Positions 1 through 64,000 of a DNA stretch of 64,000 nucleotides are shown one piece after another. The translations under genes and the position numbers were made by a program. A model generated the notes under the pieces. It was not told the DNA's origin. It did not search any database and saw only the letters and a list, made by a program, of their open reading frames with translations. Within the stretch, counting starts at the first letter, position 1. Each line of letters opens with the position of its first letter. Origin of the DNA: Gluconacetobacter diazotrophicus PA1 5 (GTDB lineage: Bacteria; Pseudomonadota; Alphaproteobacteria; Acetobacterales; Acetobacteraceae); NCBI RefSeq assembly GCF_000021325.1, contig NC_011365.1:1522501-1586500 (forward strand). The letters run 5' to 3'.

Positions 1-1
1 G

Positions 2-625
2 GTCTGCACCTGCCCGTCACGGGCGCTGATCCATGAATCGGTCTATGACCGGTTCATGGAACGCGCGCTGCGCCGGGTGGCGGCGATCAAACAGGGCAAT
101 CCGCTGGACATGGCGACGATGGTCGGCGCGCAGGCCTCGACCGAGCAGGTCAGCAAGATCCTGAACTATATCGACATCGGACGGCAGGAAGGGGCGGAAC
201 TGCTGATCGGCGGCGCGCGGGCCGAACTGGGCGGCAGCCTGTCGAACGGGTGCTATATCCAGCCCACCGTGTTCAGGGGCGACAACCGGATGCGGATCTT
301 CCAGGAGGAAATCTTCGGCCCCGTCGTCTCGGTCACCACCTTCCGCGACGACGCCGAGGCCGTGGCGCTGGCCAATGACACGCTGTACGGCCTGGGGGCC
401 GGGGTGTGGACCCGCGACATCACCCGGGCCTATCGCATGGGACGCGCCATCAAGGCCGGGCGCGTCTGGACCAACTGCTATCACGCCTATCCGGCGCACG
501 CGGCCTTCGGCGGATACAAGCAATCCGGAATCGGGCGGGAAAACCACCGCATGATGCTGGACCACTACCAGCAGACCAAGAACCTGCTGGTCAGCTACAA
601 GCCGCAGAAGCTGGGTTTCTTCTGA
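2..625 (+). CDS. Aldehyde dehydrogenase, C-terminal part (5' truncated by window edge)
   Basis: This is the C-terminal 207 residues of an NAD(P)-dependent aldehyde dehydrogenase, which oxidises aldehydes to carboxylic acids. The reading frame is already open at base 2 and starts inside the catalytic-cysteine loop (VCTCPSR), so the cysteine nucleophile is encoded in the first codons present. Later conserved parts are visible: the [10 protein letters not shown] block, a glycine-rich [10 protein letters not shown] segment and [12 protein letters not shown] near the end. The CTCPSR loop and the ending resemble the AldB/ExaC group that oxidises acetaldehyde or other alcohol-derived aldehydes, which suits an acetic acid bacterium. 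The exact substrate is an inference. The N-terminal NAD-binding half lies outside the window. Confidence 0.93.
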
Positions 626-636
626 CCACACCCGCT

Positions 637-662
637 GGCGGCACCGGCATGCCGGTGCCGCC
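637..662. terminator. Bidirectional hairpin between convergent genes
   Basis: Perfect 12-bp inverted repeat (GGCGGCACCGGC, AT, GCCGGTGCCGCC) directly after the aldehyde dehydrogenase stop and 4 bases before the porin stop on the other strand. It has no long T run, but its position between convergent genes suits a shared terminator. Confidence 0.65.
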
Positions 663-666
663 GGGA

Positions 667-2277
667 TCAGAAGAACAGGATCGCGCCCGCCGAAACGGTA
701 TTGTCGCGGGCCGAATCCGGACCGTGGGCGTCCGCCTGGGTGTGGGCGTATTCGGCCACCAGCGTCAGCCAGTCCGTCAGGGTGTAGTAGCCGGCCCCGA
801 CTTCCGATTCATTGCGCCGGACCAGCAGCGACGAATCCTCGCCCGGCGCCTGATAGAGGTTGCTGACACCGTAGCTGCCGACCAGCTTGAAATGCTTGGT
901 GAAGGCATAGGACCCCTGGACGTAATAGCCTTCGGAGTCACGCTTGCGGCCGTTGGCGGCCACGCCGTCGAAGAACAGGCCGGTCGTCCCCAGCCCGCTG
1001 CCGCGATAGTAATAGGCCACGCCCTGCGCGCGGCCATAGGTCAGCTTGGCCCCGATTTCGCCGGCTTCCGCCATCGCGCCGCGCCTGGCATCAGTGGGAA
1101 TGTTGGCCCCGGTCAGGTCCTGCTGGTGCTGGACCAGGAAACCGGCCCAGATCCGGCCGCTGAGGTCGCCGGACTTGAAATCGTACGTGACCTTGCCCTG
1201 CACCATCGGCGAACTGTGCTGGATGGACGACGCCGACAGATTGTCGCCCGCATAATTGTATTCGTCCAGCGGCTGGAAGATGCCCACCGACCCCTGGACC
1301 CCGTGGATGACGGGCGAGGCATAGGAAATCTGGGGAATCCAGTCCGCATAGACATAGCCCACGCCGATGCGGCCCAGCGAGGTATTGCCCGGGCTGGCAT
1401 TGCTGCCGACGCTGCCGACGCTGAGCAGCGTCGCGTCGTCCAGGATTGCGTCGGACCCGAACAGCGCCAGGTCGCGGCCGATCTTCACCGTGCCGGCGGA
1501 CTTCGTGCCGGCCGTGATATAGACCTGACGCAGATCGATGCCCGGCGTCCCCAACCCGACCGGGCTGCCGCCCGAATTGGCGTTGAATGCGCCCGGATTG
1601 GCATTGTCGATGCCCGGATACATCCCCAGCACCGCGCCGAGATCGATCCCCGACTGCGTCGTCGTCAGCTTGACGATGAAGCCCGCCGGCAGCAGGCCGT
1701 TGCGGACCGAGGACGAATCGAACCCGCTGCCGCCGGTTGAGAGGCCACCAGCCACCGGGCGGCCGCCGGACGGGCTGTTGTAGCTGTAGAAACCGTTGAT
1801 GAAGCCCGAGAAATTGATATCGACCGGTCCGGCATGGAAGGTCAGCCCCTTGCCGGGAACGTAGTTGGCGATCCTCACGACACTGGGGCTGTCGATCTCG
1901 CTTTGCGCCGCCAGCATGGCCTCCTGCGCGGAACGGGCACTGGCGGCGGCGCTGTCCGCCGCCTGGCGGGCCGCTGCGACCATCGGCGCCATCCGGCCGC
2001 CGGCATCGCCGGCGTCATCGGCCGTGGCAACGGGCACGGGCCGGTCATGATGCGCGGCGGCCGCGTGCCGGGCCGGGCGGACAGGGGCGGCCGTGCGGTG
2101 AAGATGCCTGACCAGCAAGGTCGAATATTCGCCCTGGGTCAGCGCCCCCTTGGCGCGCAGGATATCGAGAAGATCGCTGTAATCGTCAGCCCTGGCGTCG
2201 GCGGGGCACAGCACAGTCACGCCGCCGCCGGTCATGACGGCCGCCAGTCCCACAAGCGCCCAATGTCTTGGCGACAT
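667..2277 (-). CDS. Outer-membrane beta-barrel porin
   Basis: Predicted 536-residue outer-membrane porin for passive uptake of small solutes. The start at 2277 is favoured over an upstream ATG because GGAG lies 8 bases before it and the protein then begins with a signal peptide (MSPRHWALVGLAAVMTGGG and on, with a cleavage site near ADARA). A short segment after the signal, DYSDLLDILRAKGALTQGEY, is typical of the N-terminal region of porins in acetic acid bacteria. The rest is a series of alternating polar/aromatic strands, and the last residue is Phe (AILFF), the usual C-terminal signal for the BAM machinery. Closest in type to phosphate-selective/OprO-like porins. Specificity cannot be read from the sequence. 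Monocistronic, with a plausible promoter just upstream. Confidence 0.85.
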   Translation of the reverse strand: MSPRHWALVGLAAVMTGGGVTVLCPADARADDYSDLLDILRAKGALTQGEYSTLLVRHLHRTAAPVRPARHAAAAHHDRPVPVATADDAGDAGGRMAPMVAAARQAADSAAASARSAQEAMLAAQSEIDSPSVVRIANYVPGKGLTFHAGPVDINFSGFINGFYSYNSPSGGRPVAGGLSTGGSGFDSSSVRNGLLPAGFIVKLTTTQSGIDLGAVLGMYPGIDNANPGAFNANSGGSPVGLGTPGIDLRQVYITAGTKSAGTVKIGRDLALFGSDAILDDATLLSVGSVGSNASPGNTSLGRIGVGYVYADWIPQISYASPVIHGVQGSVGIFQPLDEYNYAGDNLSASSIQHSSPMVQGKVTYDFKSGDLSGRIWAGFLVQHQQDLTGANIPTDARRGAMAEAGEIGAKLTYGRAQGVAYYYRGSGLGTTGLFFDGVAANGRKRDSEGYYVQGSYAFTKHFKLVGSYGVSNLYQAPGEDSSLLVRRNESEVGAGYYTLTDWLTLVAEYAHTQADAHGPDSARDNTVSAGAILFF

Positions 2278-2304
2278 CTGACACACTCCATTATTTTCTA
2301 TTGT

Positions 2305-2333
2305 TTTGTACCCGTTCGCCTGTGTGCCGTGAA
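2305..2333 (-). promoter_or_regulatory. Candidate sigma-70 promoter of the porin gene
   Basis: On the minus strand TTCACG (2333-2328) and TACAAA (2310-2305) are separated by 17 bases, about 28 bases upstream of the porin start. Each hexamer matches consensus at 4 of 6 positions. No mapped start site supports it. Confidence 0.4.
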
Positions 2334-2494
2334 CCGGCACCATGCCTTCAACAGGACATATCCCGGTCACGTTCTGGAGTGCTGTGCCTGCGATTTCGAC
2401 CCGGGAAGAGGGCGCTATATTTCTTGATCGACATGGAATGGCGGTTTACCGGGTCCGACGGACCATCCTGTCCGCTCCTGAACGGGACCGCACC

Positions 2495-2935
2495 ATGCCG
2501 GACATCCGCATCGCGCGCATCGCGCTGGCCGATTGCCTGCCCATCCGGCAGGCGGTCCTGTGGCCGGACCTGCCACGGCAGGCCTGCATCGTGCCCGGGG
2601 ATGCCGACGCCCTGCATTACGGGGCGTTCCTGGCGGGACGGCTGGCGGGGTGCGGGTCGTTCTTCCCCCTCGCCTCCCAAACCGTGCGGCTGCGCAAATG
2701 CGCGATCATGCCGGACGTCCAGAGGCGGGGACTCGGCAGCAGGCTGCTGCGCGTCGCGTTCGCGGAGCTGCGGCAGGCGGGCTATGCGACGGTCACGCTG
2801 GACGCGCGCCTGACGGCGGTGGACTTCTATCGCCGTTTCGGGCTGGAGCCGCACGGCGCGCCCTTCGTCAGGAGCGGCCTGGAGTATGTCACGGTCGGCG
2901 GCGCGCTGCCGGGGGGAATTGACCGGCCGCGATGA
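2495..2935 (+). CDS. GNAT-family N-acetyltransferase
   Basis: Predicted 146-residue acetyl-CoA-dependent N-acetyltransferase. The acetyl-CoA pyrophosphate-binding loop is clear at residues 76-84 (QRRGLGSRL), preceded by the strand RLRKCAIMP, and the C-terminal half has the usual FYRRFGLEP segment of the fold. The full length fits a single GNAT domain. The frame stays open upstream to another ATG at 2342, but that stretch looks non-coding (it covers the porin promoter region), so the ATG at 2495 is preferred. The ribosome-binding site is weak. ElaA/small-molecule acetyltransferase types are the nearest in style. The substrate is not deducible. It stands alone between two divergently or independently transcribed genes. 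Confidence 0.85.
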   Translation: MPDIRIARIALADCLPIRQAVLWPDLPRQACIVPGDADALHYGAFLAGRLAGCGSFFPLASQTVRLRKCAIMPDVQRRGLGSRLLRVAFAELRQAGYATVTLDARLTAVDFYRRFGLEPHGAPFVRSGLEYVTVGGALPGGIDRPR

Positions 2936-3024
2936 ATGGCGTTAGCTGCCGCGCATGACCACGATGCCCTTCCTGTCCGGACTGTATTACGCGCCGCATT
3001 CATAGCGGCGGGGGATGAATCATG

Positions 3025-3054
3025 GTTCAACCGCTGCGTCGTCAGCGGTTGAAC
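3025..3054. terminator. Perfect 12-bp stem-loop, probable terminator of the GNAT gene
   Basis: Perfect inverted repeat GTTCAACCGCTG / CAGCGGTTGAAC around the loop CGTCGT, 90 bases after the GNAT stop and 45 bases before the next gene's preferred start. No T tract follows, so it could also be an operator or an mRNA leader hairpin. Confidence 0.5.
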
Positions 3055-3098
3055 GGTCTGGACCATTCGTGACGACGCGGCTTTTCGAAAGCCCAGTC

Positions 3099-3872
3099 AT
3101 GTCAGACAGATGGTTCCTATCTACCCAACCCGTGACCGGCCTGGTCGGCTTCGGCGCCTTCGGACGGCTGATCGCGGCCCACCTGCGCGCCCATTGCCGC
3201 ATCCGGGTATACGACCCCGCCCTGCCCCGGGGGACCGACATCCCGATGGCCGGGGTCGAAGCCGGATCGCTGGCCCAGGCCGCGTCCTGCCCGATCGTCA
3301 TCCTGGCCGTTCCGGTCACGGCGCTGGAGGAAACGGTCCGCGCGATCCGGCCGTACCTGGTCCGTCATGCGTTGGTCGTCGATGTGGGATCGGTCAAGGT
3401 CGTGCCGGCGCGGATCATGTGCCAGGAATTGCCCGATCACGTGCGGATCGTCGCCACCCATCCGCTGTTCGGCCCGCAGAGCGCACGGGACGGCATCGCG
3501 GGGCATCGCATCGCGGTCTGCCCGCTGCGCGGCACGCGGGCCGGCCGGCTGGTCGCCTTCCTGCGCCGTACGCTGGGGCTGCGCGTCATCCTGACCACGC
3601 CGGACGCCCATGACCGCGACGCCGCGACGGCGCAGGGCCTGACGCATCTGCTGGCGCGGGTCCTGGTCGGGATGGAGCCCCTGCCCGCGCGGATCACCAC
3701 ACGCAGTTTCGAGCATCTGCGTGCCGCCGCCGGCATGGTCCGGCACGATGCGCCGGAGGTGTACCACGCCATCGCGCACCTGAACCCCTATTCCAGCGCG
3801 GTACGCGACCGGTTCTTCGCGATCGCGCGCCAAGTCGAGGACGAATGCGCCGCCGCCGGCCCGGCCCCGTAG
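3099..3872 (+). CDS. Prephenate/arogenate dehydrogenase-like protein
   Basis: Predicted 257-residue NAD(P)-dependent dehydrogenase of the TyrA type, which decarboxylates prephenate or arogenate toward tyrosine in the cytosol. It begins with a Rossmann dinucleotide fold: GFGAFG at residues 17-22, then a strand ending in Asp (RIRVYDPA). The middle contains the family's VDVGSVK and ATHPLFGP segments, which line the active site in TyrA proteins. A helical dimerisation part follows. An ATG 84 bases upstream is in frame, but that extension would encode a perfect hairpin and looks non-coding. The protein is on the short side for TyrA. It could instead be a related 6-phosphogluconate-dehydrogenase-fold enzyme, but the HPLFGP motif argues for TyrA. 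Confidence 0.78.
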   Translation: MSDRWFLSTQPVTGLVGFGAFGRLIAAHLRAHCRIRVYDPALPRGTDIPMAGVEAGSLAQAASCPIVILAVPVTALEETVRAIRPYLVRHALVVDVGSVKVVPARIMCQELPDHVRIVATHPLFGPQSARDGIAGHRIAVCPLRGTRAGRLVAFLRRTLGLRVILTTPDAHDRDAATAQGLTHLLARVLVGMEPLPARITTRSFEHLRAAAGMVRHDAPEVYHAIAHLNPYSSAVRDRFFAIARQVEDECAAAGPAP

Positions 3873-3877
3873 GGCGA

Positions 3878-3892
3878 CGGACCGGCGGTCCG
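3878..3892. terminator. Short hairpin between convergent genes
   Basis: CGGACC, GGC, GGTCCG lies in the 26 bases between the stops of the TyrA-like gene and the DUF892 gene on the opposite strand. The short GC stem has no T run, so it is a weak bidirectional terminator candidate. Confidence 0.35.
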
Positions 3893-3898
3893 GACCCG

Positions 3899-4405
3899 TC
3901 AGGCCGCGGCGGCGTGGTTCAGCCGCTGTTCGGCCAGTTGGGTCAGGGCCTGGTCGGCCTGGCGTTCCTCCTGCAACGTCTCGCCCAGGATCGACGCGCA
4001 ATCGGCCCGGCCCAGTTCCTTGGCCCAGGCGATCAGGGTGCCGTAGCGGGTGATCTCGTAATGCTCCACGGCCTGGCTCGAGGCGGCGATGGCGGCGTCG
4101 AGCACGCCCTTGTCCGCGACTTCGCCCGAAATTTCCTCGGCCTCGTCGATGATCCCGTCGATCGCGGGACATTTGACGGTACTGGGTTCGATGTCCTGCA
4201 TCCTGAAGACGTTCTCCAGGCGCGTGACGTGGTTGCGGGTCTGTTCCAGGTGCATCTGCAGCCCGTTCTTCAGTTCGGGCGAAGTCGCCTTGTCGATCAG
4301 GGCCGGCATGGCCTTCACGATGCGCTTTTCGGCGTACAGCACATCCTTCAGTTGATGGACGAACAGATCCTGCATGGTCTGGATGTCGCGAGTGAAGAGA
4401 CCCAT
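3899..4405 (-). CDS. Ferritin-like DUF892 (YciE/YciF-type) protein
   Basis: A 168-residue helical protein of the DUF892 family, a ferritin-like four-helix bundle known from E. coli YciE/YciF and linked to stress conditions. Residues 10-30 carry the family start (QDLFVHQLKDVLYAEKRIVK), and metal-ligand-type Glu/His positions recur in the helices (LEQTRNHVTRLE, EAEEISGE, EHYEITRYGTL). The start at 4405 has a strong GGAGGA seven bases upstream. An in-frame upstream ATG would add 27 residues with no family character. A biochemical function is not established for the family. It is convergent with the TyrA-like gene and divergent from the gene at 4609. Confidence 0.9.
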   Translation of the reverse strand: MGLFTRDIQTMQDLFVHQLKDVLYAEKRIVKAMPALIDKATSPELKNGLQMHLEQTRNHVTRLENVFRMQDIEPSTVKCPAIDGIIDEAEEISGEVADKGVLDAAIAASSQAVEHYEITRYGTLIAWAKELGRADCASILGETLQEERQADQALTQLAEQRLNHAAAA

Positions 4406-4608
4406 TGGCGTGTCCTCCAGTTCCGATTCCGACACCATCCGCGCGCGCATGTCCGGCGGACGGAGTCGGGCGTCCTGGCACGGCATGTGCCAGGATCGCG
4501 AGGTCGGCCCGGCCCGGGTGATTTTAAAGGTCGTGTTACAAACACGTGATATCGGCGCCCGCCGGAGCCGCTAACATGTCCTGTCGCCAGAGCAAGGAGC
4601 ATGCGATC

Positions 4609-4971
4609 ATGACCTATACCGATCCGGTCCATTATATCGTCGCGGATGCAAGGACCGCCCGTATCCTGCATCACGACAGCCACGGCATGCACACGGTCGA
4701 GACGCTGGAGGCGGGCACGGAGGCCGACGCCGCCGCGCGATTCGCCGCGACGATCGCAAGCCGACTGAACCAGGTCGGCGAAGGGACGGTGCCGGGCCGC
4801 TACGTGCTGGCCGCGCCGGCGCACCTTCTGCACGACATCCGCGCCCGGCTGGACAAGGACGCGCTGGACCGGCTGCTGGCGGACGTGCCCAGGGACCTGG
4901 CGCACCTGCCCGACCATGCGCTGATCGAACATTTCGACATCCCCGCCACCGGCTGGCCCGCAAAGACCTGA
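4609..4971 (+). CDS. Small host-attachment-protein-like (baeRF-type) protein
   Basis: A 120-residue protein whose first half (HYIVADARTARIL, then a short variable region) resembles the N-terminal part of the bacterial host-attachment/eRF1-like family. The second half (YVLAAPAHLLHDIRARL, then DLAHLPDHALIEHF) has the matching pattern found in these small proteins. AAGGAG lies 9 bases before the ATG at 4609, which decides the start over two upstream in-frame ATGs. The family's role is unclear. The host-attachment name comes from an Agrobacterium assignment. It is divergent from the DUF892 gene, and the two may be co-regulated stress genes, which is an inference. Confidence 0.75.
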   Translation: MTYTDPVHYIVADARTARILHHDSHGMHTVETLEAGTEADAAARFAATIASRLNQVGEGTVPGRYVLAAPAHLLHDIRARLDKDALDRLLADVPRDLAHLPDHALIEHFDIPATGWPAKT

Positions 4972-5005
4972 CAAGCACGCCCTTTTCCGCGTCAATACTG
5001 CCGCC

Positions 5006-5020
5006 GGGCCATCCTGGCCC
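5006..5020 (+). terminator. Weak hairpin after the host-attachment-like gene
   Basis: GGGCCA, TCC, TGGCCC, 35 bases after the stop. A short GC stem with no T run. The remaining 218 bases to the kup stop hold nothing I can support as a gene. Confidence 0.3.
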
Positions 5021-5238
5021 GACCACGAGGACCGGCGTTCCCGCCCCGACAGAAACGGGCATGTCGGCCACAATGCCGGCGATGTCGGCGACGACCCGGT
5101 CACGCTGATGGTCATCCAGCTGGACGAACCGCCCACCGTCGATCGTCCCTGCCGCTTCAGGTAGACGTCCGATCATACCGCGATCCAGGCTCGCGATACC
5201 GGTAATCCGTTCCTGATTTTTTCAGAAAAGAAGAATCC

Positions 5239-7188
5239 TCAAAGCGCGATCCTGCGACCGATCTGCACCAGCCGCTCGGGGGGCAGTTCGAAACTGTCCA
5301 CGGCGCGATTCGCGTTGCGATACAGGAAGGCGAAGACCGGTCTCTCCCACCGCCGCAGCAGCGAATAGGTCGCGCTGTTCGCATTGCGCGCCACCTCGTC
5401 ATGTTCCGCGATAAAGATGGCTTCATCGGGCGAGATCGGTGCCCCATCTTCGGCGGCAAGCTGGAGCGCGGGCAGAAGCGCGGGCGCTTCCATGAAGCCG
5501 TAGCGCACGGTGACATGCACCAGCATGTCCTCGAAGATCCGGTGGTCGATGCGCTCACTGATCGGAACGCGCGGCGTCGTGCGGTCGAATATCACGCTGA
5601 GTGTCATGACGCGTTCGGGCAGGGCGCCGAATTGGCGTACATGCAGGGCGATATTGGGCGGAATCGGTTTATCGAGGGACGACAGGAAGACGAGGTTGCC
5701 CGGGGTGCGGGGAATATTCGCCTTGGCCAACTGGGCGCGAAGGGCATCCGGCGTCACCGCCGCCGTGTTTCCGGCATCATGCAGCGCCTCCTGGCCCCGG
5801 CGCCAGATGCTCATGATGCCATAGACGGTGATGCCCGCCAGCAGGGGAAGGTACCCCCCTTGCGTCAGCTTCAGCAGGTTTGCCGAAAGAAACGCCACGT
5901 CGACCACCAGGAAGCACGCGACCAGGGTCACGACCGCGACGACCGGCCAGTGCCGCCGGCGTTTGAGGTAAGCGCCGAACAGCAGGGTCGTCAGCAGCAT
6001 GGTCGCGGACACCGCCATGCCGTACGCGCCGGCCAGCCGGCTTGAACTTCCGAAAAAGGCCGTCAGCGCCACCGTCAGGACCATAATGATCCAGTTCAGC
6101 GTCGGAACGTAGATCTGGCCGTATTCCTTCGCGGATGTCTGCAGGATGCGCATGCCGGGAAACCACCCGAGCTGCACGGCCTGCCGGGTAATGGAAAATA
6201 CCCCGGTGATGACGGCCTGGCTGGCAATGATGGTGGCGCACGTGGCCAGCGCGACGATCGCCCAGATCGCGACCGTGCCGCCCGCTTTCGGCACGATGGC
6301 GTAGAACGGATTGGCCGGAAGCGTGTGGGCATCCATAAGCGCCGACGCCTGACCGGCGTAGCACAGCACCAGGGCCGGCAGAACGATGGCGAACCAGGCC
6401 AGCCGGACCGATCCGCGCCCGACACTGCCCATGTCGGCGTAAAGCGCTTCCGCCCCCGTCACGGTCAGGAAGACGCCGCCCAGCAGCAGCAGGCTGTGCC
6501 GGCCGTTCCGGTGCAGGAAATCGATGGCATAGGCCGGGTCGATCGCGGCAAGGACGCCGGGGTGCCGCAGGCAGGCGATCAGGCCCAGCACCCCGATGGT
6601 GACGAACCAGACGAGCATGACCGGCCCGAACAGGTTGCCGATCAGCGAGGTGCCCGCGCGCTGCGCCACGAACAGGGCGACCAGCACCCCCAGCGCACAG
6701 GGCAGCACCACATGCCGCAGGGCCGGATCGGCGACCTGCATGCCCTCCATGGCGCTGAGTACCGAAATCGAGGGGGTCAGGATGCTGTCCCCGAACAGCA
6801 GCGCGCCCCCGAAGAGGCCGGCGGCGAGCAGTCCCCTTTGCAGCGATGAGGAAAACAGGCGCCGATAGGCGGGAATGCGCCGGGCGTCGTCGGCCTGCCG
6901 GGCGCCGGTCACCACGGCGGTGAGCGCCAGGACGCCGCCCTCGCCATTATTGTCGGCCCGCATGACCAGCAGGGCGTATTTGAAGGCGACGACAAGCAGG
7001 ATCGTCCAGAGGACGAGCGAGAGGACCCCCATGATCTCCGGGGGCGTGATCGTCTGGCCCTCGTCCTGAAGGACGGTCTGCATGGCGTAGAGCGGACTGG
7101 TGCCGATGTCGCCGAAGACGATCCCCAGCGCCATCAGGGTGGTGGTCGTCAAACCTTGTTTGTCCTGGCTTTTCCGGTCACCGGGCAA
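5239..7188 (-). CDS. kup: Kup-type low-affinity potassium transporter
   Basis: A 649-residue inner-membrane K+/H+ symporter of the Kup/HAK/KUP family. The N-terminal family signature is clear (ALGIVFGDIGTSPLYA near residues 20-35), followed by about 12 hydrophobic segments to roughly residue 450 and a soluble C-terminal domain with NIALHVRQFGALP and a family-typical HVTVRYGFME segment. Length matches the family. The start is TTG: no in-frame ATG or GTG precedes it before a stop, and GAGGA sits 7 bases upstream. It is divergent from the glycosyltransferase gene with about 200 bases between. Confidence 0.96.
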   Translation of the reverse strand: MPGDRKSQDKQGLTTTTLMALGIVFGDIGTSPLYAMQTVLQDEGQTITPPEIMGVLSLVLWTILLVVAFKYALLVMRADNNGEGGVLALTAVVTGARQADDARRIPAYRRLFSSSLQRGLLAAGLFGGALLFGDSILTPSISVLSAMEGMQVADPALRHVVLPCALGVLVALFVAQRAGTSLIGNLFGPVMLVWFVTIGVLGLIACLRHPGVLAAIDPAYAIDFLHRNGRHSLLLLGGVFLTVTGAEALYADMGSVGRGSVRLAWFAIVLPALVLCYAGQASALMDAHTLPANPFYAIVPKAGGTVAIWAIVALATCATIIASQAVITGVFSITRQAVQLGWFPGMRILQTSAKEYGQIYVPTLNWIIMVLTVALTAFFGSSSRLAGAYGMAVSATMLLTTLLFGAYLKRRRHWPVVAVVTLVACFLVVDVAFLSANLLKLTQGGYLPLLAGITVYGIMSIWRRGQEALHDAGNTAAVTPDALRAQLAKANIPRTPGNLVFLSSLDKPIPPNIALHVRQFGALPERVMTLSVIFDRTTPRVPISERIDHRIFEDMLVHVTVRYGFMEAPALLPALQLAAEDGAPISPDEAIFIAEHDEVARNANSATYSLLRRWERPVFAFLYRNANRAVDSFELPPERLVQIGRRIAL

Positions 7189-7394
7189 TGGGGCATCCTC
7201 GTTTCATGTTTCGAAGCGATCAATCTCTTCATTTTATGGCAGGATTTTAGTGCGCCAGGAATGAATGAGGCCTTATCGGGCCATCCACCGTTTATGGCCC
7301 CGCTTCCGGACCCCGCTTCTGGACACGGATGGACGTTCCCGGTCATATGCCCCGCATGAGGACCCCCCGCCCAGACACCACGCGGATTTCGAGC

Positions 7395-8738
7395 ATGACA
7401 CAGGCCGGCCCGGCCGGTTCCGGGCCCGGTGCCGGGATGAAGATCCTGTTCGCGTTCGAAAATCCGCTGCCCAGCACCGAGGCCGACGCCGAAGTCTTCG
7501 TCACCACCGCGCGCTACCTGGCGCCGCTGGTCGCGCGGGCATGGCTGCACGTGCCGATGCGCGACCGCGCGGCCTGCGCCGCATTGCAGCAGGCCATGGG
7601 GCAGCAGGCCACAGGGCAGCAGGGCATGGGCCGGCAGGCGACGGACCTGTCGGTGATACGGGCGTGGGCGCCGCCGGCGCCGGCCGGGTTGCGGCACCTG
7701 GCCTGCGGGCTGACGATCGTCTGGCGCCGCGCGTTCCGTCAGGCGAGTTTCGTCTATACGCGCAACCTGTGGATCGCGTGGGTGTCCATCCTGTTCCGCC
7801 AGCGCGTGGTCTTCGACCATTACCGCCCCTGGCCCGACCAGATTCCGCCCCTGCGCCGCTGGCTGCACCGGCTGATGTGCCATGAACGGTTCGTCATCAA
7901 TATCTGCCATTCCGATTATACGCGGCAGAAATATCTGGACCTGGGCATTCCCGCCGAAAAACTGCACTGCATCCGCAACGGCTTCGAACCCGGACGGCTG
8001 CGCACGCCCATGGCGGCCGACGCCGCCCGGCGGGCGCTGGACATCCCGGCCGATGCCAGGACCGTGGTCTATACCGGCCGCGTCAACCACAAGAAGGGCC
8101 TGCCGGTGGTGATCGAGGCCGCCCGCATGCTGCCCGACCTGCTGTTCATCCTGGTCGGTTCATACGGCGAGGGGCCGATCGAGGACATGGCCCGCGACCT
8201 GCCCAACGTGCGCATCGTGCCGTTCCAGCCGCCGGAGGTCCTGAGCCAGTACGTGTTCGCCGCCGACGTGCTGCTGATCCCGCCATCGCTGCAGCCGCTG
8301 GCACGCTATGGATCGACCGTGCTGCCGCTGAAGCTGTTCTTCTACATGGCGTCGGGCCGTCCGATCCTGGCCGGCAACACCCCGGATGTGCGCGAGGTCC
8401 TGCGCCACGACCAAAATGCCTGGCTCTGCCAGCCGGATTCTCCGCCGGCCCTGGCCGATGCCCTGCGCCGGCTGATGGACGACCCCGCCCTGTCCACGCG
8501 CCTGGCCGCGACCGCGCTGGCCGAAAGCCAGGCCCTGACATGGGATGCGCGGGCAAACCGCATCATCGCCGCCATCGCGGAACGCATGACGGCGCCATCC
8601 ACCCCCGCCGGTGTCTGGGACGGCGCGCAGCGTCGGGCCTGGCGGCGGCAATCCTGGCGGTGGCTGGTGCACCTGCTGCGCACCGGGTCGCCCGTCCTGC
8701 CGCCCGACACGATCCAGGGCGACCCCGCCCCGCCCTGA
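7395..8738 (+). CDS. Glycosyltransferase family 4
   Basis: A 447-residue GT-B-fold glycosyltransferase. The C-terminal nucleotide-sugar domain is well marked: VVYTGRVNHKKGLPVVIEA, then GSYGEGP, then the acidic/glycine region near YGSTVLPLKLFFYMASGRP, typical of GT4 enzymes that build polysaccharide or glycolipid. The N-terminal acceptor domain starts with MKILFAFENP. The real start could be there (7437). The ATG at 7395 is chosen because a GGA lies 8 bases before it. A Gln/Gly-rich insert near residues 64-83 is made by a tandem DNA repeat (see 7584-7643). Donor and acceptor are unknown. The next gene pair (lptFG) concerns LPS export, but the 175-base gap and an own promoter separate them. Confidence 0.88.
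   Translation: MTQAGPAGSGPGAGMKILFAFENPLPSTEADAEVFVTTARYLAPLVARAWLHVPMRDRAACAALQQAMGQQATGQQGMGRQATDLSVIRAWAPPAPAGLRHLACGLTIVWRRAFRQASFVYTRNLWIAWVSILFRQRVVFDHYRPWPDQIPPLRRWLHRLMCHERFVINICHSDYTRQKYLDLGIPAEKLHCIRNGFEPGRLRTPMAADAARRALDIPADARTVVYTGRVNHKKGLPVVIEAARMLPDLLFILVGSYGEGPIEDMARDLPNVRIVPFQPPEVLSQYVFAADVLLIPPSLQPLARYGSTVLPLKLFFYMASGRPILAGNTPDVREVLRHDQNAWLCQPDSPPALADALRRLMDDPALSTRLAATALAESQALTWDARANRIIAAIAERMTAPSTPAGVWDGAQRRAWRRQSWRWLVHLLRTGSPVLPPDTIQGDPAPP
7584..7643 (+). repeat. Four 15-bp tandem repeats inside the glycosyltransferase gene
   Basis: Four imperfect copies of a 15-bp unit close to GGGCAGCAGGCCACA (7584, 7599, 7614, 7629). Because the unit is a multiple of three, copies add QQAMG-like pentapeptides without breaking the frame. 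Such an array can change copy number by slippage. Confidence 0.75.
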
Positions 8739-8764
8739 AGCCGGTGGCCGGGCGTGCGCGGCGT

Positions 8765-8793
8765 TTGACGGTGGGGGTAGCGATGAATATGAT
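8765..8793 (+). promoter_or_regulatory. Near-consensus sigma-70 promoter for lptFG
   Basis: TTGACG (8765-8770) and TATGAT (8788-8793) are separated by exactly 17 bases, each matching consensus at 5 of 6 positions. It lies about 120 bases upstream of lptF, in the gap after the glycosyltransferase, so the lpt operon probably has its own constitutive promoter. Confidence 0.65.
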
Positions 8794-8913
8794 GACGGCA
8801 CGTCCGGGACGGGTCGATGCGCGGCGATCCCCGCACCCTTCGGACCACAAGGGACGTCCTGCCCCCGTGCGCATTTCGTCGGACCGCACGTCCCATGATG
8901 GACAGTATCGCGC

Positions 8914-10005
8914 TTGATCATTCGGAATTATCTGCTTCGTGAAATCGGCAAGCCGCTGGCCGCGATGCTCGGGGTCTGCATGGCGCTGTTCGCCAGCTAC
9001 AGCGCCGCCGACTTCCTGTCCGAGGCCGTGAACGGGCTGCTGTCCACCAATACGATCCTGGCCCTGGTGACGCTGAAGCTGCTGATCGGCCTGGAAGTCC
9101 TGGTGCCGGTGTCGCTGTACCTGTCGATCGTCCTGGCGCTGGGCGCGCTGTACGGCAATTCCGAAATCACGGCGCTGCATGCGCTGCGCGTGACGCCGGG
9201 GATGATCCTGCGCCATGTCATGACCCTGGCGGCCGGGGTCGCGATCGTGGTGGGGCTGCTGTCGCTGTTCGTGCGGCCGTGGGCCTATCACCAGTTGCAC
9301 AACCTGTCCAAATCCGCCCAGTTGAGCCTGGATGTCGATGCGATGCAGGCCGGCACGTTCTACGTGGTGCAGAACGGCGCCCGCGTGATCTTCCTGACGG
9401 AACGCGAGGGACCCGGCACGCCGGCACGCGACATCTTCGTCCAGGTCCGCCGCGCGAAGACGACCCAGATCATCCACGCGGAACTGGGCTATCCGATGAC
9501 GGACGAGGGCAAGCAATCCGACGTCTATGTCCGGCTGAAGAACGCCCATGTCTACGATATCGGGCGCCAGCCGGGGGTCAGCGACAAGGTGCTGACCGTG
9601 CGCGAGATCACCCAGGACCCGAACCGCCACAGCACCGAACCGCTGGGATACAGCTCCATCGCCGCGCCCAGCCTGCAATTGGCGGCCTCGCACGCGCCGG
9701 CGGACGTGGCGGAATTCCAGTGGCGCCTGTCCACCCCCATCACGACCATGCTGCTGGCCATGCTGGCCGTGCCGCTGGCGCGGGGGCGCCCCCGCCAGAA
9801 CCGCTATGGCAAGCTGGGCGCCGCCATCCTGATCTTCTTCGTCTACTACCTGCTCTATACCTCGGCGCGGACGTGGGTGCAGCACGGCATGGTGGCCGCG
9901 ATGCCCGGGATCTGGTGGGCGCCGGCACTGCTGGCGGTGCTGACCGGCTTCATGCTGCGCGACCAGATTCCCGCCCTGTTGGGGCGGCAGGCCCGCGCGG
10001 CATGA
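8914..10005 (+). CDS. lptF: LPS export ABC transporter permease LptF
   Basis: A 363-residue YjgP/YjgQ-family permease, one of the two inner-membrane partners in the LptB2FG complex that extracts lipopolysaccharide from the inner membrane toward the periplasmic bridge. It has the expected plan: three hydrophobic segments in the first 130 residues, a periplasmic beta-jellyroll-type domain (about 130-260) and three C-terminal segments (about 270-355). The start codon is TTG (LIIRNYLLREIGKPL): an in-frame TGA lies just upstream and no better start fits the family N-terminus. It overlaps lptG by the 4-base ATGA, so translation is probably coupled. Confidence 0.93.
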   Translation: MIIRNYLLREIGKPLAAMLGVCMALFASYSAADFLSEAVNGLLSTNTILALVTLKLLIGLEVLVPVSLYLSIVLALGALYGNSEITALHALRVTPGMILRHVMTLAAGVAIVVGLLSLFVRPWAYHQLHNLSKSAQLSLDVDAMQAGTFYVVQNGARVIFLTEREGPGTPARDIFVQVRRAKTTQIIHAELGYPMTDEGKQSDVYVRLKNAHVYDIGRQPGVSDKVLTVREITQDPNRHSTEPLGYSSIAAPSLQLAASHAPADVAEFQWRLSTPITTMLLAMLAVPLARGRPRQNRYGKLGAAILIFFVYYLLYTSARTWVQHGMVAAMPGIWWAPALLAVLTGFMLRDQIPALLGRQARAA

Positions 10006-11075
10006 AACGCTTCGACCGATATATCCAGATGGTCACGCTGCGCGCCTTCCTGCTGGTGGCGCTGGGGCTGACCGCCCTGTTCAGCCTGCTGGAATTCGTC
10101 GATCAGCTGGCCTTCGTCGGGCAGGGGCATTACCGGCTGGCCGATGCCGCCGCCTATACCGCCCTGCTGGGGCCGGCGCGGTTCATGCAGGTTACGCCCA
10201 TCGCCATGCTGCTGGCCTGCCTGCTGGGGCTGGGGGGACTGGCGAAGCATTCCGAACTGACGGCCCTGCAGGGGATCGGCCTGTCCGAGGCCCGGATCAT
10301 CAGCGCCGTGCTGCGCCTGGTGGTTCCGATCGTCATGGTGCTGTTCCTGCTGGCCCAGTTCGTCGTCCCCGGGACCCGGCAGATGGCGCAGGAGGGCCGC
10401 GCCGCGGCACTGGCATCGGCCACCCAGAAGGATGACCAGGACCAGGCGTTCTGGGCCCATGGCGACCAGCAATATCTGAGCGTCCGCCGCTTCCCCAGCG
10501 AGACCCAGGCCGACGACATCGATATCTACCGCTTCGCCGCCGACGGCAGCATGACCAGCTATCTGCACGCGGCACGGGCGCAGATCGGCGCCGACGACGT
10601 GTGGACGCTGCGGGACGTGACGCGCAAGGACATCGTCGCCGACCAGTTCCATACAAGCCAGCTGGACAGCATGGCCTGGCATGCCTTCCTGTCATCGCGG
10701 CAGATCCGGTTCCTGAGCCTGCCGCCGGAAAGCGTGCCGCCCATTGCGCTGTATCGCTATATCCAGGACCTGAAGCGGCATCATCTGCCCGCGATGCGGT
10801 ACGAACAGGAATTGTGGGCGCGCATCAGCATGCCGTTCGCGATGATCGCGCTGATCGCCTGCGCGGCGCCGTTCGTGTTCGGGCCGCCGCGATCACAGAA
10901 TGTCGGCTATCGCATGGCGATCGGGGTCGCGATCGCCATCGTGTTTTCCCTGGGGCAGGAAATCACCAGCCGCCTGGGCCTGCTGTTCGATTTGAACCCG
11001 GCGCTGACGGCGCTGACGCCGTCGGTGCTGCTGATGATGTCGGCCGCGTATGTATTCATCCATACGCGGGAATAG
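10002..11075 (+). CDS. lptG: LPS export ABC transporter permease LptG
   Basis: A 357-residue second permease of the LptB2FG LPS exporter. It starts MKRFDRYIQMVTLRAFL with the first membrane segment, has a conserved coupling-helix region (HSELTALQGIGLSEARI near residues 83-99) for contact with the LptB ATPase, a periplasmic jellyroll domain in the middle, and three C-terminal hydrophobic segments (MPFAMIALIACAAPFVFG and on). Start and lptF stop share ATGA. The ATPase gene lptB is not here, as usual in bacteria where lptFG forms its own operon. It is convergent with the CDP-alcohol phosphotransferase gene, with 8 bases between the stops. Confidence 0.93.
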   Translation: MKRFDRYIQMVTLRAFLLVALGLTALFSLLEFVDQLAFVGQGHYRLADAAAYTALLGPARFMQVTPIAMLLACLLGLGGLAKHSELTALQGIGLSEARIISAVLRLVVPIVMVLFLLAQFVVPGTRQMAQEGRAAALASATQKDDQDQAFWAHGDQQYLSVRRFPSETQADDIDIYRFAADGSMTSYLHAARAQIGADDVWTLRDVTRKDIVADQFHTSQLDSMAWHAFLSSRQIRFLSLPPESVPPIALYRYIQDLKRHHLPAMRYEQELWARISMPFAMIALIACAAPFVFGPPRSQNVGYRMAIGVAIAIVFSLGQEITSRLGLLFDLNPALTALTPSVLLMMSAAYVFIHTRE

Positions 11076-11083
11076 CCGGCGAC

Positions 11084-12031
11084 CTACGAAACGGTGTCGG
11101 CCACGAGCGAAAGCTCGCCACGATAAGCGTCGGACGGGCAGGCCATGCTGTCCAGTTCCGCCAGGATCGCCCGGTCGCACGCGCGCTGCCGCGCCAGAAG
11201 CAGCAGCAGGACCAGCGTCAGGCCGATGATTTCAAAATAGAAATAGGCCATGGGCACGCCGAGGAAGACGCACAGGAAGATGCCGATGGTGCGATAGTTG
11301 GCCGACAGGATCGACCAGCGGCGCAGCAGGGGGGCGGCGGCCTGACGATAGTGCTGGCGGATCGCATCCACATGGTCGGGGTGGGCCGCCATCATGGCGG
11401 ACAGGCGCCGGTCCAGCCGGCTGTCGCCCCCGGCGGTCATCGCCTCGATCCGGTTGTACAGGCCGAACAGCAGGTCGCCCGCCCGCTGGCCGGATCGTGC
11501 CACCGACCGGGCGAGGGGGGAGCCGCCGCGCCCCCAGCCCCGGAAATTATAATCCTGCCGCTGCCGTTCATAGGCGGCGGACTGCACCGCGTGACAGAAG
11601 CCCGCCAGCAGGATCACGGGCCAGACCCAGCCACCATGGTCGCGGGCCAGGGCCAGCGCCAGGCCGGTATAGACGGCGATGAACGTCACGTAGTCGCAGA
11701 TGCCGTCCAGGATCTTGCCGGTATGGGACTGCTTGCCCGTCAGGCGCGCCAGTTGTCCGTCCGCGCCGTCCATGACGTGCCAGACGACCATCAGCACGAA
11801 TCCCGCCACCGCGCAGCGCCGATCATGGTCGCGATGATAGGCGACGCCGGCCATGATACCTGCCAGCATGCCGCCGAGCGACACGGCGTTGGGGGCCACG
11901 CCCAGACGGGCGAAACGCTGCGTCAGCCACGCCGAGATCGGGTGGATGACGTGCAGGTTGGTCAGTTCCTCGATTTCCGACGTCCGCCGGACGGGATCTG
12001 GGTGGTCCACGATTGCCGGTCCCTGTTCCAT
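11084..12031 (-). CDS. CDP-alcohol phosphatidyltransferase of the inositol cluster
   Basis: A 315-residue integral membrane enzyme that transfers a phospho-alcohol or phosphatidyl group from a CDP carrier. The complete catalytic motif is visible: D88, D91-G92, A95-R96, G105, D109 and D113. Hydrophobic segments follow to about residue 290, leaving a longer C-terminal half than a minimal CDP-alcohol transferase. The ATG at 12031 has AAGG upstream; an adjacent GTG (12034) is also possible. It is last in a three-gene cluster after an inositol-phosphate synthase and a nucleotidyltransferase. The likely substrate is therefore CDP-inositol (or inositol phosphate with CDP-diacylglycerol), giving an inositol lipid or di-inositol phosphate. 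This role is inferred from context. Alternatives are ordinary phosphatidylglycerophosphate or phosphatidylserine synthase. Confidence 0.85.
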   Translation of the reverse strand: MEQGPAIVDHPDPVRRTSEIEELTNLHVIHPISAWLTQRFARLGVAPNAVSLGGMLAGIMAGVAYHRDHDRRCAVAGFVLMVVWHVMDGADGQLARLTGKQSHTGKILDGICDYVTFIAVYTGLALALARDHGGWVWPVILLAGFCHAVQSAAYERQRQDYNFRGWGRGGSPLARSVARSGQRAGDLLFGLYNRIEAMTAGGDSRLDRRLSAMMAAHPDHVDAIRQHYRQAAAPLLRRWSILSANYRTIGIFLCVFLGVPMAYFYFEIIGLTLVLLLLLARQRACDRAILAELDSMACPSDAYRGELSLVADTVS

Positions 12032-12060
12032 CACGCCCTTGCCCTGCGCATGGCCGGGGG

Positions 12061-12777
12061 TCAGAGCAACCCCTGCGCCATCAGGCGTTCTGCCTTGTCA
12101 TAGGCGACGGGATCGTCGACATCGATCCACAGGCGTTCACCGATATCGCAGACATGCGCCTTGTGCCAGCGGGCCAGCGTGTTCATCGCGCCCGAGATGC
12201 TGTCCTCGCCCTCGGCCTGGCTGCTTTCCAGGGCGTCGAACATGATCGGCGTGCACAGGAAGATGCCGGTGTCGAACGCGTTGAAATCCGCGATCGATTT
12301 CCCGATATGCTCGATCCGTCCATCGCGGCACCGCACGCGGGTCACGTCGTCGGGGTCGTTGAGCATGCGCTCGACATCGAAATCGACGCCCAGCGTCACG
12401 GTGTCGGGCCGCGCGGGCAGCGACACCATCAGGCGGTTGATGCCGGGGTCCAGCACATGGTCGCACATCGTCAGCAGGAACGGGCCGTCGAGGAACGGCT
12501 TCGCGCTGAGCACGGAAATTCCGTTGGCGCGGTCCCACGCCGCATTATGGACGTGGGTGACGCGCACGCCCTCGCATTCCGCCATGCCGTCCAGGGCCTG
12601 GCGCAATTCGTCGCCGCGATAGCCGTTGATGACGACGAATTCATCGACCCCGCCGCGGCGGGCGCGGTCGATGACCTCGGCGATCAGGGGGCGCCCCCGG
12701 ATGGGGACCAGGGGCTTGAGTGGCCCCTTGTCACGAAGACGACTGCCCTGCCCCGCGGCGACGATCAGGCATTTCAT
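12061..12777 (-). CDS. Sugar-phosphate nucleotidyltransferase, possible inositol-1-phosphate cytidylyltransferase
   Basis: A 238-residue NTP transferase with a Rossmann-like fold. The nucleotide-binding loop is near residues 7-22 (AAGQGSRL, then KPLVP), and the metal-binding acidic position is in TMCDHVLDP near residue 103. The end, WIDVDDPVAYDKAERLM, matches small monofunctional cytidylyltransferases, including inositol-1-phosphate cytidylyltransferases of hyperthermophilic archaea and bacteria. The start codon overlaps the stop of the inositol-phosphate synthase (TGATG), so the two are translationally coupled and probably sequential: inositol-1-phosphate plus CTP to CDP-inositol. The base and substrate assignment is an inference; mannose-1-phosphate or phosphocholine types are the alternatives. 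Confidence 0.85.
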   Translation of the reverse strand: MKCLIVAAGQGSRLRDKGPLKPLVPIRGRPLIAEVIDRARRGGVDEFVVINGYRGDELRQALDGMAECEGVRVTHVHNAAWDRANGISVLSAKPFLDGPFLLTMCDHVLDPGINRLMVSLPARPDTVTLGVDFDVERMLNDPDDVTRVRCRDGRIEHIGKSIADFNAFDTGIFLCTPIMFDALESSQAEGEDSISGAMNTLARWHKAHVCDIGERLWIDVDDPVAYDKAERLMAQGLL

Positions 12778-13904
12778 CAGGCGATGACGGCTTCCGGCGC
12801 ATAGGCTTCGATGAAGGCCTCGACCATCTCGTGCGCTTCGTCATCCGTGTACTGGACCGGCGGATGCTTGCAGAAATAGGCGCTGGGGCCGGCCAGCACG
12901 CCGCCGATGCCATGATCGAGCGCCAGCTTGCAGCAGCGGACCATGTCGATGGCGACACCGGCCGAATTGGGCGAATCCTGGACCGACAGGCGCAGTTCCA
13001 GCTCCATCGGCACGTTGCCGAAGATCTGGCCTTCCATACGGACGAAGCAGACCTTGTTGTCGTTCTGCCACGGCACGTAGTCGCTGGGGCCGACATGGAT
13101 GTGCTCGTTTTCCATCCGCGTCTTGGCGACGGCCTGGACGGCCTCGGTCTTCGACGTCTTCTTCGAGACCAGGCGTTCCTGGTTCTTCATGTTCAGGAAG
13201 TCGGTGTTGCCGCCCGTGTTCAGCTGGTAGGTGCGCAGCAGCTTCACGCCGCGCTTGGCGAACAGGTCGGTCAGCACGCGATGGACGATGGTGGCGCCCA
13301 GCTGCGACTTGATGTCGTCACCGATAATCGGCAGGCCGCGCGCGGCAAAGCGTGCGGCGAAGTCCGGGTCACTGGCGATGAAGACGGGAATGTTGTTGAT
13401 GAAGCCAACCCCGGCCTCCAGCGCGCATTCGGCATAGAAGCGCGCGGCCTGCTCGGAGCCCACCGGCAGGTAGTTCAGCAGGATCTGCGCGCCGCTGCGG
13501 CGCAGTTCCTCGACCACTTCGGCCTTCGTCGGCTGGGCGGCGTCGGCCAGCACGAAGGTGCGATGCGGCTCGTACGAAGCCATATGTTCGGACAGGCCGT
13601 CCAGCACGGCGCCCATGCTCACGGTCACGCCGCTTTCGGGAATGTCCTGCTCGAACGTCTTCACGCAGTTGGGCAGCGCGAAGATGGCCCGGCTGACATC
13701 GGTGCCGACCTTGCGCGCATCGATGTCGAACGCCGCCACGACCTGGATGTCGCTGGGGCGGTAGCCGCCTACGGACTCATGCATCAGACCGACCACTTCC
13801 TCGCGGCAGCGCGCGGGAGTGTAGTAATGAATGCCCTGGATCAGGGCGCTGGCACAATTGCCGACGCCCGCGATCGCGATGCGGATACCGCCTTTAGTCT
13901 TCAT
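12777..13904 (-). CDS. Myo-inositol-1(3)-phosphate synthase
   Basis: A 375-residue NAD-dependent enzyme that converts glucose-6-phosphate to inositol phosphate. It starts with the NAD-binding glycine motif (GIRIAIAGVGNCASALIQG, about residues 5-23) and has family-typical active-site segments including ILLNYLPVGSE, IGDDIKSQLGAT and LNTGGNTDFLNM. The length and the missing long N-terminal extension match the short archaeal/actinobacterial type rather than the eukaryotic one. First gene of the cluster, with two partners following on the same strand. No dedicated phosphatase or inositol catabolic genes are nearby, so the product is probably used as a building block rather than degraded. Confidence 0.94.
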   Translation of the reverse strand: MKTKGGIRIAIAGVGNCASALIQGIHYYTPARCREEVVGLMHESVGGYRPSDIQVVAAFDIDARKVGTDVSRAIFALPNCVKTFEQDIPESGVTVSMGAVLDGLSEHMASYEPHRTFVLADAAQPTKAEVVEELRRSGAQILLNYLPVGSEQAARFYAECALEAGVGFINNIPVFIASDPDFAARFAARGLPIIGDDIKSQLGATIVHRVLTDLFAKRGVKLLRTYQLNTGGNTDFLNMKNQERLVSKKTSKTEAVQAVAKTRMENEHIHVGPSDYVPWQNDNKVCFVRMEGQIFGNVPMELELRLSVQDSPNSAGVAIDMVRCCKLALDHGIGGVLAGPSAYFCKHPPVQYTDDEAHEMVEAFIEAYAPEAVIA

Positions 13905-13977
13905 AATCTATCCCGTGTACCATGCAGAAAAGGGCCCGTGCCCGCCACCCGTTGGCCGCCGCACGAGGAGAATGGCA

Positions 13978-14058
13978 ATGTCGTCTGAACAGGTCCGGCG
14001 CCGGTGCCACGGCGACAAACGCATCGTCCGGTTTGTCGCGCAGCACTACTCCCAATGA
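13978..14058 (+). CDS. Possible 26-residue small protein
   Basis: ATG at 13978 sits seven bases after a perfect GAGGAG, and the frame encodes a short basic peptide (starting MSSEQVRRRCHGDKRIVRF) to a TGA at 14056. It is divergent from the inositol-phosphate synthase. The strong start site is the only evidence. No family is recognised and it may be chance. Confidence 0.25.
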   Translation: MSSEQVRRRCHGDKRIVRFVAQHYSQ

Positions 14059-14405
14059 CACGTTCCGGGCAAGCCGGGATCATGATCCCCGGCCGGACCG
14101 TCGAAACGAAAACGGAGCCTCCTGTAATGCTGGGCGGCAGCATCCGGGAAATGCAGGGCAAGATCAAGGTCCTCCGCCTGCTGCTACATGCCGGAGCCGC
14201 CAGCGCGCGCCACATGCCCATGAAACCGTGGTTTTATGTTCCACGGCCGGGCGCGCGTGGAGTTAATTTCGATTCATCTTTCCATGGCGGATGCCATGCG
14301 GCCGGCTCGGCGGCGGCCCTCCCGCCATAGAGAAAACACATTAAAAACTGGCTCTTATAGGAAAGTAAGGCACCGATCCCTACCTGAAAGACCCTGCGGC
14401 CGGGT

Positions 14406-14471
14406 GGGCAGCCTGTCGTGATCGAGTAAAATATAATCAATAAAGAGGCCGCACCCGCCACTCGGCTGCCC
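14406..14471. repeat. Spaced inverted repeat in an AT-rich island
   Basis: GGGCAGCC (14406-14413) and GGCTGCCC (14464-14471) are exact inverted copies about 50 bases apart. They enclose an AT-rich run containing TAAAATATAATCAATAAA. It could form a long-range RNA stem or be coincidental. Confidence 0.35.
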
Positions 14472-14588
14472 GGTGACCCAATTCATTTCGATTCCATGCG
14501 TAATAGATGGTAATACATAATGAACGCCCGTCCGGCGGATTTGCCCGATTTCCGGAATCCGCTCCGGGCCGGTCACGGGTTCGTGGGG

Positions 14589-15728
14589 TCAGCGCGGGCG
14601 CAGCAACGCGGTGGCGGCGGCGATATTGCGGGACGTGGCGCGGACATTGGTCGCGGCCTCGGCCAGGGCTTCCTCCAGCGTGCAGGGCCGGTTGACGACA
14701 CTGAAGACCGCGTCGATCCCGTGCACGTGCACGGCTGCGGCATCCGCCCCCAGCGCACCGGCAATGCCGATCACCGGTCGTCCGTGCCGGCGGGCGATGC
14801 GTGCGACACCGATCGGCGCCTTGCCGTGCACGGTCTGACCGTCGATCCGCCCCTCGCCGGTGATCACCAGGTCGGCATCGGCGACGATCGCGTCCAGGCC
14901 CAGCGCGTCCATCACGATATCCACCCCGGGCCGCAGCACGCCCCCCAGGAAGGCCAGCGCCGCCGCCCCCATGCCCCCGGCCGCACCCGCCCCGGGAACC
15001 GTGTCGACACGGTTCCCGGTCGCCGCGGCGATGGCCCGGGCATACAGGGCCAGATTGTCGTCCAGGCGTCGGACCATGTCGGGCGTCGCCCCCTTCTGCG
15101 GACCGAAAATGGCCGAGGCGCCCAGCGGACCGGTCAGCGGATTGTCCACGTCACATGCCACCTCCACCCGGCAACCGGCCAGGCGCGGGTCCAGGCCCGA
15201 GAGGTCGATCCGTGCCAGACGGGCCAGCGCCCCGCCCCCGAACGGCAGATCCGCCCCCGCATCGTCGCGCAGCGACACACCCAGGGCCTGCGCCATGCCC
15301 GCCCCCCCGTCATTGGTGGCGCTGCCGCCCAGGCCCAGGATGATGTGCCGGCAACCGCTGTCCAGCGCCGCCAGGATCAGTTCCCCCACCCCGCAGGTCG
15401 TGGCGGCCAGCGGGTCGCGCCGGTCGCGCGGCACCAGCATCAGCCCGGCCGCCGCCGCCATTTCCACGATCGCCGTGCGCCCGTCGCCCAGGATGCCGAA
15501 CGCGGCTTCGACCGGCGTGCCCAGCGGCCCGGTCACGATCCGCGCCTGCATGCGCCCGCCGGTCGCGATCACCAGCGATTCCGCCGTGCCTTCACCCCCG
15601 TCGGCGGCCGGCAGCTTCACATAGGTCGCGCGCGGATAGATGTCGCGAAAACCATCCTCGATCGCATCGGCCACCTGCAGGGCCGACAGGCTTTCCTTGA
15701 ACGAGTCGCAGACGATGACGATCTTCAT
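14589..15728 (-). CDS. Glycerate kinase (GarK/GlxK type)
   Basis: A 379-residue ATP-dependent kinase that converts D-glycerate to a phosphoglycerate (2-phosphoglycerate in the GarK/GlxK class). Family blocks are plain: KIVIVCDSFKESLSA at the N-terminus, PAADGGEGT near residues 40-48, GLGGSATNDGGAGM around residue 130 and a VITGEGRIDGQT block near residue 290. Length is normal for the family. It follows the MFS transporter gene on the same strand after 50 bases and lies opposite a CdaR-type regulator. In E. coli CdaR controls garK with the glucarate/galactarate genes, so the locus probably imports and phosphorylates glycerate or a related acid (inference). Confidence 0.95.
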   Translation of the reverse strand: MKIVIVCDSFKESLSALQVADAIEDGFRDIYPRATYVKLPAADGGEGTAESLVIATGGRMQARIVTGPLGTPVEAAFGILGDGRTAIVEMAAAAGLMLVPRDRRDPLAATTCGVGELILAALDSGCRHIILGLGGSATNDGGAGMAQALGVSLRDDAGADLPFGGGALARLARIDLSGLDPRLAGCRVEVACDVDNPLTGPLGASAIFGPQKGATPDMVRRLDDNLALYARAIAAATGNRVDTVPGAGAAGGMGAAALAFLGGVLRPGVDIVMDALGLDAIVADADLVITGEGRIDGQTVHGKAPIGVARIARRHGRPVIGIAGALGADAAAVHVHGIDAVFSVVNRPCTLEEALAEAATNVRATSRNIAAATALLRPR

Positions 15729-15778
15729 GGCCGGTTCCCCTCGGCTGTTTCTGGATGGCCCAACATCAGCGCGAGATA

Positions 15779-17095
15779 TCAGCGGTTTACGCGGGCTGGC
15801 GACATACGCAGCACCAGTGTCACGCCGAGGATGGCGAGGCCCGCCAGCAGGTACAGCGCGCCGTCAGTGCGGTGGGTCATGTCCTTGACCCAGCCGACCA
15901 GATAGGGGCTGACGAATCCCGCCATCTGCCCCATCGAGTTGATGAGGGCGAGACCGCCCGCCGCCGCCGCGGGACTGAGATAACCGCCGCAAAGCGGCCA
16001 GAACATCGGCAAGCCGGTCAGCGCGCCGGCCGTGGCGACGGTCAGCGCCGCCAGGGCCACCGGGGTGTCGTCCGGGAAGCGGGCGGCCACCGCCAGCCCG
16101 GCCGCCGCCATCAGCAGCGGAATGGCAAGGTGCCAGCGCCGTTCGCGCCGGCGATCGGCCGACCGGCCCATCAGGATCATGAAGATGGTGGCCGCCAGAT
16201 AGGGAATCGCGCTGAGCCAGCCGATCGCCGCCGGATCGTGGACGCCGCTGGTGCGGATGATGCTGGGCAGCCAGAAATTGATCGCGTACACCCCGGCCTG
16301 GGTACAGAAATACAGCAACCCCAGCATCCAGATCGCCGGATTGCGCAGCACGGCGCCGAAACTGTCGGCCAGGCGGGGCGGCTGGTCCAGCCGGTCGCGA
16401 TCCAGCGCATCCTGCACCGCCGCGCGTTCCGCCGCCGTCAGCCATCGCACCTGGCCGATCGTATCGCTGAGCAGGAACATCATGCCGATCCCGAGCAGCA
16501 CGGTCGGCAGCCCCTGCAGCAGGAACAGCCACTGCCAGGCGGCGATCCCGCCAGGGGACGCGGCGAAGTGCCCCAGCATCCAGCCCGAGAGCGGGCCGCC
16601 GATGACGCCCGAAAGTGGAATCGCGGCCATGAACAGGGTCAGCACCCGCCCGTGCCGTGCCGAGGGAAACCAGCGGGTCAGATACAGGACGAGACCGGGA
16701 AAGAAGCCGGACTCCGCGGCCCCGGTGGCCAGGCGCAGCGCATAGAAGCTGGCCGGACCGCGAACGAACATCTGCGCGGCGGACAGGGCGCCCCAGACGA
16801 TCATGATCAGCGCCAGCCAGCGCCGGGCGCCGACGCGCTGCAGCATCAGGTTGCTGGGTACGCCGCAGGCGATATAGCCCAGGAAGAAGATCCCCGCCGC
16901 CAGACCATAGGCGCGTTCGGTCATGTGCAGGGAATCGAGCATGTCGAGCTTGGCGAAGCCGACATTCACCCGGTCGAGATAATTGAACAGGTAACAGGCG
17001 AAAATATAGGGCACCAGGCCGAGCGTGACCTTGCGGAAGGTCGCATCCAACCGATGGTCATCCGCCGGCGGCGAGAGGGGGGCGTTTCCGTGCAT
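15779..17095 (-). CDS. MFS transporter, anion:cation symporter (ACS) family
   Basis: A 438-residue, 12-segment inner-membrane transporter. The N-terminal pattern FNYLDRVNVGFAKLDM after the first segment and the phrase AIPLSGVIGGPLSGW are characteristic of the ACS family that imports sugar acids such as glucarate, galactarate, tartrate and phthalate. It is probably the first gene of a two-gene operon with glycerate kinase. The start at 17095 has GGGGA six bases upstream. The likely cargo is a sugar diacid or glycerate, judged from the kinase partner and the divergent CdaR-type regulator, not from the transporter itself. Confidence 0.9.
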   Translation of the reverse strand: MHGNAPLSPPADDHRLDATFRKVTLGLVPYIFACYLFNYLDRVNVGFAKLDMLDSLHMTERAYGLAAGIFFLGYIACGVPSNLMLQRVGARRWLALIMIVWGALSAAQMFVRGPASFYALRLATGAAESGFFPGLVLYLTRWFPSARHGRVLTLFMAAIPLSGVIGGPLSGWMLGHFAASPGGIAAWQWLFLLQGLPTVLLGIGMMFLLSDTIGQVRWLTAAERAAVQDALDRDRLDQPPRLADSFGAVLRNPAIWMLGLLYFCTQAGVYAINFWLPSIIRTSGVHDPAAIGWLSAIPYLAATIFMILMGRSADRRRERRWHLAIPLLMAAAGLAVAARFPDDTPVALAALTVATAGALTGLPMFWPLCGGYLSPAAAAGGLALINSMGQMAGFVSPYLVGWVKDMTHRTDGALYLLAGLAILGVTLVLRMSPARVNR

Positions 17096-17276
17096 CGTTC
17101 ATCCCCGAGGCTTTTGAGACAGCCCCTTGTTCTTTTTTTCCTCCTCCACACGCACCTGCGTCTGGAGGGTTTCGCTGATGCTACGGCCGAATGATCTGGC
17201 CGTCTTTGTGCATCTGCACTAAAAATACCCATGACGGAGCCCGAAATTCCGGGCGGATGACGGAGCGCACGAGACC

Positions 17277-18479
17277 ATGCCGAGCGTGGCGATCGATCCG
17301 GCCCTGGCACAGGCGATCGTAGACCGGTCGATGACCGTCATTGCCTGCAACATCAACGTGATGGATTCCCACGGCGTCATCATCGCCAGCGGCGATCCGG
17401 CACGGCTGGGGCAGGTGCATGACGGCGCGTTGCGGGTCATGGCCCGGCAGGAGGCGGTCGAGATCGAACCCCGGGCCGCGCCGCCGGACGGCGACGCGCG
17501 GCCCGGCGTCAACCTGCCGCTGCGGCTGGGCGGAGCGGTCGTCGGCTGCGTCGGGCTGACGGGTGTGCCGGGGACCATCCGCCCCTATGCGGAACTGGTC
17601 CGCATGGCGGCGGAGACCATGCTGGAGCAGGCACAGCAGAGCCGCACCCTGTCCCGCGAGACCCGCCTGCGGGAAGAACTGGTCCTGAGCCTGATCCGCG
17701 ACGAAGCCCCCATCCCCGCGCTGGCGGCGTCGGCGGCGCGGCTGGGCATCGACCTGCGGCCGGCCCGCGTGGCCGCGATCGTCGAGATCCTGCCTCGGAC
17801 ACAGGACGGCATCGCCCTGGTGGGGGACATGCACCGGCTCGGCACCCTGCTGGGCGCGCCGGACCAGGGCAACCTGGTCGCCCCGCTGTCGCTGACCGAA
17901 ATCGCGGTCCTGACGCCGGCGCTGACCGCCCGCGGGACATGGGACCCGGACCGCCTGCGCGAGCGGGCGCAGCGGCTGCTGGCCCGCGCGCAAACGGCCA
18001 CGGGCCTGGACCTGCGGCTGGCGCTGGGGCGCCCTGTCGAAGGGCCGGGAGGCATGGCACGCTCCTACCAGGTGGCGCGCGCGACGCTGGCGGCCGGACG
18101 GCGGCTGCACCCGGCGCGGCGCGCGCTGTTCTATGAAGACATGCGCCTGCCGGTGCTGCTGGACGACCCGCTGCGGGACTGGCGGACGCAGGAACTGCGC
18201 GCCCCGCTGCGCCCCCTGACCGATGCGGCGCGGCATGCCCCGCTGCTGCGCACGCTGCGGACCTGGCTGGACCATGGCATGCAGCAGCGTGCGACCGCCG
18301 CCGCCCTGGGCCTGCACCGCAACAGCCTGGATTACCGGCTGCGGCAAATCGAACGGCTCTGCGGCGTCGACCTGACGCGCAGTGCGGATATCGTCGCGCT
18401 GTACCTGGCCCTGCACCTGACCCCGGACGCGGTCCCGGACCGGCCCGCGGATCCCGATCCCGCCCCCGTGGTCACGTGA
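17277..18479 (+). CDS. CdaR-family sugar diacid transcriptional regulator
   Basis: A 400-residue cytosolic regulator with an N-terminal diacid-recognition domain (first 135 residues, including VMDSHGVIIASGDPARLG) and a C-terminal PucR-type helix-turn-helix (RATAAALGLHRNSLDYRLRQIE near residues 340-362). The middle resembles a degenerate GGDEF-like segment found in this family. CdaR of E. coli activates the galactarate/glucarate/glycerate genes. Here the gene is divergent from an MFS transporter plus glycerate kinase with 181 bases between, which is the usual regulator-target arrangement. Confidence 0.9.
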   Translation: MPSVAIDPALAQAIVDRSMTVIACNINVMDSHGVIIASGDPARLGQVHDGALRVMARQEAVEIEPRAAPPDGDARPGVNLPLRLGGAVVGCVGLTGVPGTIRPYAELVRMAAETMLEQAQQSRTLSRETRLREELVLSLIRDEAPIPALAASAARLGIDLRPARVAAIVEILPRTQDGIALVGDMHRLGTLLGAPDQGNLVAPLSLTEIAVLTPALTARGTWDPDRLRERAQRLLARAQTATGLDLRLALGRPVEGPGGMARSYQVARATLAAGRRLHPARRALFYEDMRLPVLLDDPLRDWRTQELRAPLRPLTDAARHAPLLRTLRTWLDHGMQQRATAAALGLHRNSLDYRLRQIERLCGVDLTRSADIVALYLALHLTPDAVPDRPADPDPAPVVT

Positions 18480-18568
18480 GATCATATTCGGTTACATACG
18501 GTTTCTTTCCCTCCCCGCCCCGGGGCCACATCATCGACCGATCTGTTCATCGCTTTACGGACCTGACC

Positions 18569-18955
18569 ATGACCCATTCCCGGACCCTGCTGTGCTGCCT
18601 GCTGATCGCCAGCGCCCCCCTTCTGGCGGCATGCGGCGATGACGGCACCGATTCGAACTGCCATGCGGGCAACGGCATGGGCGGCCATCACCGGTTTGGC
18701 GGCATGGGCGGCGGCATGGGGGGATTCGGCGGAGGCATGGGCGGCGGTATGGGTGGAGGAATGGGGGGCGGCATGGGCGGCGGCGGCATGGGTCGCGGAA
18801 TGGGTGGGGGTGGCATGGGCCGAATGGGCGGCGACGAATCCTCCAGCCCATGTTCCAGCAGCAGCCATCAAGGGCAACAGGGTACCCATGGCAGCCATCG
18901 CCCGGGCGCCGACGTCAATCCCGGCAACGCGACCATCGGCGACCCGCAGTCCTGA
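18569..18955 (+). CDS. Gly/Met-repeat lipoprotein of unknown function
   Basis: A 128-residue predicted lipoprotein. The signal peptide ends in a lipobox LLAAC with the lipidated Cys at residue 22. The mature part holds a run of about 45 residues built almost only from Gly and Met in MGGG/MGGGM units with a few Phe and Arg, followed by a Ser/His/Gln tail (SSSPCSSSSHQGQQG). The ATG at 18569 is chosen because it begins the signal peptide. The upstream in-frame ATG at 18476 would disrupt it. I do not recognise a family. Methionine- and histidine-rich surface proteins sometimes bind copper or act as oxidant sinks, but that is a guess here. Confidence 0.7.
   Translation: MTHSRTLLCCLLIASAPLLAACGDDGTDSNCHAGNGMGGHHRFGGMGGGMGGFGGGMGGGMGGGMGGGMGGGGMGRGMGGGGMGRMGGDESSSPCSSSSHQGQQGTHGSHRPGADVNPGNATIGDPQS
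18700..18831 (+). repeat. Degenerate GGCATGGGC triplet-type repeat
   Basis: A low-complexity array of GGC/GGA and ATG codons encoding the Gly-Met run of the lipoprotein. Unit length varies (6, 9 and 12 bases). It always stays in multiples of three, so slippage keeps the frame. Confidence 0.8.
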
Positions 18956-19242
18956 TCGCGACGGGAACAGGATTTTTTCGAATACCTGACGGAACGGGGT
19001 ATGCGTGCCCCGCTTGCCCGCTGCCCCACACCCGGTCCCATATTTCCCATAATTATCGAAATTTCCGTTATCTTTTCGCACCCTGCAGGTCGATCAGCAC
19101 GCCCCGCGCGTACCCGGCCTCGTCATTCCGTGACGGTCCCCGCCCGGCTGGCCCGGCCCGGCCACCGCAACCCCCCTGCACGGCCAGCGTTGAATGACAT
19201 GTCGGCCCCCGGCCGGTGGGGCATGATGACGGAGTAGGAAAT

Positions 19243-19422
19243 ATGGGCGAGTTTAAAGACAAGATCAAAGGACATGCCGACGCGATGGTCGGCGAGATCA
19301 AGCGCAGTGTCGGCAAGGCCACGAAGAATACCGACCTGGAAGCCAAGGGCACCGCGCAGAAAATGAAGGGCGACGCCGAACGGGCCAAGGGCGCGGTCAA
19401 GGGTACCATCAACAAGTTCTGA
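19243..19422 (+). CDS. CsbD-family stress protein
   Basis: A 59-residue highly charged, Lys/Ala-rich protein. It matches the CsbD family: GEFKDKIKGHADAMVGEIK at the start and an internal second unit (KGTAQKMKGDAERAKGAVKG). CsbD proteins are abundant under general stress in many bacteria; the molecular role is unknown. The ATG at 19243 is preceded by GGAG/AGGAA. An in-frame upstream ATG lacks the family start. A perfect hairpin follows. The 287 bases before it contain no supportable gene. Confidence 0.93.
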   Translation: MGEFKDKIKGHADAMVGEIKRSVGKATKNTDLEAKGTAQKMKGDAERAKGAVKGTINKF

Positions 19423-19465
19423 CGCTTCACCGCTTCGCCGGATCGTGTTCGGAGCAGCGCGATCA

Positions 19466-19502
19466 GCCGCACCGGGGCCTATGGGATCGACCCCGGTGCG
19501 GC
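19466..19502 (+). terminator. 12-bp perfect stem after csbD
   Basis: GCCGCACCGGGG and CCCCGGTGCGGC are perfect inverted arms around a 13-base loop, 44 bases after the csbD-type stop. There is no T run after it, so factor-independent termination is not certain. mRNA 3'-end stabilisation is the alternative. Confidence 0.55.
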
Positions 19503-19610
19503 ACGACGGTTATCTGGCGGCGCGGTTGTGTATTCGTCGATTGGCATGCGCAGCGATGCGAAGCAAACGCGCGTCGGAGCGCTGCCGGTGCGCATTTCCA
19601 GACACGTCCC

Positions 19611-20087
19611 CTACAATGGGGGGTTATGATTATCCAGCACCTCCTTGAGGCAGATGAATGTTCGTGTGCGGCGTATGCCGGGAAGAGACATGAGATATTC
19701 ACTGTGCATTGCGTTAAATTGATAAATATCTTCCGCTCTTATTTTTAGAAAATAGTCGAATTCTCCGGACACGAGATAACAATCCGTCACCATGCCGATT
19801 TTCTTTACGGCGGTTTCGAACGTATCAAGATTGATGTTGTTCAAGCCGTCCAGGCAGACCCCGACGAGGACAAGGGCGCCGCGATTGATCATGGGCTGAT
19901 TGAGGATCGCGCTGAATTTCAGGATGACCCCGCGGTCCACCAGGCGCTGGACTCGGCGGAAGCATGTCGCCGCACTGATATTCACCGCCTGGGCGAGATC
20001 GGAAATGGGCAACCGTCCATCTTCGGCCAGGATCCGGATGATGTTCCTGTCGATAGCGTCCAGGGTCGGGGTGATTGATACCGCCAT
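19611..20087 (-). CDS. Lrp/AsnC-family transcriptional regulator
   Basis: A 158-residue regulator. An N-terminal helix-turn-helix (LDAIDRNIIRILAEDGRLPIS, then ISAATCFRRVQRL) is followed by an AsnC/RAM effector domain that ends in FICLKEVLDNH. The start at 20087 carries AAGGA; an in-frame extension to 20207 crosses the divergent promoter region and is unlikely. The gene is visibly AT-richer than its neighbours, with more ATA and AAA codons, which suggests separate ancestry. It is divergent from the TonB receptor gene, its probable target. Lrp-type regulators usually sense amino acids or related small molecules. Confidence 0.92.
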   Translation of the reverse strand: MAVSITPTLDAIDRNIIRILAEDGRLPISDLAQAVNISAATCFRRVQRLVDRGVILKFSAILNQPMINRGALVLVGVCLDGLNNINLDTFETAVKKIGMVTDCYLVSGEFDYFLKIRAEDIYQFNAMHSEYLMSLPGIRRTRTFICLKEVLDNHNPPL

Positions 20088-20147
20088 GCTATCCTTCGGA
20101 AGGTGAGGAAAAGCGCAATTTTTCGGTTCCACCTGCAAAGATCGATA

Positions 20148-20161
20148 TAAAATCGATTTTA
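20148..20161. promoter_or_regulatory. 14-bp perfect palindrome in the Lrp/TonB-receptor divergent region
   Basis: TAAAATCGATTTTA lies midway between the two divergent genes and overlaps a TATAAA -10-like element (20146-20151) with TTCGGT 18 bases upstream on the + strand. It is a good operator candidate for the adjacent Lrp-type regulator. Confidence 0.5.
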
Positions 20162-22420
20162 AAATGAACGCACCTTTCATACCGATTTCGTTATGATCTG
20201 TCATCACAATTTTTTGATAATGGATCGGGAATCGATGCGCATCGTCCTCTTGCCCTGCCTCGCCGCGACCTCAATAAGTATGTTGGCGGTTTCCGCATCC
20301 TATGCTTGGGCGGACAATAGCCCGTCGCCCCCCAGGACGAACAAACAGGCCAAATCGCGGCCGTTACATGCGCAGGGGACGCGCAAAGCGGGCAGCGCCA
20401 TCACCAGCCAGGATGAAGCGGTGGCTGTCGTGGGAACACGTGAGACATCGCATGGGATGGAGCAGAGCGTTACCCGTGCGACGATGGACAAGTTCGTGGC
20501 GGGGACCAGTCCCCTGCAGATTCTGTCGGCCACGACACCGGGTGTCAATTTTGCCTCGGACGACCCGTTCGGCCTGGATACATGGGCGAACACATTTTAT
20601 ATTCGCGGCTATTCCCAAAGCCAGTTGGGCATCACCCTGGACGGTATCCCGCTGGGCGATGCCCAGTTCATCAATTCCAACGGCCTCGATATCAATCAGG
20701 CGATCATCCAGAACAATATCGGTCGCGTCGACATGTCGCAGGGTGGCGGTGCGCTCGATGTCATGTCCGTCACCAACCTGGGTGGCGCGCTGCAATATTA
20801 TTCACTCGATCCGCGCGACAAGGCTGGTGGAGACATTTCACAGACGTTCGGCAGCAACCAGACCTATCGCACGTACGTCAGCGCCCAGAGCGGCAAGCTC
20901 AATTCCAGCGGGACGAAGTTCTATGCGTCGTACGCGCGCACCGATGCCGGGAAATGGAAAGGCGCCGGGGACCAGTTCGAACAGCAGGCGAATTTCAAGA
21001 TCGTACAGCCGCTCGGGCGTTACGGAAAACTGTCCGGATTCTTCAATTATTCCGAATTCGACCAGTATAATTACAGCGATTTGAGCCTGGAAATCATCCA
21101 GAAGCTCGGCCGGAACGTGGATTATTTCTATCCGAACTACAAAGCCGCGTATCAGGCTGCCGAGGGGATCTATCCCGCAGGCTATGCCAAGGTCGGAGAT
21201 GCCATGGACGTCTCCTATTACGATGGTGGCCAGGACCAGCGGAATTATCTTTCCGGCATCACGTCCACGATCGATCTGACGTCCCGCCTGCATCTGAAGA
21301 CGGTGCTGTACGACCAGCAATCGGCGGGGGACTACGAATGGACCAACCCCTATGTGTCGTCGCCCTCGGGCGCGCCCATGATCCAGCAGGTCGGGCACAC
21401 ATCGATGACGCGCGTGGGCGGGATTGGCGCGGTGCAGTACCAGATCGCCAATCATTCGCTTGAAACCGGCGTCTGGTACGAAAACAACGGATATAGCTGG
21501 GCGCAACGGTACTACAACCAGCCGCTCCTGGGGGAGGGTACGCCCCGAAGCGCCACCGGACCGTACAACGATCCGTTCGCCACCGCATACGCCATGACCT
21601 TCAATACCAACAGTTTTCAATATTACCTGGAAGATTCCTACCGTATCTTGAAGACGCTGCGGGTGCACGCGGGCTTCAAATCCATGCTGACGACGACGTC
21701 GGGCGGCGCATCCTATAACAATCCCGTCTATACGGGCCAGGACACCCTGCCCAGTGGCAGCCTGACCACCGCCAGCGCCTTCCTGCCGCATGTCAGCATC
21801 AACTGGAATTTCCTGCCCCGGAACGAACTGTTTTTCGACTTCGCGGAGAACATGCGCGCATTCACCTATAATACATGGCAGAGCGGGAATGCATGGGGGG
21901 TCAATGAGATGCCCCAGAACCTGAAGCCCGAGACCACCTTCAATTACGAGGTCGGCTATCGATATAATTCCCGCTTCGTCACGGGCCTCGTCAATCTGTA
22001 TCATATCGATTACAGGAACCGGCTGGCCACCATCACCACCGGCAGCCTGGTGAACGCCCACAATACCTATATCAACGTGGGGAACATGGCGATCTGGGGT
22101 GCCGATGCCGGCGTGACGGTGCGCCCGCTGCCGGGCCTCGAGATCTTCAACAGCGCCAGCTACAACAAATCCACCTATGGGCAGGATGTATCCAGCGGCG
22201 GGGTAAATTATCCCATCAGCGGCAAGCAGGAGGCCGGCTATCCGCAATGGATGTACAAGGCCAACGTCTCGTACAGGTATGGCAACGCGAAGGTCAACTT
22301 CAACGTCAACTATATGGGAAAGCGATACATCTCGTACATGAACGACGCCGCCGTGAACGGGTATTGGCTGGCATCGCTGTCGGCGACGTATATCTTCAAA
22401 ACCATTCCCCATCTCTCTCA

Positions 22421-23336
22421 GAGCCTGAATCAGAAAGCGGTTTGATTGATTTTCCGTAGAACTCTGCGGATATGAGCGATCATCAGCCACGCGTGGGATG
22501 AGGAGATTGTTGCCTCGACATCCCTCGTGAGGCGGCGGCAGCGACCGAGCCATGCAAAGCTACGCTCCACGATCCAGCGTTTGGGCAGGACGACGAAGCC
22601 TTGGGCCCGATCGCTGCGTTTGACGATCTCGATCGTCCATCGGCCGAGTTCAGCCAGCGCACCACGCAACTTCTCTCCGGCATATCCCCCGTCGCCGATC
22701 AGATGGCGAAGCCAGGGGAACAATGAGCGTATCCTGGTCGCTACCAGCGGCGCGCCGTCACGATCCTGAACGTCGGCGGGATGCACGACAGCCGCCACGA
22801 CATGACCCAGCGTGTCGGTGGCGATATGCCGCTTGCGTCCCTTGATCTTCTTGCCCGCGTCATAGCCGCGCGGGCCGCTATTTTCTGCGGTTTTCACCGA
22901 CTGGCTGTCGATAATGCCCACCGAAGGCGTGGCGTCCCGTCCATCTTGTTCACGCGACAGGATCACGAGAATATGGTTCATGGCCTCCCACCGTCCCTCG
23001 CGTATCCACCGATAGAAATAGCCTTGCACGGTCGTGAAGGCAGGAAAGTGCCGGGGCAGTTGCCGCCATTGGCAGCCGGTCGTGACGATATAGAGGATCG
23101 CTTCCATGACGCGGCGCAAATCGGTGCGGCGCGGTCTCCCCAGACGTTTCCTCTCGGGCATCAACGGCGCAATCAGCGCCCATTCCGCATCGCGCAGGTC
23201 ACTTGCATACTCAAGGTCGTCCCGGCGATACTGCGCGCGGGTGATTTCAGTCCAGGCCATCTTGATCTCATCAGGTCGTCGCAAACCCATGAATCATAAC
23301 CCGCTGAAATCACTCAACTCATTTTAAGTCAGACAG
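22421..23336 (-). mobile_element. IS5-family insertion sequence (IS1031-like), 916 bp
   Basis: One transposase gene lies between imperfect terminal inverted repeats: the left end begins GAGCCTGAATCAG, and the right end read on the minus strand begins CTGTCTGACTTAA. The element is flanked by the direct repeat TCA (22418-22420 and 23337-23339), which fits the TNA target duplication of the IS1031/IS427 groups of IS5. Removing the element plus one TCA restores the receptor reading frame perfectly. This shows the insertion point directly and suggests a recent event. Which IS1031 relative it is cannot be decided without a database. Confidence 0.92.
22430..23260 (-). CDS. IS5-family transposase (DDE type)
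   Basis: A 276-residue transposase that moves the surrounding element. The DDE catalytic triad is visible as D118 (GIIDSQSVKT), D190 (LIGDGGYAG) and E232 (WIVERSFAWLGRCRRL). The last block is the family signature. The N-terminal helix-turn-helix region begins SDLRDAEWALIAPLMP, as in IS1031-like elements. The frame appears intact in one piece, without the frameshift used by some IS5 groups, so the element may be active. An in-frame ATG at 23290 would add 10 residues. The stop lies 10 bases inside the left end. Confidence 0.93.
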   Translation of the reverse strand: MAWTEITRAQYRRDDLEYASDLRDAEWALIAPLMPERKRLGRPRRTDLRRVMEAILYIVTTGCQWRQLPRHFPAFTTVQGYFYRWIREGRWEAMNHILVILSREQDGRDATPSVGIIDSQSVKTAENSGPRGYDAGKKIKGRKRHIATDTLGHVVAAVVHPADVQDRDGAPLVATRIRSLFPWLRHLIGDGGYAGEKLRGALAELGRWTIEIVKRSDRAQGFVVLPKRWIVERSFAWLGRCRRLTRDVEATISSSHAWLMIAHIRRVLRKINQTAF

Positions 23337-23492
23337 TCAGCTTGAATTCAATTTCGGCGTCTACAACCTGTTCAACCAGGAATATATCGGCGGCATCGGC
23401 GGGTTCTCACTGTCCGGTGACACGCAGCAACTCTTTGCCGGCGCGCCACGCCAGTTCTTCGGTACGCTGCACGCACGGTTCTAGAACAGGAA

Positions 23493-23528
23493 GGGGTGCG
23501 CGGTGAGGTTCGACCCATCACGCACCCC
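23493..23528. terminator. Hairpin between the receptor end and the second Lrp gene
   Basis: GGGGTGCG (23493-23500) pairs with CGCACCCC (23521-23528), with an additional inner TGA/TCA pairing. It lies between convergent genes, so it is probably a bidirectional terminator. Confidence 0.55.
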
Positions 23529-23552
23529 GCCCGCGTCCCTGTCCAGCCACGC

Positions 23553-24014
23553 TTACAAGGGCAGGTCCCGGCGGTCGCAGATCGCCTCCATGGCCATGTA
23601 GGATGTGACCGTGTCCAGTTCGACCCGGGCGATCAGGCCGCGATAGATCTCGTCGAAGGCGTTCATGTCCGTCGTGACGATCTTGAGCATGTAATCGTAA
23701 TCGCCCGCGATCCGGTAGAAATCGATCACGTTCGGCACGGCCGTCACCGCGTCGCGGAACCGGTCCAGCCAGTCCCGCGAATGATGGCGCGTGCGCACCA
23801 TGACGAAGACGGTCAGCCCCAGCCCCAGCGCCACCGGGTCCAGCCGCACCGTCTGGCGCTGGATCAGTCCGCGTTCGCGCAGGGCATGCAGCCGGCGCCA
23901 GCATGCGTTCTGCGACAGGCCCACGATATCGGCCAGTTCGCGTTGCGACAGCGCGGCATCCTGTTGCAGGGCCCGCAGCAGGGCACGATCAAAATGATCC
24001 AGATTTTCCACCAT
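23553..24014 (-). CDS. Lrp/AsnC-family transcriptional regulator
   Basis: A 153-residue Lrp-type regulator with an N-terminal helix-turn-helix (LSQRELADIVGLSQNACWRRL near residues 23-43) and a C-terminal RAM domain (VIDFYRIAGDYDYMLKIV and VELDTVTSYMAME). It is divergent from the cysteine-desulfurase-like gene with 108 bases between, which makes that gene its likely target. It is a distinct paralogue from the Lrp-type gene at 19611, and its GC content matches the bulk of the window. Lrp relatives beside PLP enzymes commonly respond to the amino acid substrate. That is an inference here. Confidence 0.92.
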   Translation of the reverse strand: MVENLDHFDRALLRALQQDAALSQRELADIVGLSQNACWRRLHALRERGLIQRQTVRLDPVALGLGLTVFVMVRTRHHSRDWLDRFRDAVTAVPNVIDFYRIAGDYDYMLKIVTTDMNAFDEIYRGLIARVELDTVTSYMAMEAICDRRDLPL

Positions 24015-24122
24015 AACCGATCATATGACCCGATTTCGGCCGTTTCAATGCAGGAAAAGGGGAAGTTTTTTCCCGCCGTGCCGTCTATTTTCATCGCGAA
24101 CCCTCTTGAGGCGAACAGTGCG

Positions 24123-25598
24123 ATGCAGGACGACCAGCCCCCTTTTGCGGATTTCATCGCATCCTTGCGGGTGGACGACCTGTCCGGATTGCGCGCCGGG
24201 CTGATCGGCGAGGGCGCGCCCGTGCCCGGACCGTTCGGCGTCCATCCGCTGGTCTATGCCGATTATGTGGCGTCCGGCCGGGCGTTGCGGCAGGTCGAGG
24301 ATTTCGTGATGAACCGGGTCCTGCCCTATTACGCCAACAGCCATACCGAGGCATCGTTCTGCGGCCGGCATGTCAGCCGGATGCGGCGGGCGGCGCGCGA
24401 GGCGATCGCGCAATCATGCCGTGCGGGGGCGGGATTTTCCACGATCTTTACCGGGTCGGGCGCGACGGCGGGGCTGAATCGCCTGGTTCACCTGCTGGGC
24501 GTGGCCGATGCCGCCCGGGCAGGCGAGGCCCCGGTGGTGTTCATCGGCCCGTACGAGCATCATTCCAACATCCTGCCCTGGCGCGAGAGCGGTGCCGAGA
24601 TCGTCGCCATCGACGAGGCGGAGGGCGGCGGCCCCGACCTGGCGCATCTGGCGGCGGCGCTGCAGGCCGCCGGTCCCGGCCGGTTGAAGGTGGGGGCCTT
24701 CTCGGCGGCGTCCAACGTGACGGGCATCGTCACCGACACCGACGCCGTCACGGCGCTGCTGAAGGCGCACGGCGCCCGCGCGGTATGGGATTATGCCGGC
24801 GGCGGCCCGTACCTGCCGATCGACATGAAGGGGGGCGACATGAAGGGGGGCACGGCGTGCGAAAAGGATGCCGTCGTGATCTCGCCGCACAAATTCATCG
24901 GCGGTCCGGGCGCGTCGGGGATCATGATCGTGCGCGACGCGGCGGTGACGCACCACCGCCCGGTCTTCACTGGCGGGGGCACGGTGCGGTTCGTCTCGCC
25001 CTGGGGTCACGATTACGCCGAAAGCATCGCCAGCCGCGAGGAAGCGGGCACGCCCAATGTGGTGGGCGACATTCGCGCGGGGCTGGCGTTCCTGGTCAAG
25101 GCGGCGATCGGACAGGCGCGCATGGATGCGCGCCACGCCGCGCTGTACCGCATGGCCAGGGCGGTATGGGACCGTAATCCCAATATCGCGATTCTGGGCC
25201 TGTCCGGGAAGCATCCACGCGCGGCATCCTGCCTGCCGATCTTCTCGTTCCAGGTCCGCGACGCCCGGCGGGGCGGAATGATCCACCAGCAATTGTTCAC
25301 CCGCATGCTGTCCGACCGCTACGGCATCCAGGCCCGTGGGGGATGCGCCTGCGCCGGACCGTACGCCCACCGGTTGCTGGGCATCGACCGGGACGCCTCG
25401 CAGGCGCTGCGCGCCGCGATCCTGGAGGGGGACGAAATCAGCAAGCCCGGCTGGACGCGGCTGAATTTCAGCGTGCTGATGGATGATGAAAAGGCCGGGC
25501 GCATCATCGCGGCGGTGGACGAACTGGCCCGCGCGCCCTATCCGACCGCCGACCATTACACGGTCGATCCGGCCACCGCCCGATTCCGCGCGGCATGA
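24123..25598 (+). CDS. PLP-dependent class V aminotransferase, cysteine-desulfurase-like
   Basis: A 491-residue PLP enzyme of the NifS/SufS fold. PLP contacts are visible: H146-H147, the cofactor Asp D223 (AVWDYAGGG) and the Schiff-base Lys K257 (ISPHKFIGGPG). A Cys-containing loop (RGGCACAGPY, C408/C410) stands where group II desulfurases place the persulfide Cys. The protein is longer than SufS (about 410). A small DMKGGDMKGG duplication at 234-243 lies near the active site. No suf/isc partner genes are adjacent, so a dedicated role, perhaps amino acid lyase or desulfurase under the divergent Lrp regulator, is more likely than housekeeping Fe-S assembly. The start could also be the ATG at 24048. 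Confidence 0.88.
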   Translation: MQDDQPPFADFIASLRVDDLSGLRAGLIGEGAPVPGPFGVHPLVYADYVASGRALRQVEDFVMNRVLPYYANSHTEASFCGRHVSRMRRAAREAIAQSCRAGAGFSTIFTGSGATAGLNRLVHLLGVADAARAGEAPVVFIGPYEHHSNILPWRESGAEIVAIDEAEGGGPDLAHLAAALQAAGPGRLKVGAFSAASNVTGIVTDTDAVTALLKAHGARAVWDYAGGGPYLPIDMKGGDMKGGTACEKDAVVISPHKFIGGPGASGIMIVRDAAVTHHRPVFTGGGTVRFVSPWGHDYAESIASREEAGTPNVVGDIRAGLAFLVKAAIGQARMDARHAALYRMARAVWDRNPNIAILGLSGKHPRAASCLPIFSFQVRDARRGGMIHQQLFTRMLSDRYGIQARGGCACAGPYAHRLLGIDRDASQALRAAILEGDEISKPGWTRLNFSVLMDDEKAGRIIAAVDELARAPYPTADHYTVDPATARFRAA

Positions 25599-25603
25599 AG
25601 GCA

Positions 25604-25624
25604 GGCAGGGCCCGATGCCCTGCC
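25604..25624 (+). terminator. Terminator of the desulfurase-like gene
   Basis: GGCAGGGC, CCGAT, GCCCTGCC forms an 8-bp GC stem 5 bases after the stop, with ATTTTT about 12 bases further on. A plausible intrinsic terminator. Confidence 0.6.
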
Positions 25625-25660
25625 CCCCCCAATCGATTTTTCCAAGGGGTCAGCCCCTGC

Positions 25661-25690
25661 GGCGGGCCAAGGGCTGAGCCCTGGCCCGCC
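25661..25690. terminator. Strong hairpin at the thiC 3' end
   Basis: Two 15-base arms (GGCGGGCCAAGGGCT and GAGCCCTGGCCCGCC) pair with one bulge. They lie 5 bases beyond the thiC stop and after the desulfurase-like gene's own hairpin. Probably a bidirectional terminator. Confidence 0.6.
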
Positions 25691-25695
25691 TTTGG

Positions 25696-27621
<1,926 letters not shown>

Positions 27622-27652
27622 TCATCCTGGCGACGCATCGCGGCATCGCGCT

Positions 27653-27743
27653 CAATTCCCATCCCTTCGCCGGCATGACCCGGATCAGGTTCGACGGGTC
27701 AGGGGCTAGCCCCTCTCTCAGCCATTCTGACGCGGCTCCCCGG
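27653..27743 (-). promoter_or_regulatory. TPP riboswitch (THI element) of thiC
   Basis: Read on the minus strand, the leader contains the conserved thiamine-box parts in order: GGGGAGCC, GGCTGAGAGAGGGG, GACCCG, GAACCTGATCCGGGTCATGCC (split here only for description) and GGCGAAGGGA. This is the standard aptamer for thiamine pyrophosphate, ending about 77 bases before the thiC start. No clear T-rich terminator follows it, so control may be at translation initiation. Confidence 0.95.
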
Positions 27744-27835
27744 AGAACGCGACGATCTTAGAGCGGGGGGAACGCGGCGGGTCAAGAGAAACGGCCCACC
27801 CCTGGCACCGGCGCGTGTCACATTGTCGCGCACCG

Positions 27836-28711
27836 TCAGCGGCCCGTCCCGGCTGTCCGCAGGCCGGGGGCGACGGCGTGATGGACGATTTCGACACAAT
27901 GCCGCAGGTCGCGGGCATCGATCTGCCCCGGTGCCGAGGGATGGTCCAGCATGCCGAAGGTCGCGGCCGAGCCGAAGATTTCACCCGCCAGGCGCGAGAC
28001 GACGCCGCTTCCGCCCATCGCCATGGTGATCAGCGGCCGGTCGGCCCAGCGTGTGCGCATTTCATACGTGGCGGCCAGCAGGCTGAGCACGTCCCCCGCG
28101 TCATGCGGCATGACCGCGAGCTTCAGGACATCCACGTCGCACTCCTGCATCCTGCGCATGCGCTCCACCAGGCGATGGGACGGACCGGTGCCGGCGAAGT
28201 CATGGGACGACAGGATGACGCGCACGCCCGCGGCCCGCGCCGCCGCGACGATGCGCCGCACGACGTCCCGGCCGCGATTGAATTCGACGTCGATCAGGTC
28301 CGGCAGCAGGTCGGCCTCCAGCACGTGGTCGTAGAAGGCGACATAGGCCTCGTCATCGATCGGGGTCGCGCCGCCCTCCGCCCCGGTGCGAAAGGTCACG
28401 ATCAGCCCGCGACGGTCCAGGATCGCCCGCAGGTCGCGGCACAGGGCGGTGACGCGCGCGCCGTGACCGTCATGCCCCGGGCGCGCGTCATGCCAGTGAT
28501 CGGCCCGGGCCTCGACCAGGTCCACCGCGTCGTGGCCGGCCAGGCGGCGGGCGGCGGCCCGGACCTCGTCCGCCCCGGCGGCGACGATCGGCACGATCAC
28601 CGCCGCGCGGCCGACGCCCAGCGTCACGCCCCGCACGGGCACGGCGCGCAGTTTCGGCCCCGGCGCCAAGGGTTCCGGTTCGTCCGGGGCGTGGTCCTTC
28701 GCGCTACGCAT
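27836..28711 (-). CDS. aroD: Type I 3-dehydroquinate dehydratase
   Basis: A 291-residue predicted type I dehydroquinase, which dehydrates 3-dehydroquinate to 3-dehydroshikimate by a Schiff base. Active-site blocks are visible: DLVEARADHW, the catalytic His in ILSSHDFAGT and the Schiff-base Lys in DVLKLAVMP, plus MAMGGSGVVSR near the end. The N-terminus is about 35 residues longer than the E. coli enzyme. It overlaps the upstream TIM-barrel gene by 8 bases, so the two are co-translated. Many acetic acid bacteria oxidise quinate via dehydroquinate in the periplasm. Whether this copy is biosynthetic or belongs to such a route is not decided by the sequence. Confidence 0.88.
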   Translation of the reverse strand: MRSAKDHAPDEPEPLAPGPKLRAVPVRGVTLGVGRAAVIVPIVAAGADEVRAAARRLAGHDAVDLVEARADHWHDARPGHDGHGARVTALCRDLRAILDRRGLIVTFRTGAEGGATPIDDEAYVAFYDHVLEADLLPDLIDVEFNRGRDVVRRIVAAARAAGVRVILSSHDFAGTGPSHRLVERMRRMQECDVDVLKLAVMPHDAGDVLSLLAATYEMRTRWADRPLITMAMGGSGVVSRLAGEIFGSAATFGMLDHPSAPGQIDARDLRHCVEIVHHAVAPGLRTAGTGR

Positions 28712-29504
28712 GGACCGTGCTCCCCGCCAACTGGTCCAGCAGGTGCGTGGTGGCACGGCGGACATGCAGGGCCACGGCCTCGGGCCCCTGTTCGCGGGTC
28801 ATGCGCTCCATCGGGACCGCGATCGCGACGGGGGTGCCGGGCGGAAGACGGGTCAGGATGCCGGCCAGGTCCAGCGCCCCCTCCCCGGGGGGCAGGCGTT
28901 CGGACCCGTTTCCCGCCTGCAGGCCGTCGGACAGGTGCACGAACGGCACCAGCCGGCGCGGCAGCGCCGACAGGGCGGCCAGCGTGCCGCCACTGTGCGC
29001 GACATGCAGCGTATCGACCAGCACGCCGCCATTGGGCGCCCCCGCCATGACCACCAGGTCCAGCGCCGCCTCCAGCGTGGACACCGCCGCCCCCGGGGCG
29101 AATCCCAGCACCACGCCCAGCCCGCGCGGGCGGGCCAGGGCGCACAGGGCGGCGAAGCGGTCGGCCATCCGGCCGCGATCGCGGTCGCAGGGCATGGCGA
29201 TCACGTAGCGCGCGCCCAGTTCCGCCCCGGCCGCCAGCAGCGGTTCCACGTCCGCGACGTCCAGGTCCGGCGTCAGGCATACGCATTCGATGTCGTGGAC
29301 CGCGATGCCCGTCTCCGCCGCCGCCCGGCGCGTCGCCTGCAGCATCGCCGGATCGTCCATCAGCGGATAGGCCGTTCCGCCCTCCGTCACGGAGGCCAGG
29401 CGCAGGCCCACGCCGCGATAGCCGGTCCGGGACGCGACACGGATCATGTCGGGGGGCGCCAGCGACAGGGTCGTCAGATGCGCCAGAATCAGGTCGTGGG
29501 TCAT
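28704..29504 (-). CDS. TIM-barrel sugar-isomerase/dehydratase-like protein
   Basis: A 266-residue xylose-isomerase-like TIM barrel (AP endonuclease 2 family), the fold of sugar epimerases and of 3-dehydroshikimate dehydratase. A perfect AGGAGG five bases before the ATG decides the start, although the frame is open far upstream. Candidate metal ligands include Asp in GVLVDTLHVAHSGG, His in FVHLSDG and Glu in IAVPMER. The beta-5 strand that normally carries a Glu ligand (LEF-type) reads VVLGFAP here, with Gly in its place. Coupled to aroD by overlap. It could act on a shikimate-pathway intermediate, but the altered ligand makes activity uncertain. Confidence 0.8.
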   Translation of the reverse strand: MTHDLILAHLTTLSLAPPDMIRVASRTGYRGVGLRLASVTEGGTAYPLMDDPAMLQATRRAAAETGIAVHDIECVCLTPDLDVADVEPLLAAGAELGARYVIAMPCDRDRGRMADRFAALCALARPRGLGVVLGFAPGAAVSTLEAALDLVVMAGAPNGGVLVDTLHVAHSGGTLAALSALPRRLVPFVHLSDGLQAGNGSERLPPGEGALDLAGILTRLPPGTPVAIAVPMERMTREQGPEAVALHVRRATTHLLDQLAGSTVHA

Positions 29505-29599
29505 GCAGCCTCCTGCGGTACTCAGAGGACTGCCGGGGGCGGCACCGGGGCAGCCTGCACTGACACCGAACGCCGCCGCCGGGTGCTGGTTGTTTTTTG

Positions 29600-31219
29600 C
29601 TATGGCCGGACGGGACGGATCGCCGCGGCCTGGATGTCGGGCGTGCAGCGCGCGTGGAACGCCGCGAAATTCCGTTCGAACCGCGCCGCGAGGTCCGACG
29701 CGGCATGGCGGTAGGCGTCCGGATCGGCCCAGGCCGCCGCCGGGTCCAGCAGCGCGGCGGGGATGCCGGGCACCCGGGCGGGAATGGACAGGCCGAAATG
29801 CGGCTCGACCTGGAAGGGGGCGTCGTCCAGCCGCCCGTCCAGCGCCGCGTTGACCAGGGCCCGTGTATGCGCGAGCGAGATCCGGTCCCCCACGCCGTAC
29901 GGGCCGCCGGTCCAGCCGGTATTGACCAGCCAGCACGTGACCGGCACGCGCGCCAGGCAGGCCGCCAGCCGGTCGCCGTACAGTTCCGGCGGGCGGGGTA
30001 GGAACGGCGCGCCGAAGCAGGCGCTGAACGTCGCCTGCGGCTCCTTCCCCAGCCCCTTTTCGGTGCCGGCGATCCGTGCTGTGTAGCCCGACAGGAAATG
30101 ATAGACCGCCTGCGCCGGCGTCAGCCGCGCGATCGGCGGCAGCACGCCGAACGCGTCGGCCGTCAGCATCACCACATGGCGCGGCAGCCCGCCCTGCCCG
30201 TCCGCGCTGGCATTGGCGACGAAATCGATCGGGTAGCAGGCCCGCGTGTTTTCCGTCAGGCTGCCGTCCGCGAAATCCGGCACGCCGTGCGCGTCGGCCA
30301 CCACGTTTTCCAGCACCGCGCCGAAGTGCCGCGATGCGTCCCAGATTTCCGGTTCGGCCGCCTGCCGCAACCCGATCACCTTGGCGTAGCAGCCCCCTTC
30401 GATATTGAAGACGCCCCGGCCCGACCAGCCATGTTCGTCATCGCCGATCAGGTGCCGCGACGCATCGGACGACAGCGTGGTCTTGCCGGTGCCCGACAGG
30501 CCGAAGAACAGCGCCACGTCGCCATCCGGCCCGATATTGGCCGAACAATGCATCGGCATCACGTCCTGGTCCGGCAGCAGCCAGTTCATGACCGTGAAGA
30601 TCGATTTCTTGATCTCGCCCGCGTACCCGGTGCCGGCGATCACGATCAGGCGCTGTTCCAGCGACAGGATGACGCCCGTGCTGCTGCGCACCCCGTGCAC
30701 CGCCGGGTCCAGGTCCAGTTCGGGCGCGTGCAGGATCACGTAATCCGGCTGGAATCCCGGCAGGTCGGCCGCCGGGGGGCGGATGAACATGTTGCGCGCG
30801 AACAGGGCGTGCCATGCCGAGGTCGTGACCAGCCGGATGCGGATGCGATGGGCCGGGTCGGCGCCGGCATACAGGTCCTGGGTGAACAGTTCCTGCCCTT
30901 CCAGGTATCCGCGCGCATGGTCGCAGACGCGCTGGAACGCGGCGACCGGCAGGGGCATGTTGATGTCGCCCCACCAGATGCCGGCGCGCGTCGCCGGTTC
31001 GTCGACGATGAATTTGTCCTGCGCCGACCGGCCGGTATGCACCCCCGTCCGTACCATCAGCGCCCCGCCGGCGGACAGGCTGCCCTCGCCCCGGCGGATC
31101 GCGCATTCGGTCAGTTCGGGGGCATGGAGGTTGGCATGGACCGGGCCGGCATGACGCAGGCCGGTTCCCGCCAGGACGCTGTCGGAACCCGCAGGCCGGA
31201 AACCGTTCTTGTTCTTCAT
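29600..31219 (-). CDS. pckA: Phosphoenolpyruvate carboxykinase (ATP)
   Basis: A 539-residue ATP-dependent PEP carboxykinase converting oxaloacetate to PEP and CO2, the entry to gluconeogenesis. The kinase P-loop is at residues 240-250 (GLSGTGKTTLS), followed by IGDDEHGW (258-265) and, upstream, GEIKKSIFTVMNW with the conserved Lys pair. Length is normal. The start at 31219 is chosen because GGAA lies just upstream and MKNKNGFRPAG begins family-like sequence. The 295 bases before it to the divergent sugar porter contain promoter-like AT-rich DNA but no gene. Gluconeogenesis matters for growth on organic acids and ethanol. Confidence 0.97.
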   Translation of the reverse strand: MKNKNGFRPAGSDSVLAGTGLRHAGPVHANLHAPELTECAIRRGEGSLSAGGALMVRTGVHTGRSAQDKFIVDEPATRAGIWWGDINMPLPVAAFQRVCDHARGYLEGQELFTQDLYAGADPAHRIRIRLVTTSAWHALFARNMFIRPPAADLPGFQPDYVILHAPELDLDPAVHGVRSSTGVILSLEQRLIVIAGTGYAGEIKKSIFTVMNWLLPDQDVMPMHCSANIGPDGDVALFFGLSGTGKTTLSSDASRHLIGDDEHGWSGRGVFNIEGGCYAKVIGLRQAAEPEIWDASRHFGAVLENVVADAHGVPDFADGSLTENTRACYPIDFVANASADGQGGLPRHVVMLTADAFGVLPPIARLTPAQAVYHFLSGYTARIAGTEKGLGKEPQATFSACFGAPFLPRPPELYGDRLAACLARVPVTCWLVNTGWTGGPYGVGDRISLAHTRALVNAALDGRLDDAPFQVEPHFGLSIPARVPGIPAALLDPAAAWADPDAYRHAASDLAARFERNFAAFHARCTPDIQAAAIRPVRP

Positions 31220-31479
31220 TCTTTCCGCTTCCTGAATATGGCGTGACCCGCAGCATAGCAGCGCCCTGTCCGTCACCCCACGGCTATTGTCGCAAATTCC
31301 TTATGTATTCTAACGGTTTCCGACATGCCTATATCGGCCAGTGGCGTCGATTTTCCGTATCGTTTGCATGGCGTTAAGCGCCCGACGGGCCGTGCAAAAG
31401 GTTCCACCCGAAACATTCATGATGTCATCACAAAATTGTTCATCACCTGCGATGCGATCCTGACACAGTCCTTTAGCGT

Positions 31480-31508
31480 TTGATTTTCATCCATATCTTT
31501 TATACGAT
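31480..31508 (+). promoter_or_regulatory. Candidate promoter directly abutting the sugar porter start
   Basis: TTGATT (31480-31485) and TACGAT (31503-31508) are spaced by 17 bases. The predicted transcription start would fall at or next to the ATG at 31515, and no ribosome-binding sequence precedes that ATG, so the mRNA could be leaderless. Each element matches consensus at only 4 of 6 positions. Confidence 0.3.
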
Positions 31509-31514
31509 AAGCTA

Positions 31515-32873
31515 ATGAATGAAAAAGAACGGCCGGAAGCCAACCTCATCATCGACGTCATTGCCGGAATCTCGGCTGCCGGCGGGTTATTGTTCGGATA
31601 CGACACCGGCATTATTTCCGCCGCGTTGTTACAGATCGCGCCGCAGTTCCATCTGGGTATCGGCGGGCAGCAGATCGTCACGTCCGCCATCATCGCGGGG
31701 GCGCTGCTGGGGTGCCTGGGGGCGGCGCCGCTGTCCGACCGGGGCGGACGGCGGCGCACGGTGATGCTGGCCGCGACGGTGTTCATCATCGGCACCGCCA
31801 TGGCCTCGCTGGCCGGCAGCGTGTGGATGCTGACGCTGGCGCGCTTCGTGTTGGGCCTGGCGGTGGGGGCGGCATCGCAGATCGTGCCGCTCTATATCTC
31901 GGAACTGGCGCCGGCGCGGCGGCGCGGCCGCCTGGTGGGGATGTTCCAGCTTGCGGTGGTGTCGGGGGTCCTCGTCTCGTTCATCGTGGGCTACCTGCTG
32001 CGCCACGACAGTTGGCGGGTCATGTTCGGCCTGGGCGCCATTCCGGCCGTCATCCTGCTGCTGGGCATGGCGTTCCTGCCCAACAGCCCGCGCTGGCTGG
32101 CGATGCGCGGCGATTTCGAGGGGGCCCGGGTCGTGCTGCGCCGGGTGCGCGGCAACCATCATGTGGCCGAGCGCGAATTGCAGGATATCATCGACGCCCA
32201 TGACAGGCAGGCCCCGTGGTCCGAACTGGCCAAGCCATGGGTGCGGCCGGCGCTGGTGGCGTCGATCGGCATCGGCCTGCTGTGCCAGTTGAGCGGCATC
32301 AACGCCGTGCTCTATTATGCGCCCACCATCTTCTCGGGCGCGGGGTTCGGCGAGGGATCGGCCCTGCTGACCTCGGTCGCCGTGGGGGTCGCGATGATCG
32401 TGGCGACCCTGTTCGGCAGTTGGGCCGTCGAGGCGATCGGCCGGCGCACCCTGATGCTGTGGATGCTGCCCGGGGCCAGCGTGGCGCTGTTCATCCTGGC
32501 GAGCCTGTTCCATGCCGGGCAGCCCACCGGGCTGCAGGCCTGGGCGATGGTCGCGTCCCTGCTGGCCTATGCCATCCTGAATGTCGGCAGCCTGTCGGTC
32601 ACGATCTGGATCGTGGGGGCCGAGATCTATCCGCTGTCGGTCCGGGGCAAGGGCATGAGCCTGGTCGCCGCGTCGCACTGGGGGGCGGACCTGCTGATTT
32701 CTCTGACCACCCTGTCGATGGTCCAGGCCTTCGGCGCCGGGGGGACCTTCATGCTGTTCGGGGTGGTCAACGCCCTGGCCTTCCTGTTCGTCCTGCGCTA
32801 CGTCCCCGAAACACGCGGACGGTCCCTGGAGGAAATCGAGGCCAGCCTGCGCGACGGCACGTTCGTCCGATAG
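31515..32873 (+). CDS. Sugar:proton symporter, MFS sugar porter family
   Basis: A 452-residue, 12-segment inner-membrane transporter of the GalP/XylE/AraE group. Family motifs are present: GYDTGIISAAL after the first segment, DRGGRRRTVM in loop 2-3, PNSPRWLAMRG after segment 6 (family PESPRWL), QLSGINAVLYYAPTI in segment 7 and PETRGRSLEEIE at the C-terminal end. The substrate is a hexose or pentose, but specificity is not deducible. There is no ribosome-binding site before the ATG. A class I aminotransferase follows after 85 bases on the same strand. Confidence 0.95.
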   Translation: MNEKERPEANLIIDVIAGISAAGGLLFGYDTGIISAALLQIAPQFHLGIGGQQIVTSAIIAGALLGCLGAAPLSDRGGRRRTVMLAATVFIIGTAMASLAGSVWMLTLARFVLGLAVGAASQIVPLYISELAPARRRGRLVGMFQLAVVSGVLVSFIVGYLLRHDSWRVMFGLGAIPAVILLLGMAFLPNSPRWLAMRGDFEGARVVLRRVRGNHHVAERELQDIIDAHDRQAPWSELAKPWVRPALVASIGIGLLCQLSGINAVLYYAPTIFSGAGFGEGSALLTSVAVGVAMIVATLFGSWAVEAIGRRTLMLWMLPGASVALFILASLFHAGQPTGLQAWAMVASLLAYAILNVGSLSVTIWIVGAEIYPLSVRGKGMSLVAASHWGADLLISLTTLSMVQAFGAGGTFMLFGVVNALAFLFVLRYVPETRGRSLEEIEASLRDGTFVR

Positions 32874-32958
32874 GGTTCCGGGGGCAAACCTTGTCGGCGG
32901 GGCCGGCCGCGATTATCCCGGATGCACGCCCCTTCGCCATCATCTGGACTGTCCCGAC

Positions 32959-34104
32959 ATGACCGTACCCCGGATCGACCCGTTCCATGCCGTCGGCCTG
33001 AGCACGCTTGCGCATCGCATGGCGGCCGAGGGGCGCAGCATCGTGCACATGGAATTCGGCCAGCCCTCGACCGGCGCGCCGAAGGCCGCGATCGCCGAGG
33101 CCCATCGCATCCTGGACAGCGACGGCATGGGATATTGGGAGAGCACGCCGCTGAAGGCGCGCATCGCCCGGCATTATCGGGACAGCTACGACGTCAGCGT
33201 CGAGCCGGAACAGATCTGGCTGACCTGCGGGGCGTCGCCGGCCTTCGTCCTGGCACTGAATTGCTGCTTCGCGCCCGGCGCGCGGATCGCGCTGGCCCGC
33301 CCGGGCTATGTCGCCTATCGCAACACGCTGCGCGCGCTGTATCTGGAACCGGTGGAAATCGCCTGCGGCCCGGCCGAACGGTTCCAGCTCTCGGCCGCCG
33401 CCATCGCGGCGCTGGACCCGCCGCCCGACGGCGTGATCCTGGCCAGCCCCGCCAACCCGACCGGCACGATCCTTTCCACCGAGGAAATGCAGGCCATCGT
33501 CGCGCTGTGCCGCGCGCGCGGCATCCGGATCATCTCGGACGAGATCTATCACGGGCTGAGCTATATCGGACCGGTGCGCTCGGTCCTGCAGGACGACCCC
33601 GACGCGCTGGTGGTCAACAGCTTCTCGAAATATTTCAGCATGGCGGGCTGGCGGCTGGGCTGGCTGGTGGTGCCCCCCGCGCTGGTCGAGGCTGCGCAGA
33701 CGCGGGTGGGCAACATGTTCCTGACCCCGCCCTCGCTCAGCCAGCATGCCGGGCTGGTCGCCTTCGACTGCCGCGAGGAGCTGGAGGGCCATGTCCGCAT
33801 GTACCGCCACAATCGCGACCTGATGCTGGAGCATCTGCCCGCGCTGGGGCTGTCGCGGATCGCGCCGCCGGACGGGGCGTTCTATATCTACGCCGATATC
33901 GGGCACCTGACCGACGACAGCCTGGCCTTCTGCGCCCGGCTGCTGGCCGAAACCGGGGTGGCGACCGCACCGGGGCTGGATTTCGACCCGATGGAGGGCC
34001 ACCGTTTCATGCGCTTCAGCTTCGCGGTCTCGACCGACCGGCTGGAGGAGGCATTGCGACGCATGACGCCCTGGTTCGCCCGCGCGCGCGACGCCGCGCG
34101 ATAG
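32959..34104 (+). CDS. PLP-dependent class I/II aminotransferase
   Basis: A 381-residue fold-type I aminotransferase, acting on an amino acid and a 2-oxo acid in the cytosol. PLP-site blocks: LTCGASPAFVLAL, the SPANPTGT loop, the cofactor Asp in ISDEIYHGLSY, the Schiff-base Lys in NSFSKYFSMAGWRLGW (about residue 224) and the carboxylate-binding Arg in FMRFSFA. It resembles aspartate/aromatic-type aminotransferases of the AspC/PatA kind, and the substrate cannot be fixed. It follows the sugar porter and is convergent with the permease-hexosaminidase fusion (19 bases between stops). Confidence 0.92.
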   Translation: MTVPRIDPFHAVGLSTLAHRMAAEGRSIVHMEFGQPSTGAPKAAIAEAHRILDSDGMGYWESTPLKARIARHYRDSYDVSVEPEQIWLTCGASPAFVLALNCCFAPGARIALARPGYVAYRNTLRALYLEPVEIACGPAERFQLSAAAIAALDPPPDGVILASPANPTGTILSTEEMQAIVALCRARGIRIISDEIYHGLSYIGPVRSVLQDDPDALVVNSFSKYFSMAGWRLGWLVVPPALVEAAQTRVGNMFLTPPSLSQHAGLVAFDCREELEGHVRMYRHNRDLMLEHLPALGLSRIAPPDGAFYIYADIGHLTDDSLAFCARLLAETGVATAPGLDFDPMEGHRFMRFSFAVSTDRLEEALRRMTPWFARARDAAR

Positions 34105-34123
34105 GGCAGACCAGGGGCCGCTG

Positions 34124-37100
34124 CTACCCCATCAGGGACCTGATCCCGGGCAGGATCGCCACCAGCAGCCCGGCGGGCGGCGGTTTCACGCCGTGGGTCC
34201 GCACCACGCCGGCAAACGACTCGACCACCGCCTGGTCGGCTGCGATCCGTGCCACGGCATCGCGCCGCTGCGCGTCGTCCAGGGGGCCGGACAGGGCGGC
34301 CAGCCCGATGCGGGCCAGGGCCGCGATGTCCCGCGCCACCGGCAGGCCCTGTTCCAGCGCGCCCACGCCCTGCGCGACCGTGGCGAAGCGATCCCCGCAC
34401 GCGGCCCACGCGCCGAGTTGCGCCCGCAACGCCTCCGCCACGCCGCGATCCCCGGCGGCGAAGCGCGCGGCCAGCGCGTTGAACCGCATCGCGGCGATGG
34501 GGTCGGGGGATGCGATTTCCGCCAGTTCGTCGAACCGCACCTGGCCGCTGCGCCGGACGAAGCTGTTCAGGGCGTAATTGCGCACCGGCATCACGGCACC
34601 CATCAGGCAGGCGACCGCCCCGGGATCGGCGGGCGCCATGCGGGCCTGCATCCGATAGGCGTTCGCCCGCGCCTGCAGGCCGGTCACCTCCAGGCGGTTC
34701 GCCACCTCCGCCAGGCGACGGTCCATGTCATCGACATCGCGGGTCTGCGGCTGCGACCAGAACCGCTCGGCTATGGCGGCGGCGCGCGGCCACAGGCGCG
34801 CATCCAGCGTTTCGTCCGTGACCAGTTCGCTCCACAGCGGGGCCTCGCCGCCCAGCACCAGCTTCTTCTGCGCGGCGTCCAGCGGCGGCAGGGCGGGGTC
34901 GAGCGTGAAGGCGTCCACCAGGGGGCCCATCGTCACGCGCTTGATATCGGCCTGCGCGCGGGTCAGGCCGCTGGCCTGCACGTCCAGCGGATCGACCCGG
35001 TAATGCTGCTCCGCCGGGTTCAGCAGGTCGAGATAATAGCCGGCCGAGACCACGACCGGGTGGCCCGCCCGGGTGGCGGTGCCGATGAATTTGGACGACC
35101 GCCAGGCCTCGACCACCACGCTTTTGGGAATCGGGGCCGCGCTGACCTCGTCCCAGCCCACCATGATCTTGCCCTGGCGGGCCAGCACGGATTGCACCCG
35201 CGCGGTAAAGGCCGCCTGCAGCGACGCGGTGTCCGCGAAGCCGTGGGCCTTCATGAACGCCGTAATCTTCGGATTGCGGGTCCATTGTTCGGCCTGCACC
35301 TCATCGCCGCCGGCATGGAAATAGCGATCCGGGAACAGGCGCCCCATTTCGCCGTATAGCTGCGTGACGAAGTGCAGCGTGGCATCCAGCGTCGGGTTCA
35401 GCGCCGCGTCGTCGGGGTCCGCCATGGCCGGATCGACCGGCTGGGCCGCCAGCGCGGGATAGGCCAGCAGGATGGCCAGCGCGTGGCCGGGCGTGTCGAA
35501 TTCCGGCATGATGCGCACGCCGCGATCGGCGGCGTAGGCGACCAGGTCGCGGATCTGGGCCTGGGTATAGAACTGGCCATGCGACCCCTGCCGCTGCAGG
35601 CCTGGGAACAGCCGGCTTTCGACCCGAAATCCCTGGGAATCGCCCAGATGCAGGTGCAGCACGTTCAGCTTCACCTGTTCCATCGCGTCGATCTGCCGAT
35701 GCAGGGTCTCGATGCGCATGAAGTGGCGCGAGACGTCGATCATGATGCCGCGCCAGGGAAAGCGCGGCCGGTCGTCGATATCGGCCTGCATCAGCACCGG
35801 GCCCTGCGGCCCCTGCGCCGCCAGTTGCGCCAGGGTGGCGAACCCGTCCAGCACCCCGGCGGGACCGGCGGCGTCCAGCGTGATGCCGTCCGGACGGACG
35901 GCCAGGTGGTACTGCTCCTTCTCGCCCAGGGCGAGGAAGGACGGATCGGCCCCGTAGCGGACCCGCAGCATCGCGGCCCCCGCCGCGTGGTCGTCGGCCG
36001 GCAGCACCCGGCCGGCCAGCCGGTCCAGGCGTGCCCTCAGCCGATCGGCCGCGCGGCGCAGCAGGGGTGTCGGCGCATGGTCCCACTGCACGGCCAGGCC
36101 GTTGGCCAGGGACAGGGTCTGGCCGGAATAATGCGCCGAGGCGGGCAGCGGCATCAGCGCCGGGGCCGCCGCCCGCGCCTGCCCCGCCGGCAGCGCCACG
36201 GCCAGCACCGCGCCCAGCGCCGCGGCCGCCACGCCGCCCGCCATGCCGCCACCGGCCCCCGGACCGGCAATCGCCGTCCGCCGCCGCATCAGGCCGACAT
36301 AGGCCAGGATCACCAGATAGGACGGGGCCGCGACCAGCACGAAGGCGGCGTGCGCCCCGCGGGTCTGCGCCAGATGCACGAAGACCTGCGGCAGCACCGC
36401 CCCGCCCGAGAACGCCATCACCAGAAGCGCCGCCGCGCGGTCGGCATGCCGGTCCATCATGCGCATGACCACCGGAAACAGCGCCGGCATGATCATGGCG
36501 TTGGCAAAGCCGAGCAGCGCCACGCACAGGACCGAGACCAGCCCGCTGCTGACCCACGCCGCCCCGCACAGCACCAGCCCCAGCCCGCAGGACAGACCCA
36601 TGTACTGCAGTTGCGAGACCAGGCGCGGCACCACGGCCATGCCCGCCAGGTAGCCCGCCATCATCGCCGCCAGGGTCAGGGCGGTGAAATATTTGGTGAC
36701 GTCCAGCGACAGGCCGAATCCGCGCCCGTACATCCCGATCGCGTCGCCGGCCATGACCTCTACCCCGACATAGAGGAACGTGCTGAACACGCCCAGGCAC
36801 AGCAGGGGAACGCCGCCCCGCGCCGGCCCCTCCGCATGGCCGGCCGCGTCGGCCGTGTCCTCCCGGCCGATGGCGATGGATGGCAGGCGCGCGCGCAGGA
36901 TCCATACCGCCAACCCCAGCAGCAGCACCGCCATGGCCAGATAGGGCGCATGCACCGCATGGGTGAAACGGGCGAGGACGGCGTCACGCGCCGCCGCCGA
37001 CGGCGCGGCGCGGACCTGCGCCGCGATGCCGCCGATATCGCGCATGACCAGCCCGGCGAACACCAGCGGGGCGACGATGCCCGCGCACTTGTTCGCCGTG

Positions 37101-37546
37101 CCCATGATGGCGATGCGCTGCGCCGCGCGGGCATGCGGGCCCAGCAGGCTGACATAGGGGTTGATCGTCACCTGCAGCAGCGACAGGCCGGCGCCGATGA
37201 CCCCCAGCCCGGCCAGCGCGCCGGGATACCAGCGCGCGGTCACGCATTCGCCGAACAGCGCCGTCCCGCCCGCCATCACCATCAGCGAGACCGCCATGCC
37301 GGCTTTCAGCCCGGTGCGGCGCGCCAGCAGGGTGGCGGGAATGGGAAACACGAAATAGGCCAGGTAGAAACAGGCCGGAACCAGGAACGCCGCGACATCG
37401 CTGAGGTTGAAGGCAAGCTGCACGAAGGTGATCAGCGGCCCATTGAGCCAGGTGACGAAGCCGATGCTGAAGAACAGGATCGCCATGATGACGATCGGGC
37501 GCCAGCCATGGGCGCCGGCCGGACTGGTCACGGACGGGGTCGTCAA
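34124..37546 (-). CDS. Fusion of MFS sugar permease and GH20 beta-N-acetylhexosaminidase
   Basis: One uninterrupted 1140-residue frame. Residues 1-420 are a FucP/GluP/NagP-type MFS permease (FFSIGFVTWLNGPLI, NPYVSLLGP, about 12 segments). Residues 437-458 form an extra hydrophobic segment ending in QARAAA, like a kept signal peptide. Residues 465-1140 are a GH20 hexosaminidase: an N-terminal accessory domain (about 465-590), then a TIM barrel with RGIMIDVSRHFM, LHLHLGDSQGFR and the catalytic pair D748-E749 in HAGGDEV. With 12 segments the permease ends in the cytoplasm, so segment 13 would place the enzyme in the periplasm. Predicted role: release GlcNAc from chito-oligosaccharide or glycan ends and import it. 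The start is TTG with AAGGA 8 bases upstream. Confidence 0.93.
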   Translation of the reverse strand: MTTPSVTSPAGAHGWRPIVIMAILFFSIGFVTWLNGPLITFVQLAFNLSDVAAFLVPACFYLAYFVFPIPATLLARRTGLKAGMAVSLMVMAGGTALFGECVTARWYPGALAGLGVIGAGLSLLQVTINPYVSLLGPHARAAQRIAIMGTANKCAGIVAPLVFAGLVMRDIGGIAAQVRAAPSAAARDAVLARFTHAVHAPYLAMAVLLLGLAVWILRARLPSIAIGREDTADAAGHAEGPARGGVPLLCLGVFSTFLYVGVEVMAGDAIGMYGRGFGLSLDVTKYFTALTLAAMMAGYLAGMAVVPRLVSQLQYMGLSCGLGLVLCGAAWVSSGLVSVLCVALLGFANAMIMPALFPVVMRMMDRHADRAAALLVMAFSGGAVLPQVFVHLAQTRGAHAAFVLVAAPSYLVILAYVGLMRRRTAIAGPGAGGGMAGGVAAAALGAVLAVALPAGQARAAAPALMPLPASAHYSGQTLSLANGLAVQWDHAPTPLLRRAADRLRARLDRLAGRVLPADDHAAGAAMLRVRYGADPSFLALGEKEQYHLAVRPDGITLDAAGPAGVLDGFATLAQLAAQGPQGPVLMQADIDDRPRFPWRGIMIDVSRHFMRIETLHRQIDAMEQVKLNVLHLHLGDSQGFRVESRLFPGLQRQGSHGQFYTQAQIRDLVAYAADRGVRIMPEFDTPGHALAILLAYPALAAQPVDPAMADPDDAALNPTLDATLHFVTQLYGEMGRLFPDRYFHAGGDEVQAEQWTRNPKITAFMKAHGFADTASLQAAFTARVQSVLARQGKIMVGWDEVSAAPIPKSVVVEAWRSSKFIGTATRAGHPVVVSAGYYLDLLNPAEQHYRVDPLDVQASGLTRAQADIKRVTMGPLVDAFTLDPALPPLDAAQKKLVLGGEAPLWSELVTDETLDARLWPRAAAIAERFWSQPQTRDVDDMDRRLAEVANRLEVTGLQARANAYRMQARMAPADPGAVACLMGAVMPVRNYALNSFVRRSGQVRFDELAEIASPDPIAAMRFNALAARFAAGDRGVAEALRAQLGAWAACGDRFATVAQGVGALEQGLPVARDIAALARIGLAALSGPLDDAQRRDAVARIAADQAVVESFAGVVRTHGVKPPPAGLLVAILPGIRSLMG

Positions 37547-37682
37547 GAGGCTGTTCCTTCCGGCGGCGAAAGATGGGACGTCACGATGACGATAGCACGC
37601 CCCGCCGAATGGCCCAGATGCCTTCCGCCATCAGCACCGGTGTAGGTCCGGAAACGCGCGCCGGATCGCCACCAGCGCGCGT

Positions 37683-38318
37683 TTACGGACCGACGCTGCG
37701 GGCGGCGAGCACGACGGCCATGACCATCATCACCGCCGCCACCATGCTGTCCAGCACCCGCCAGGCGGCGGGACGGGCGAAGACCGGCCCCAGCAGCCGC
37801 GCGCCGTAGCCCAGCACCACGAACCACAGCGCGCTGGCCGTGGCGGCCCCGGCGACGAACAGCGGCCGCGCCCCGCCGGGCAGGGCCCCGCCGACCGCCC
37901 CCATCAGCAGCACCGTATCCAGATAGACATGCGGGTTGAGGTAGGTGAACGCCGCCGCCCGGCCCATCGTCCCGGCCAGCGTATCCGGCCCTTCCGCGCC
38001 GCCGGTCACCAGCGCGCCGGGTGCCAGCGCGCGACGCGCCGCGCTGATCCCGTACCAGGACAGGAACACCGCGCCGCCCAGGGACATCCCCCAGGTCAGT
38101 TGCCGGACCAGCCCCGGCAGCGTGTGCAGCAGCATGCCGATGCCCGCCACCCCGGCCGAGACCAGCAGCAGGTCGGACAGGGCGCAGAACGCCACCACGG
38201 GCGCGACGTGCCGTTGGCGCAGCCCCTGGCGCAGGACGAAGATATTCTGGGCACCGACGGCGACGATCAGGGCGGCGGCCAGGCCGAAGCCGCTGGCAAA
38301 GCTGGAAGCGAAAAACAT
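37683..38318 (-). CDS. LysE/ArgO-type amino acid exporter
   Basis: A 211-residue membrane protein with about six hydrophobic segments. It matches the LysE/ArgO family that exports basic amino acids: GFGLAAALIVAVGAQNIFVLRQGL at the start and AAAFTYLNPHVYLDTVLLMG in the middle are its hallmarks. These exporters are usually controlled by an ArgP/LysG regulator. Such a regulator does occur nearby (39931), but one unrelated gene lies between them. The fusion permease gene lies downstream on the same strand after 136 bases. Confidence 0.92.
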   Translation of the reverse strand: MFFASSFASGFGLAAALIVAVGAQNIFVLRQGLRQRHVAPVVAFCALSDLLLVSAGVAGIGMLLHTLPGLVRQLTWGMSLGGAVFLSWYGISAARRALAPGALVTGGAEGPDTLAGTMGRAAAFTYLNPHVYLDTVLLMGAVGGALPGGARPLFVAGAATASALWFVVLGYGARLLGPVFARPAAWRVLDSMVAAVMMVMAVVLAARSVGP

Positions 38319-38471
38319 GGCGCTTCCATGCCGGGCGGAGGGAGCACAGACCAGCTTAAGTTTCTATCCCCGATTAAGGAGATCTAAATTAAAAACCGGA
38401 GGACCCTTCAAAACACGACGGCCGCCGCGTAGGCTCCCGCCCCTGGGTTCATCACCGGCGGGGGCGACGTC

Positions 38472-39926
38472 ATGCATCGGAACAGGCCGTCCATCCTGCC
38501 CCTGTCATTGTGCGCGTCCGGGGAAGAAGGCGACGTCCTGCAGCAGGCGGGACGATTGGAGGAATCGGAACAGGCCTATCTGCGCGACCTGGCGAAACGT
38601 CCCGACGATGCGCGCCTGCTGATCAATTACGGCAGCCTGCTCTGCTCGCTGGGCCAGTACCAGAGGGCCCACGACATTCTCATCCATGCGATCCGGCTGG
38701 CACCGGACCTGCCCGAAGGGTGGGGAAATCTCGGCTGTGCCCTGATCTACATGCAGCAATATCAGAACGCGGTCGCCGTCCTGCAAAGCGGCCTGGAGCG
38801 CAAGCCGGTCCTGCCGGTCGCCTTCAGCAATTTGGGCGTCGCACTGGACAGGCTGGGCCGCCACGACATGGCCCAGATCTTTCACCGCGAAGCGATCCGG
38901 CTGCTGCCGGACGATGCGAGGCGCCACAGCAACTATGCCATATCCCTTCTGGCACAGGGGAAATACCCCGAAGGCTTCAGGGAATATGAATGGCGCTGGA
39001 CCACGCTGGACATGCGCGCGCACCGCCCGGCCACGCCGCAATGGCAGGGCGAGCCGTTCGACGGAAAAACCCTGCTGATCCATACCGAAGGCGGCTTCGG
39101 GGACATGATCCAGTTTTCCCGTTTCATCCCGCTCGCCGCCCGCCGGGGCGGCCGGGTCGTGACCGGCGTGCGCAGGGAACTGCTGTCGCTGCTGCGGGAT
39201 TCATTTCCCGGCCTGACCTTCGTCCCCCACGACGAACCCGCGCCGCGTCACGACCTGCACTGTTCGGTGCTGAGCCTGCCCCATGCGCTGGGTATCGCAA
39301 TGGCCGACATTCCCGCCGCGTCGGGCTTCCTGCGCGCCGACCCGCGCAAGGTGCGGCACTGGGCGGCACGGCTTGGCGCGGAGGGTCCCGCCCCGGCCGG
39401 ACCGACCCGCCCGGTGCGGATCGGGCTGGTCTGGGCGGGTGCCCCGCATCGCGGGGTGCGGGAATACGAGCAGATCGACAAACGCCGTTCGACGGACCTT
39501 GCGACCTTCGCACCGTTTGCCGCCGTATCGGCCGATTTCGTGTTCTACAGCCTGCAGATCGGGAACCGGGCCGACCAGGCGCGCACGCCGCCGCCCGGCA
39601 TGGTCCTGATCGACCATACCGGCCTGCTTCATGAGTTCAGCGACACGGCCGCCCTGGTCGCCAACCTGGACCTGGTGATCGCCGTCGATACGTCCACGGT
39701 CCATCTCGCCGCCGGATTGGGCAAGCCCGCCTGGATGCTGTCCCGCTTCGACCAGTGCTGGCGCTGGCTGTCCGGCCGGACGGATTCCCCCTGGTACGAC
39801 AGCCTGCACGTCTTCCGCCAGAGCCAGCCCGGCGACTGGTCCGGGCCGGTGCGGGACATCACCGCCGCGCTGCATGCGCTGGCCGAGGCGCGTCATGCCG
39901 CCCCGTCCGCGATCGGGAGGATCTAG
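38472..39926 (+). CDS. TPR protein with a C-terminal glycosyltransferase-like domain
   Basis: A 484-residue protein. Residues 20-165 contain about four tetratricopeptide units (LEESEQAYLRDLAKRPDDARLL, then YQRAHDILIHAIRLAPDLPEGW, and so on). From about 190 on there is a GT-B half resembling heptosyltransferase/GT9-like domains: LLIHTEGGFGDMIQFSRF, RIGLVWAGAPHR and AVDTSTVHLAAGLGKPAWML. Such TPR-glycosyltransferase proteins are common in acetic acid bacteria and may modify proteins or polysaccharides, though substrates are not established. It separates a LysE exporter from its probable regulator. Confidence 0.88.
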   Translation: MHRNRPSILPLSLCASGEEGDVLQQAGRLEESEQAYLRDLAKRPDDARLLINYGSLLCSLGQYQRAHDILIHAIRLAPDLPEGWGNLGCALIYMQQYQNAVAVLQSGLERKPVLPVAFSNLGVALDRLGRHDMAQIFHREAIRLLPDDARRHSNYAISLLAQGKYPEGFREYEWRWTTLDMRAHRPATPQWQGEPFDGKTLLIHTEGGFGDMIQFSRFIPLAARRGGRVVTGVRRELLSLLRDSFPGLTFVPHDEPAPRHDLHCSVLSLPHALGIAMADIPAASGFLRADPRKVRHWAARLGAEGPAPAGPTRPVRIGLVWAGAPHRGVREYEQIDKRRSTDLATFAPFAAVSADFVFYSLQIGNRADQARTPPPGMVLIDHTGLLHEFSDTAALVANLDLVIAVDTSTVHLAAGLGKPAWMLSRFDQCWRWLSGRTDSPWYDSLHVFRQSQPGDWSGPVRDITAALHALAEARHAAPSAIGRI

Positions 39927-39930
39927 ATCC

Positions 39931-40833
39931 ATGCTGGACTATGCCGCGCTGTCGGCCGTGGCCTCGGTCGCGCGCGAGGGCAGTTTCGAGCGCGCGGCCA
40001 GCGCGCTGGGGGTGACGCCGTCCGCCGTGTCGCAGCGCGTGCGGGCGCTGGAGGACCGGCTGGGCGCGATCCTGATCGTACGGGGCCAGCCCTGCACCCC
40101 GACCGCGATCGGCGCGCGCCTGTGCGCGCATGTGGACCGGGTGCGCCTGCTGGAAGGCGAGATGGCATCCGCGCTGCCGGCCCTGGCGGGCCAGGGGGCC
40201 GAGGCCGGGCCGCCGACCATCCGCGTCGCGGTCAATGCCGACAGCCTGGCCACCTGGTTCATCCCCGCCGTCGCGTCCTTCGCCGGCCGGGGCGACCGGC
40301 TGGTCGACCTGGTCATCGCGGGCGAGGACCATACCGCCGAACGGCTGCGATCGGGCGATGTCCTGGCCGCCGTCACTACCGACCGCACCCCCGTCCAGGG
40401 ATGCCGGACGGTGCCGCTGGGTGCCCTGCGCTACGCGGCGGCGGCGTCCCCGTCCTTCATGGCGGCGTGGTTCGCGGGCGGCGTGGATGCGGCGGCGCTG
40501 GCCCGCGCCCCGGTCCTGCGGTTCGATCGCCGGGACCACCTGCACGAACGATGGGCCCGCGCGGCGCTGGGAACCGCCCCGGACGCGCCGACCCACTGGA
40601 TTCCCTCGGCCCACGGGTTCGTCGATGCGGCGCTGGCCGGCCTGGGCTGGTGCGTGAACCCGCTTCCGATGGTGGCGGAGCACCTGGCCGCCGGCCGCCT
40701 GGTCGGCCTGGCGGCGGGACGATACCTGGACGTGCCGCTCTACTGGCAGCATGCGCGCATCGGCACGCGGCTGCTGGACGCGCTGACCCGCGACGTGGTC
40801 GCGGCGGCGGCGCGCGGCCTGCTGGACGGGTAG
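39931..40833 (+). CDS. LysR-family regulator of the ArgP/LysG type
   Basis: A 300-residue LysR-type activator. The N-terminal winged helix (YAALSAVASVAREGSFERAA and on) and ALGVTPSAVSQRVRALEDRLG match the ArgP/IciA/LysG subgroup, as do VAVNADSLATWF and WIPSAHGFVDAALAGLGW in the effector domain. These regulators switch on LysE/ArgO exporters in response to lysine or arginine. A LysE exporter lies 1.6 kb away on the other strand. GGAGG precedes the ATG, and the MocR gene follows after only 3 bases, so the two are probably cotranscribed. Confidence 0.92.
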   Translation: MLDYAALSAVASVAREGSFERAASALGVTPSAVSQRVRALEDRLGAILIVRGQPCTPTAIGARLCAHVDRVRLLEGEMASALPALAGQGAEAGPPTIRVAVNADSLATWFIPAVASFAGRGDRLVDLVIAGEDHTAERLRSGDVLAAVTTDRTPVQGCRTVPLGALRYAAAASPSFMAAWFAGGVDAAALARAPVLRFDRRDHLHERWARAALGTAPDAPTHWIPSAHGFVDAALAGLGWCVNPLPMVAEHLAAGRLVGLAAGRYLDVPLYWQHARIGTRLLDALTRDVVAAAARGLLDG

Positions 40834-40836
40834 ACG

Positions 40837-42231
40837 ATGCGCCACCATTCGCCCTGGACGCCCCACCTGGCCGAGGGCGCGCAATCACCGGCCGAACGAC
40901 TGGCCGAGGCGCTTGGCGGCGATATCCTGTCGGGCAGCCTGAAGGTCGATGACCGGCTGCCGGCGCATCGCGACCTGGCCTGGCGGCTGGGAATCGGCGT
41001 CGGGTCGGTCACGCGGGCCTATGCCATCCTGGAACGGCGCGGACTGGTCCGGAGCGTCCATGGCCGGGGCACCTTCGTCGCCGCGCGCCCGGACCAGGCC
41101 AGCGACCAGATCGACCTGGCGACCAACATGCCGCCGCCCATGTTCAGCGACAGGGCGCTGGCCCGCACGCTCAACCGGCTGGCCCGCACCATCGACCCCA
41201 GATTGTTCAACATCTATCCGCCCGTCGCCGGGCATCTGGAACACCGCCGCATCATGGCGCGCTGGCTGGCGGCGCTGGGAACCGAGGCCGAGCCCGAACG
41301 GCTGCTGCTGACCAGCGGGGCGCAGCAGGCACTGAACGTGGCCCTGACCGTCGCGCGGCCCCATGTCGGCTATGCCGTGACCGAGGCGCAGACCTATCCC
41401 GGCATGCTGGGCGTGATGCGCCAGGCCGGCCTGGAGATCGAATCCGTGGCCATGGACGCCCAGGGCATGCTTCCCGCGTCGCTCGAGGCCGTGCTGACCC
41501 GCCGGCGGCACCAGCGCGCCGTCGTCTACCTGACGCCCACCATGCAGAATCCGACATCCGCGACCATGGAGACGGCGCGGCGGCAGGACATCGCGCGCCT
41601 CTGCCGGCGGGCGGATGCGCTGGTGATCGAGGACGGCGTGTATGTCCGCGAGCGCGATCCCGCGCGGCCGTCGCTGCTTGACCTGGCGCCGGAGCGGACC
41701 TTTCACGTCAGCAGCCTGTCGAAGATCCTCAGTCCGGGACTGCGTATCGGCGTGCTGATTCCCCCGCCCCGCCACGCCGGGGCGTGCCTGCCCGCGCTTC
41801 TGGCGTCCTCGCTGATGATCGCCCCCCTGTCCTACGCGATGATGGCGCAATGGATGCAGGACGGCACGGCCGAGAGCGTCCGCACATCCCTGCACGCCGA
41901 GGCGATTCGCCGTCAGGACCTGGCGGTTTCCATCCTGGGGGAGTGGATGGCCGCCCCCACCTATCACGCCTTTCATGCCTGGCTGCCGATGCCGGCCGCC
42001 CAGGCGGAAGAGATGGTCGGGCGCGCGCGGATGCTGGGCGTTTCCCTGCCCGGCCCGCATACGTTCAGCAGCGGCGATGCGGCCGCACGCACGGCAGGCG
42101 GCGGGACGGGCGTCCGGCTTGCCCTGGGAAGCGTCACGTTTCGTACCCTTCCCGAAGCCCTGCGGCGCGTCCGGCAGGCCTGTGACCTGTCACAGGCAAA
42201 AGTGTCACGTGACACTATAGCGATATCCTGA
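40837..42231 (+). CDS. MocR-type GntR regulator with aminotransferase domain
   Basis: A 464-residue regulator with an N-terminal GntR winged helix (residues 20-85, including LPAHRDLAWRLGIGVGSVTRAYAILERRGL) and a class I aminotransferase-like PLP domain. The PLP Lys is in HVSSLSKILSPGLRIG and the cofactor Asp in DALVIEDGVYV. MocR proteins use PLP or a PLP adduct as effector and usually regulate a neighbouring pathway. The last 50 bases of this gene contain two palindromes that could be its operator for the operon starting at 42287. Target assignment is an inference from position. Confidence 0.93.
   Translation: MRHHSPWTPHLAEGAQSPAERLAEALGGDILSGSLKVDDRLPAHRDLAWRLGIGVGSVTRAYAILERRGLVRSVHGRGTFVAARPDQASDQIDLATNMPPPMFSDRALARTLNRLARTIDPRLFNIYPPVAGHLEHRRIMARWLAALGTEAEPERLLLTSGAQQALNVALTVARPHVGYAVTEAQTYPGMLGVMRQAGLEIESVAMDAQGMLPASLEAVLTRRRHQRAVVYLTPTMQNPTSATMETARRQDIARLCRRADALVIEDGVYVRERDPARPSLLDLAPERTFHVSSLSKILSPGLRIGVLIPPPRHAGACLPALLASSLMIAPLSYAMMAQWMQDGTAESVRTSLHAEAIRRQDLAVSILGEWMAAPTYHAFHAWLPMPAAQAEEMVGRARMLGVSLPGPHTFSSGDAAARTAGGGTGVRLALGSVTFRTLPEALRRVRQACDLSQAKVSRDTIAIS
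42178..42216. promoter_or_regulatory. Two adjacent perfect palindromes, candidate operators of the Tm-1 operon
   Basis: The first is GCCTGTGAC, CT, GTCACAGGC (42178-42197, 9-bp arms). The second is AGTGTCACGTGACACT (42201-42216), a perfect 16-bp palindrome. Both share the core GTGAC/GTCAC. An extra AGTGTC half lies at 42233-42238, 32 bases from the first AGTGTC. They lie within the 3' end of the MocR gene and 70-110 bases before the operon's first start codon, a good distance for control of its promoter. Confidence 0.6.
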
Positions 42232-42286
42232 AAGTGTCCCCCGCGGTTAGGGTTGCGCCGTTCGCACACACGGTCGGAGACCCGCC

Positions 42287-42604
42287 ATGCCCGATGATCC
42301 GCAAGGCCCCGTGACGATCGTCGCGACGTTCCATATCCAGGACGAGCACGCGGAGGAGGTCCTGGCTGCGATCGCCGCCTGCATCAGGGCGTCACGGCAG
42401 GAAGCCGCCAATCTGTCCTATACCTGCCGCCGGGACATCCATGATCCGCTGCATCTGGTCTTCGTGGAACAATGGAAAAGCCTTGCCGCGATCGAGGACC
42501 ATGAAAGGCAGCCCCATTTCCTGGCGATGAAGGCGATGTTCGACCAGGGCAAGGCCGGCCCGCTGAGCGTCACCCTGCTGCAGGACGTGCCGGCCCTGGC
42601 CTGA
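42287..42604 (+). CDS. Small ABM-domain monooxygenase-like protein
   Basis: A 105-residue ferredoxin-like alpha/beta-barrel protein of the antibiotic-biosynthesis-monooxygenase (ABM) family, which oxidises quinol-type substrates without a cofactor or processes small aldehydes. It has the family pattern VTIVATFHIQDEHAEEVLAA, then SYTCRRDIHDPLHLVFVEQWKS and HERQPHFLAM, with the typical EQW segment. First gene of a five-gene cluster; GGAG stands 7 bases before the start. Substrate unknown. Confidence 0.88.
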   Translation: MPDDPQGPVTIVATFHIQDEHAEEVLAAIAACIRASRQEAANLSYTCRRDIHDPLHLVFVEQWKSLAAIEDHERQPHFLAMKAMFDQGKAGPLSVTLLQDVPALA

Positions 42605-42618
42605 GAATGGGGGAGATC

Positions 42619-43839
42619 ATGATCCCGTCCGTCTATCTTCTGGGAACGGCGGATACCAAGTTCGCGGAACTGGACTATCTGCGATCGGTCCTGACCGGAC
42701 GGGGCGTCGGCAGCCATATCGTGGATGTCGGCACCCGCGAGGACCCGTGCGCCGCCGACATCACCGCGCGACAGGTGGCGGCCTGCCACCCCGATGGCGC
42801 TGCCGCGGTCTTCTGCGGCGAGCGCGGGCGCGCCATCGCGGCGATGTCCGAGGCGCTGCGGCGTTTCCTGCCGGGCCGCGCCGACCTGGCCGGCGTGATC
42901 GCGATCGGCGGCTCCGGCGGCACGGCCCTTGTCGCGCCGGCCCTGCAGGACCTGCCGATCGGCCTGCCCAAGATCCTGGTTTCCACCGTCGCATCGGGAA
43001 ACGTGGCGCCCTATGTGGGCGAATCCGATCTGTCCATGGTCTATTCGGTCGTCGACCTTCAGGGGCTGAACCGTATTTCGCGCACCATCCTGGCCAACGC
43101 CGCCAACGCCATGGCGGGCATGGTGCTGCACCCCGCGCCGCATGATGCCGGCACGCGTCCGGCGGTGGGCATCACCATGTTCGGCGTCACCACACCCTGC
43201 GTTACGGAGGCGATGCATATCCTGACAGGGGATTTCGAATGTCTTGTCTTCCACGCCACCGGAACCGGCGGGCGGTCGATGGAACGGCTTGTGCGCCAGG
43301 GCATGATCGGCGGCGTGCTCGACATCACCACCACCGAGTTCTGCGATTTCGTCGCGGGCGGCATCTTCCCCTGCGAGGCCGGGCGCCTGGATGCCGTCGC
43401 CGCGACCGGTGTGCCCTATGTCGGAAGCTGCGGCGGGCTGGACATGGTCAATTTCGGCGCCCGGGATACGGTGCCGGACCGGTATCGCGACCGGGTTTTC
43501 GTGCAGCATAATCCGTTCATCACGCTGATGCGCACGACGGCCGAGGAATGCGGGCAGATGGGACGCCTGATCGGCGCGCGCCTCAACCGCTGCCACGGGC
43601 CCGTGCGCTTCTATTATCCGGAAAAGGGCTTTTCCCAGCTCGATCGTCCTGGTCAGCCCTTTCACGATCCGGCGGCGGACGCGGCCTTCCGCGACGCGCT
43701 GGCGTCCACGCTGGAACAGACCGATCGGCGGCGTTTCATCAGCCTGCCGCTTGCCCTGAACGACCCGGCCTTCGCCCAGGCCATGGTCACGGAATTCCGC
43801 ACCCTTTTCGAGGAGAGTCATCCCTATGCCCCGCATTGA
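42619..43839 (+). CDS. Tm-1-like ATP-binding protein (UPF0261)
   Basis: A 406-residue protein matching the N-terminal domain of tomato Tm-1 and the bacterial UPF0261 family: [19 protein letters not shown] at the start, [12 protein letters not shown] near residue 95, [14 protein letters not shown] around 210 and [15 protein letters not shown] near 275. The plant protein binds ATP; the bacterial enzymes have no settled activity. In plants and fungi this domain is fused to the PEP-hydrolase-type TIM barrel that is encoded here by the very next gene, overlapping by 14 bases. So the two probably act as a complex. An ATG at 42607 is an alternative start; the GGGGGAG between favours 42619. Confidence 0.9.
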
Positions 43840-44656
43840 ACGCAGCACCATCCTTGCCCGCCTGCACAGGATGATCGACGACCGCAAGCCGATCATCGGC
43901 GGCGGCGCGGGGACCGGCCTGTCCGCCAAGTGCGAGGCGGCCGGCGGCATCGACCTGATCGTCATCTACAATTCCGGCCGTTACCGCATGGCCGGGCGCG
44001 GATCGCTGGCCGGCGTCCTGGCCTATGGCAACGCCAACCAGATCGTCATGGACATGGCACGCGAGGTCCTGCCCGTCGTCCCGAACACGCCGGTCCTGGC
44101 CGGGGTAAACGGCACCGATCCGTTCGTGGATTTCGACGTGTTCCTGGACGACATAAGCCGCGTCGGGTTTTCGGGTATCCAGAATTTTCCCACGGTCGGC
44201 CTGATCGACGGAAACTTCCGCAAGAACCTGGAAGAAACCGGCATGAGCTACAGCCTGGAGGTCGATGTCGTCGCCCGCGCGCGCAGGAAGGACATGCTGA
44301 CGACGCCCTATGTCTTCGACGTGGCGCAGGCGAAGGACATGGCCGGGGCCGGGGCCGATATCCTGGTCGCCCATATGGGGCTGACGACGGGCGGCAGCAT
44401 CGGGGCCGAGACGGCCTTCACGCTCGAGGATTCCATAAAGCTGATCAACGAGATCACGGACGCCGCGAAAACCGTGCGCGACGACGTGATCGTGCTGTGT
44501 CATGGCGGCCCGATCGCGATGCCGGCCGATGCGCAGAAGGTGCTGGACGCCTGCCCGGACTGCCACGGCTTCTACGGTGCATCCAGCATGGAACGCCTGC
44601 CCGCCGAAACGGCACTGGTCGAACAGACCCGGACATTCAAGGCCATGACGCGCTAG
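43826..44656 (+). CDS. PEP-hydrolase-family TIM-barrel enzyme (Tm-1 C-terminal partner)
   Basis: A 276-residue TIM barrel of the phosphoenolpyruvate hydrolase-like family. Hallmarks: [19 protein letters not shown] near residue 22, [20 protein letters not shown] at 45-65, [20 protein letters not shown] around 115-128 and an end region with [10 protein letters not shown]. It matches the C-terminal half of plant Tm-1. GAGGAG precedes the start, which lies inside the Tm-1-like gene's 3' end. The presence of both halves in one operon, as separate polypeptides, indicates a conserved two-part enzyme of unknown reaction. Confidence 0.9.
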
Positions 44657-44670
44657 AAGAGGAGCCAGAC

Positions 44671-45795
44671 ATGCCTGTCTCACTTCGCGTTTTCCTCCCT
44701 GCCCTGGCGGGGGCCGCCCTGGCCCTGATGGCACCGGGTGCGCGGGCCGCATCCTATCCGGGTTCGGCCCTGCGGACGGCCTATGCGTCCGGGCGGATCA
44801 TGAATGCGGTCACGCTTTCCGACACCGGGCGCGTGTTCCTGTCCTTTCCCTATTGGGGCGGCGGCGGCGACGGCCCGACGGTGGCCGAGAAGATGCCGGA
44901 TGGGTCCGTGCGTCCGTTCCCCGATGCCGCGTGGAACGACTGGACCCATTCCCATGACGCGGCGCACAGCTTCGTGCGCGTCAACGCGCTGCGCATGGGG
45001 CCGGACGGATTGCTGTGGATCGTGGATTCCGGCGAAGCGAATGTCGGGGGGAAGCCCAATCCGCCCGACGGCGCGCCGGCCAAGCTTGTCGCGTTCGACA
45101 TCGCGACGGGCCGGCCGGTCCATGTGATCACCCTGCGGCAGGGCACGACGCCACACAGCTATGTGGACGATCTGCGGTTCCATGGCGACACGCTGATCCT
45201 GACCGACGCCGGGGACCCGGCGCTGATCCTGGTCGACCTGCGCACCGGCCGCCAGCGCCGCGTCCTGTCGCACCAGGCCAGCACGACGGACGAACGCCCG
45301 ATGCGGGCCGAAGGCCGCGTGATGATGACCGGCAACCGGGAAGCCCGCGTCCACGCGGACCAGCTGGAGGTTTCGCCCGATGGCGGCACCCTGTATTTTC
45401 AGCCCAGTTCCGGTCCGATGTCGAAAATCCCTATGGCGGACCTGGAGAATCCCGGCCTGACGGATGCGCAGCTCAATGCCCGCGTCACGCCATTTTATAA
45501 TACGCCGACGACCGGCGGCACGGCCATCGACGGGGATGGCAACCTGTATGTGTCCGATGTGGACCGGCTGCGCATCCTGAAGATCACGCCGCAGGGCCAG
45601 GGGTCGGTTTTCATCGCCGATCCGCGCCTGGTCTGGGCGGATGCGATGTGGATCGACCGCAAGGGAACGCTATGGATACCGGCGGTCCAGCTTGATCGCA
45701 CCGCCACGTTCCAGCGCGACGGCGTGTCGCGTGTCAGGCTGCCGGTCAGCATCTTCACGCTCGACGCCCACCTGCCCCCCGCCCATGATGACTGA
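44671..45795 (+). CDS. Secreted royal-jelly-protein/yellow-like beta-propeller protein
   Basis: A 374-residue protein with a signal peptide (about residues 1-26, cleavage after GARA) and the major-royal-jelly-protein/yellow fold, a six-bladed propeller related to SMP-30 lactonases. Family blocks include GRVFLSFPYWGGG, GLLWIVDSGEAN, YVDDLRFHGDTLILTDAGDPALILVDL and WADAMWIDRKGTLWIP. The propeller fold often serves lactonase activity. The signal peptide places it in the periplasm. GAGGAG lies 7 bases before the start, 14 bases after the TIM-barrel stop, so it is part of the operon. Confidence 0.9.
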   Translation: MPVSLRVFLPALAGAALALMAPGARAASYPGSALRTAYASGRIMNAVTLSDTGRVFLSFPYWGGGGDGPTVAEKMPDGSVRPFPDAAWNDWTHSHDAAHSFVRVNALRMGPDGLLWIVDSGEANVGGKPNPPDGAPAKLVAFDIATGRPVHVITLRQGTTPHSYVDDLRFHGDTLILTDAGDPALILVDLRTGRQRRVLSHQASTTDERPMRAEGRVMMTGNREARVHADQLEVSPDGGTLYFQPSSGPMSKIPMADLENPGLTDAQLNARVTPFYNTPTTGGTAIDGDGNLYVSDVDRLRILKITPQGQGSVFIADPRLVWADAMWIDRKGTLWIPAVQLDRTATFQRDGVSRVRLPVSIFTLDAHLPPAHDD

Positions 45796-45817
45796 CGGAA
45801 CAAAGGAGAACCCCGTA

Positions 45818-46432
45818 ATGACCCTTGATGTTGCCAGCGCCATTCTCAAACGCCGGGCCACCAAGAATTTCGATGCCGGCCACCGCATGCCCGCCGGCGA
45901 TCTTGATGCCATTCTCGGCCTCGCCCGCCGGATGCCGACAGCCTTCAACATCCAGAACTGGCGTTTCGTGGCCGTCAGCGATCCGAAACTGCGCCAGGAT
46001 ATCCGCAAGGTCGCGTGGGACCAGCCGCAGGTGACCGATGCGTCGGTCCTGCTGGTCCTGTGCGCCGATATCAAGGCCTGGGAAAAATACCCCGCACGCT
46101 ACTGGGAAAATGCGGATTCATCCGTACGCGATTTCATGGTGGGGGCGATCGACCAGTATTATCGCGGACGCGAAGACGTCCAGCGTGACGAGGGCATGCG
46201 GTCCTGCGGCATGGCGGCAGGTGCGATCATGCTGCTGGCCGAAAGCATGGGCTACGCCACCTGCCCGATGGACGGTTTCGATTTCGCGGCCGTCGGCAAG
46301 CTGATCAAGCTGCCGGCGGACCACGAGATCGTCATGTTCGTGGCCGTGGGAAAGCCCGCGTCCGAGCCCTATCCCACGGGCGGCATCCTGCCGGCCGACG
46401 AGATTATTTTCGAAAACACGTTCGGGGCGTAA
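45818..46432 (+). CDS. Nitroreductase-family flavoprotein
   Basis: A 204-residue FMN-dependent oxidoreductase of the nitroreductase fold. The FMN-binding start is ILKRRATKNFDAGHRMP (RRxxRxF-like), followed by MPTAFNIQNWRFV and a C-terminal PADHEIVMFVAVGKP with the usual glycine turn. AAGGAG stands 9 bases before the ATG. Last gene of the five-gene operon and convergent with the MYG1-family gene. Members reduce nitro groups, quinones or enones with NAD(P)H. The real substrate is unknown. Confidence 0.92.
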   Translation: MTLDVASAILKRRATKNFDAGHRMPAGDLDAILGLARRMPTAFNIQNWRFVAVSDPKLRQDIRKVAWDQPQVTDASVLLVLCADIKAWEKYPARYWENADSSVRDFMVGAIDQYYRGREDVQRDEGMRSCGMAAGAIMLLAESMGYATCPMDGFDFAAVGKLIKLPADHEIVMFVAVGKPASEPYPTGGILPADEIIFENTFGA

Positions 46433-46445
46433 CCGGACGATCCGG

Positions 46446-47468
46446 TCACGCGGGAAGCGGGGCGGCGCCGATCTCCAGCGCCAGGCGCGCCATCCTGATC
46501 GCGCCGTCCCGGCTTCCCGCACCACAGATGAAGCGCGCCGGGTGGGCGAACACGGCATCGGGAACGCCGGAGATGCCGGCCAGCGCCTCCCGCTCCAGGC
46601 CGCGCCACGCTTCGGGCAGCGGCACCCGCTGCCCGAAATCACCCCGGACCGGGGGGACGGCCTTCACGTTCCACTGGCCGGTACCGGTCGGGGAGACCAC
46701 GTAGACGACCGGAAGATCGTGCTCGAAAATCACCTTTTCGGTCGGCATTCCGGTTTCCATGACCAGAATGCGCTTGTCCTCCGCCGTGTCATAGGCCGTC
46801 AGCACCCGGTCCGTGGCCTTCAGGCTGGCCCGCGCACGATCGACCACATTGACCAGATGCGACGCCACGGCGACCGCGGCGTTTGCAAAGCCCCTGGCCT
46901 CTCGCGCCCTGGCTTCCTCCGGCCCGTACAGTTCGGCGGTATCCCAGGCCGGTCCGCAGGCCGACACGATATCCGCCAGGGACAGCTTTCCCATCTTCGC
47001 GACCCCATTGTCGTCCTGGTCGATCGGCAGGATCAGCGACTTGTCGATGGCCTGCCAGATGGCGGCAACGGTGGAATCGTCCAGGGGCGTTTCGAGAATG
47101 TTGCGAATCGCCGCGACGCCGTAATCCTTCCACAGCAACCCGGCCGCGCTGTAAGGCGTGCCGTCCTCGCGCAACGGCTTGTCCTTCATGTGATGGTCGT
47201 ATCGCCCCTTGGCGGGTGCGTACAGGCCGCCGACGTCGAACACGATGTCGGACGCCTGAATGCGCTCGGGCGCGCGCGTGCGCGCGAAGATCAGCCGATC
47301 GCCGGGCTGTGCCTCCAGCACGCGGGCGCGCAGGTCCCCCTGCGGCGCAAGCGCGTAGTGGAGGATGACATATCCCAGCGTCTCGTCGGCGTGGAAATTC
47401 CCCGAATGGGTCAGCGCCCGAATGGGTGCGGTCCCGTTATCGAGACCAATGGGGGTATGCTCGGACAT
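46446..47468 (-). CDS. MYG1/UPF0160-family metal-dependent hydrolase
   Basis: A 340-residue protein of the MYG1 family, a DHH-related fold with 3'-5' exonuclease activity in the eukaryotic member. Motifs: THSGNFHADETLGYVIL near residue 20 (HxD metal site), FDVGGLYAPAKGRYDHHMK with DHH near residue 90, and HLVNVVDRARA in the middle. It is less common in bacteria than in eukaryotes. The start is one of two adjacent ATGs (47471/47468), with AGG upstream; a TTG 15 bases earlier is possible. It has no operon partner. Confidence 0.88.
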   Translation of the reverse strand: MSEHTPIGLDNGTAPIRALTHSGNFHADETLGYVILHYALAPQGDLRARVLEAQPGDRLIFARTRAPERIQASDIVFDVGGLYAPAKGRYDHHMKDKPLREDGTPYSAAGLLWKDYGVAAIRNILETPLDDSTVAAIWQAIDKSLILPIDQDDNGVAKMGKLSLADIVSACGPAWDTAELYGPEEARAREARGFANAAVAVASHLVNVVDRARASLKATDRVLTAYDTAEDKRILVMETGMPTEKVIFEHDLPVVYVVSPTGTGQWNVKAVPPVRGDFGQRVPLPEAWRGLEREALAGISGVPDAVFAHPARFICGAGSRDGAIRMARLALEIGAAPLPA

Positions 47469-47558
47469 CATCGGGCCTGCTGACAAACATGGGTTGATTT
47501 CTGGTCGGCCCCGTCATGCCGCACGGGCGGCGGCCGGACAATAGGCTTCGCCACAGCA

Positions 47559-47589
47559 AAACGGGCAGGCACGGCGTGCCTGCCCGTTT
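47559..47589 (-). terminator. Intrinsic terminator of nuoM
   Basis: On the minus strand a perfect 14-bp stem (AAACGGGCAGGCAC and its complement) surrounds a 3-base loop and is followed by TTTTGC, about 24 bases beyond the nuoM stop. It is the clearest intrinsic terminator in the window. Confidence 0.85.
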
Positions 47590-47613
47590 CGGAGCGATCA
47601 GGATTGGGACGGT

Positions 47614-49122
47614 TCAGCGTGCGGCGAGGTGGATCGGCGCGGCGGCAGAGGCCTGGGCCGGCGCCGCGACGGCATGGACCACCGCCGGGTCGAAGACCCG
47701 CAGGAAGCTGGTCGGGTGGATGCCCATCCACAGCGTGACCAGGGCACAGGGCACCAGCACCGCCAGTTCCGGCCCGGTCAGGTCGCGCAGCATGGCCACC
47801 ACCCCGTGCCCGGCGGCGCCGAACATGACCCGGCGATACAGCACCAGCATGTAGACCGCGCCCAGAATCATGGTGCTGCCGGCCAGGAAGGCCACCCAGA
47901 ACGAGACGTGGATCGCGCCGACCATCACCAGCAGTTCGCCGACGAAGGACCCGGTGCCCGGCAGGCCGATATTGGCCATGACGAACAGCATCGCCAGCGT
48001 CGCCAGCACCGGCATCTTGTGCGCCACGCCGGAAAACGCGTCGATCGACCGCGTTTCCGCCCGCCACGAGACAGCGGCGACGCAGAAGAACAGCGCGGTG
48101 ATGATCACGCCGTGGGACAGCATGGTGAAGATCGCGCCGTCGATCCCTTCGGGTGTCAGGGTGAACAGGCCGACCGCGATCACCCCCATGTGCGAGAACG
48201 AGGAATAGGCGATCACCCGCTTCATGTCGGTCTGGGCCATGGCGATGATCGCGGCATAGATCACCGCGATGACGCCCAGCGTCAGAATATAGGGGGCGAA
48301 CAGCCGAGCCGCCTCGGGGAACATCAGGACGCCGAACCGCAGCAGCCCGTAGGCGCCGGCCTTGGACAGCACGCCCGACAGCAGGGCCGAGGTCGGGGTC
48401 GGGGCCTCGGTATAGGCATCGGGCAGCCAGGCATGCAGCGGGAACAGCGGCAGCTTCACCCCGAAGGCCAGGACGAAGCCCAGCAGCAGCCAGCACTGCA
48501 TGGCGCGCGGGAACGTTGCCTGCATCAGCGTGGGAATATCGGTCGTGCCGGTCATGTTCCACATCGTCAGCAGCGCCAGCAGCATGAACAGCGAGCCGCC
48601 GAAGGTGAACAGGAAGAACTGGATCGACGCCCAGACGCGCTTCGGGCCGCCCCATACGCCGATCATCAGGCTGCCCGGAATCAGCGTCGCCTCGTAGAAG
48701 ACGTAGAACAGCACCAGGTCCAGCGCCGAGAACAGGCCGACCAGCGTGGTTTCCAGCAGCAGCACCGCCAGCATGTAGTCGCGCACCCGGGTCGTCACCA
48801 GCTTCCACCCGCCAATGACCGCCAGCGGGGTCAGGAAGGTGGACAGCAGGACGAACAGCAGGCTGATCCCGTCCACGCCCGCATGGTACGAAATGCCGAA
48901 GGACGAGGCCCAGCCGACCTGCTGGACGAACTGGAAGCCCGGCAGGGACGGATCGAATTCGCCCCACATCACCACCGACAGGCCGAAGACGATCAGGCTG
49001 GTCCACAGCGCCACCCAGCGCGACGCGCCCTCGACAGCCTCGGACGTGCCGCGCATCAGGAGGATGGCAAGCGCACCGCCGAGGGGCAGGTACGTGACGA
49101 GGGGGAGCAGGATCGGATGCAC
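47614..49122 (-). CDS. nuoM: NADH-quinone oxidoreductase chain M (solitary nuoM)
   Basis: A 502-residue proton-pumping subunit of respiratory complex I with about 14 hydrophobic segments. Typical NuoM blocks: YHAGVDGISLLFVLLSTFLTP near residue 80, FYVFYEATLIPGSLMIG with the functional Glu, LPDAYTEAPTPTSALLSGVLSKAGAYG (quoted here only in part: AEAPTPTS-like) and YSSFSHMGVI. The start is GTG at 49122, since no ATG in frame fits the N-terminus. Unusually, no nuoL, nuoN or other nuo gene lies beside it: mutL is upstream and a MYG1 gene downstream. It may serve a complex I encoded elsewhere, or an Mrp-like or hydrogenase-like complex. Confidence 0.93.
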   Translation of the reverse strand: MHPILLPLVTYLPLGGALAILLMRGTSEAVEGASRWVALWTSLIVFGLSVVMWGEFDPSLPGFQFVQQVGWASSFGISYHAGVDGISLLFVLLSTFLTPLAVIGGWKLVTTRVRDYMLAVLLLETTLVGLFSALDLVLFYVFYEATLIPGSLMIGVWGGPKRVWASIQFFLFTFGGSLFMLLALLTMWNMTGTTDIPTLMQATFPRAMQCWLLLGFVLAFGVKLPLFPLHAWLPDAYTEAPTPTSALLSGVLSKAGAYGLLRFGVLMFPEAARLFAPYILTLGVIAVIYAAIIAMAQTDMKRVIAYSSFSHMGVIAVGLFTLTPEGIDGAIFTMLSHGVIITALFFCVAAVSWRAETRSIDAFSGVAHKMPVLATLAMLFVMANIGLPGTGSFVGELLVMVGAIHVSFWVAFLAGSTMILGAVYMLVLYRRVMFGAAGHGVVAMLRDLTGPELAVLVPCALVTLWMGIHPTSFLRVFDPAVVHAVAAPAQASAAAPIHLAAR

Positions 49123-49244
49123 GTCGGTCTCATCGTCCGTGAAAGATGGCGGAAGCCTATCCCCGTTCGGACGGCGAGACCAGCCCACACGCCGCTCACG
49201 TTCTGCCGAGGACGTACGATTTCCCTTGCATTGGCTGCATGGGA

Positions 49245-51164
49245 CTATTTGCGGCCGAAGAGTTTTTCCAGGTCCGTGCGGCTCAGCTTCAGCCAGGTGG
49301 GCCGCCCGTGCGAGCAGGTGCCGGCGCGGGGGGTCCGTTCCATGTCGCGCAGCAGCGCGTCCATTTCCGCGCGGGTCAGGCTGCGGCCGGCGCGGACGCT
49401 GCCGTGGCAGGCCATGCGGGCGATGACGGCATCCAGCCTGCCGTCCAGGGCGCCGGTGTCGCCCGGGTCGGCCAGGTCGTCCTCGGCCAGTTCGTCGGCC
49501 ATGTCGCGCAGCAGGCCGGCGGGGTCGTCCGTGCCCAGCAGGGCCGGCAGGGCGCGCACCAGTACCGCGCCGCCGCCGAACGGTTCGATTTCCACCCCCA
49601 GCGCCGCCAGCGTGCCGGCGAAGGACAGCAGCAGGTCGGCCTGGCCGCGCGGCAGGGTGACGACTTCCGGCAGCAGCAGGCGCTGGGCGCGCAGGGTGCC
49701 GTCCAGATAGCGCGCCCGCAGCCGTTCATGGGTCAGCCGTTCGTGCGCCGCGTGCTGGTCCACCAGCACCAGCGATCCGTCGCCGGACACCGCGACGATA
49801 TAGGTCCCCATGACCTGCGCCACCGACGCCCCCAGCGGATAATCGGCCGCATCGGCCAGAATGGCAGCGTCCGGGGGCGCGGCGTCCGGGCCGCCGGCCC
49901 CTGCCCCGCCCGCCGCACCGGCATCGGGCGGCGGGGCGGCGGGCGGGTCGTCCAGCACCCGCGCGGCCGGGGCGCCCAAATCCAGGCGCGTGCCGGCCAG
50001 CGAGTCGCGGCCCGGGGCCGAGAAGATCGCGGGCGCGGGCGCCGCGGCCGGCGCCAGGCCGGCCGATGGCGCGTCGGCGGACGGATACCAGATCCGCGAC
50101 GCCGTGGCGGGCCGCGATTGCAGCAGGCCGGGCCGCACCCCCGCGACACCGGCCCCGCTGCCCAGCGCACGGCCCAGCGCGCCGATGACCAGCCCACGCA
50201 CGGCGGCGGGGTCGGCGAAGCGCAGTTCGGTCTTCGCCGGATGGACGTTCACGTCAACCAGGTCGGGCGGGATGGTCAGCGACAGGGCGACCACCGCGTG
50301 CCGGCCGTGTTCGATCACATGCCGGTAGGCCACGCGCACCGCCGTGCGCAGCACCGGGTCGACCACCGGCCGGCCGTTGACCAGCAGGATCTGCCCCGAC
50401 GCCGTGGCCCGGTGTACCGAGGGGCCGCAGGCGAAGCCGTCCAGCACCAGGTCGCCGCGCCGGCCTTCGACCGGCAGCATGCCGTCCGCGCCCTCGGATT
50501 CGAGAATTGCGGCGACGCGGGATTCCAGGTCCTGGGCCGGCAGGTCGAACACCACCCGGTCGTCCAGTTGCAGGCGGAACGCCACGTCCGGCACCGACAG
50601 GGCCAGGCGGCGCACCGTAATGTCGGCATGGCCGGCCTCGACCCGGGGGCTCTTGAGGAATTTGCGCCGGGCCGGGGTGGCGAAGAACAGGTCCTCGACC
50701 GTCACGCGGGTGCCCGGGGGGCCGGCGCAGGGGGCGGGCGCGCCCACCAGCCCGCCTTCCACCGACACGCGCCACGCGCTGTCGGCCCCATGGGGGCGGG
50801 ACGTGACGGTCAGCCGCGCGGCGGCGCCGATCGATGGCAGGGCCTCGCCCCGGAAGCCCAGCGTTTCGATCCGCACCAGCGTCTCGTCGCGCAATTTGGA
50901 GGTGCAATGCCGCTCGACCGCCAGCAGCAGGTCGTCCGGCGTCATGCCGCAGCCGTCATCGACGACCTCGATCCGCTCGATACCGCCGCGCTCCAGCAGG
51001 ACGGCGATGCGCCGGGCCCCGGAATCGATGGCGTTTTCGACCAGTTCCTTCAACGCCGCGGCCGGCCGTTCGATGACCTCGCCGGCGGCGATGCGGTTGA
51101 CGACCTGTTCCGACAGGCGCCGGATGACCGGACGGGCGGGCGGGCTGGACGAGTCGCGCATCAT
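49245..51164 (-). CDS. mutL: DNA mismatch repair protein MutL
   Basis: A 639-residue GHKL ATPase that couples MutS mismatch recognition to strand incision. The N-terminal ATP site is complete: ELVENAIDSGA (catalytic Glu/Asn), VVDDGCGM, TLGFRGEALPSI and the HPAKTE motif. After a Pro/Ala-rich linker (about residues 330-440) the C-terminal domain carries LVDQHAAHERLTHE, which matches the DQHA(X)2E(X)4E endonuclease motif, plus CSHGRPT at the end. So it is the nicking type found in bacteria without MutH. It lies between nuoM and the BamF-like gene on the same strand. Confidence 0.97.
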   Translation of the reverse strand: MMRDSSSPPARPVIRRLSEQVVNRIAAGEVIERPAAALKELVENAIDSGARRIAVLLERGGIERIEVVDDGCGMTPDDLLLAVERHCTSKLRDETLVRIETLGFRGEALPSIGAAARLTVTSRPHGADSAWRVSVEGGLVGAPAPCAGPPGTRVTVEDLFFATPARRKFLKSPRVEAGHADITVRRLALSVPDVAFRLQLDDRVVFDLPAQDLESRVAAILESEGADGMLPVEGRRGDLVLDGFACGPSVHRATASGQILLVNGRPVVDPVLRTAVRVAYRHVIEHGRHAVVALSLTIPPDLVDVNVHPAKTELRFADPAAVRGLVIGALGRALGSGAGVAGVRPGLLQSRPATASRIWYPSADAPSAGLAPAAAPAPAIFSAPGRDSLAGTRLDLGAPAARVLDDPPAAPPPDAGAAGGAGAGGPDAAPPDAAILADAADYPLGASVAQVMGTYIVAVSGDGSLVLVDQHAAHERLTHERLRARYLDGTLRAQRLLLPEVVTLPRGQADLLLSFAGTLAALGVEIEPFGGGAVLVRALPALLGTDDPAGLLRDMADELAEDDLADPGDTGALDGRLDAVIARMACHGSVRAGRSLTRAEMDALLRDMERTPRAGTCSHGRPTWLKLSRTDLEKLFGRK

Positions 51165-51217
51165 GTCAGGCTAGAGCAGAACGCGACCGCGCCGAAGAAC
51201 CGATCGCGGGAGAGGGA

Positions 51218-51748
51218 TCAGGACTTGCCCTGGACCGTGGGGGTCGCGCCCTGCGTCGGGCTGTTGCCCAGGGCAGCATTCCGGCGCAGGCGACGGTTTT
51301 CGGCCTGGCCGTCCACCACGTTGCCCGCCCCGCCGCCGTTCCAGAACATCAACTGGTCGATGAAGCCCTGCCCGGCCTTGCCCAGTTCGCCCTTGTCGGA
51401 TGCGGTGGAGGCGTCGTCGGCCTCGTCCACCAGGGCGGCCTGGCCCGAGCTGGGGGCGCCGTCGGCGCTTTGCAGCGCGACGTTGGGCGACAGGGTTTCC
51501 AGCGCCTGCAGCCGCGGGCTTTCGTCCTGCGGGCGCGCGGCGTCGCTGTGCGGGGGCGCCAGTTCCTGGGTCGGCGGCATGGACAGCGGCGCGCGCGTCG
51601 TCACCGTATATTCGTCCGGCAGGTCGCGTTCCAGGCCGAAGGCCCGGTTGACGTCCGCCCCCGTGCAGCCGGAAAGGAGGAGTCCGCCCGACAGCAGGAG
51701 CGTGAACGGAACGAGACGGGAGAGCATGGGCGCCATGCTTCGCCTCAT
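51218..51748 (-). CDS. BamF/DUF3035-type outer-membrane lipoprotein
   Basis: A 176-residue lipoprotein with a signal peptide ending in the lipobox LLSGC. The following region (LPDEYTVTTRAPLSMPPTQEL) has the PDE-V-TRAPL-MPP pattern of the alphaproteobacterial DUF3035 family described as BamF, an extra subunit of the BAM outer-membrane assembly machine. The gene sits directly after lspA, the classic position of this family in Alphaproteobacteria. The C-terminal half is Gln/Asn-rich with low conservation. Two downstream in-frame ATGs (51736 and 51727) are alternative starts. Confidence 0.82.
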   Translation of the reverse strand: MRRSMAPMLSRLVPFTLLLSGGLLLSGCTGADVNRAFGLERDLPDEYTVTTRAPLSMPPTQELAPPHSDAARPQDESPRLQALETLSPNVALQSADGAPSSGQAALVDEADDASTASDKGELGKAGQGFIDQLMFWNGGGAGNVVDGQAENRRLRRNAALGNSPTQGATPTVQGKS

Positions 51749-51780
51749 ACCGCTCCCGCACGTTTCGGGCAAGAGTTCGC

Positions 51781-52305
51781 TCAGGCCCCGGGCGCGCGGG
51801 AACGCCGGTCGGTCAGGCTGTCGAACAGCAGGACCGCGACGCCGCAATCGATGGCCGCGTCGGCCAGGTTGAAGACCGGCCAGGACCAGCCATAGGCATG
51901 GGCATGGATGAAATCGACGACCGCGCCATAGTGCATCCGGTCGATGACGTTGCCCACCGCGCCGCCCATGATCGCGCCCAGCGCGCCGGCCACCCAGGGG
52001 CGCGTGGTGCGCGTCACCCACACCCCCAGCAGCAGCACGATCAGCAGCGAGACGACCGAAAACACCACACGGCCGATTCCGGCCATGCCGCCCAGCATTC
52101 CAAAGGTGATGGCGCGGTTCCAGACCATGGTGAAGTTCAGGCCCGGCAGCAGCGGAACCGACCCCCGGTCCGGCAGGTCGAACCCGTGCAGGATCCAGTA
52201 TTTGCTGCCCTGGTCCAGCAGCAGCACCGCGACGAACAGGGCGGCACCCAGGGCACGGCACAGCCGGGCCGGACCCGGGATGGCGGGCAGGACGGCCTCG
52301 CTCAT
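51781..52305 (-). CDS. lspA: Lipoprotein signal peptidase LspA
   Basis: A 174-residue inner-membrane aspartyl protease that removes signal peptides from prolipoproteins after lipidation. Four hydrophobic segments and both catalytic aspartates are visible: D122 in GNVIDRMHYGAVVDF and D149 in FNLADAAID, with NxxxTFG-type NRAITFGMLGG before. The start overlaps the ileS stop by ATGA, so it is translationally coupled to ileS, the same ileS-lspA pair known from E. coli. The BamF-like lipoprotein that follows is one of its substrates by type. Confidence 0.97.
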   Translation of the reverse strand: MSEAVLPAIPGPARLCRALGAALFVAVLLLDQGSKYWILHGFDLPDRGSVPLLPGLNFTMVWNRAITFGMLGGMAGIGRVVFSVVSLLIVLLLGVWVTRTTRPWVAGALGAIMGGAVGNVIDRMHYGAVVDFIHAHAYGWSWPVFNLADAAIDCGVAVLLFDSLTDRRSRAPGA

Positions 52306-55220
52306 GCGACCGGCCCGCGGTCGGGCCGGGATTCGACGACCTCGACGCAGCGCAGGCACAGTTCGGGGTGGGCCGCATGGGTCCCGACCTCGTCCAGCAC
52401 CTTCCAGCAGCGGGCGCATTTATGGCCGCTGGCGGCCGAGATGACCGGGGCGCCATGGATGCCCACGCCGCCGCCCGCCCCGCTGTCCGCGCCTTCGGCG
52501 CCGTCCGTGCCGGCCAGGTAGATCGACGCGGCGCCCGGTTCCACCGTCACCGAGGCCTGGGACACGATGGCCAGTTCGCACCAGTCGATATCCGCGAAGC
52601 GCGCGGCCTCTTCCGCCGACAGGGGCAGGTCCAGCGCGGCCTGGAGGGACGAGCCGACGACACCGTCGCGGCGCGCGGCCTCGATTTCCGTCGTCACCAC
52701 GCGGCGCACCGCGCGCAGCGTGGTCCAGCGGTCGGCCAGGTCGGGGCGGATCCATTCCTCGGGCAGGGTCGGGAAGGCCTGCAGATGCACGCTGTCGGCC
52801 TCGCCGAAGCGGGCGGTCCAGGCTTCTTCCGCCGTGAAGACCAGCACCGGGGCCATCCAGGCGCACAGGCAGCGATGCAGATGGTCCAGCACCGTGCGCG
52901 CGGCGCGGCGGCGCAGGCTGTCGGCACCGTCGCAATAGATCGCGTCCTTGCGCACGTCGAAATAGAACGCCGACAGGTCGGACGCGCAGAAGCCGTGGAT
53001 CGCGCCATAAAGCCCGACCCATTCGTGGCTGCGCACCGCGTGGGCGACCTGCCCGCCCAGTTCGGTCAGGCGGTGCAGCACCCACTGTTCCAGTTCGGGC
53101 ATCTGCTCGTAGGGGACGCGTTCGGCCTCGGTGAAGCCGTCCAGCGCGCCCAGCAGCCAGCGCAGCGTGTTGCGCAGGCGGCGATAGAGTTCGCCCTGCT
53201 GCTTCAGGATCTCGCCGCCGATCCGCAGATCGTCGTTGGTGTCGGAATTCATCACCCACAGGCGCAGGATGTCGGCGCCCAGTGAATCGTTGACGTCCTG
53301 CGGGGCGACGACATTGCCCAGCGACTTGGACATCTTGCGCCCCTGCTCGTCCAGCACGAAGCCGTTCGTCACCAGGGCGCGATAAGGCGCCACCCCACGC
53401 GTGCCGACGCTTTCCAGCAGCGAGGACTGGAACCAGCCGCGATGCTGGTCCGATCCTTCCAGGTACAGGTCCGCCGGGAAAGGCAGCCCGTCGCGGCCCA
53501 GCACGAAGGCGTGGGTCGAACCGCTTTCGAACCAGACATCGACGATGTCGAAGACCTGTTCGTAATCGTCCGGGTTGCGGTCCTCGCCCAGGAAGCGGGC
53601 GGCGGGGGCGCTGTACCAGACATCCGCGCCCTCGGTGCGGAAGGCGTCCACGATGCGCTGCATCACCGCCGGGTCGCGCAGGACCTCGCCGGTACGCTTT
53701 TCCACGAAGACCGCGATCGGCACGCCCCAGGCGCGCTGGCGGCTGATGCACCAGTCCGGCCGGCCCGCGACCATCGAGGTCAGGCGGTTGCGGGCCTGCG
53801 CGGGGACGAAGGTCACGTCCTCCAGCGCCCGCAGCGCGCGGGCGCGCAGGTGCCCGTCACCATCCATGCGGATGAACCATTGCGGCGTCGCGCGATAGAT
53901 CACCGGGGCGCGCGACCGCCAAGAATGCGGGTAGGAATGGACCAGCGTGGACCGCGCGACCAGCCCGGCGGGCGCCGTGCCGTCCTGGTTGGCGCGCTCC
54001 ATCGCGGCCGACAGCGCGGCACAGACCGGGTCGGCGGCCTTGAAGACATGCGTGCCGGCGAACAGCGGCACCCAGTCGGCATAGCGCCCGTCATCCAGCA
54101 CGATTTCCGGGACCTCGATCCCGTTGGCGACGGTCAGGGCGAAATCGTCCTCGCCATGGGCGGGGGCCATGTGGACCAGGCCGGTGCCGGCATCGGTGGT
54201 GACGAAGTCGCCGCCCAGCAGCGGGACCTCGAAATCATAGCCCTCGCCCCGCAGCGGATGGGCGCAGACCGCGTCGGCCAGGGCCTCGCCCGGCAGGGTG
54301 TAGAGCACGTAATGCTCGGTGATCCCGGCGGCGGCGCAGAACGGCGCGATCAGGGATTCGGCCACCAGCAGGCGGGCGCCGGGTTCCAGCGGGGCCTCGT
54401 CGGTCACGCCGTCGACGCGCAGCACCGCGTAGGTGATCTCCGGCCCGAAGGCGATGGCGCGGTTGCCCGGGATGGTCCAGGGCGTGGTCGTCCAGATGAC
54501 GGCCGAGACATCCTGCAGCGCGCGGCCCGGGGTCGGGTCGTGGATAAAGGGAAAGGCGACATGGATCGTCGTCGATTCATGGTCGCGATATTCGATTTCG
54601 GCCTCGGCCAGGGCGGTCTTCTCGACCGGGCTCCACATTACCGGGCGCAGGCCGCGATACAGCAGCCCGTTCAGCAGGAAACGGCCGATTTCCTCGACGA
54701 TCGTGGCTTCCGAGGAAAAATCCATCGTGGCGTAGCGATGGTCCCATTCCGCCTGGACGCCCAGGCGGCGGAATTCGGCGGCCTGCACGTCCAGCCATTT
54801 CTGGGCATAGGCCCGGCATTCGGCGCGGAACTGCAGGACGGGCACGGAATCCTTGTCGCGCCCGGTCTTGCGGTATTCTTCCTCGATCTTCCATTCGATC
54901 GGCAGGCCGTGGCAGTCCCAGCCCGGGCGGTAATGCACCGCGAAGCCCGCCATGCGGTGGGCGCGGTTGATCACGTCCTTCAGGATCTTGTTCAGCGCGT
55001 GGCCGATATGCAGGTTGCCGTTCGCATAGGGCGGCCCGTCATGCAGCATGAAGGACGGGCGGCCTTCGGCCTGGGCGTGCAGCCGCTCGTCCAGGCCGGT
55101 CCGGGCCCAGTGCGCCAGAATCTCCGGCTCCCGCTTCGGCAGGCTGCCCCGCATGGGGAAGCTGGTTTTCGGCAGGAATACCGTGTCCCGATAGAGATCC
55201 TGTGGCTTCGACTCGGTCAT
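52302..55220 (-). CDS. ileS: Isoleucyl-tRNA synthetase
   Basis: A 972-residue class I aminoacyl-tRNA synthetase charging tRNA-Ile. HIGH lies at residues 71-74 (GNLHIGHAL) and KMSKS in GRKMSKSLGN around residue 630. The editing CP1 domain has the expected THR-rich region (VIWTTTPWTIPGN), and a C-terminal zinc cluster reads CARCWKV and then CLRCVEVV. It is a bacterial-type IleS rather than the mupirocin-resistant eukaryote-like type, judged from this zinc tail. It is followed by overlapping lspA. The 105 bases before it to ribF show no T-box or other leader element. Confidence 0.98.
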   Translation of the reverse strand: MTESKPQDLYRDTVFLPKTSFPMRGSLPKREPEILAHWARTGLDERLHAQAEGRPSFMLHDGPPYANGNLHIGHALNKILKDVINRAHRMAGFAVHYRPGWDCHGLPIEWKIEEEYRKTGRDKDSVPVLQFRAECRAYAQKWLDVQAAEFRRLGVQAEWDHRYATMDFSSEATIVEEIGRFLLNGLLYRGLRPVMWSPVEKTALAEAEIEYRDHESTTIHVAFPFIHDPTPGRALQDVSAVIWTTTPWTIPGNRAIAFGPEITYAVLRVDGVTDEAPLEPGARLLVAESLIAPFCAAAGITEHYVLYTLPGEALADAVCAHPLRGEGYDFEVPLLGGDFVTTDAGTGLVHMAPAHGEDDFALTVANGIEVPEIVLDDGRYADWVPLFAGTHVFKAADPVCAALSAAMERANQDGTAPAGLVARSTLVHSYPHSWRSRAPVIYRATPQWFIRMDGDGHLRARALRALEDVTFVPAQARNRLTSMVAGRPDWCISRQRAWGVPIAVFVEKRTGEVLRDPAVMQRIVDAFRTEGADVWYSAPAARFLGEDRNPDDYEQVFDIVDVWFESGSTHAFVLGRDGLPFPADLYLEGSDQHRGWFQSSLLESVGTRGVAPYRALVTNGFVLDEQGRKMSKSLGNVVAPQDVNDSLGADILRLWVMNSDTNDDLRIGGEILKQQGELYRRLRNTLRWLLGALDGFTEAERVPYEQMPELEQWVLHRLTELGGQVAHAVRSHEWVGLYGAIHGFCASDLSAFYFDVRKDAIYCDGADSLRRRAARTVLDHLHRCLCAWMAPVLVFTAEEAWTARFGEADSVHLQAFPTLPEEWIRPDLADRWTTLRAVRRVVTTEIEAARRDGVVGSSLQAALDLPLSAEEAARFADIDWCELAIVSQASVTVEPGAASIYLAGTDGAEGADSGAGGGVGIHGAPVISAASGHKCARCWKVLDEVGTHAAHPELCLRCVEVVESRPDRGPVA

Positions 55221-55325
55221 GACCCTGAATTTCTGACTGCTGACAGCGTGAAGCGGCGAAGCCGCGAAAGCCCAACCTTATGCGGAGGCCGACACCCCCC
55301 GGTCAAGCCGCCAGCCCTCGGAGCC

Positions 55326-56273
55326 TCAGGTCCCGGTGCGGGAAAGCGTGTCCAGGTACGCGCGCGCGGTCGCGGCGTCCTCGGCGATCTGGGCCTTCAG
55401 GGCGTCCAGCCCGGCGAAGCGCCGTTCCTCGCGCAGCAGGGTGTGCAGCCCCACCGACAGGGTCTGGCCGTACAGGTCGCCGTCGAAATCCAGCAGATGG
55501 ACCTCCAGCCGGCTTTCCTGCCCGTCATCGATGGTCGGACGGCGGCCGATATTGGCGACGCCGGGCCAGGCGCGGCCGTCAGCCAGGCGCACGGTCACGG
55601 CATACACGCCCCGCGCCGGTTCCAGGTGCCGGCCCAGCGGCACGTTGGCGGTGGGGAAGCCCAGCAGGCGCCCCCGCTTGTCGCCGTGCTGCACCACGCC
55701 GCGGATCGACCACGCGCGGCCCAGTTCCTCGGCCGCGCGTTCGGGATAGCCGTCCTGCAGCAGACGGCGGATGCGGGTCGAGGAATAGGGACCGCTGGCA
55801 TCGGTCAGAGGCGGAACGGCGGTCAGCCCGATGCCCAGTTCCTCCGCCCGGTCGGCCAGGAAGGTGACGTTGCCGCCGCGCCGGTGGCCGAAGACGAAAT
55901 CGGCGCCGCAGCCCAGATGGCGCAGGCCCAGCCCCTCGTGCAGCACGTCGGTCACGAAGCGTTCCGCGCTCATGGCGCTGAAGGCGGCGTCGAACGGGAT
56001 CTGGAACACATGGCGCACGCCCAGGGCGGACAGCGCCGCCAGCCGTTCCTCGGGCAGGGTCAGGCGAAAGGGCGGGTCCTGCGGGCGGAACAGTTCGCGC
56101 GGGTGGGGTTCGAACGTCACCACCGCCAGACCCAGGTCGGGCCGGGCCGCATGCAGCAGATGGACCAGATGGGCATGGCCCAGATGCACGCCGTCGAAAT
56201 TGCCCAGCGCCGCCGCCATGCCCCGCGCCTCGGCCGGGATATGGCGCCAGCCGGTATGCAGGTGCGCCCTCAT
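55326..56273 (-). CDS. ribF: Bifunctional riboflavin kinase/FAD synthetase RibF
   Basis: A 315-residue enzyme that phosphorylates riboflavin and adenylates FMN to FAD. The N-terminal nucleotidyltransferase domain has GNFDGVHLGH (residues 24-33) and, later, GADFVFGHRRGGN and YSSTRIRRLL. The C-terminal kinase domain has RGRLLGFPTANVPLG and RRPTIDDGQESRLEVHLLDFDG with the catalytic Glu. Its start overlaps the mtnC stop by ATGA, so riboflavin activation is transcribed with the methionine-salvage genes upstream and probably reads on toward ileS. Confidence 0.97.
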   Translation of the reverse strand: MRAHLHTGWRHIPAEARGMAAALGNFDGVHLGHAHLVHLLHAARPDLGLAVVTFEPHPRELFRPQDPPFRLTLPEERLAALSALGVRHVFQIPFDAAFSAMSAERFVTDVLHEGLGLRHLGCGADFVFGHRRGGNVTFLADRAEELGIGLTAVPPLTDASGPYSSTRIRRLLQDGYPERAAEELGRAWSIRGVVQHGDKRGRLLGFPTANVPLGRHLEPARGVYAVTVRLADGRAWPGVANIGRRPTIDDGQESRLEVHLLDFDGDLYGQTLSVGLHTLLREERRFAGLDALKAQIAEDAATARAYLDTLSRTGT

Positions 56274-56983
56274 GCGGCAACCGGCAGGGCGAAGCGGCGT
56301 GCCACGTCGTCCAGCGTCGTGGCGACGGGATGGCGGTCGCCAGCCACGGTGCCGTCTTCCGGCCGGACGAGCTGGCAGGTGCGCAGGCCGGCTTCCTCCG
56401 CCGCATCCAGTTCGGCCGTGATGTCGGACAGGAACAGCGTGCGCCCGGCGGCCCAGCCGGTTTCAGCCAGGATGGCGCGATAGCTGCCGGCCGCGCGCTT
56501 GCCACCGATGCGCAGGTCATAAAAACCACTAAACAGTCCGGCGACGTCGCCGTCGGTGGTGTGGCCGTAGATCAGGCGCTGCGCGGCCTCGGAGCCCGAG
56601 GAATAGACCGCGAGCCGCAGCCCCGCTGCCCGCCAGCGCCGCAGTGCCGGCACCACGTCCGGGTAGAGCGTCGCGCGCAGGGCGCCGGTGCGATACCCCT
56701 CTTCCCAAGCCAGGCCCTGCAGGGCCTTGAGCGGCCCGATCTTCTCGTCCCGGTCCATCCAGGCGTTCAACTGGTCCAGCGGGGGCACGCCGGGGGCCAG
56801 CGCCGCGATATCGGCCACGGCCGCGCGCACCGCCGGATCGTCCGCCCGTTGGGCCAGCAGGCCGGGCATCGCCGCGCGGGCGTAGGGAAACAGCACCTGG
56901 TGCACGAAGGCGACGGGAATCGTCGTACCTTCGATATCCAGCAGGACCGAGTCGATTGCGTCCGTGGACGCCGTCACCACCAT
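56270..56983 (-). CDS. mtnC: Enolase-phosphatase MtnC (methionine salvage)
   Basis: A 237-residue HAD-superfamily enzyme that enolises and dephosphorylates 2,3-diketo-5-methylthiopentyl-1-phosphate. The HAD nucleophile motif is VLLDIEGTT (residues 14-22, in the DxE form typical of MtnC). A second motif, VYSSGSEAAQRL, and FLSDITAELDAAEEAGL follow. The ATG at 56983 is chosen because an extended in-frame start would overlap the mtnD coding region. It sits between mtnD and ribF in the mtnB-mtnD-mtnC-ribF order. Confidence 0.95.
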   Translation of the reverse strand: MVVTASTDAIDSVLLDIEGTTIPVAFVHQVLFPYARAAMPGLLAQRADDPAVRAAVADIAALAPGVPPLDQLNAWMDRDEKIGPLKALQGLAWEEGYRTGALRATLYPDVVPALRRWRAAGLRLAVYSSGSEAAQRLIYGHTTDGDVAGLFSGFYDLRIGGKRAAGSYRAILAETGWAAGRTLFLSDITAELDAAEEAGLRTCQLVRPEDGTVAGDRHPVATTLDDVARRFALPVAA

Positions 56984-56996
56984 ATCCGCCAGCCCC

Positions 56997-57536
56997 TCAG
57001 CTAACGGGAAAGCGCCGGGCGATGTCGTCGCCCGTATAATCCGCGATCCAGCCGGTCGTGTCGGTGAACACGCGCAGCGCCACCACGTCGGGAGACAGCC
57101 CGGCATCGAACCAGTGGGGCGTCCCCCGGGGGACCGAGATCAGGTCGCCGGCCGTGCAGCACACGTCATAGACCCGGCCGTCGACATGCAGCACGAAATT
57201 GCCGCTGCCATGGACGAAGAACCGGACCTCGTCCTCGCTATGCGTATGTTCGGAGAGGAACTTGTCGCGCAGGGCCGTCAGGTTGGGGGTGGCGGCGTTG
57301 ATGCGCACCACGTCGGCGGACCCTGCCCCGGTCTCACCCATCAGCTCGTCCAGATAGGGGCGGTAGGTGTTCAGCACCGCGTCGGGCGTGGCGTCGAGCG
57401 GGGGCACCACGGGGCTGTCCCAGCGTTCGAAGCGCGCACCGATGCCGCGCAACGCGTCGGCGATGACGGCCGCGTCGTCGGTCCGCAGGACGATGTCGTC
57501 CGGGTCGTCGTCGCGATAGACGGTCAGGTGGCTCAT
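56997..57536 (-). CDS. mtnD: Acireductone dioxygenase MtnD
   Basis: A 179-residue cupin that oxidises acireductone to the 2-oxo acid precursor of methionine (Fe form) or to an off-pathway product (Ni form). Metal ligands are visible in EHTHSEDEVRFFVHGSG (two His and a Glu near residues 94-100) and the fourth, His, in GTPHWFDAG. Its start overlaps mtnB's stop by ATGA, and mtnC follows after 13 bases. Cytosolic. Confidence 0.97.
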   Translation of the reverse strand: MSHLTVYRDDDPDDIVLRTDDAAVIADALRGIGARFERWDSPVVPPLDATPDAVLNTYRPYLDELMGETGAGSADVVRINAATPNLTALRDKFLSEHTHSEDEVRFFVHGSGNFVLHVDGRVYDVCCTAGDLISVPRGTPHWFDAGLSPDVVALRVFTDTTGWIADYTGDDIARRFPVS

Positions 57537-58159
57537 CGTGCGACCTTCCTTCTTTCCAGTTCGCAGGCCAGCAGGAATTCCAGGCCCTCGAGCCGGGCGA
57601 GGGCAACGTCCATCGTCCCGCCCCAGACATACACGCCGTGGCCGCGAATGACGTAGCCCGCCGGCATCCGGCCCAGATACGGCGCCACGACGCCGGACAG
57701 GCGGGCGATGTCCTGGTCGTTGTCGAAGACGGGCAGGCGCACGGTCGTGTCGTGGGTCTGCTGGCCCTCGAACACCTTCAGCACCTCGTAGCCCGACAGC
57801 AGGATGGCATCGCCCTGTTCCATCATCGACAGCACGGTCGAGGCGACGGAATGGCCGTGCAGCACGGCCCCCACATCGGGTGACGCCTCATAGACCTGGC
57901 AATGCAGCAGGGTTTCGGCGCTGGGCCGGTCGCCGACGCGCACCGCGCGCCCGTCCGCCGTGACCTCGATCACCCCGTCCGCGGTCAGGTGGCCCTTGTG
58001 GCCGCCCGATCGGGTGATGGCGATCCGCCCGTCCGGCAGGCGGCGGCTGATATTGCCGGCCGTGGCCGGCACCCAGCCGAACCGGTCCATCCGCCGGCCG
58101 GCCGCGATAATATCCTGCACCGCGCCGGCCCACGGGTCGGTCGAAATCATCGTGTCCAT
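57533..58159 (-). CDS. mtnB: Methylthioribulose-1-phosphate dehydratase MtnB
   Basis: A 208-residue class II aldolase-fold dehydratase, zinc-dependent, the step before MtnC in methionine salvage. Metal ligands are two His in LHGHSVAST and one in VIRGHGVYVWG. The substrate phosphate contact region is ATAGNISRRL. The start at 58159 has AGGA five bases upstream; an ATG three codons later (58150) is an alternative. mtnA and mtnK, needed earlier in the pathway, are not in the window. The tatA gene precedes it on the same strand. Confidence 0.96.
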   Translation of the reverse strand: MDTMISTDPWAGAVQDIIAAGRRMDRFGWVPATAGNISRRLPDGRIAITRSGGHKGHLTADGVIEVTADGRAVRVGDRPSAETLLHCQVYEASPDVGAVLHGHSVASTVLSMMEQGDAILLSGYEVLKVFEGQQTHDTTVRLPVFDNDQDIARLSGVVAPYLGRMPAGYVIRGHGVYVWGGTMDVALARLEGLEFLLACELERRKVAR

Positions 58160-58206
58160 GTCGATCCTGGGTCGATCCGGGGTCGCTGGCCCGTCAGGGC
58201 CCGCCC

Positions 58207-58473
58207 TCACGGCGTGGAGGAGCCGGACGGGCGCCCCGTGCCCGAGAAGCTGGCATCACGCTGCACGGTGCCGGCGGCGGGGCCGGGCGGGGCGATGTGG
58301 CCGCCGGGGCCCGCGCTGCCTTCCATGGTTTCGTCATCGGCCATGTTCTTCTTGAACGATTTGACCCCGCGCGCGACGTCGCCCATCAGCGTGCTGATCT
58401 TTCCGCCGCCGCCAAACAGGACCAGCACGACCGCCAGGACGATCAGCCAGTGCCAGATGCTCAAGCTACCCAT
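58207..58473 (-). CDS. tatA: Twin-arginine translocase subunit TatA
   Basis: An 88-residue protein that forms the pore part of the Tat system for exporting folded proteins. It has one N-terminal membrane helix ([20 protein letters not shown]), the FG hinge, and an amphipathic helix ([20 protein letters not shown]) followed by a short disordered tail. tatB and tatC are not adjacent. Many acetic acid bacteria rely on Tat for periplasmic dehydrogenases. Confidence 0.96.
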
Positions 58474-58609
58474 AACACATCCTCGATTCCGCGCCGCGAC
58501 GCGAAGCTGCTTTCACCCGGGGCCGGTGCCGGTCGGCCCGATCCGTCCCCATCACATGGAACCACGGCGTTCGTCATGCAAGCGCCGTTTTCTCGCTTCG
58601 CCCCCATCG

Positions 58610-59119
58610 TCAGGCATCGGGGGACGGGCGTAACGGCAGGTCGCGGGAAATGAAACCATAGGTCGGATAGATTGTCCTGCCCATGCTGTGGACCGGTTGC
58701 CACCAGACCCTGACCGCCGACCAGTCGTTGGCGCGGGACACATCGACGATCGGAATATCGTGTTCGATCCGTCCGGGCACCCAGTTCGCCTGGTCGACCA
58801 GGATCGCCCGCGTGCCGCGCACCTGGCGGACCACCGAGACATGGCCGTCCGGCAGCCGGCCGGTCGAGCGGAAGACCAGGACCTCGCCGGGTTCGGGCAC
58901 CCGGGAATGGGCATAATAGCCCGCCGATTGCCGCCACCACCCCGCCGCCGGCCCGCTGAGCCGCAGCCCGGTGACCGACCGCGCATAGGGCGCGCACTGC
59001 ACCCTGCCGTTCCAGCCCGCGCCGCCGCCGCAATCCGCCAGCGGCAGCATGCAGCACAGCGCCAGCCAGCGGGCGCGCAAGGGAAGCCTTATCGGAAGCC
59101 TCGCCGGACGCCCCGTCAT
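58610..59119 (-). CDS. CHAP-domain peptidoglycan hydrolase-like protein
   Basis: A 169-residue predicted secreted protein with an N-terminal signal or anchor (RARWLALCCMLPLADC) and a CHAP-type cysteine peptidase domain: the catalytic Cys in VQCAPYARSVTG, the His in PDGHVSVVRQV, and a following polar position in DQANWVPG. CHAP domains cleave peptidoglycan amide bonds. The LADC sequence is close to but not a clean lipobox. It overlaps recX by ATGA at its start, an unusual pairing whose meaning is unclear. Confidence 0.82.
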   Translation of the reverse strand: MTGRPARLPIRLPLRARWLALCCMLPLADCGGGAGWNGRVQCAPYARSVTGLRLSGPAAGWWRQSAGYYAHSRVPEPGEVLVFRSTGRLPDGHVSVVRQVRGTRAILVDQANWVPGRIEHDIPIVDVSRANDWSAVRVWWQPVHSMGRTIYPTYGFISRDLPLRPSPDA

Positions 59120-59796
59120 GCCGATTTCATCCGGATGACCCGCTCCTCGGCCTCCTCGGGGTCCATGTCCAGGGCCGCTTCGGCCACGGCGCGGCCGAAG
59201 CCCGCGCGGGCCATGGCCTCCAGCACCCGGCGGCGGCGGGTGACCCGGTCGTCCTCCGCCCCCCCGTTCGCTTCCCCCTCCGCCGCATCGGACGGGGGGG
59301 CGAACGGGCCGGCGCGGCGGCGCCGCGCGAACACCAGCGCCGCCGCCAGTTCGGTATCCTGCCCCTGCCCGCCGCGCGCGCCCAGGGTTTCGTCCAGGAC
59401 GGAGCCGAGCGTGTCCTCTTCCACCCCCCTTACGGCCAGATGCGCCTGCACCGCGCGGCGCGACCGGCCCGCGCGGGTCAGCGACCGGGCGCGGGCGCCG
59501 GCGAAGGCGGCATCGTCCACCGCGCCCAGATCGGCCATGTCGCGCACCACCTGGTCGATCTGGGCGCGGACGGGGGTGATCTGGGTCTCGATCTCCTCGG
59601 GCAGGGTGCCGGCCTGGGCCGCACGGCGGGCCCAGCGTTGCAGGAAGCGATCCAGGACCTGCGCCAGCCCGGCCCGTGTGGTGCCGAAGCGCGCCAGATG
59701 CGCCAGCGCCACCGCGCGCAGGGCGGCGCGATCGGGCACCGGCGCATCCGCCCGGCGCCCGCGGGTGGTCATGTCCCGGGCGACACGTTTCGTCAT
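59116..59796 (-). CDS. recX: Regulatory protein RecX
   Basis: A 226-residue helical-repeat protein that limits RecA filament growth. The three-helix repeats are recognisable (VRDMADLGAVDDAAFAGARARSLTRAGRSRR, described here in pieces: DLGAVDDAAFA, RSLTRAGRSRRAVQAHL; then RRRRVLEAMARAGFGRAVAEAAL). recA is not nearby. The ATG at 59796 is a choice between three in-frame ATGs, none with a strong ribosome-binding site. The insertion PPSDAAEGEANGGAEDD makes it longer than E. coli RecX (166). Confidence 0.87.
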   Translation of the reverse strand: MTKRVARDMTTRGRRADAPVPDRAALRAVALAHLARFGTTRAGLAQVLDRFLQRWARRAAQAGTLPEEIETQITPVRAQIDQVVRDMADLGAVDDAAFAGARARSLTRAGRSRRAVQAHLAVRGVEEDTLGSVLDETLGARGGQGQDTELAAALVFARRRRAGPFAPPSDAAEGEANGGAEDDRVTRRRRVLEAMARAGFGRAVAEAALDMDPEEAEERVIRMKSA

Positions 59797-59973
59797 GACA
59801 GGATCATGGCACACGCGATCCGAAATCGCGAAGCCCCTGCGCGGTACAGAGCGCGCAAGATCGGCTTGATGTCCCGTTCAAGCGTCTCTCTGCTTCAACG
59901 GACGGCCCTGTATCTTCGGGATATCATCGGGCCGGGTCCCGATTGCAATCTGCGCCTGCGAGGAGAGCAAGCG

Positions 59974-60744
59974 ATGACTGAAGAACACGACGCCGCATAC
60001 CGGGCCTTCACCGCGCGGCAGTACGGCGTGCGCGCGGCGGATTACGTGTCGAGCACGGTTCATGCCGGCGGCGCGGACCTGGATGAGATCGAACGCGCCG
60101 TGGCAGGCAGGGGGCTGGCGCGCGTGCTGGACCTGGGCTGCGGCGGCGGACATGTCAGCTATCGGGCGGCGCCCCATGTCGGGCAGGTCGTGGCCTGCGA
60201 CGTGACGCCGGACATGCTGGACGCGGTCGCCCGGACCGCGATCGAACGCGGCCTGGACAATATCGTCACGCAGCGGGCAGCGGCCGAAAGCCTGCCCTTC
60301 ACCGACGCCGCGTTCGACGCGGTGCTGTGCCGCTTCACCGCCCATCACTGGCGGGACATCGACGCCGGCCTGCGGGAGGCACGCCGGGTGCTGAAACCCG
60401 ATGGCCTTGCGATTGTCGTGGATGTCACGGCCCCGGCCGACCCGCTGTGCGACAGTTGGCTGCAGACGCTGGAACTGCTGCGCGACGTGTCGCACGCACG
60501 CGATTACAGCGTCGCCGAATGGACCGCCGCCTTCGGCCGCGCCGGATTCGCATTGCAGGGCGTAACGCCGCGCCGGCTGCGGATGGAATTCGCAAGCTGG
60601 GTCGCCCGGGCCCGGACGCCGACCGAACGAATCGACGCGATCCGGTCCCTTCAGCGCGCGGCACCCGAAATCGTCGCCGCGCGATTCGCACTCGAGGATG
60701 ACGGCAGCTTCCTGCTGGACACCACCAGCTTCACGGTGACCTGA
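59974..60744 (+). CDS. Class I SAM-dependent methyltransferase
   Basis: A 256-residue methyltransferase with a UbiE/Methyltransf_11 type fold: motif I VLDLGCGGGHVSYRA (about residues 50-64), an acidic loop after strand 2 (VVACDVTPDMLDAV) and a post-motif AFDAVLCRFTAHHW, followed by REARRVLKPDGLAIVVD. GAGGAG 9 bases before the ATG decides the start; the frame is open upstream over the recX shadow. The substrate is unknown. It is divergent from recX and convergent with the TPR protein. Confidence 0.92.
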   Translation: MTEEHDAAYRAFTARQYGVRAADYVSSTVHAGGADLDEIERAVAGRGLARVLDLGCGGGHVSYRAAPHVGQVVACDVTPDMLDAVARTAIERGLDNIVTQRAAAESLPFTDAAFDAVLCRFTAHHWRDIDAGLREARRVLKPDGLAIVVDVTAPADPLCDSWLQTLELLRDVSHARDYSVAEWTAAFGRAGFALQGVTPRRLRMEFASWVARARTPTERIDAIRSLQRAAPEIVAARFALEDDGSFLLDTTSFTVT

Positions 60745-60758
60745 AGCGTCCGCGCGCC

Positions 60759-61367
60759 TTACGTGGGCTGGCCGTAGGCGCGCAGGTGCAGCTTTTCGCC
60801 GTGGGCGCGGCCGCCCTCGGTCATCGGGTCCAGGACCATCACGTGCTGCCAGGCGCGGTAGGCGGCCTGCCAGTCGCCGCGCTGTTCCTCGACCGTCGAG
60901 AGGACCTGCCATGCGACCGCGTCATGGTCGTCATGCTGCAGCGCCACGCCCAGGTCGGTCACCGCGCCGTCCAGGTCGCGCGCCGCAAGCCGGGCCTGGG
61001 CGCGGTCCCGCCACAGGATGGCCGCATCCGGCTGAAGCACCAGCGCATCGTCCAGGTCCTCGACCGCATCGACCGGCTTGCCGGCGGCCAGGTGCCCCTG
61101 GGCACGGCGCAGCAGCAGGCGGGTGGTGGGCGACAGGGGGCGCAGCCGGGCCTGTTCCAAACCGACTTCCAGCGCGGCGGCCGTACCGCGGGACGTGGCC
61201 CGCGCCAGTTCCGCCGTCAGCAGCGCCAGTTCGTCCGCGCTGGAACCATGCCGGGCGGAGAGAGCGGAGGAAGGCGGCGCGGCCGGAGGGGACGGCACGG
61301 TGGGTGGAGGGGCCGCCCGCGCGGGTGCCGCGACAGCCAGCCATAGCGCCGCGATCAGGGCACCCAT
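60759..61367 (-). CDS. Secreted TPR-repeat protein
   Basis: A 202-residue protein with a signal peptide (MGALIAALWLAVAAPARA) and a Pro-rich start of the mature part, then about three tetratricopeptide repeats (AVEDLDDALVLQPDAAILWRDR, AVTDLGVALQHDDHDAVAW and WQAAYRAWQHVMVLDP). Likely periplasmic scaffold of unknown partner. An earlier in-frame ATG (61448) would place the signal peptide internally, so 61367 is preferred. rpmJ lies upstream on the same strand with 95 bases between. Confidence 0.8.
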   Translation of the reverse strand: MGALIAALWLAVAAPARAAPPPTVPSPPAAPPSSALSARHGSSADELALLTAELARATSRGTAAALEVGLEQARLRPLSPTTRLLLRRAQGHLAAGKPVDAVEDLDDALVLQPDAAILWRDRAQARLAARDLDGAVTDLGVALQHDDHDAVAWQVLSTVEEQRGDWQAAYRAWQHVMVLDPMTEGGRAHGEKLHLRAYGQPT

Positions 61368-61462
61368 GCGCAAACACCCGCATCCGGGACCGGACAGCCG
61401 GACCCGAACGCGGGTGCGCGAATCACACAAGATGAACCGTACGGCCAAGGCCGCCCGGACAA

Positions 61463-61588
61463 TCAGCCCTGGCGGGCCTTCATGCGCGGGTTCTTCTTGT
61501 TGATGACATAGACCTTGCCATGACGACGGACCACACGGCAGTCCTTGTCACGAACCTTGGCCGACTTCAGGCTGTTTCTGATCTTCAT
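61463..61588 (-). CDS. rpmJ: 50S ribosomal protein L36
   Basis: A 41-residue basic ribosomal protein, [20 protein letters not shown] and on, with the conserved [17 protein letters not shown] end split here as VINKKNP and RMKARQG. It keeps only one of the Cys positions of the zinc-binding form, so it is the zinc-independent type usual in Alphaproteobacteria. As in many of these genomes it stands outside the main ribosomal operons. Confidence 0.97.
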
Positions 61589-61707
61589 GACCCGACCCTC
61601 ACTGGCGGCAGGAAACCGCAAAGACGGGCCGAATACCGGTCCCACGGCACGGAGTCAACCGCACACCCCCGCCCCATGCCTGACTTTCCGCCCATGGATG
61701 TGTTTTT

Positions 61708-62640
61708 TCACACCATGGCGGGGGCGGTAACGGCAGGCGGGCGGATATGCAGGCCAAGCTGGCGGAAGTCGGCCGCGCGGGGCGAGCGCGGGCGCCAGGC
61801 CAGCCCGATCGTGCGCCAGGCCTGGCAGCCCGTCACCGGCCGGACGACGAGCGGCAGGTCGCGCAGGATTCCCGATTCCACCGCCAGACGCGGCAGAAGG
61901 GCGATTCCCAGCCCCTCCGCCACCATGTCCACCAGGGTATAGAGCGAGGTCACGACGAATTCCTCGTCCCCGTCCGGGGTGCTCCAGCCCCGTTCCTGCC
62001 GGCATAGCGACAGCGTCTGTTCGCGCAGGCAGTGGCCGTCTTCCAGCAGCACCATGCGTTCGCCCGCGATCCGTTCGACGGGAATCGAGTCGAGGGCGGC
62101 CAGCGCATGGTCGGCCGGCAGCAGCAGCATGAATTCGTCCCGCCACAGGGGCAGGGTTTCCGTGCCTTCGCACGGGCAGGGCATGGCCAGCAGCACCAGG
62201 TCCAGCCGGCCCAGCGCCAGCTTGTCCATCACGTTGCCGGTCAGGTCCTCGTTCACCGACAGGCGGATCTGGGGGAATTGCCGGCGCAGGCGCGACACCA
62301 GCCCGGGCATGATGAAGGGGCCGATGGTGGGAATGACCCCGATCCGCAGCAGCCCGGTCATGGGCGCGCGCGAGGCATCGGCCACGTCCTGCACCGCCTG
62401 CAGCGTCTCCAGGGCGAATCGCGCCCGGGCGGCGACTTCGTCGCCGATGGGGGTGAAGACCACGCGCTTGCCGACGTTGCGGTCCAGCAACTGGACGTCC
62501 AACTGCCGCTCCAGGGCCAGGATTCCGGCCGACAGCGTCGATTGCGTGACCGAACAGGCCAGCGCCGCACGGCCGAAATGACGCAGTTCCGCCAGCGTGA
62601 TCAGGTACCGCAATTGTTGTGCCGAAGGCAGAGGTGTCAT
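61708..62640 (-). CDS. oxyR: Hydrogen-peroxide sensor regulator OxyR
   Basis: A 310-residue LysR-type activator with a typical winged helix (PSAQQLRYLITLAELRHFGR and SVTQSTLSAGI). The redox pair is exact: C204 in LLEDGHCLREQ and C213 in LSLCRQERGW, with the same 9-residue spacing as C199/C208 of E. coli OxyR. So it should form a disulfide on peroxide and activate the divergent ahpC-ahpD genes, 144 bases away. The intergenic DNA holds a TCAT-N4-ATGA palindrome. Confidence 0.96.
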   Translation of the reverse strand: MTPLPSAQQLRYLITLAELRHFGRAALACSVTQSTLSAGILALERQLDVQLLDRNVGKRVVFTPIGDEVAARARFALETLQAVQDVADASRAPMTGLLRIGVIPTIGPFIMPGLVSRLRRQFPQIRLSVNEDLTGNVMDKLALGRLDLVLLAMPCPCEGTETLPLWRDEFMLLLPADHALAALDSIPVERIAGERMVLLEDGHCLREQTLSLCRQERGWSTPDGDEEFVVTSLYTLVDMVAEGLGIALLPRLAVESGILRDLPLVVRPVTGCQAWRTIGLAWRPRSPRAADFRQLGLHIRPPAVTAPAMV

Positions 62641-62671
62641 CGATTCTTTCGATTGTCCGGATATAAATTAT

Positions 62672-62704
62672 TCATTGGCATGATATAGGCTTCAACGCCA
62701 TAAA
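62672..62704 (+). promoter_or_regulatory. Candidate OxyR site and ahpC promoter
   Basis: TCATTGGCATGA (62672-62683) is an inverted TCAT/ATGA pair and overlaps TTGGCA (62675-62680), a -35-like hexamer. CATAAA (62699-62704) follows after 18 bases. This overlap suits an activator contacting RNA polymerase at the divergent oxyR/ahpC region. No footprint backs it. Confidence 0.4.
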
Positions 62705-62784
62705 ATACAGTCCGAGGCCGGACCGCCTGTTCAGGGCGCCGCGCCAGGGACCACGACACGTCGTCACTATGAGGGAGTAAACCG

Positions 62785-63327
62785 ATGCTGACAGTCGGCA
62801 ACAAGTTTCCGGAATTCAATCTGACCTCCGTCCCCGGTGGCCCGGAAGGGCTGAAGGGCAATTTCGTCCAGATCTCGGACAAGAGCGATGCCGGCAAGTG
62901 GAAGCTCGTCTTCTTCTGGCCGAAGGACTTCACCTTCGTCTGCCCGACCGAGATCGTGGCCTTCGGCAAGATGGCCGGCGAGTTCAAGGACCGCGACACC
63001 GTCGTCTATGGCGTGTCCATCGACAGCGAGTTCGTGCACCTGAACTGGCGCCTGCATCATGACGACCTGAAGGGTCTGCAGATTCCGATGCTGGCCGACA
63101 TCAAGCGCGAGCTGTCCGAGGCCTGCGGCGTGCTGTCGCCGGAAGCCGGCGTGGCCTATCGCGCCACCTTCCTGGTCGACCCCGAGGGCATCATCCGCCA
63201 TGTCAGCGTCAACGACCTGTCGGTCGGCCGCAACCCGCAGGAAATCCTGCGCATCCTGGACGCGCTGCAGAGCGACGAGCTGTGCCCGTGCAACTGGAAG
63301 CAGGGCGACGACTTCCTGAAGGTCTGA
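62785..63327 (+). CDS. ahpC: Alkyl hydroperoxide reductase AhpC (peroxiredoxin)
   Basis: A 180-residue two-Cys peroxiredoxin that reduces H2O2 and organic peroxides in the cytosol. The peroxidatic Cys is C53 in FTFVCPTEI, and C-terminal Cys residues C167 and C169 (ELCPCNWKQ) serve as resolving candidates. The CPCNW ending matches mycobacterial-type AhpC, which is reduced by AhpD rather than AhpF. Consistently, ahpD follows. GAGGGAG seven bases upstream marks the start. It is divergent from oxyR. Confidence 0.97.
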
Positions 63328-63529
63328 TCGGTCCCCGGTCATCACGGTCCGGCCCCGGCGGCCGGACCACTCCTTCCCCGCCGGCCGAGGACGCCCCGAT
63401 GACGCCCCGATGACGCCGGGGGGGAACCGGCCGATGCGGCCCGCATATTTCCCCATTCCCTTCATGGAGCCGACGCGCGGCGCGCCCGCTGGCCGGTCGC
63501 GATCCGCTCCGTCCCAGCAGGTATCCACC

Positions 63530-64000
63530 ATGTCGATCGAAACGCTCAAGGAGCGCCTTCCGGACTACGCGAAGGATCTGAAGCTCAACCTCAGTTCGCT
63601 GGCCAACGACATCACCCTGTCGCCGCAGCAGCTGGCCGGGACGTTCGTCGCCTCGGCCATCGCGTCACGCAATGCCGACGTCACGCGCGCCATCGTGGCC
63701 GAATACGAATCCGTCCTGTCGCCGCAGGCGCTGACTGCCGCCAAGGCCGCCGCCGCGATCATGGGGCTGAATAATATCTATTACCGCTTCGTCCACATGG
63801 TCGAGGGCGACTACGCCCACATGCCGGCGCGGCTGCGCATGAACGTCATCGGCCGCCCGGGCGTCGAGAAGCTGGATTTCGAGCTGTGGTCCCTGGCGGT
63901 GTCGGCCATCAACGGCTGCGGCATGTGCGTCGAGAGCCACGAAAAAGTGGTGCGCGAGGGCGGCCTGTCGGCCGAACAGGTCCAGACCGCGGTGCGCGTC
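63530..64000 (+). CDS. ahpD: Alkyl hydroperoxide reductase AhpD (3' end beyond window)
   Basis: The first 157 residues of AhpD, the CxxC disulfide reductase that recycles AhpC. The active site [11 protein letters not shown] puts C130, C133 and H137 at the same positions as in the Mycobacterium tuberculosis enzyme. The frame is open to the last base. It lies 202 bases after ahpC, a long gap for an operon, with no clear terminator, so readthrough from the OxyR-controlled promoter is plausible. Confidence 0.96.

Follow-up and report, generated by a model that had tools for sequence, protein, structure and literature searches.

A candidate permease-hexosaminidase fusion with a signal-peptide-like joint in Gluconacetobacter diazotrophicus PAl 5

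Does G. diazotrophicus PAl 5 encode a sugar permease and an exported hexosaminidase as one polypeptide and, if so, do the two stay joined? We investigated this in a window of 64,000 nucleotides (NC_011365.1, positions 1,522,501 to 1,586,500), the whole stretch of DNA analysed, which is the JGI sequence of this strain. An earlier note made from the letters of the window had described a single 1140-codon frame linking an MFS permease to a GH20 enzyme, and had proposed that the hydrolase is held on its own transporter. The stop-free frame is present in the JGI assembly, once in the window's own genome by genome search, but is absent from the second sequence of the strain, that of RioGene. Its features, in positions of the window, are as follows.

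34124..37546, minus strand: fused ORF, 1140 aa, TTG start (ORF calling, genome search)
37555..37561, minus strand: GGAAGGA, ribosome-binding-like, upstream of the TTG (read from the sequence)
36290..37546, minus strand: MFS permease half, GluP/FucP-like, residues 1-419 (Pfam, NCBIfam-type profiles, 77-83% genus orthologues)
36245..36289, minus strand: permease tail and linker, residues 420-434, MRRRTAIAGPGAGGG, probably cytoplasmic
36170..36244, minus strand: thirteenth hydrophobic segment, signal-peptide-like, residues 435-459, ending ARA
36157..36179, minus strand: stretch where JGI and RioGene disagree, net -4 in RioGene (alignment)
35807..36163, minus strand: GH20b domain, residues 462-580 (Pfam)
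34751..35761, minus strand: GH20 catalytic domain, residues 596-932 (Pfam)
35300..35305, minus strand: catalytic D748-E749 (D and E in 44/44 homologues)
34127..34750, minus strand: C-terminal region, residues 933-1140, aligned with 6yhh up to 1075

The proposed order of permease then enzyme was recovered by Pfam, which placed MFS_1 at residues 22-385, GH20b at 462-580 and the GH20 catalytic domain at 596-932, the last with 305.4 bits against a cut-off of 22.3. The DE pair was found where it had been reported, at D748-E749. We compared twelve GH20 positions, taken as lying in or near the active site, between the fused protein and 44 homologues. Residue counts came from a GH20-only alignment, the full alignment having put GH20 rows onto the permease part. 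Eleven of the twelve positions were identical in 44/44 homologues (R607, D684, H688, D748, E749, W798, W815, Y838, D840, W905 and E907); the odd one was S637, which is G in all 44. By its domain score and catalytic residues, the enzyme half is a predicted GH20 beta-N-acetylhexosaminidase. The permease half passed the profile of the GluP glucose/galactose MFS subfamily (TIGR01272; 219 bits, cut-off 202.55). It missed the equivalog cut-offs of the FucP fucose symporter (TIGR00885; 120.5 vs 280.4 bits) and of the NagP GlcNAc transporter (NF046060; 247.4 vs 625 bits), the latter being missed also by the permeases of loci L098 and L034. Third-position G+C stayed at 0.88-0.95 in windows over the permease/enzyme junction.

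The two halves are linked by an additional hydrophobic segment. The earlier note was right that it exists but had placed it slightly off, at residues 437-458; we found a 19-residue stretch at 434-452 (Kyte-Doolittle peak 2.04), followed by QARAAA at 456-461. Inspected by eye, the segment keeps a short hydrophobic core, P453/G455 and an A-R-A site beside the conserved mature start APALMP, so that an AxA site follows the core directly next to the mature domain (ARA/AAPALMP, the slash marking the site). Separately encoded relatives carry, by eye, a signal peptide or a lipobox before the mature start, and among them the same signal end recurs (VARA/APALMP, MAQA/APALMP). Orthologues of the permease end 10-13 residues past GLM in five of seven loci, and later in L101 and L103; in the window the permease tail RRRTAIAGPGAGGG runs into a segment built like the signal peptides of the free enzymes. 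This resemblance, judged by eye, agrees with the suggestion that the thirteenth segment is the enzyme's old signal peptide. The usual MFS topology has 12 segments. Together with the positive charges of the tail and linker, this places residues 420-434 probably in the cytoplasm; with RRR on that side, the periplasm would be the enzyme's location, as had been proposed.

We searched for the same arrangement elsewhere, scoring a fusion where one match spanned both halves with no stops inside; open-frame size alone was unreliable. The samples overlap, and matches were taken at a threshold of 1e-20 within the genus and at 1e-40 to 1e-70 beyond it. Matches occurred in 14/14 genus genomes, and a spanning stop-free match was found in the window's own genome only (1/14). 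In the family sample 79 of 397 genomes matched, with the fusion in the window's genome alone among the matches listed; that genome was likewise the only fused one in the phylum (56 of 398 matching) and class (5 of 385) samples, and none of the 78 matching genomes among 395 Bacteroidota was fused. Outside the genus no more than two candidates were scored for each genome, a depth at which distant fusions could be missed. The rarity claimed for the fusion was therefore borne out, as it was found in no other genome of the samples searched. No title or abstract opening among the literature found on the subject names an MFS-GH20 fusion. The earlier note had also held that homologues always encoded as two genes would speak against a fused protein; the sampled relatives do encode two genes, and the objection holds in part.

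Three genomes of genus g60 came closest, each spanning both halves with one stop, among the family matches listed. In G184 (locus L096, 3300-6740) permease and GH20 adjoin in frame with a single TAA between them, and in G357 and G369 one stop lies inside the match. Other long frames were examined and rejected. In G030 (open frame 1463), locus L095 has TGA, TAA, TAG and TAG between permease, NagB and GH20; the 877-878 frames by the permease in G696, G489 and G784 (L132-L134) consist of a permease ORF followed by a separate ORF that is LacI-like by eye; and the 1213-codon stop-free frame of G123 holds GH20 only, with the permease on the other strand.

The two halves have different trees. A permease-half orthologue (77-83%) occurs in 7 of the 12 other-species genomes of the genus, and in six of the seven loci its surroundings are those of the window, with LysR, LysE, AspT and SugP nearby; AspT is about 6.5 kb away in the remaining locus, L115. 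An opposite-strand aspartyl protease separates MFS and AspT in four of the five loci read (Pfam on one), with none in L115. None of the seven loci gave a GH20 match. In the permease tree (29 of 40 rows after removal of identical rows) the window grouped with the genus orthologues, with support of 94 and 86, under the tree tool's star. These data indicate that the permease half is, as judged from sequence, a vertically inherited genus gene in its usual place. Seven genus genomes (G042, G174, G247, G250, G251, G252 and G253) have elsewhere a nagB-type gene just before GH20, five of them with a permease of 67-69% ahead of the nagB-type gene, and in G123, G249 and G254 GH20 lies back to back with another permease (60-61%). 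A quick GH20 tree (61 of 112 long-enough rows, identical rows and loci L061-L093 removed) placed the window on a long stem (0.47), next to a clade of 18 rows made up of copies from Acetobacter, Gluconacetobacter and Gluconobacter (97 for the 20-row set, starred). We rejected the possibility that the window's GH20 is the genus's own nag-operon copy: placing it in a clade with the seven copies from the genus costs 87.7 log units (p-AU 1.7e-6), in a test whose seven-copy group was named after the tree had been seen and for which the long stem leaves fast change possible. Thus the fusion appears to be a species-level event in which a resident permease was joined to a GH20 whose ancestry is either different or fast-changed.

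Strain PAl 5 has been sequenced twice, by JGI and by RioGene, both from ATCC 49037 (PMC3035290). In the RioGene sequence of the species (genome G215) the frame is split, with the permease (1-464) and the enzyme (431-1139) in different frames; alignment with JGI showed net -4 bases at window positions 36157-36167 and one substitution at 36179. A sequencing frameshift had been named in the earlier note as grounds for doubting the single polypeptide, and this concern is partly justified, as one of the two assemblies does carry a frameshift at the joint. The conflict at the joint is confined to residues 456-464. Positions 36180-37075, 896 bases running from inside the permease to the signal segment, are identical in both independent sequencings, the next difference being at 37076; two independent projects therefore agree that the permease runs stop-free into the signal-like segment. 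The RioGene permease chain ends in AGHARAAPA, where a TGA overlaps an ATG, and upstream the enzyme frame is, by eye, Arg/Gly-rich without an export signal. At the contested joint the JGI residues recur in the homologues (P462 in 23/44, A463 in 20/44 and L464 in 34/44, with gaps in 17, 16 and 4 of the 44 rows, which hold the matched stretch alone), whereas the RioGene letters occur in 0, 0 and 0.

We extended this comparison to all differing GH20 residues. The list held 24 differences, of which residue 456, an effect of the chosen RioGene chain start, was dropped; for the 44 homologues, loci L046-L093 were excluded and X for stops in the homologue stretches was deleted before alignment. Of the 23 comparable residues, 16 favoured JGI, six RioGene and one was tied. 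A RioGene -1/+1 pair nearby also replaces DARLW (D in 43/44; R917 and W919 in 44/44). Against JGI, V680 (44/44 vs JGI M) and L970 (42/44 vs 1) match RioGene; at these two positions, as at S637, it is the JGI copy that deviates from a conserved residue. JGI M680 (window 35507-35509) and M970 (34637-34639) are unusual alleles or base errors. Over about 60.7 kb of comparable window, 219 positions are substituted between the two sequences (145 by transitions) and the alignment has 32 gap columns, the differences lying in clusters; in the GH20 half (34124-36150), 8 of 21 substitutions are synonymous and 13 are not, a count close to the 6.6 synonymous ones that chance would give. The differences between JGI and RioGene may be part real divergence and part error.

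If base-call errors in JGI had joined two neighbouring genes, the cell would make two proteins. This reading draws on the four net bases absent from RioGene and the TGA overlapping an ATG there, and on the relatives, which in the samples encode two genes, as in the in-frame pair of G184 and the single-stop matches of G357 and G369. However, the RioGene version costs the enzyme its export signal and the conserved P-A-L, and its -1/+1 pair replaces R917 and W919. JGI also fits the optical map far better than RioGene, a result that concerns large-scale order rather than single bases (PMC3035290). We consider such an artefact improbable, and the fusion itself very probably real, because at the contested spot the JGI letters are the ones that homologues support. 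Nevertheless, as the second strain sequence splits the frame, the fusion has to be confirmed before function is discussed. No resequencing of the strain was found in the accessible portion of PMC10783055.

We propose the following account, in which topology, cleavage and substrate are all conditional. The 3' end of the permease gene would have become continuous, in frame, with the end of a GH20 hexosaminidase gene that encodes the signal peptide, and translation would give a single chain that begins with a permease of 12 segments whose tail is cytoplasmic. The old signal peptide would then serve as a thirteenth segment, running in-to-out and carrying the enzyme into the periplasm, where signal peptidase would cut after ARA (459/460) and free a periplasmic hexosaminidase, so that two proteins would come from one gene in equal amounts. 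Taken as a whole, from joining through one precursor to permease and free enzyme, we regard this account as evenly balanced between right and wrong. Given a real fusion, cutting by signal peptidase is somewhat favoured by the short core, P453 and the A-R-A site. These marks of a cleavable signal, seen by eye, speak against the earlier proposal that the segment stays uncut and anchors the hydrolase beside its own transporter, coupling cleavage and uptake. Such anchoring, which we rank second, is doubtful but deserves consideration: a 19-residue hydrophobic stretch that follows RRR is capable of serving as a signal anchor, and anchoring is not foreign to the enzyme, as five distinct separately encoded genus GH20 sequences carry, by eye, a lipobox-like LSAC. 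On the other hand, P453/G455 and the A-R-A beside the mature start point to cleavage, and the permease half is not orthologous to the permease found with nagB and GH20 in relatives. A proton-coupled permease that, in one species, carries an exo-hexosaminidase on its thirteenth segment and passes the freed sugar to the adjoining pore seems rather unlikely to us. Starts at ATG420 or ATG435 could also yield a free pre-hexosaminidase, alongside any of these arrangements. ATG420 opens MRRRTAIAG...ARA/AAP, a complete-looking signal peptide, but no clear ribosome-binding stretch was seen by eye upstream of either ATG, and we rate internal initiation as highly improbable.

The G. diazotrophicus genome has one GH20, a nagA match barely over the cut-off (228.4 vs 225.65 bits), and a single Glucosamine_iso match of 228 bits, of a class common to all 14 genus genomes that we infer to be 6-phosphogluconolactonase. 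In profile comparison of the 14 genus genomes, a second, nagB-like Glucosamine_iso match was absent from the window's genome; it scored 64-78 bits in 11 of the 12 other-species genomes, with a 27-bit fragment in G255; a single Acetobacter example (286 bits against a cut-off of 236.9) underlies its assignment as nagB. A NagB-II query against the window's genome returned one 34% match, probably GlmS, and NagB-II was not found. With neither nagB type found, a role for GlcNAc as food is unproven. Imported GlcNAc is probably not a carbon source, and could feed the cell envelope through GlcN-6-P. GlcNAc uptake as the purpose of the fusion is therefore doubtful, given also the missed NagP cut-off and the location of the permease orthologues outside the nag operon.

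Several known systems resemble parts of this arrangement. The MFS-NagB-(CutC)-GH20 groups of Acetobacter and Gluconacetobacter have both families on one strand and a GH20 with its own export signal; unlike the window, they comprise separate genes with stops, with nagB between and another permease paralogue (about 64-67% to the window's). The adjacent MFS and GH20 genes of genus g60 (G184, G357, G369) likewise run permease then GH20 in one frame, but they are unfused, with one stop, and both halves are far from the window's in the trees (where L003 represents G184). Among characterized proteins, Bradyrhizobium fbcH encodes a cytochrome b/c1 precursor in which an internal signal peptide joins a membrane and a periplasmic protein, and its cleavage is experimentally known. 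The window's chain shares this combination, although the proteins are unrelated and its cleavage is predicted. The GH20 structures 6yhh and human HEXB 3lmy aligned with the homologous GH20 region over 538-1075 and 461-959, neither match reaching the permease half, and the FucP structures 3o7q/3o7p, permease alone, aligned with residues 17-418.

If real, this is a natural fusion, seen in a single species, that uses the signal peptide of the enzyme as its joint, and it tests which fate, cutting or anchoring, meets an internal signal peptide that follows a 12-segment permease. The disagreement between two published annotations of the strain over the hexosaminidase would then be explained as well. 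Table 5 of Giongo 2010 gives beta-hexosaminidase as a role in RioGene that is absent from JGI (PMC3035290), an entry that would fit a JGI annotation naming the fused gene for its permease end alone; the portion available of Bertalan 2009 (PMC2765452) contains no occurrence of hexosaminidase. If not real, the case warns that a multidomain protein can look convincing and yet stem from a base-calling slip in GC-rich DNA.

Some features elsewhere in the window were also recorded. Comparison of positions 1-63000 with G215 (L128-L131) showed clusters of differences at kb 43-48 (43 substitutions, 0 gaps) and at kb 52-53 (56 substitutions, 16 gap columns); such clusters look more like divergence tracts than random errors. 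Positions 21023-23336 (about 2.3 kb) had no match above 1 kb in the corresponding RioGene stretch, for which a mobile element or rearrangement is possible. Positions 42607-44656 hold two adjoining genes, one encoding a 276-aa protein without an NCBIfam match and the other exceeding the cut-off of NF002673 ('hypothetical protein') with 650.8 bits.
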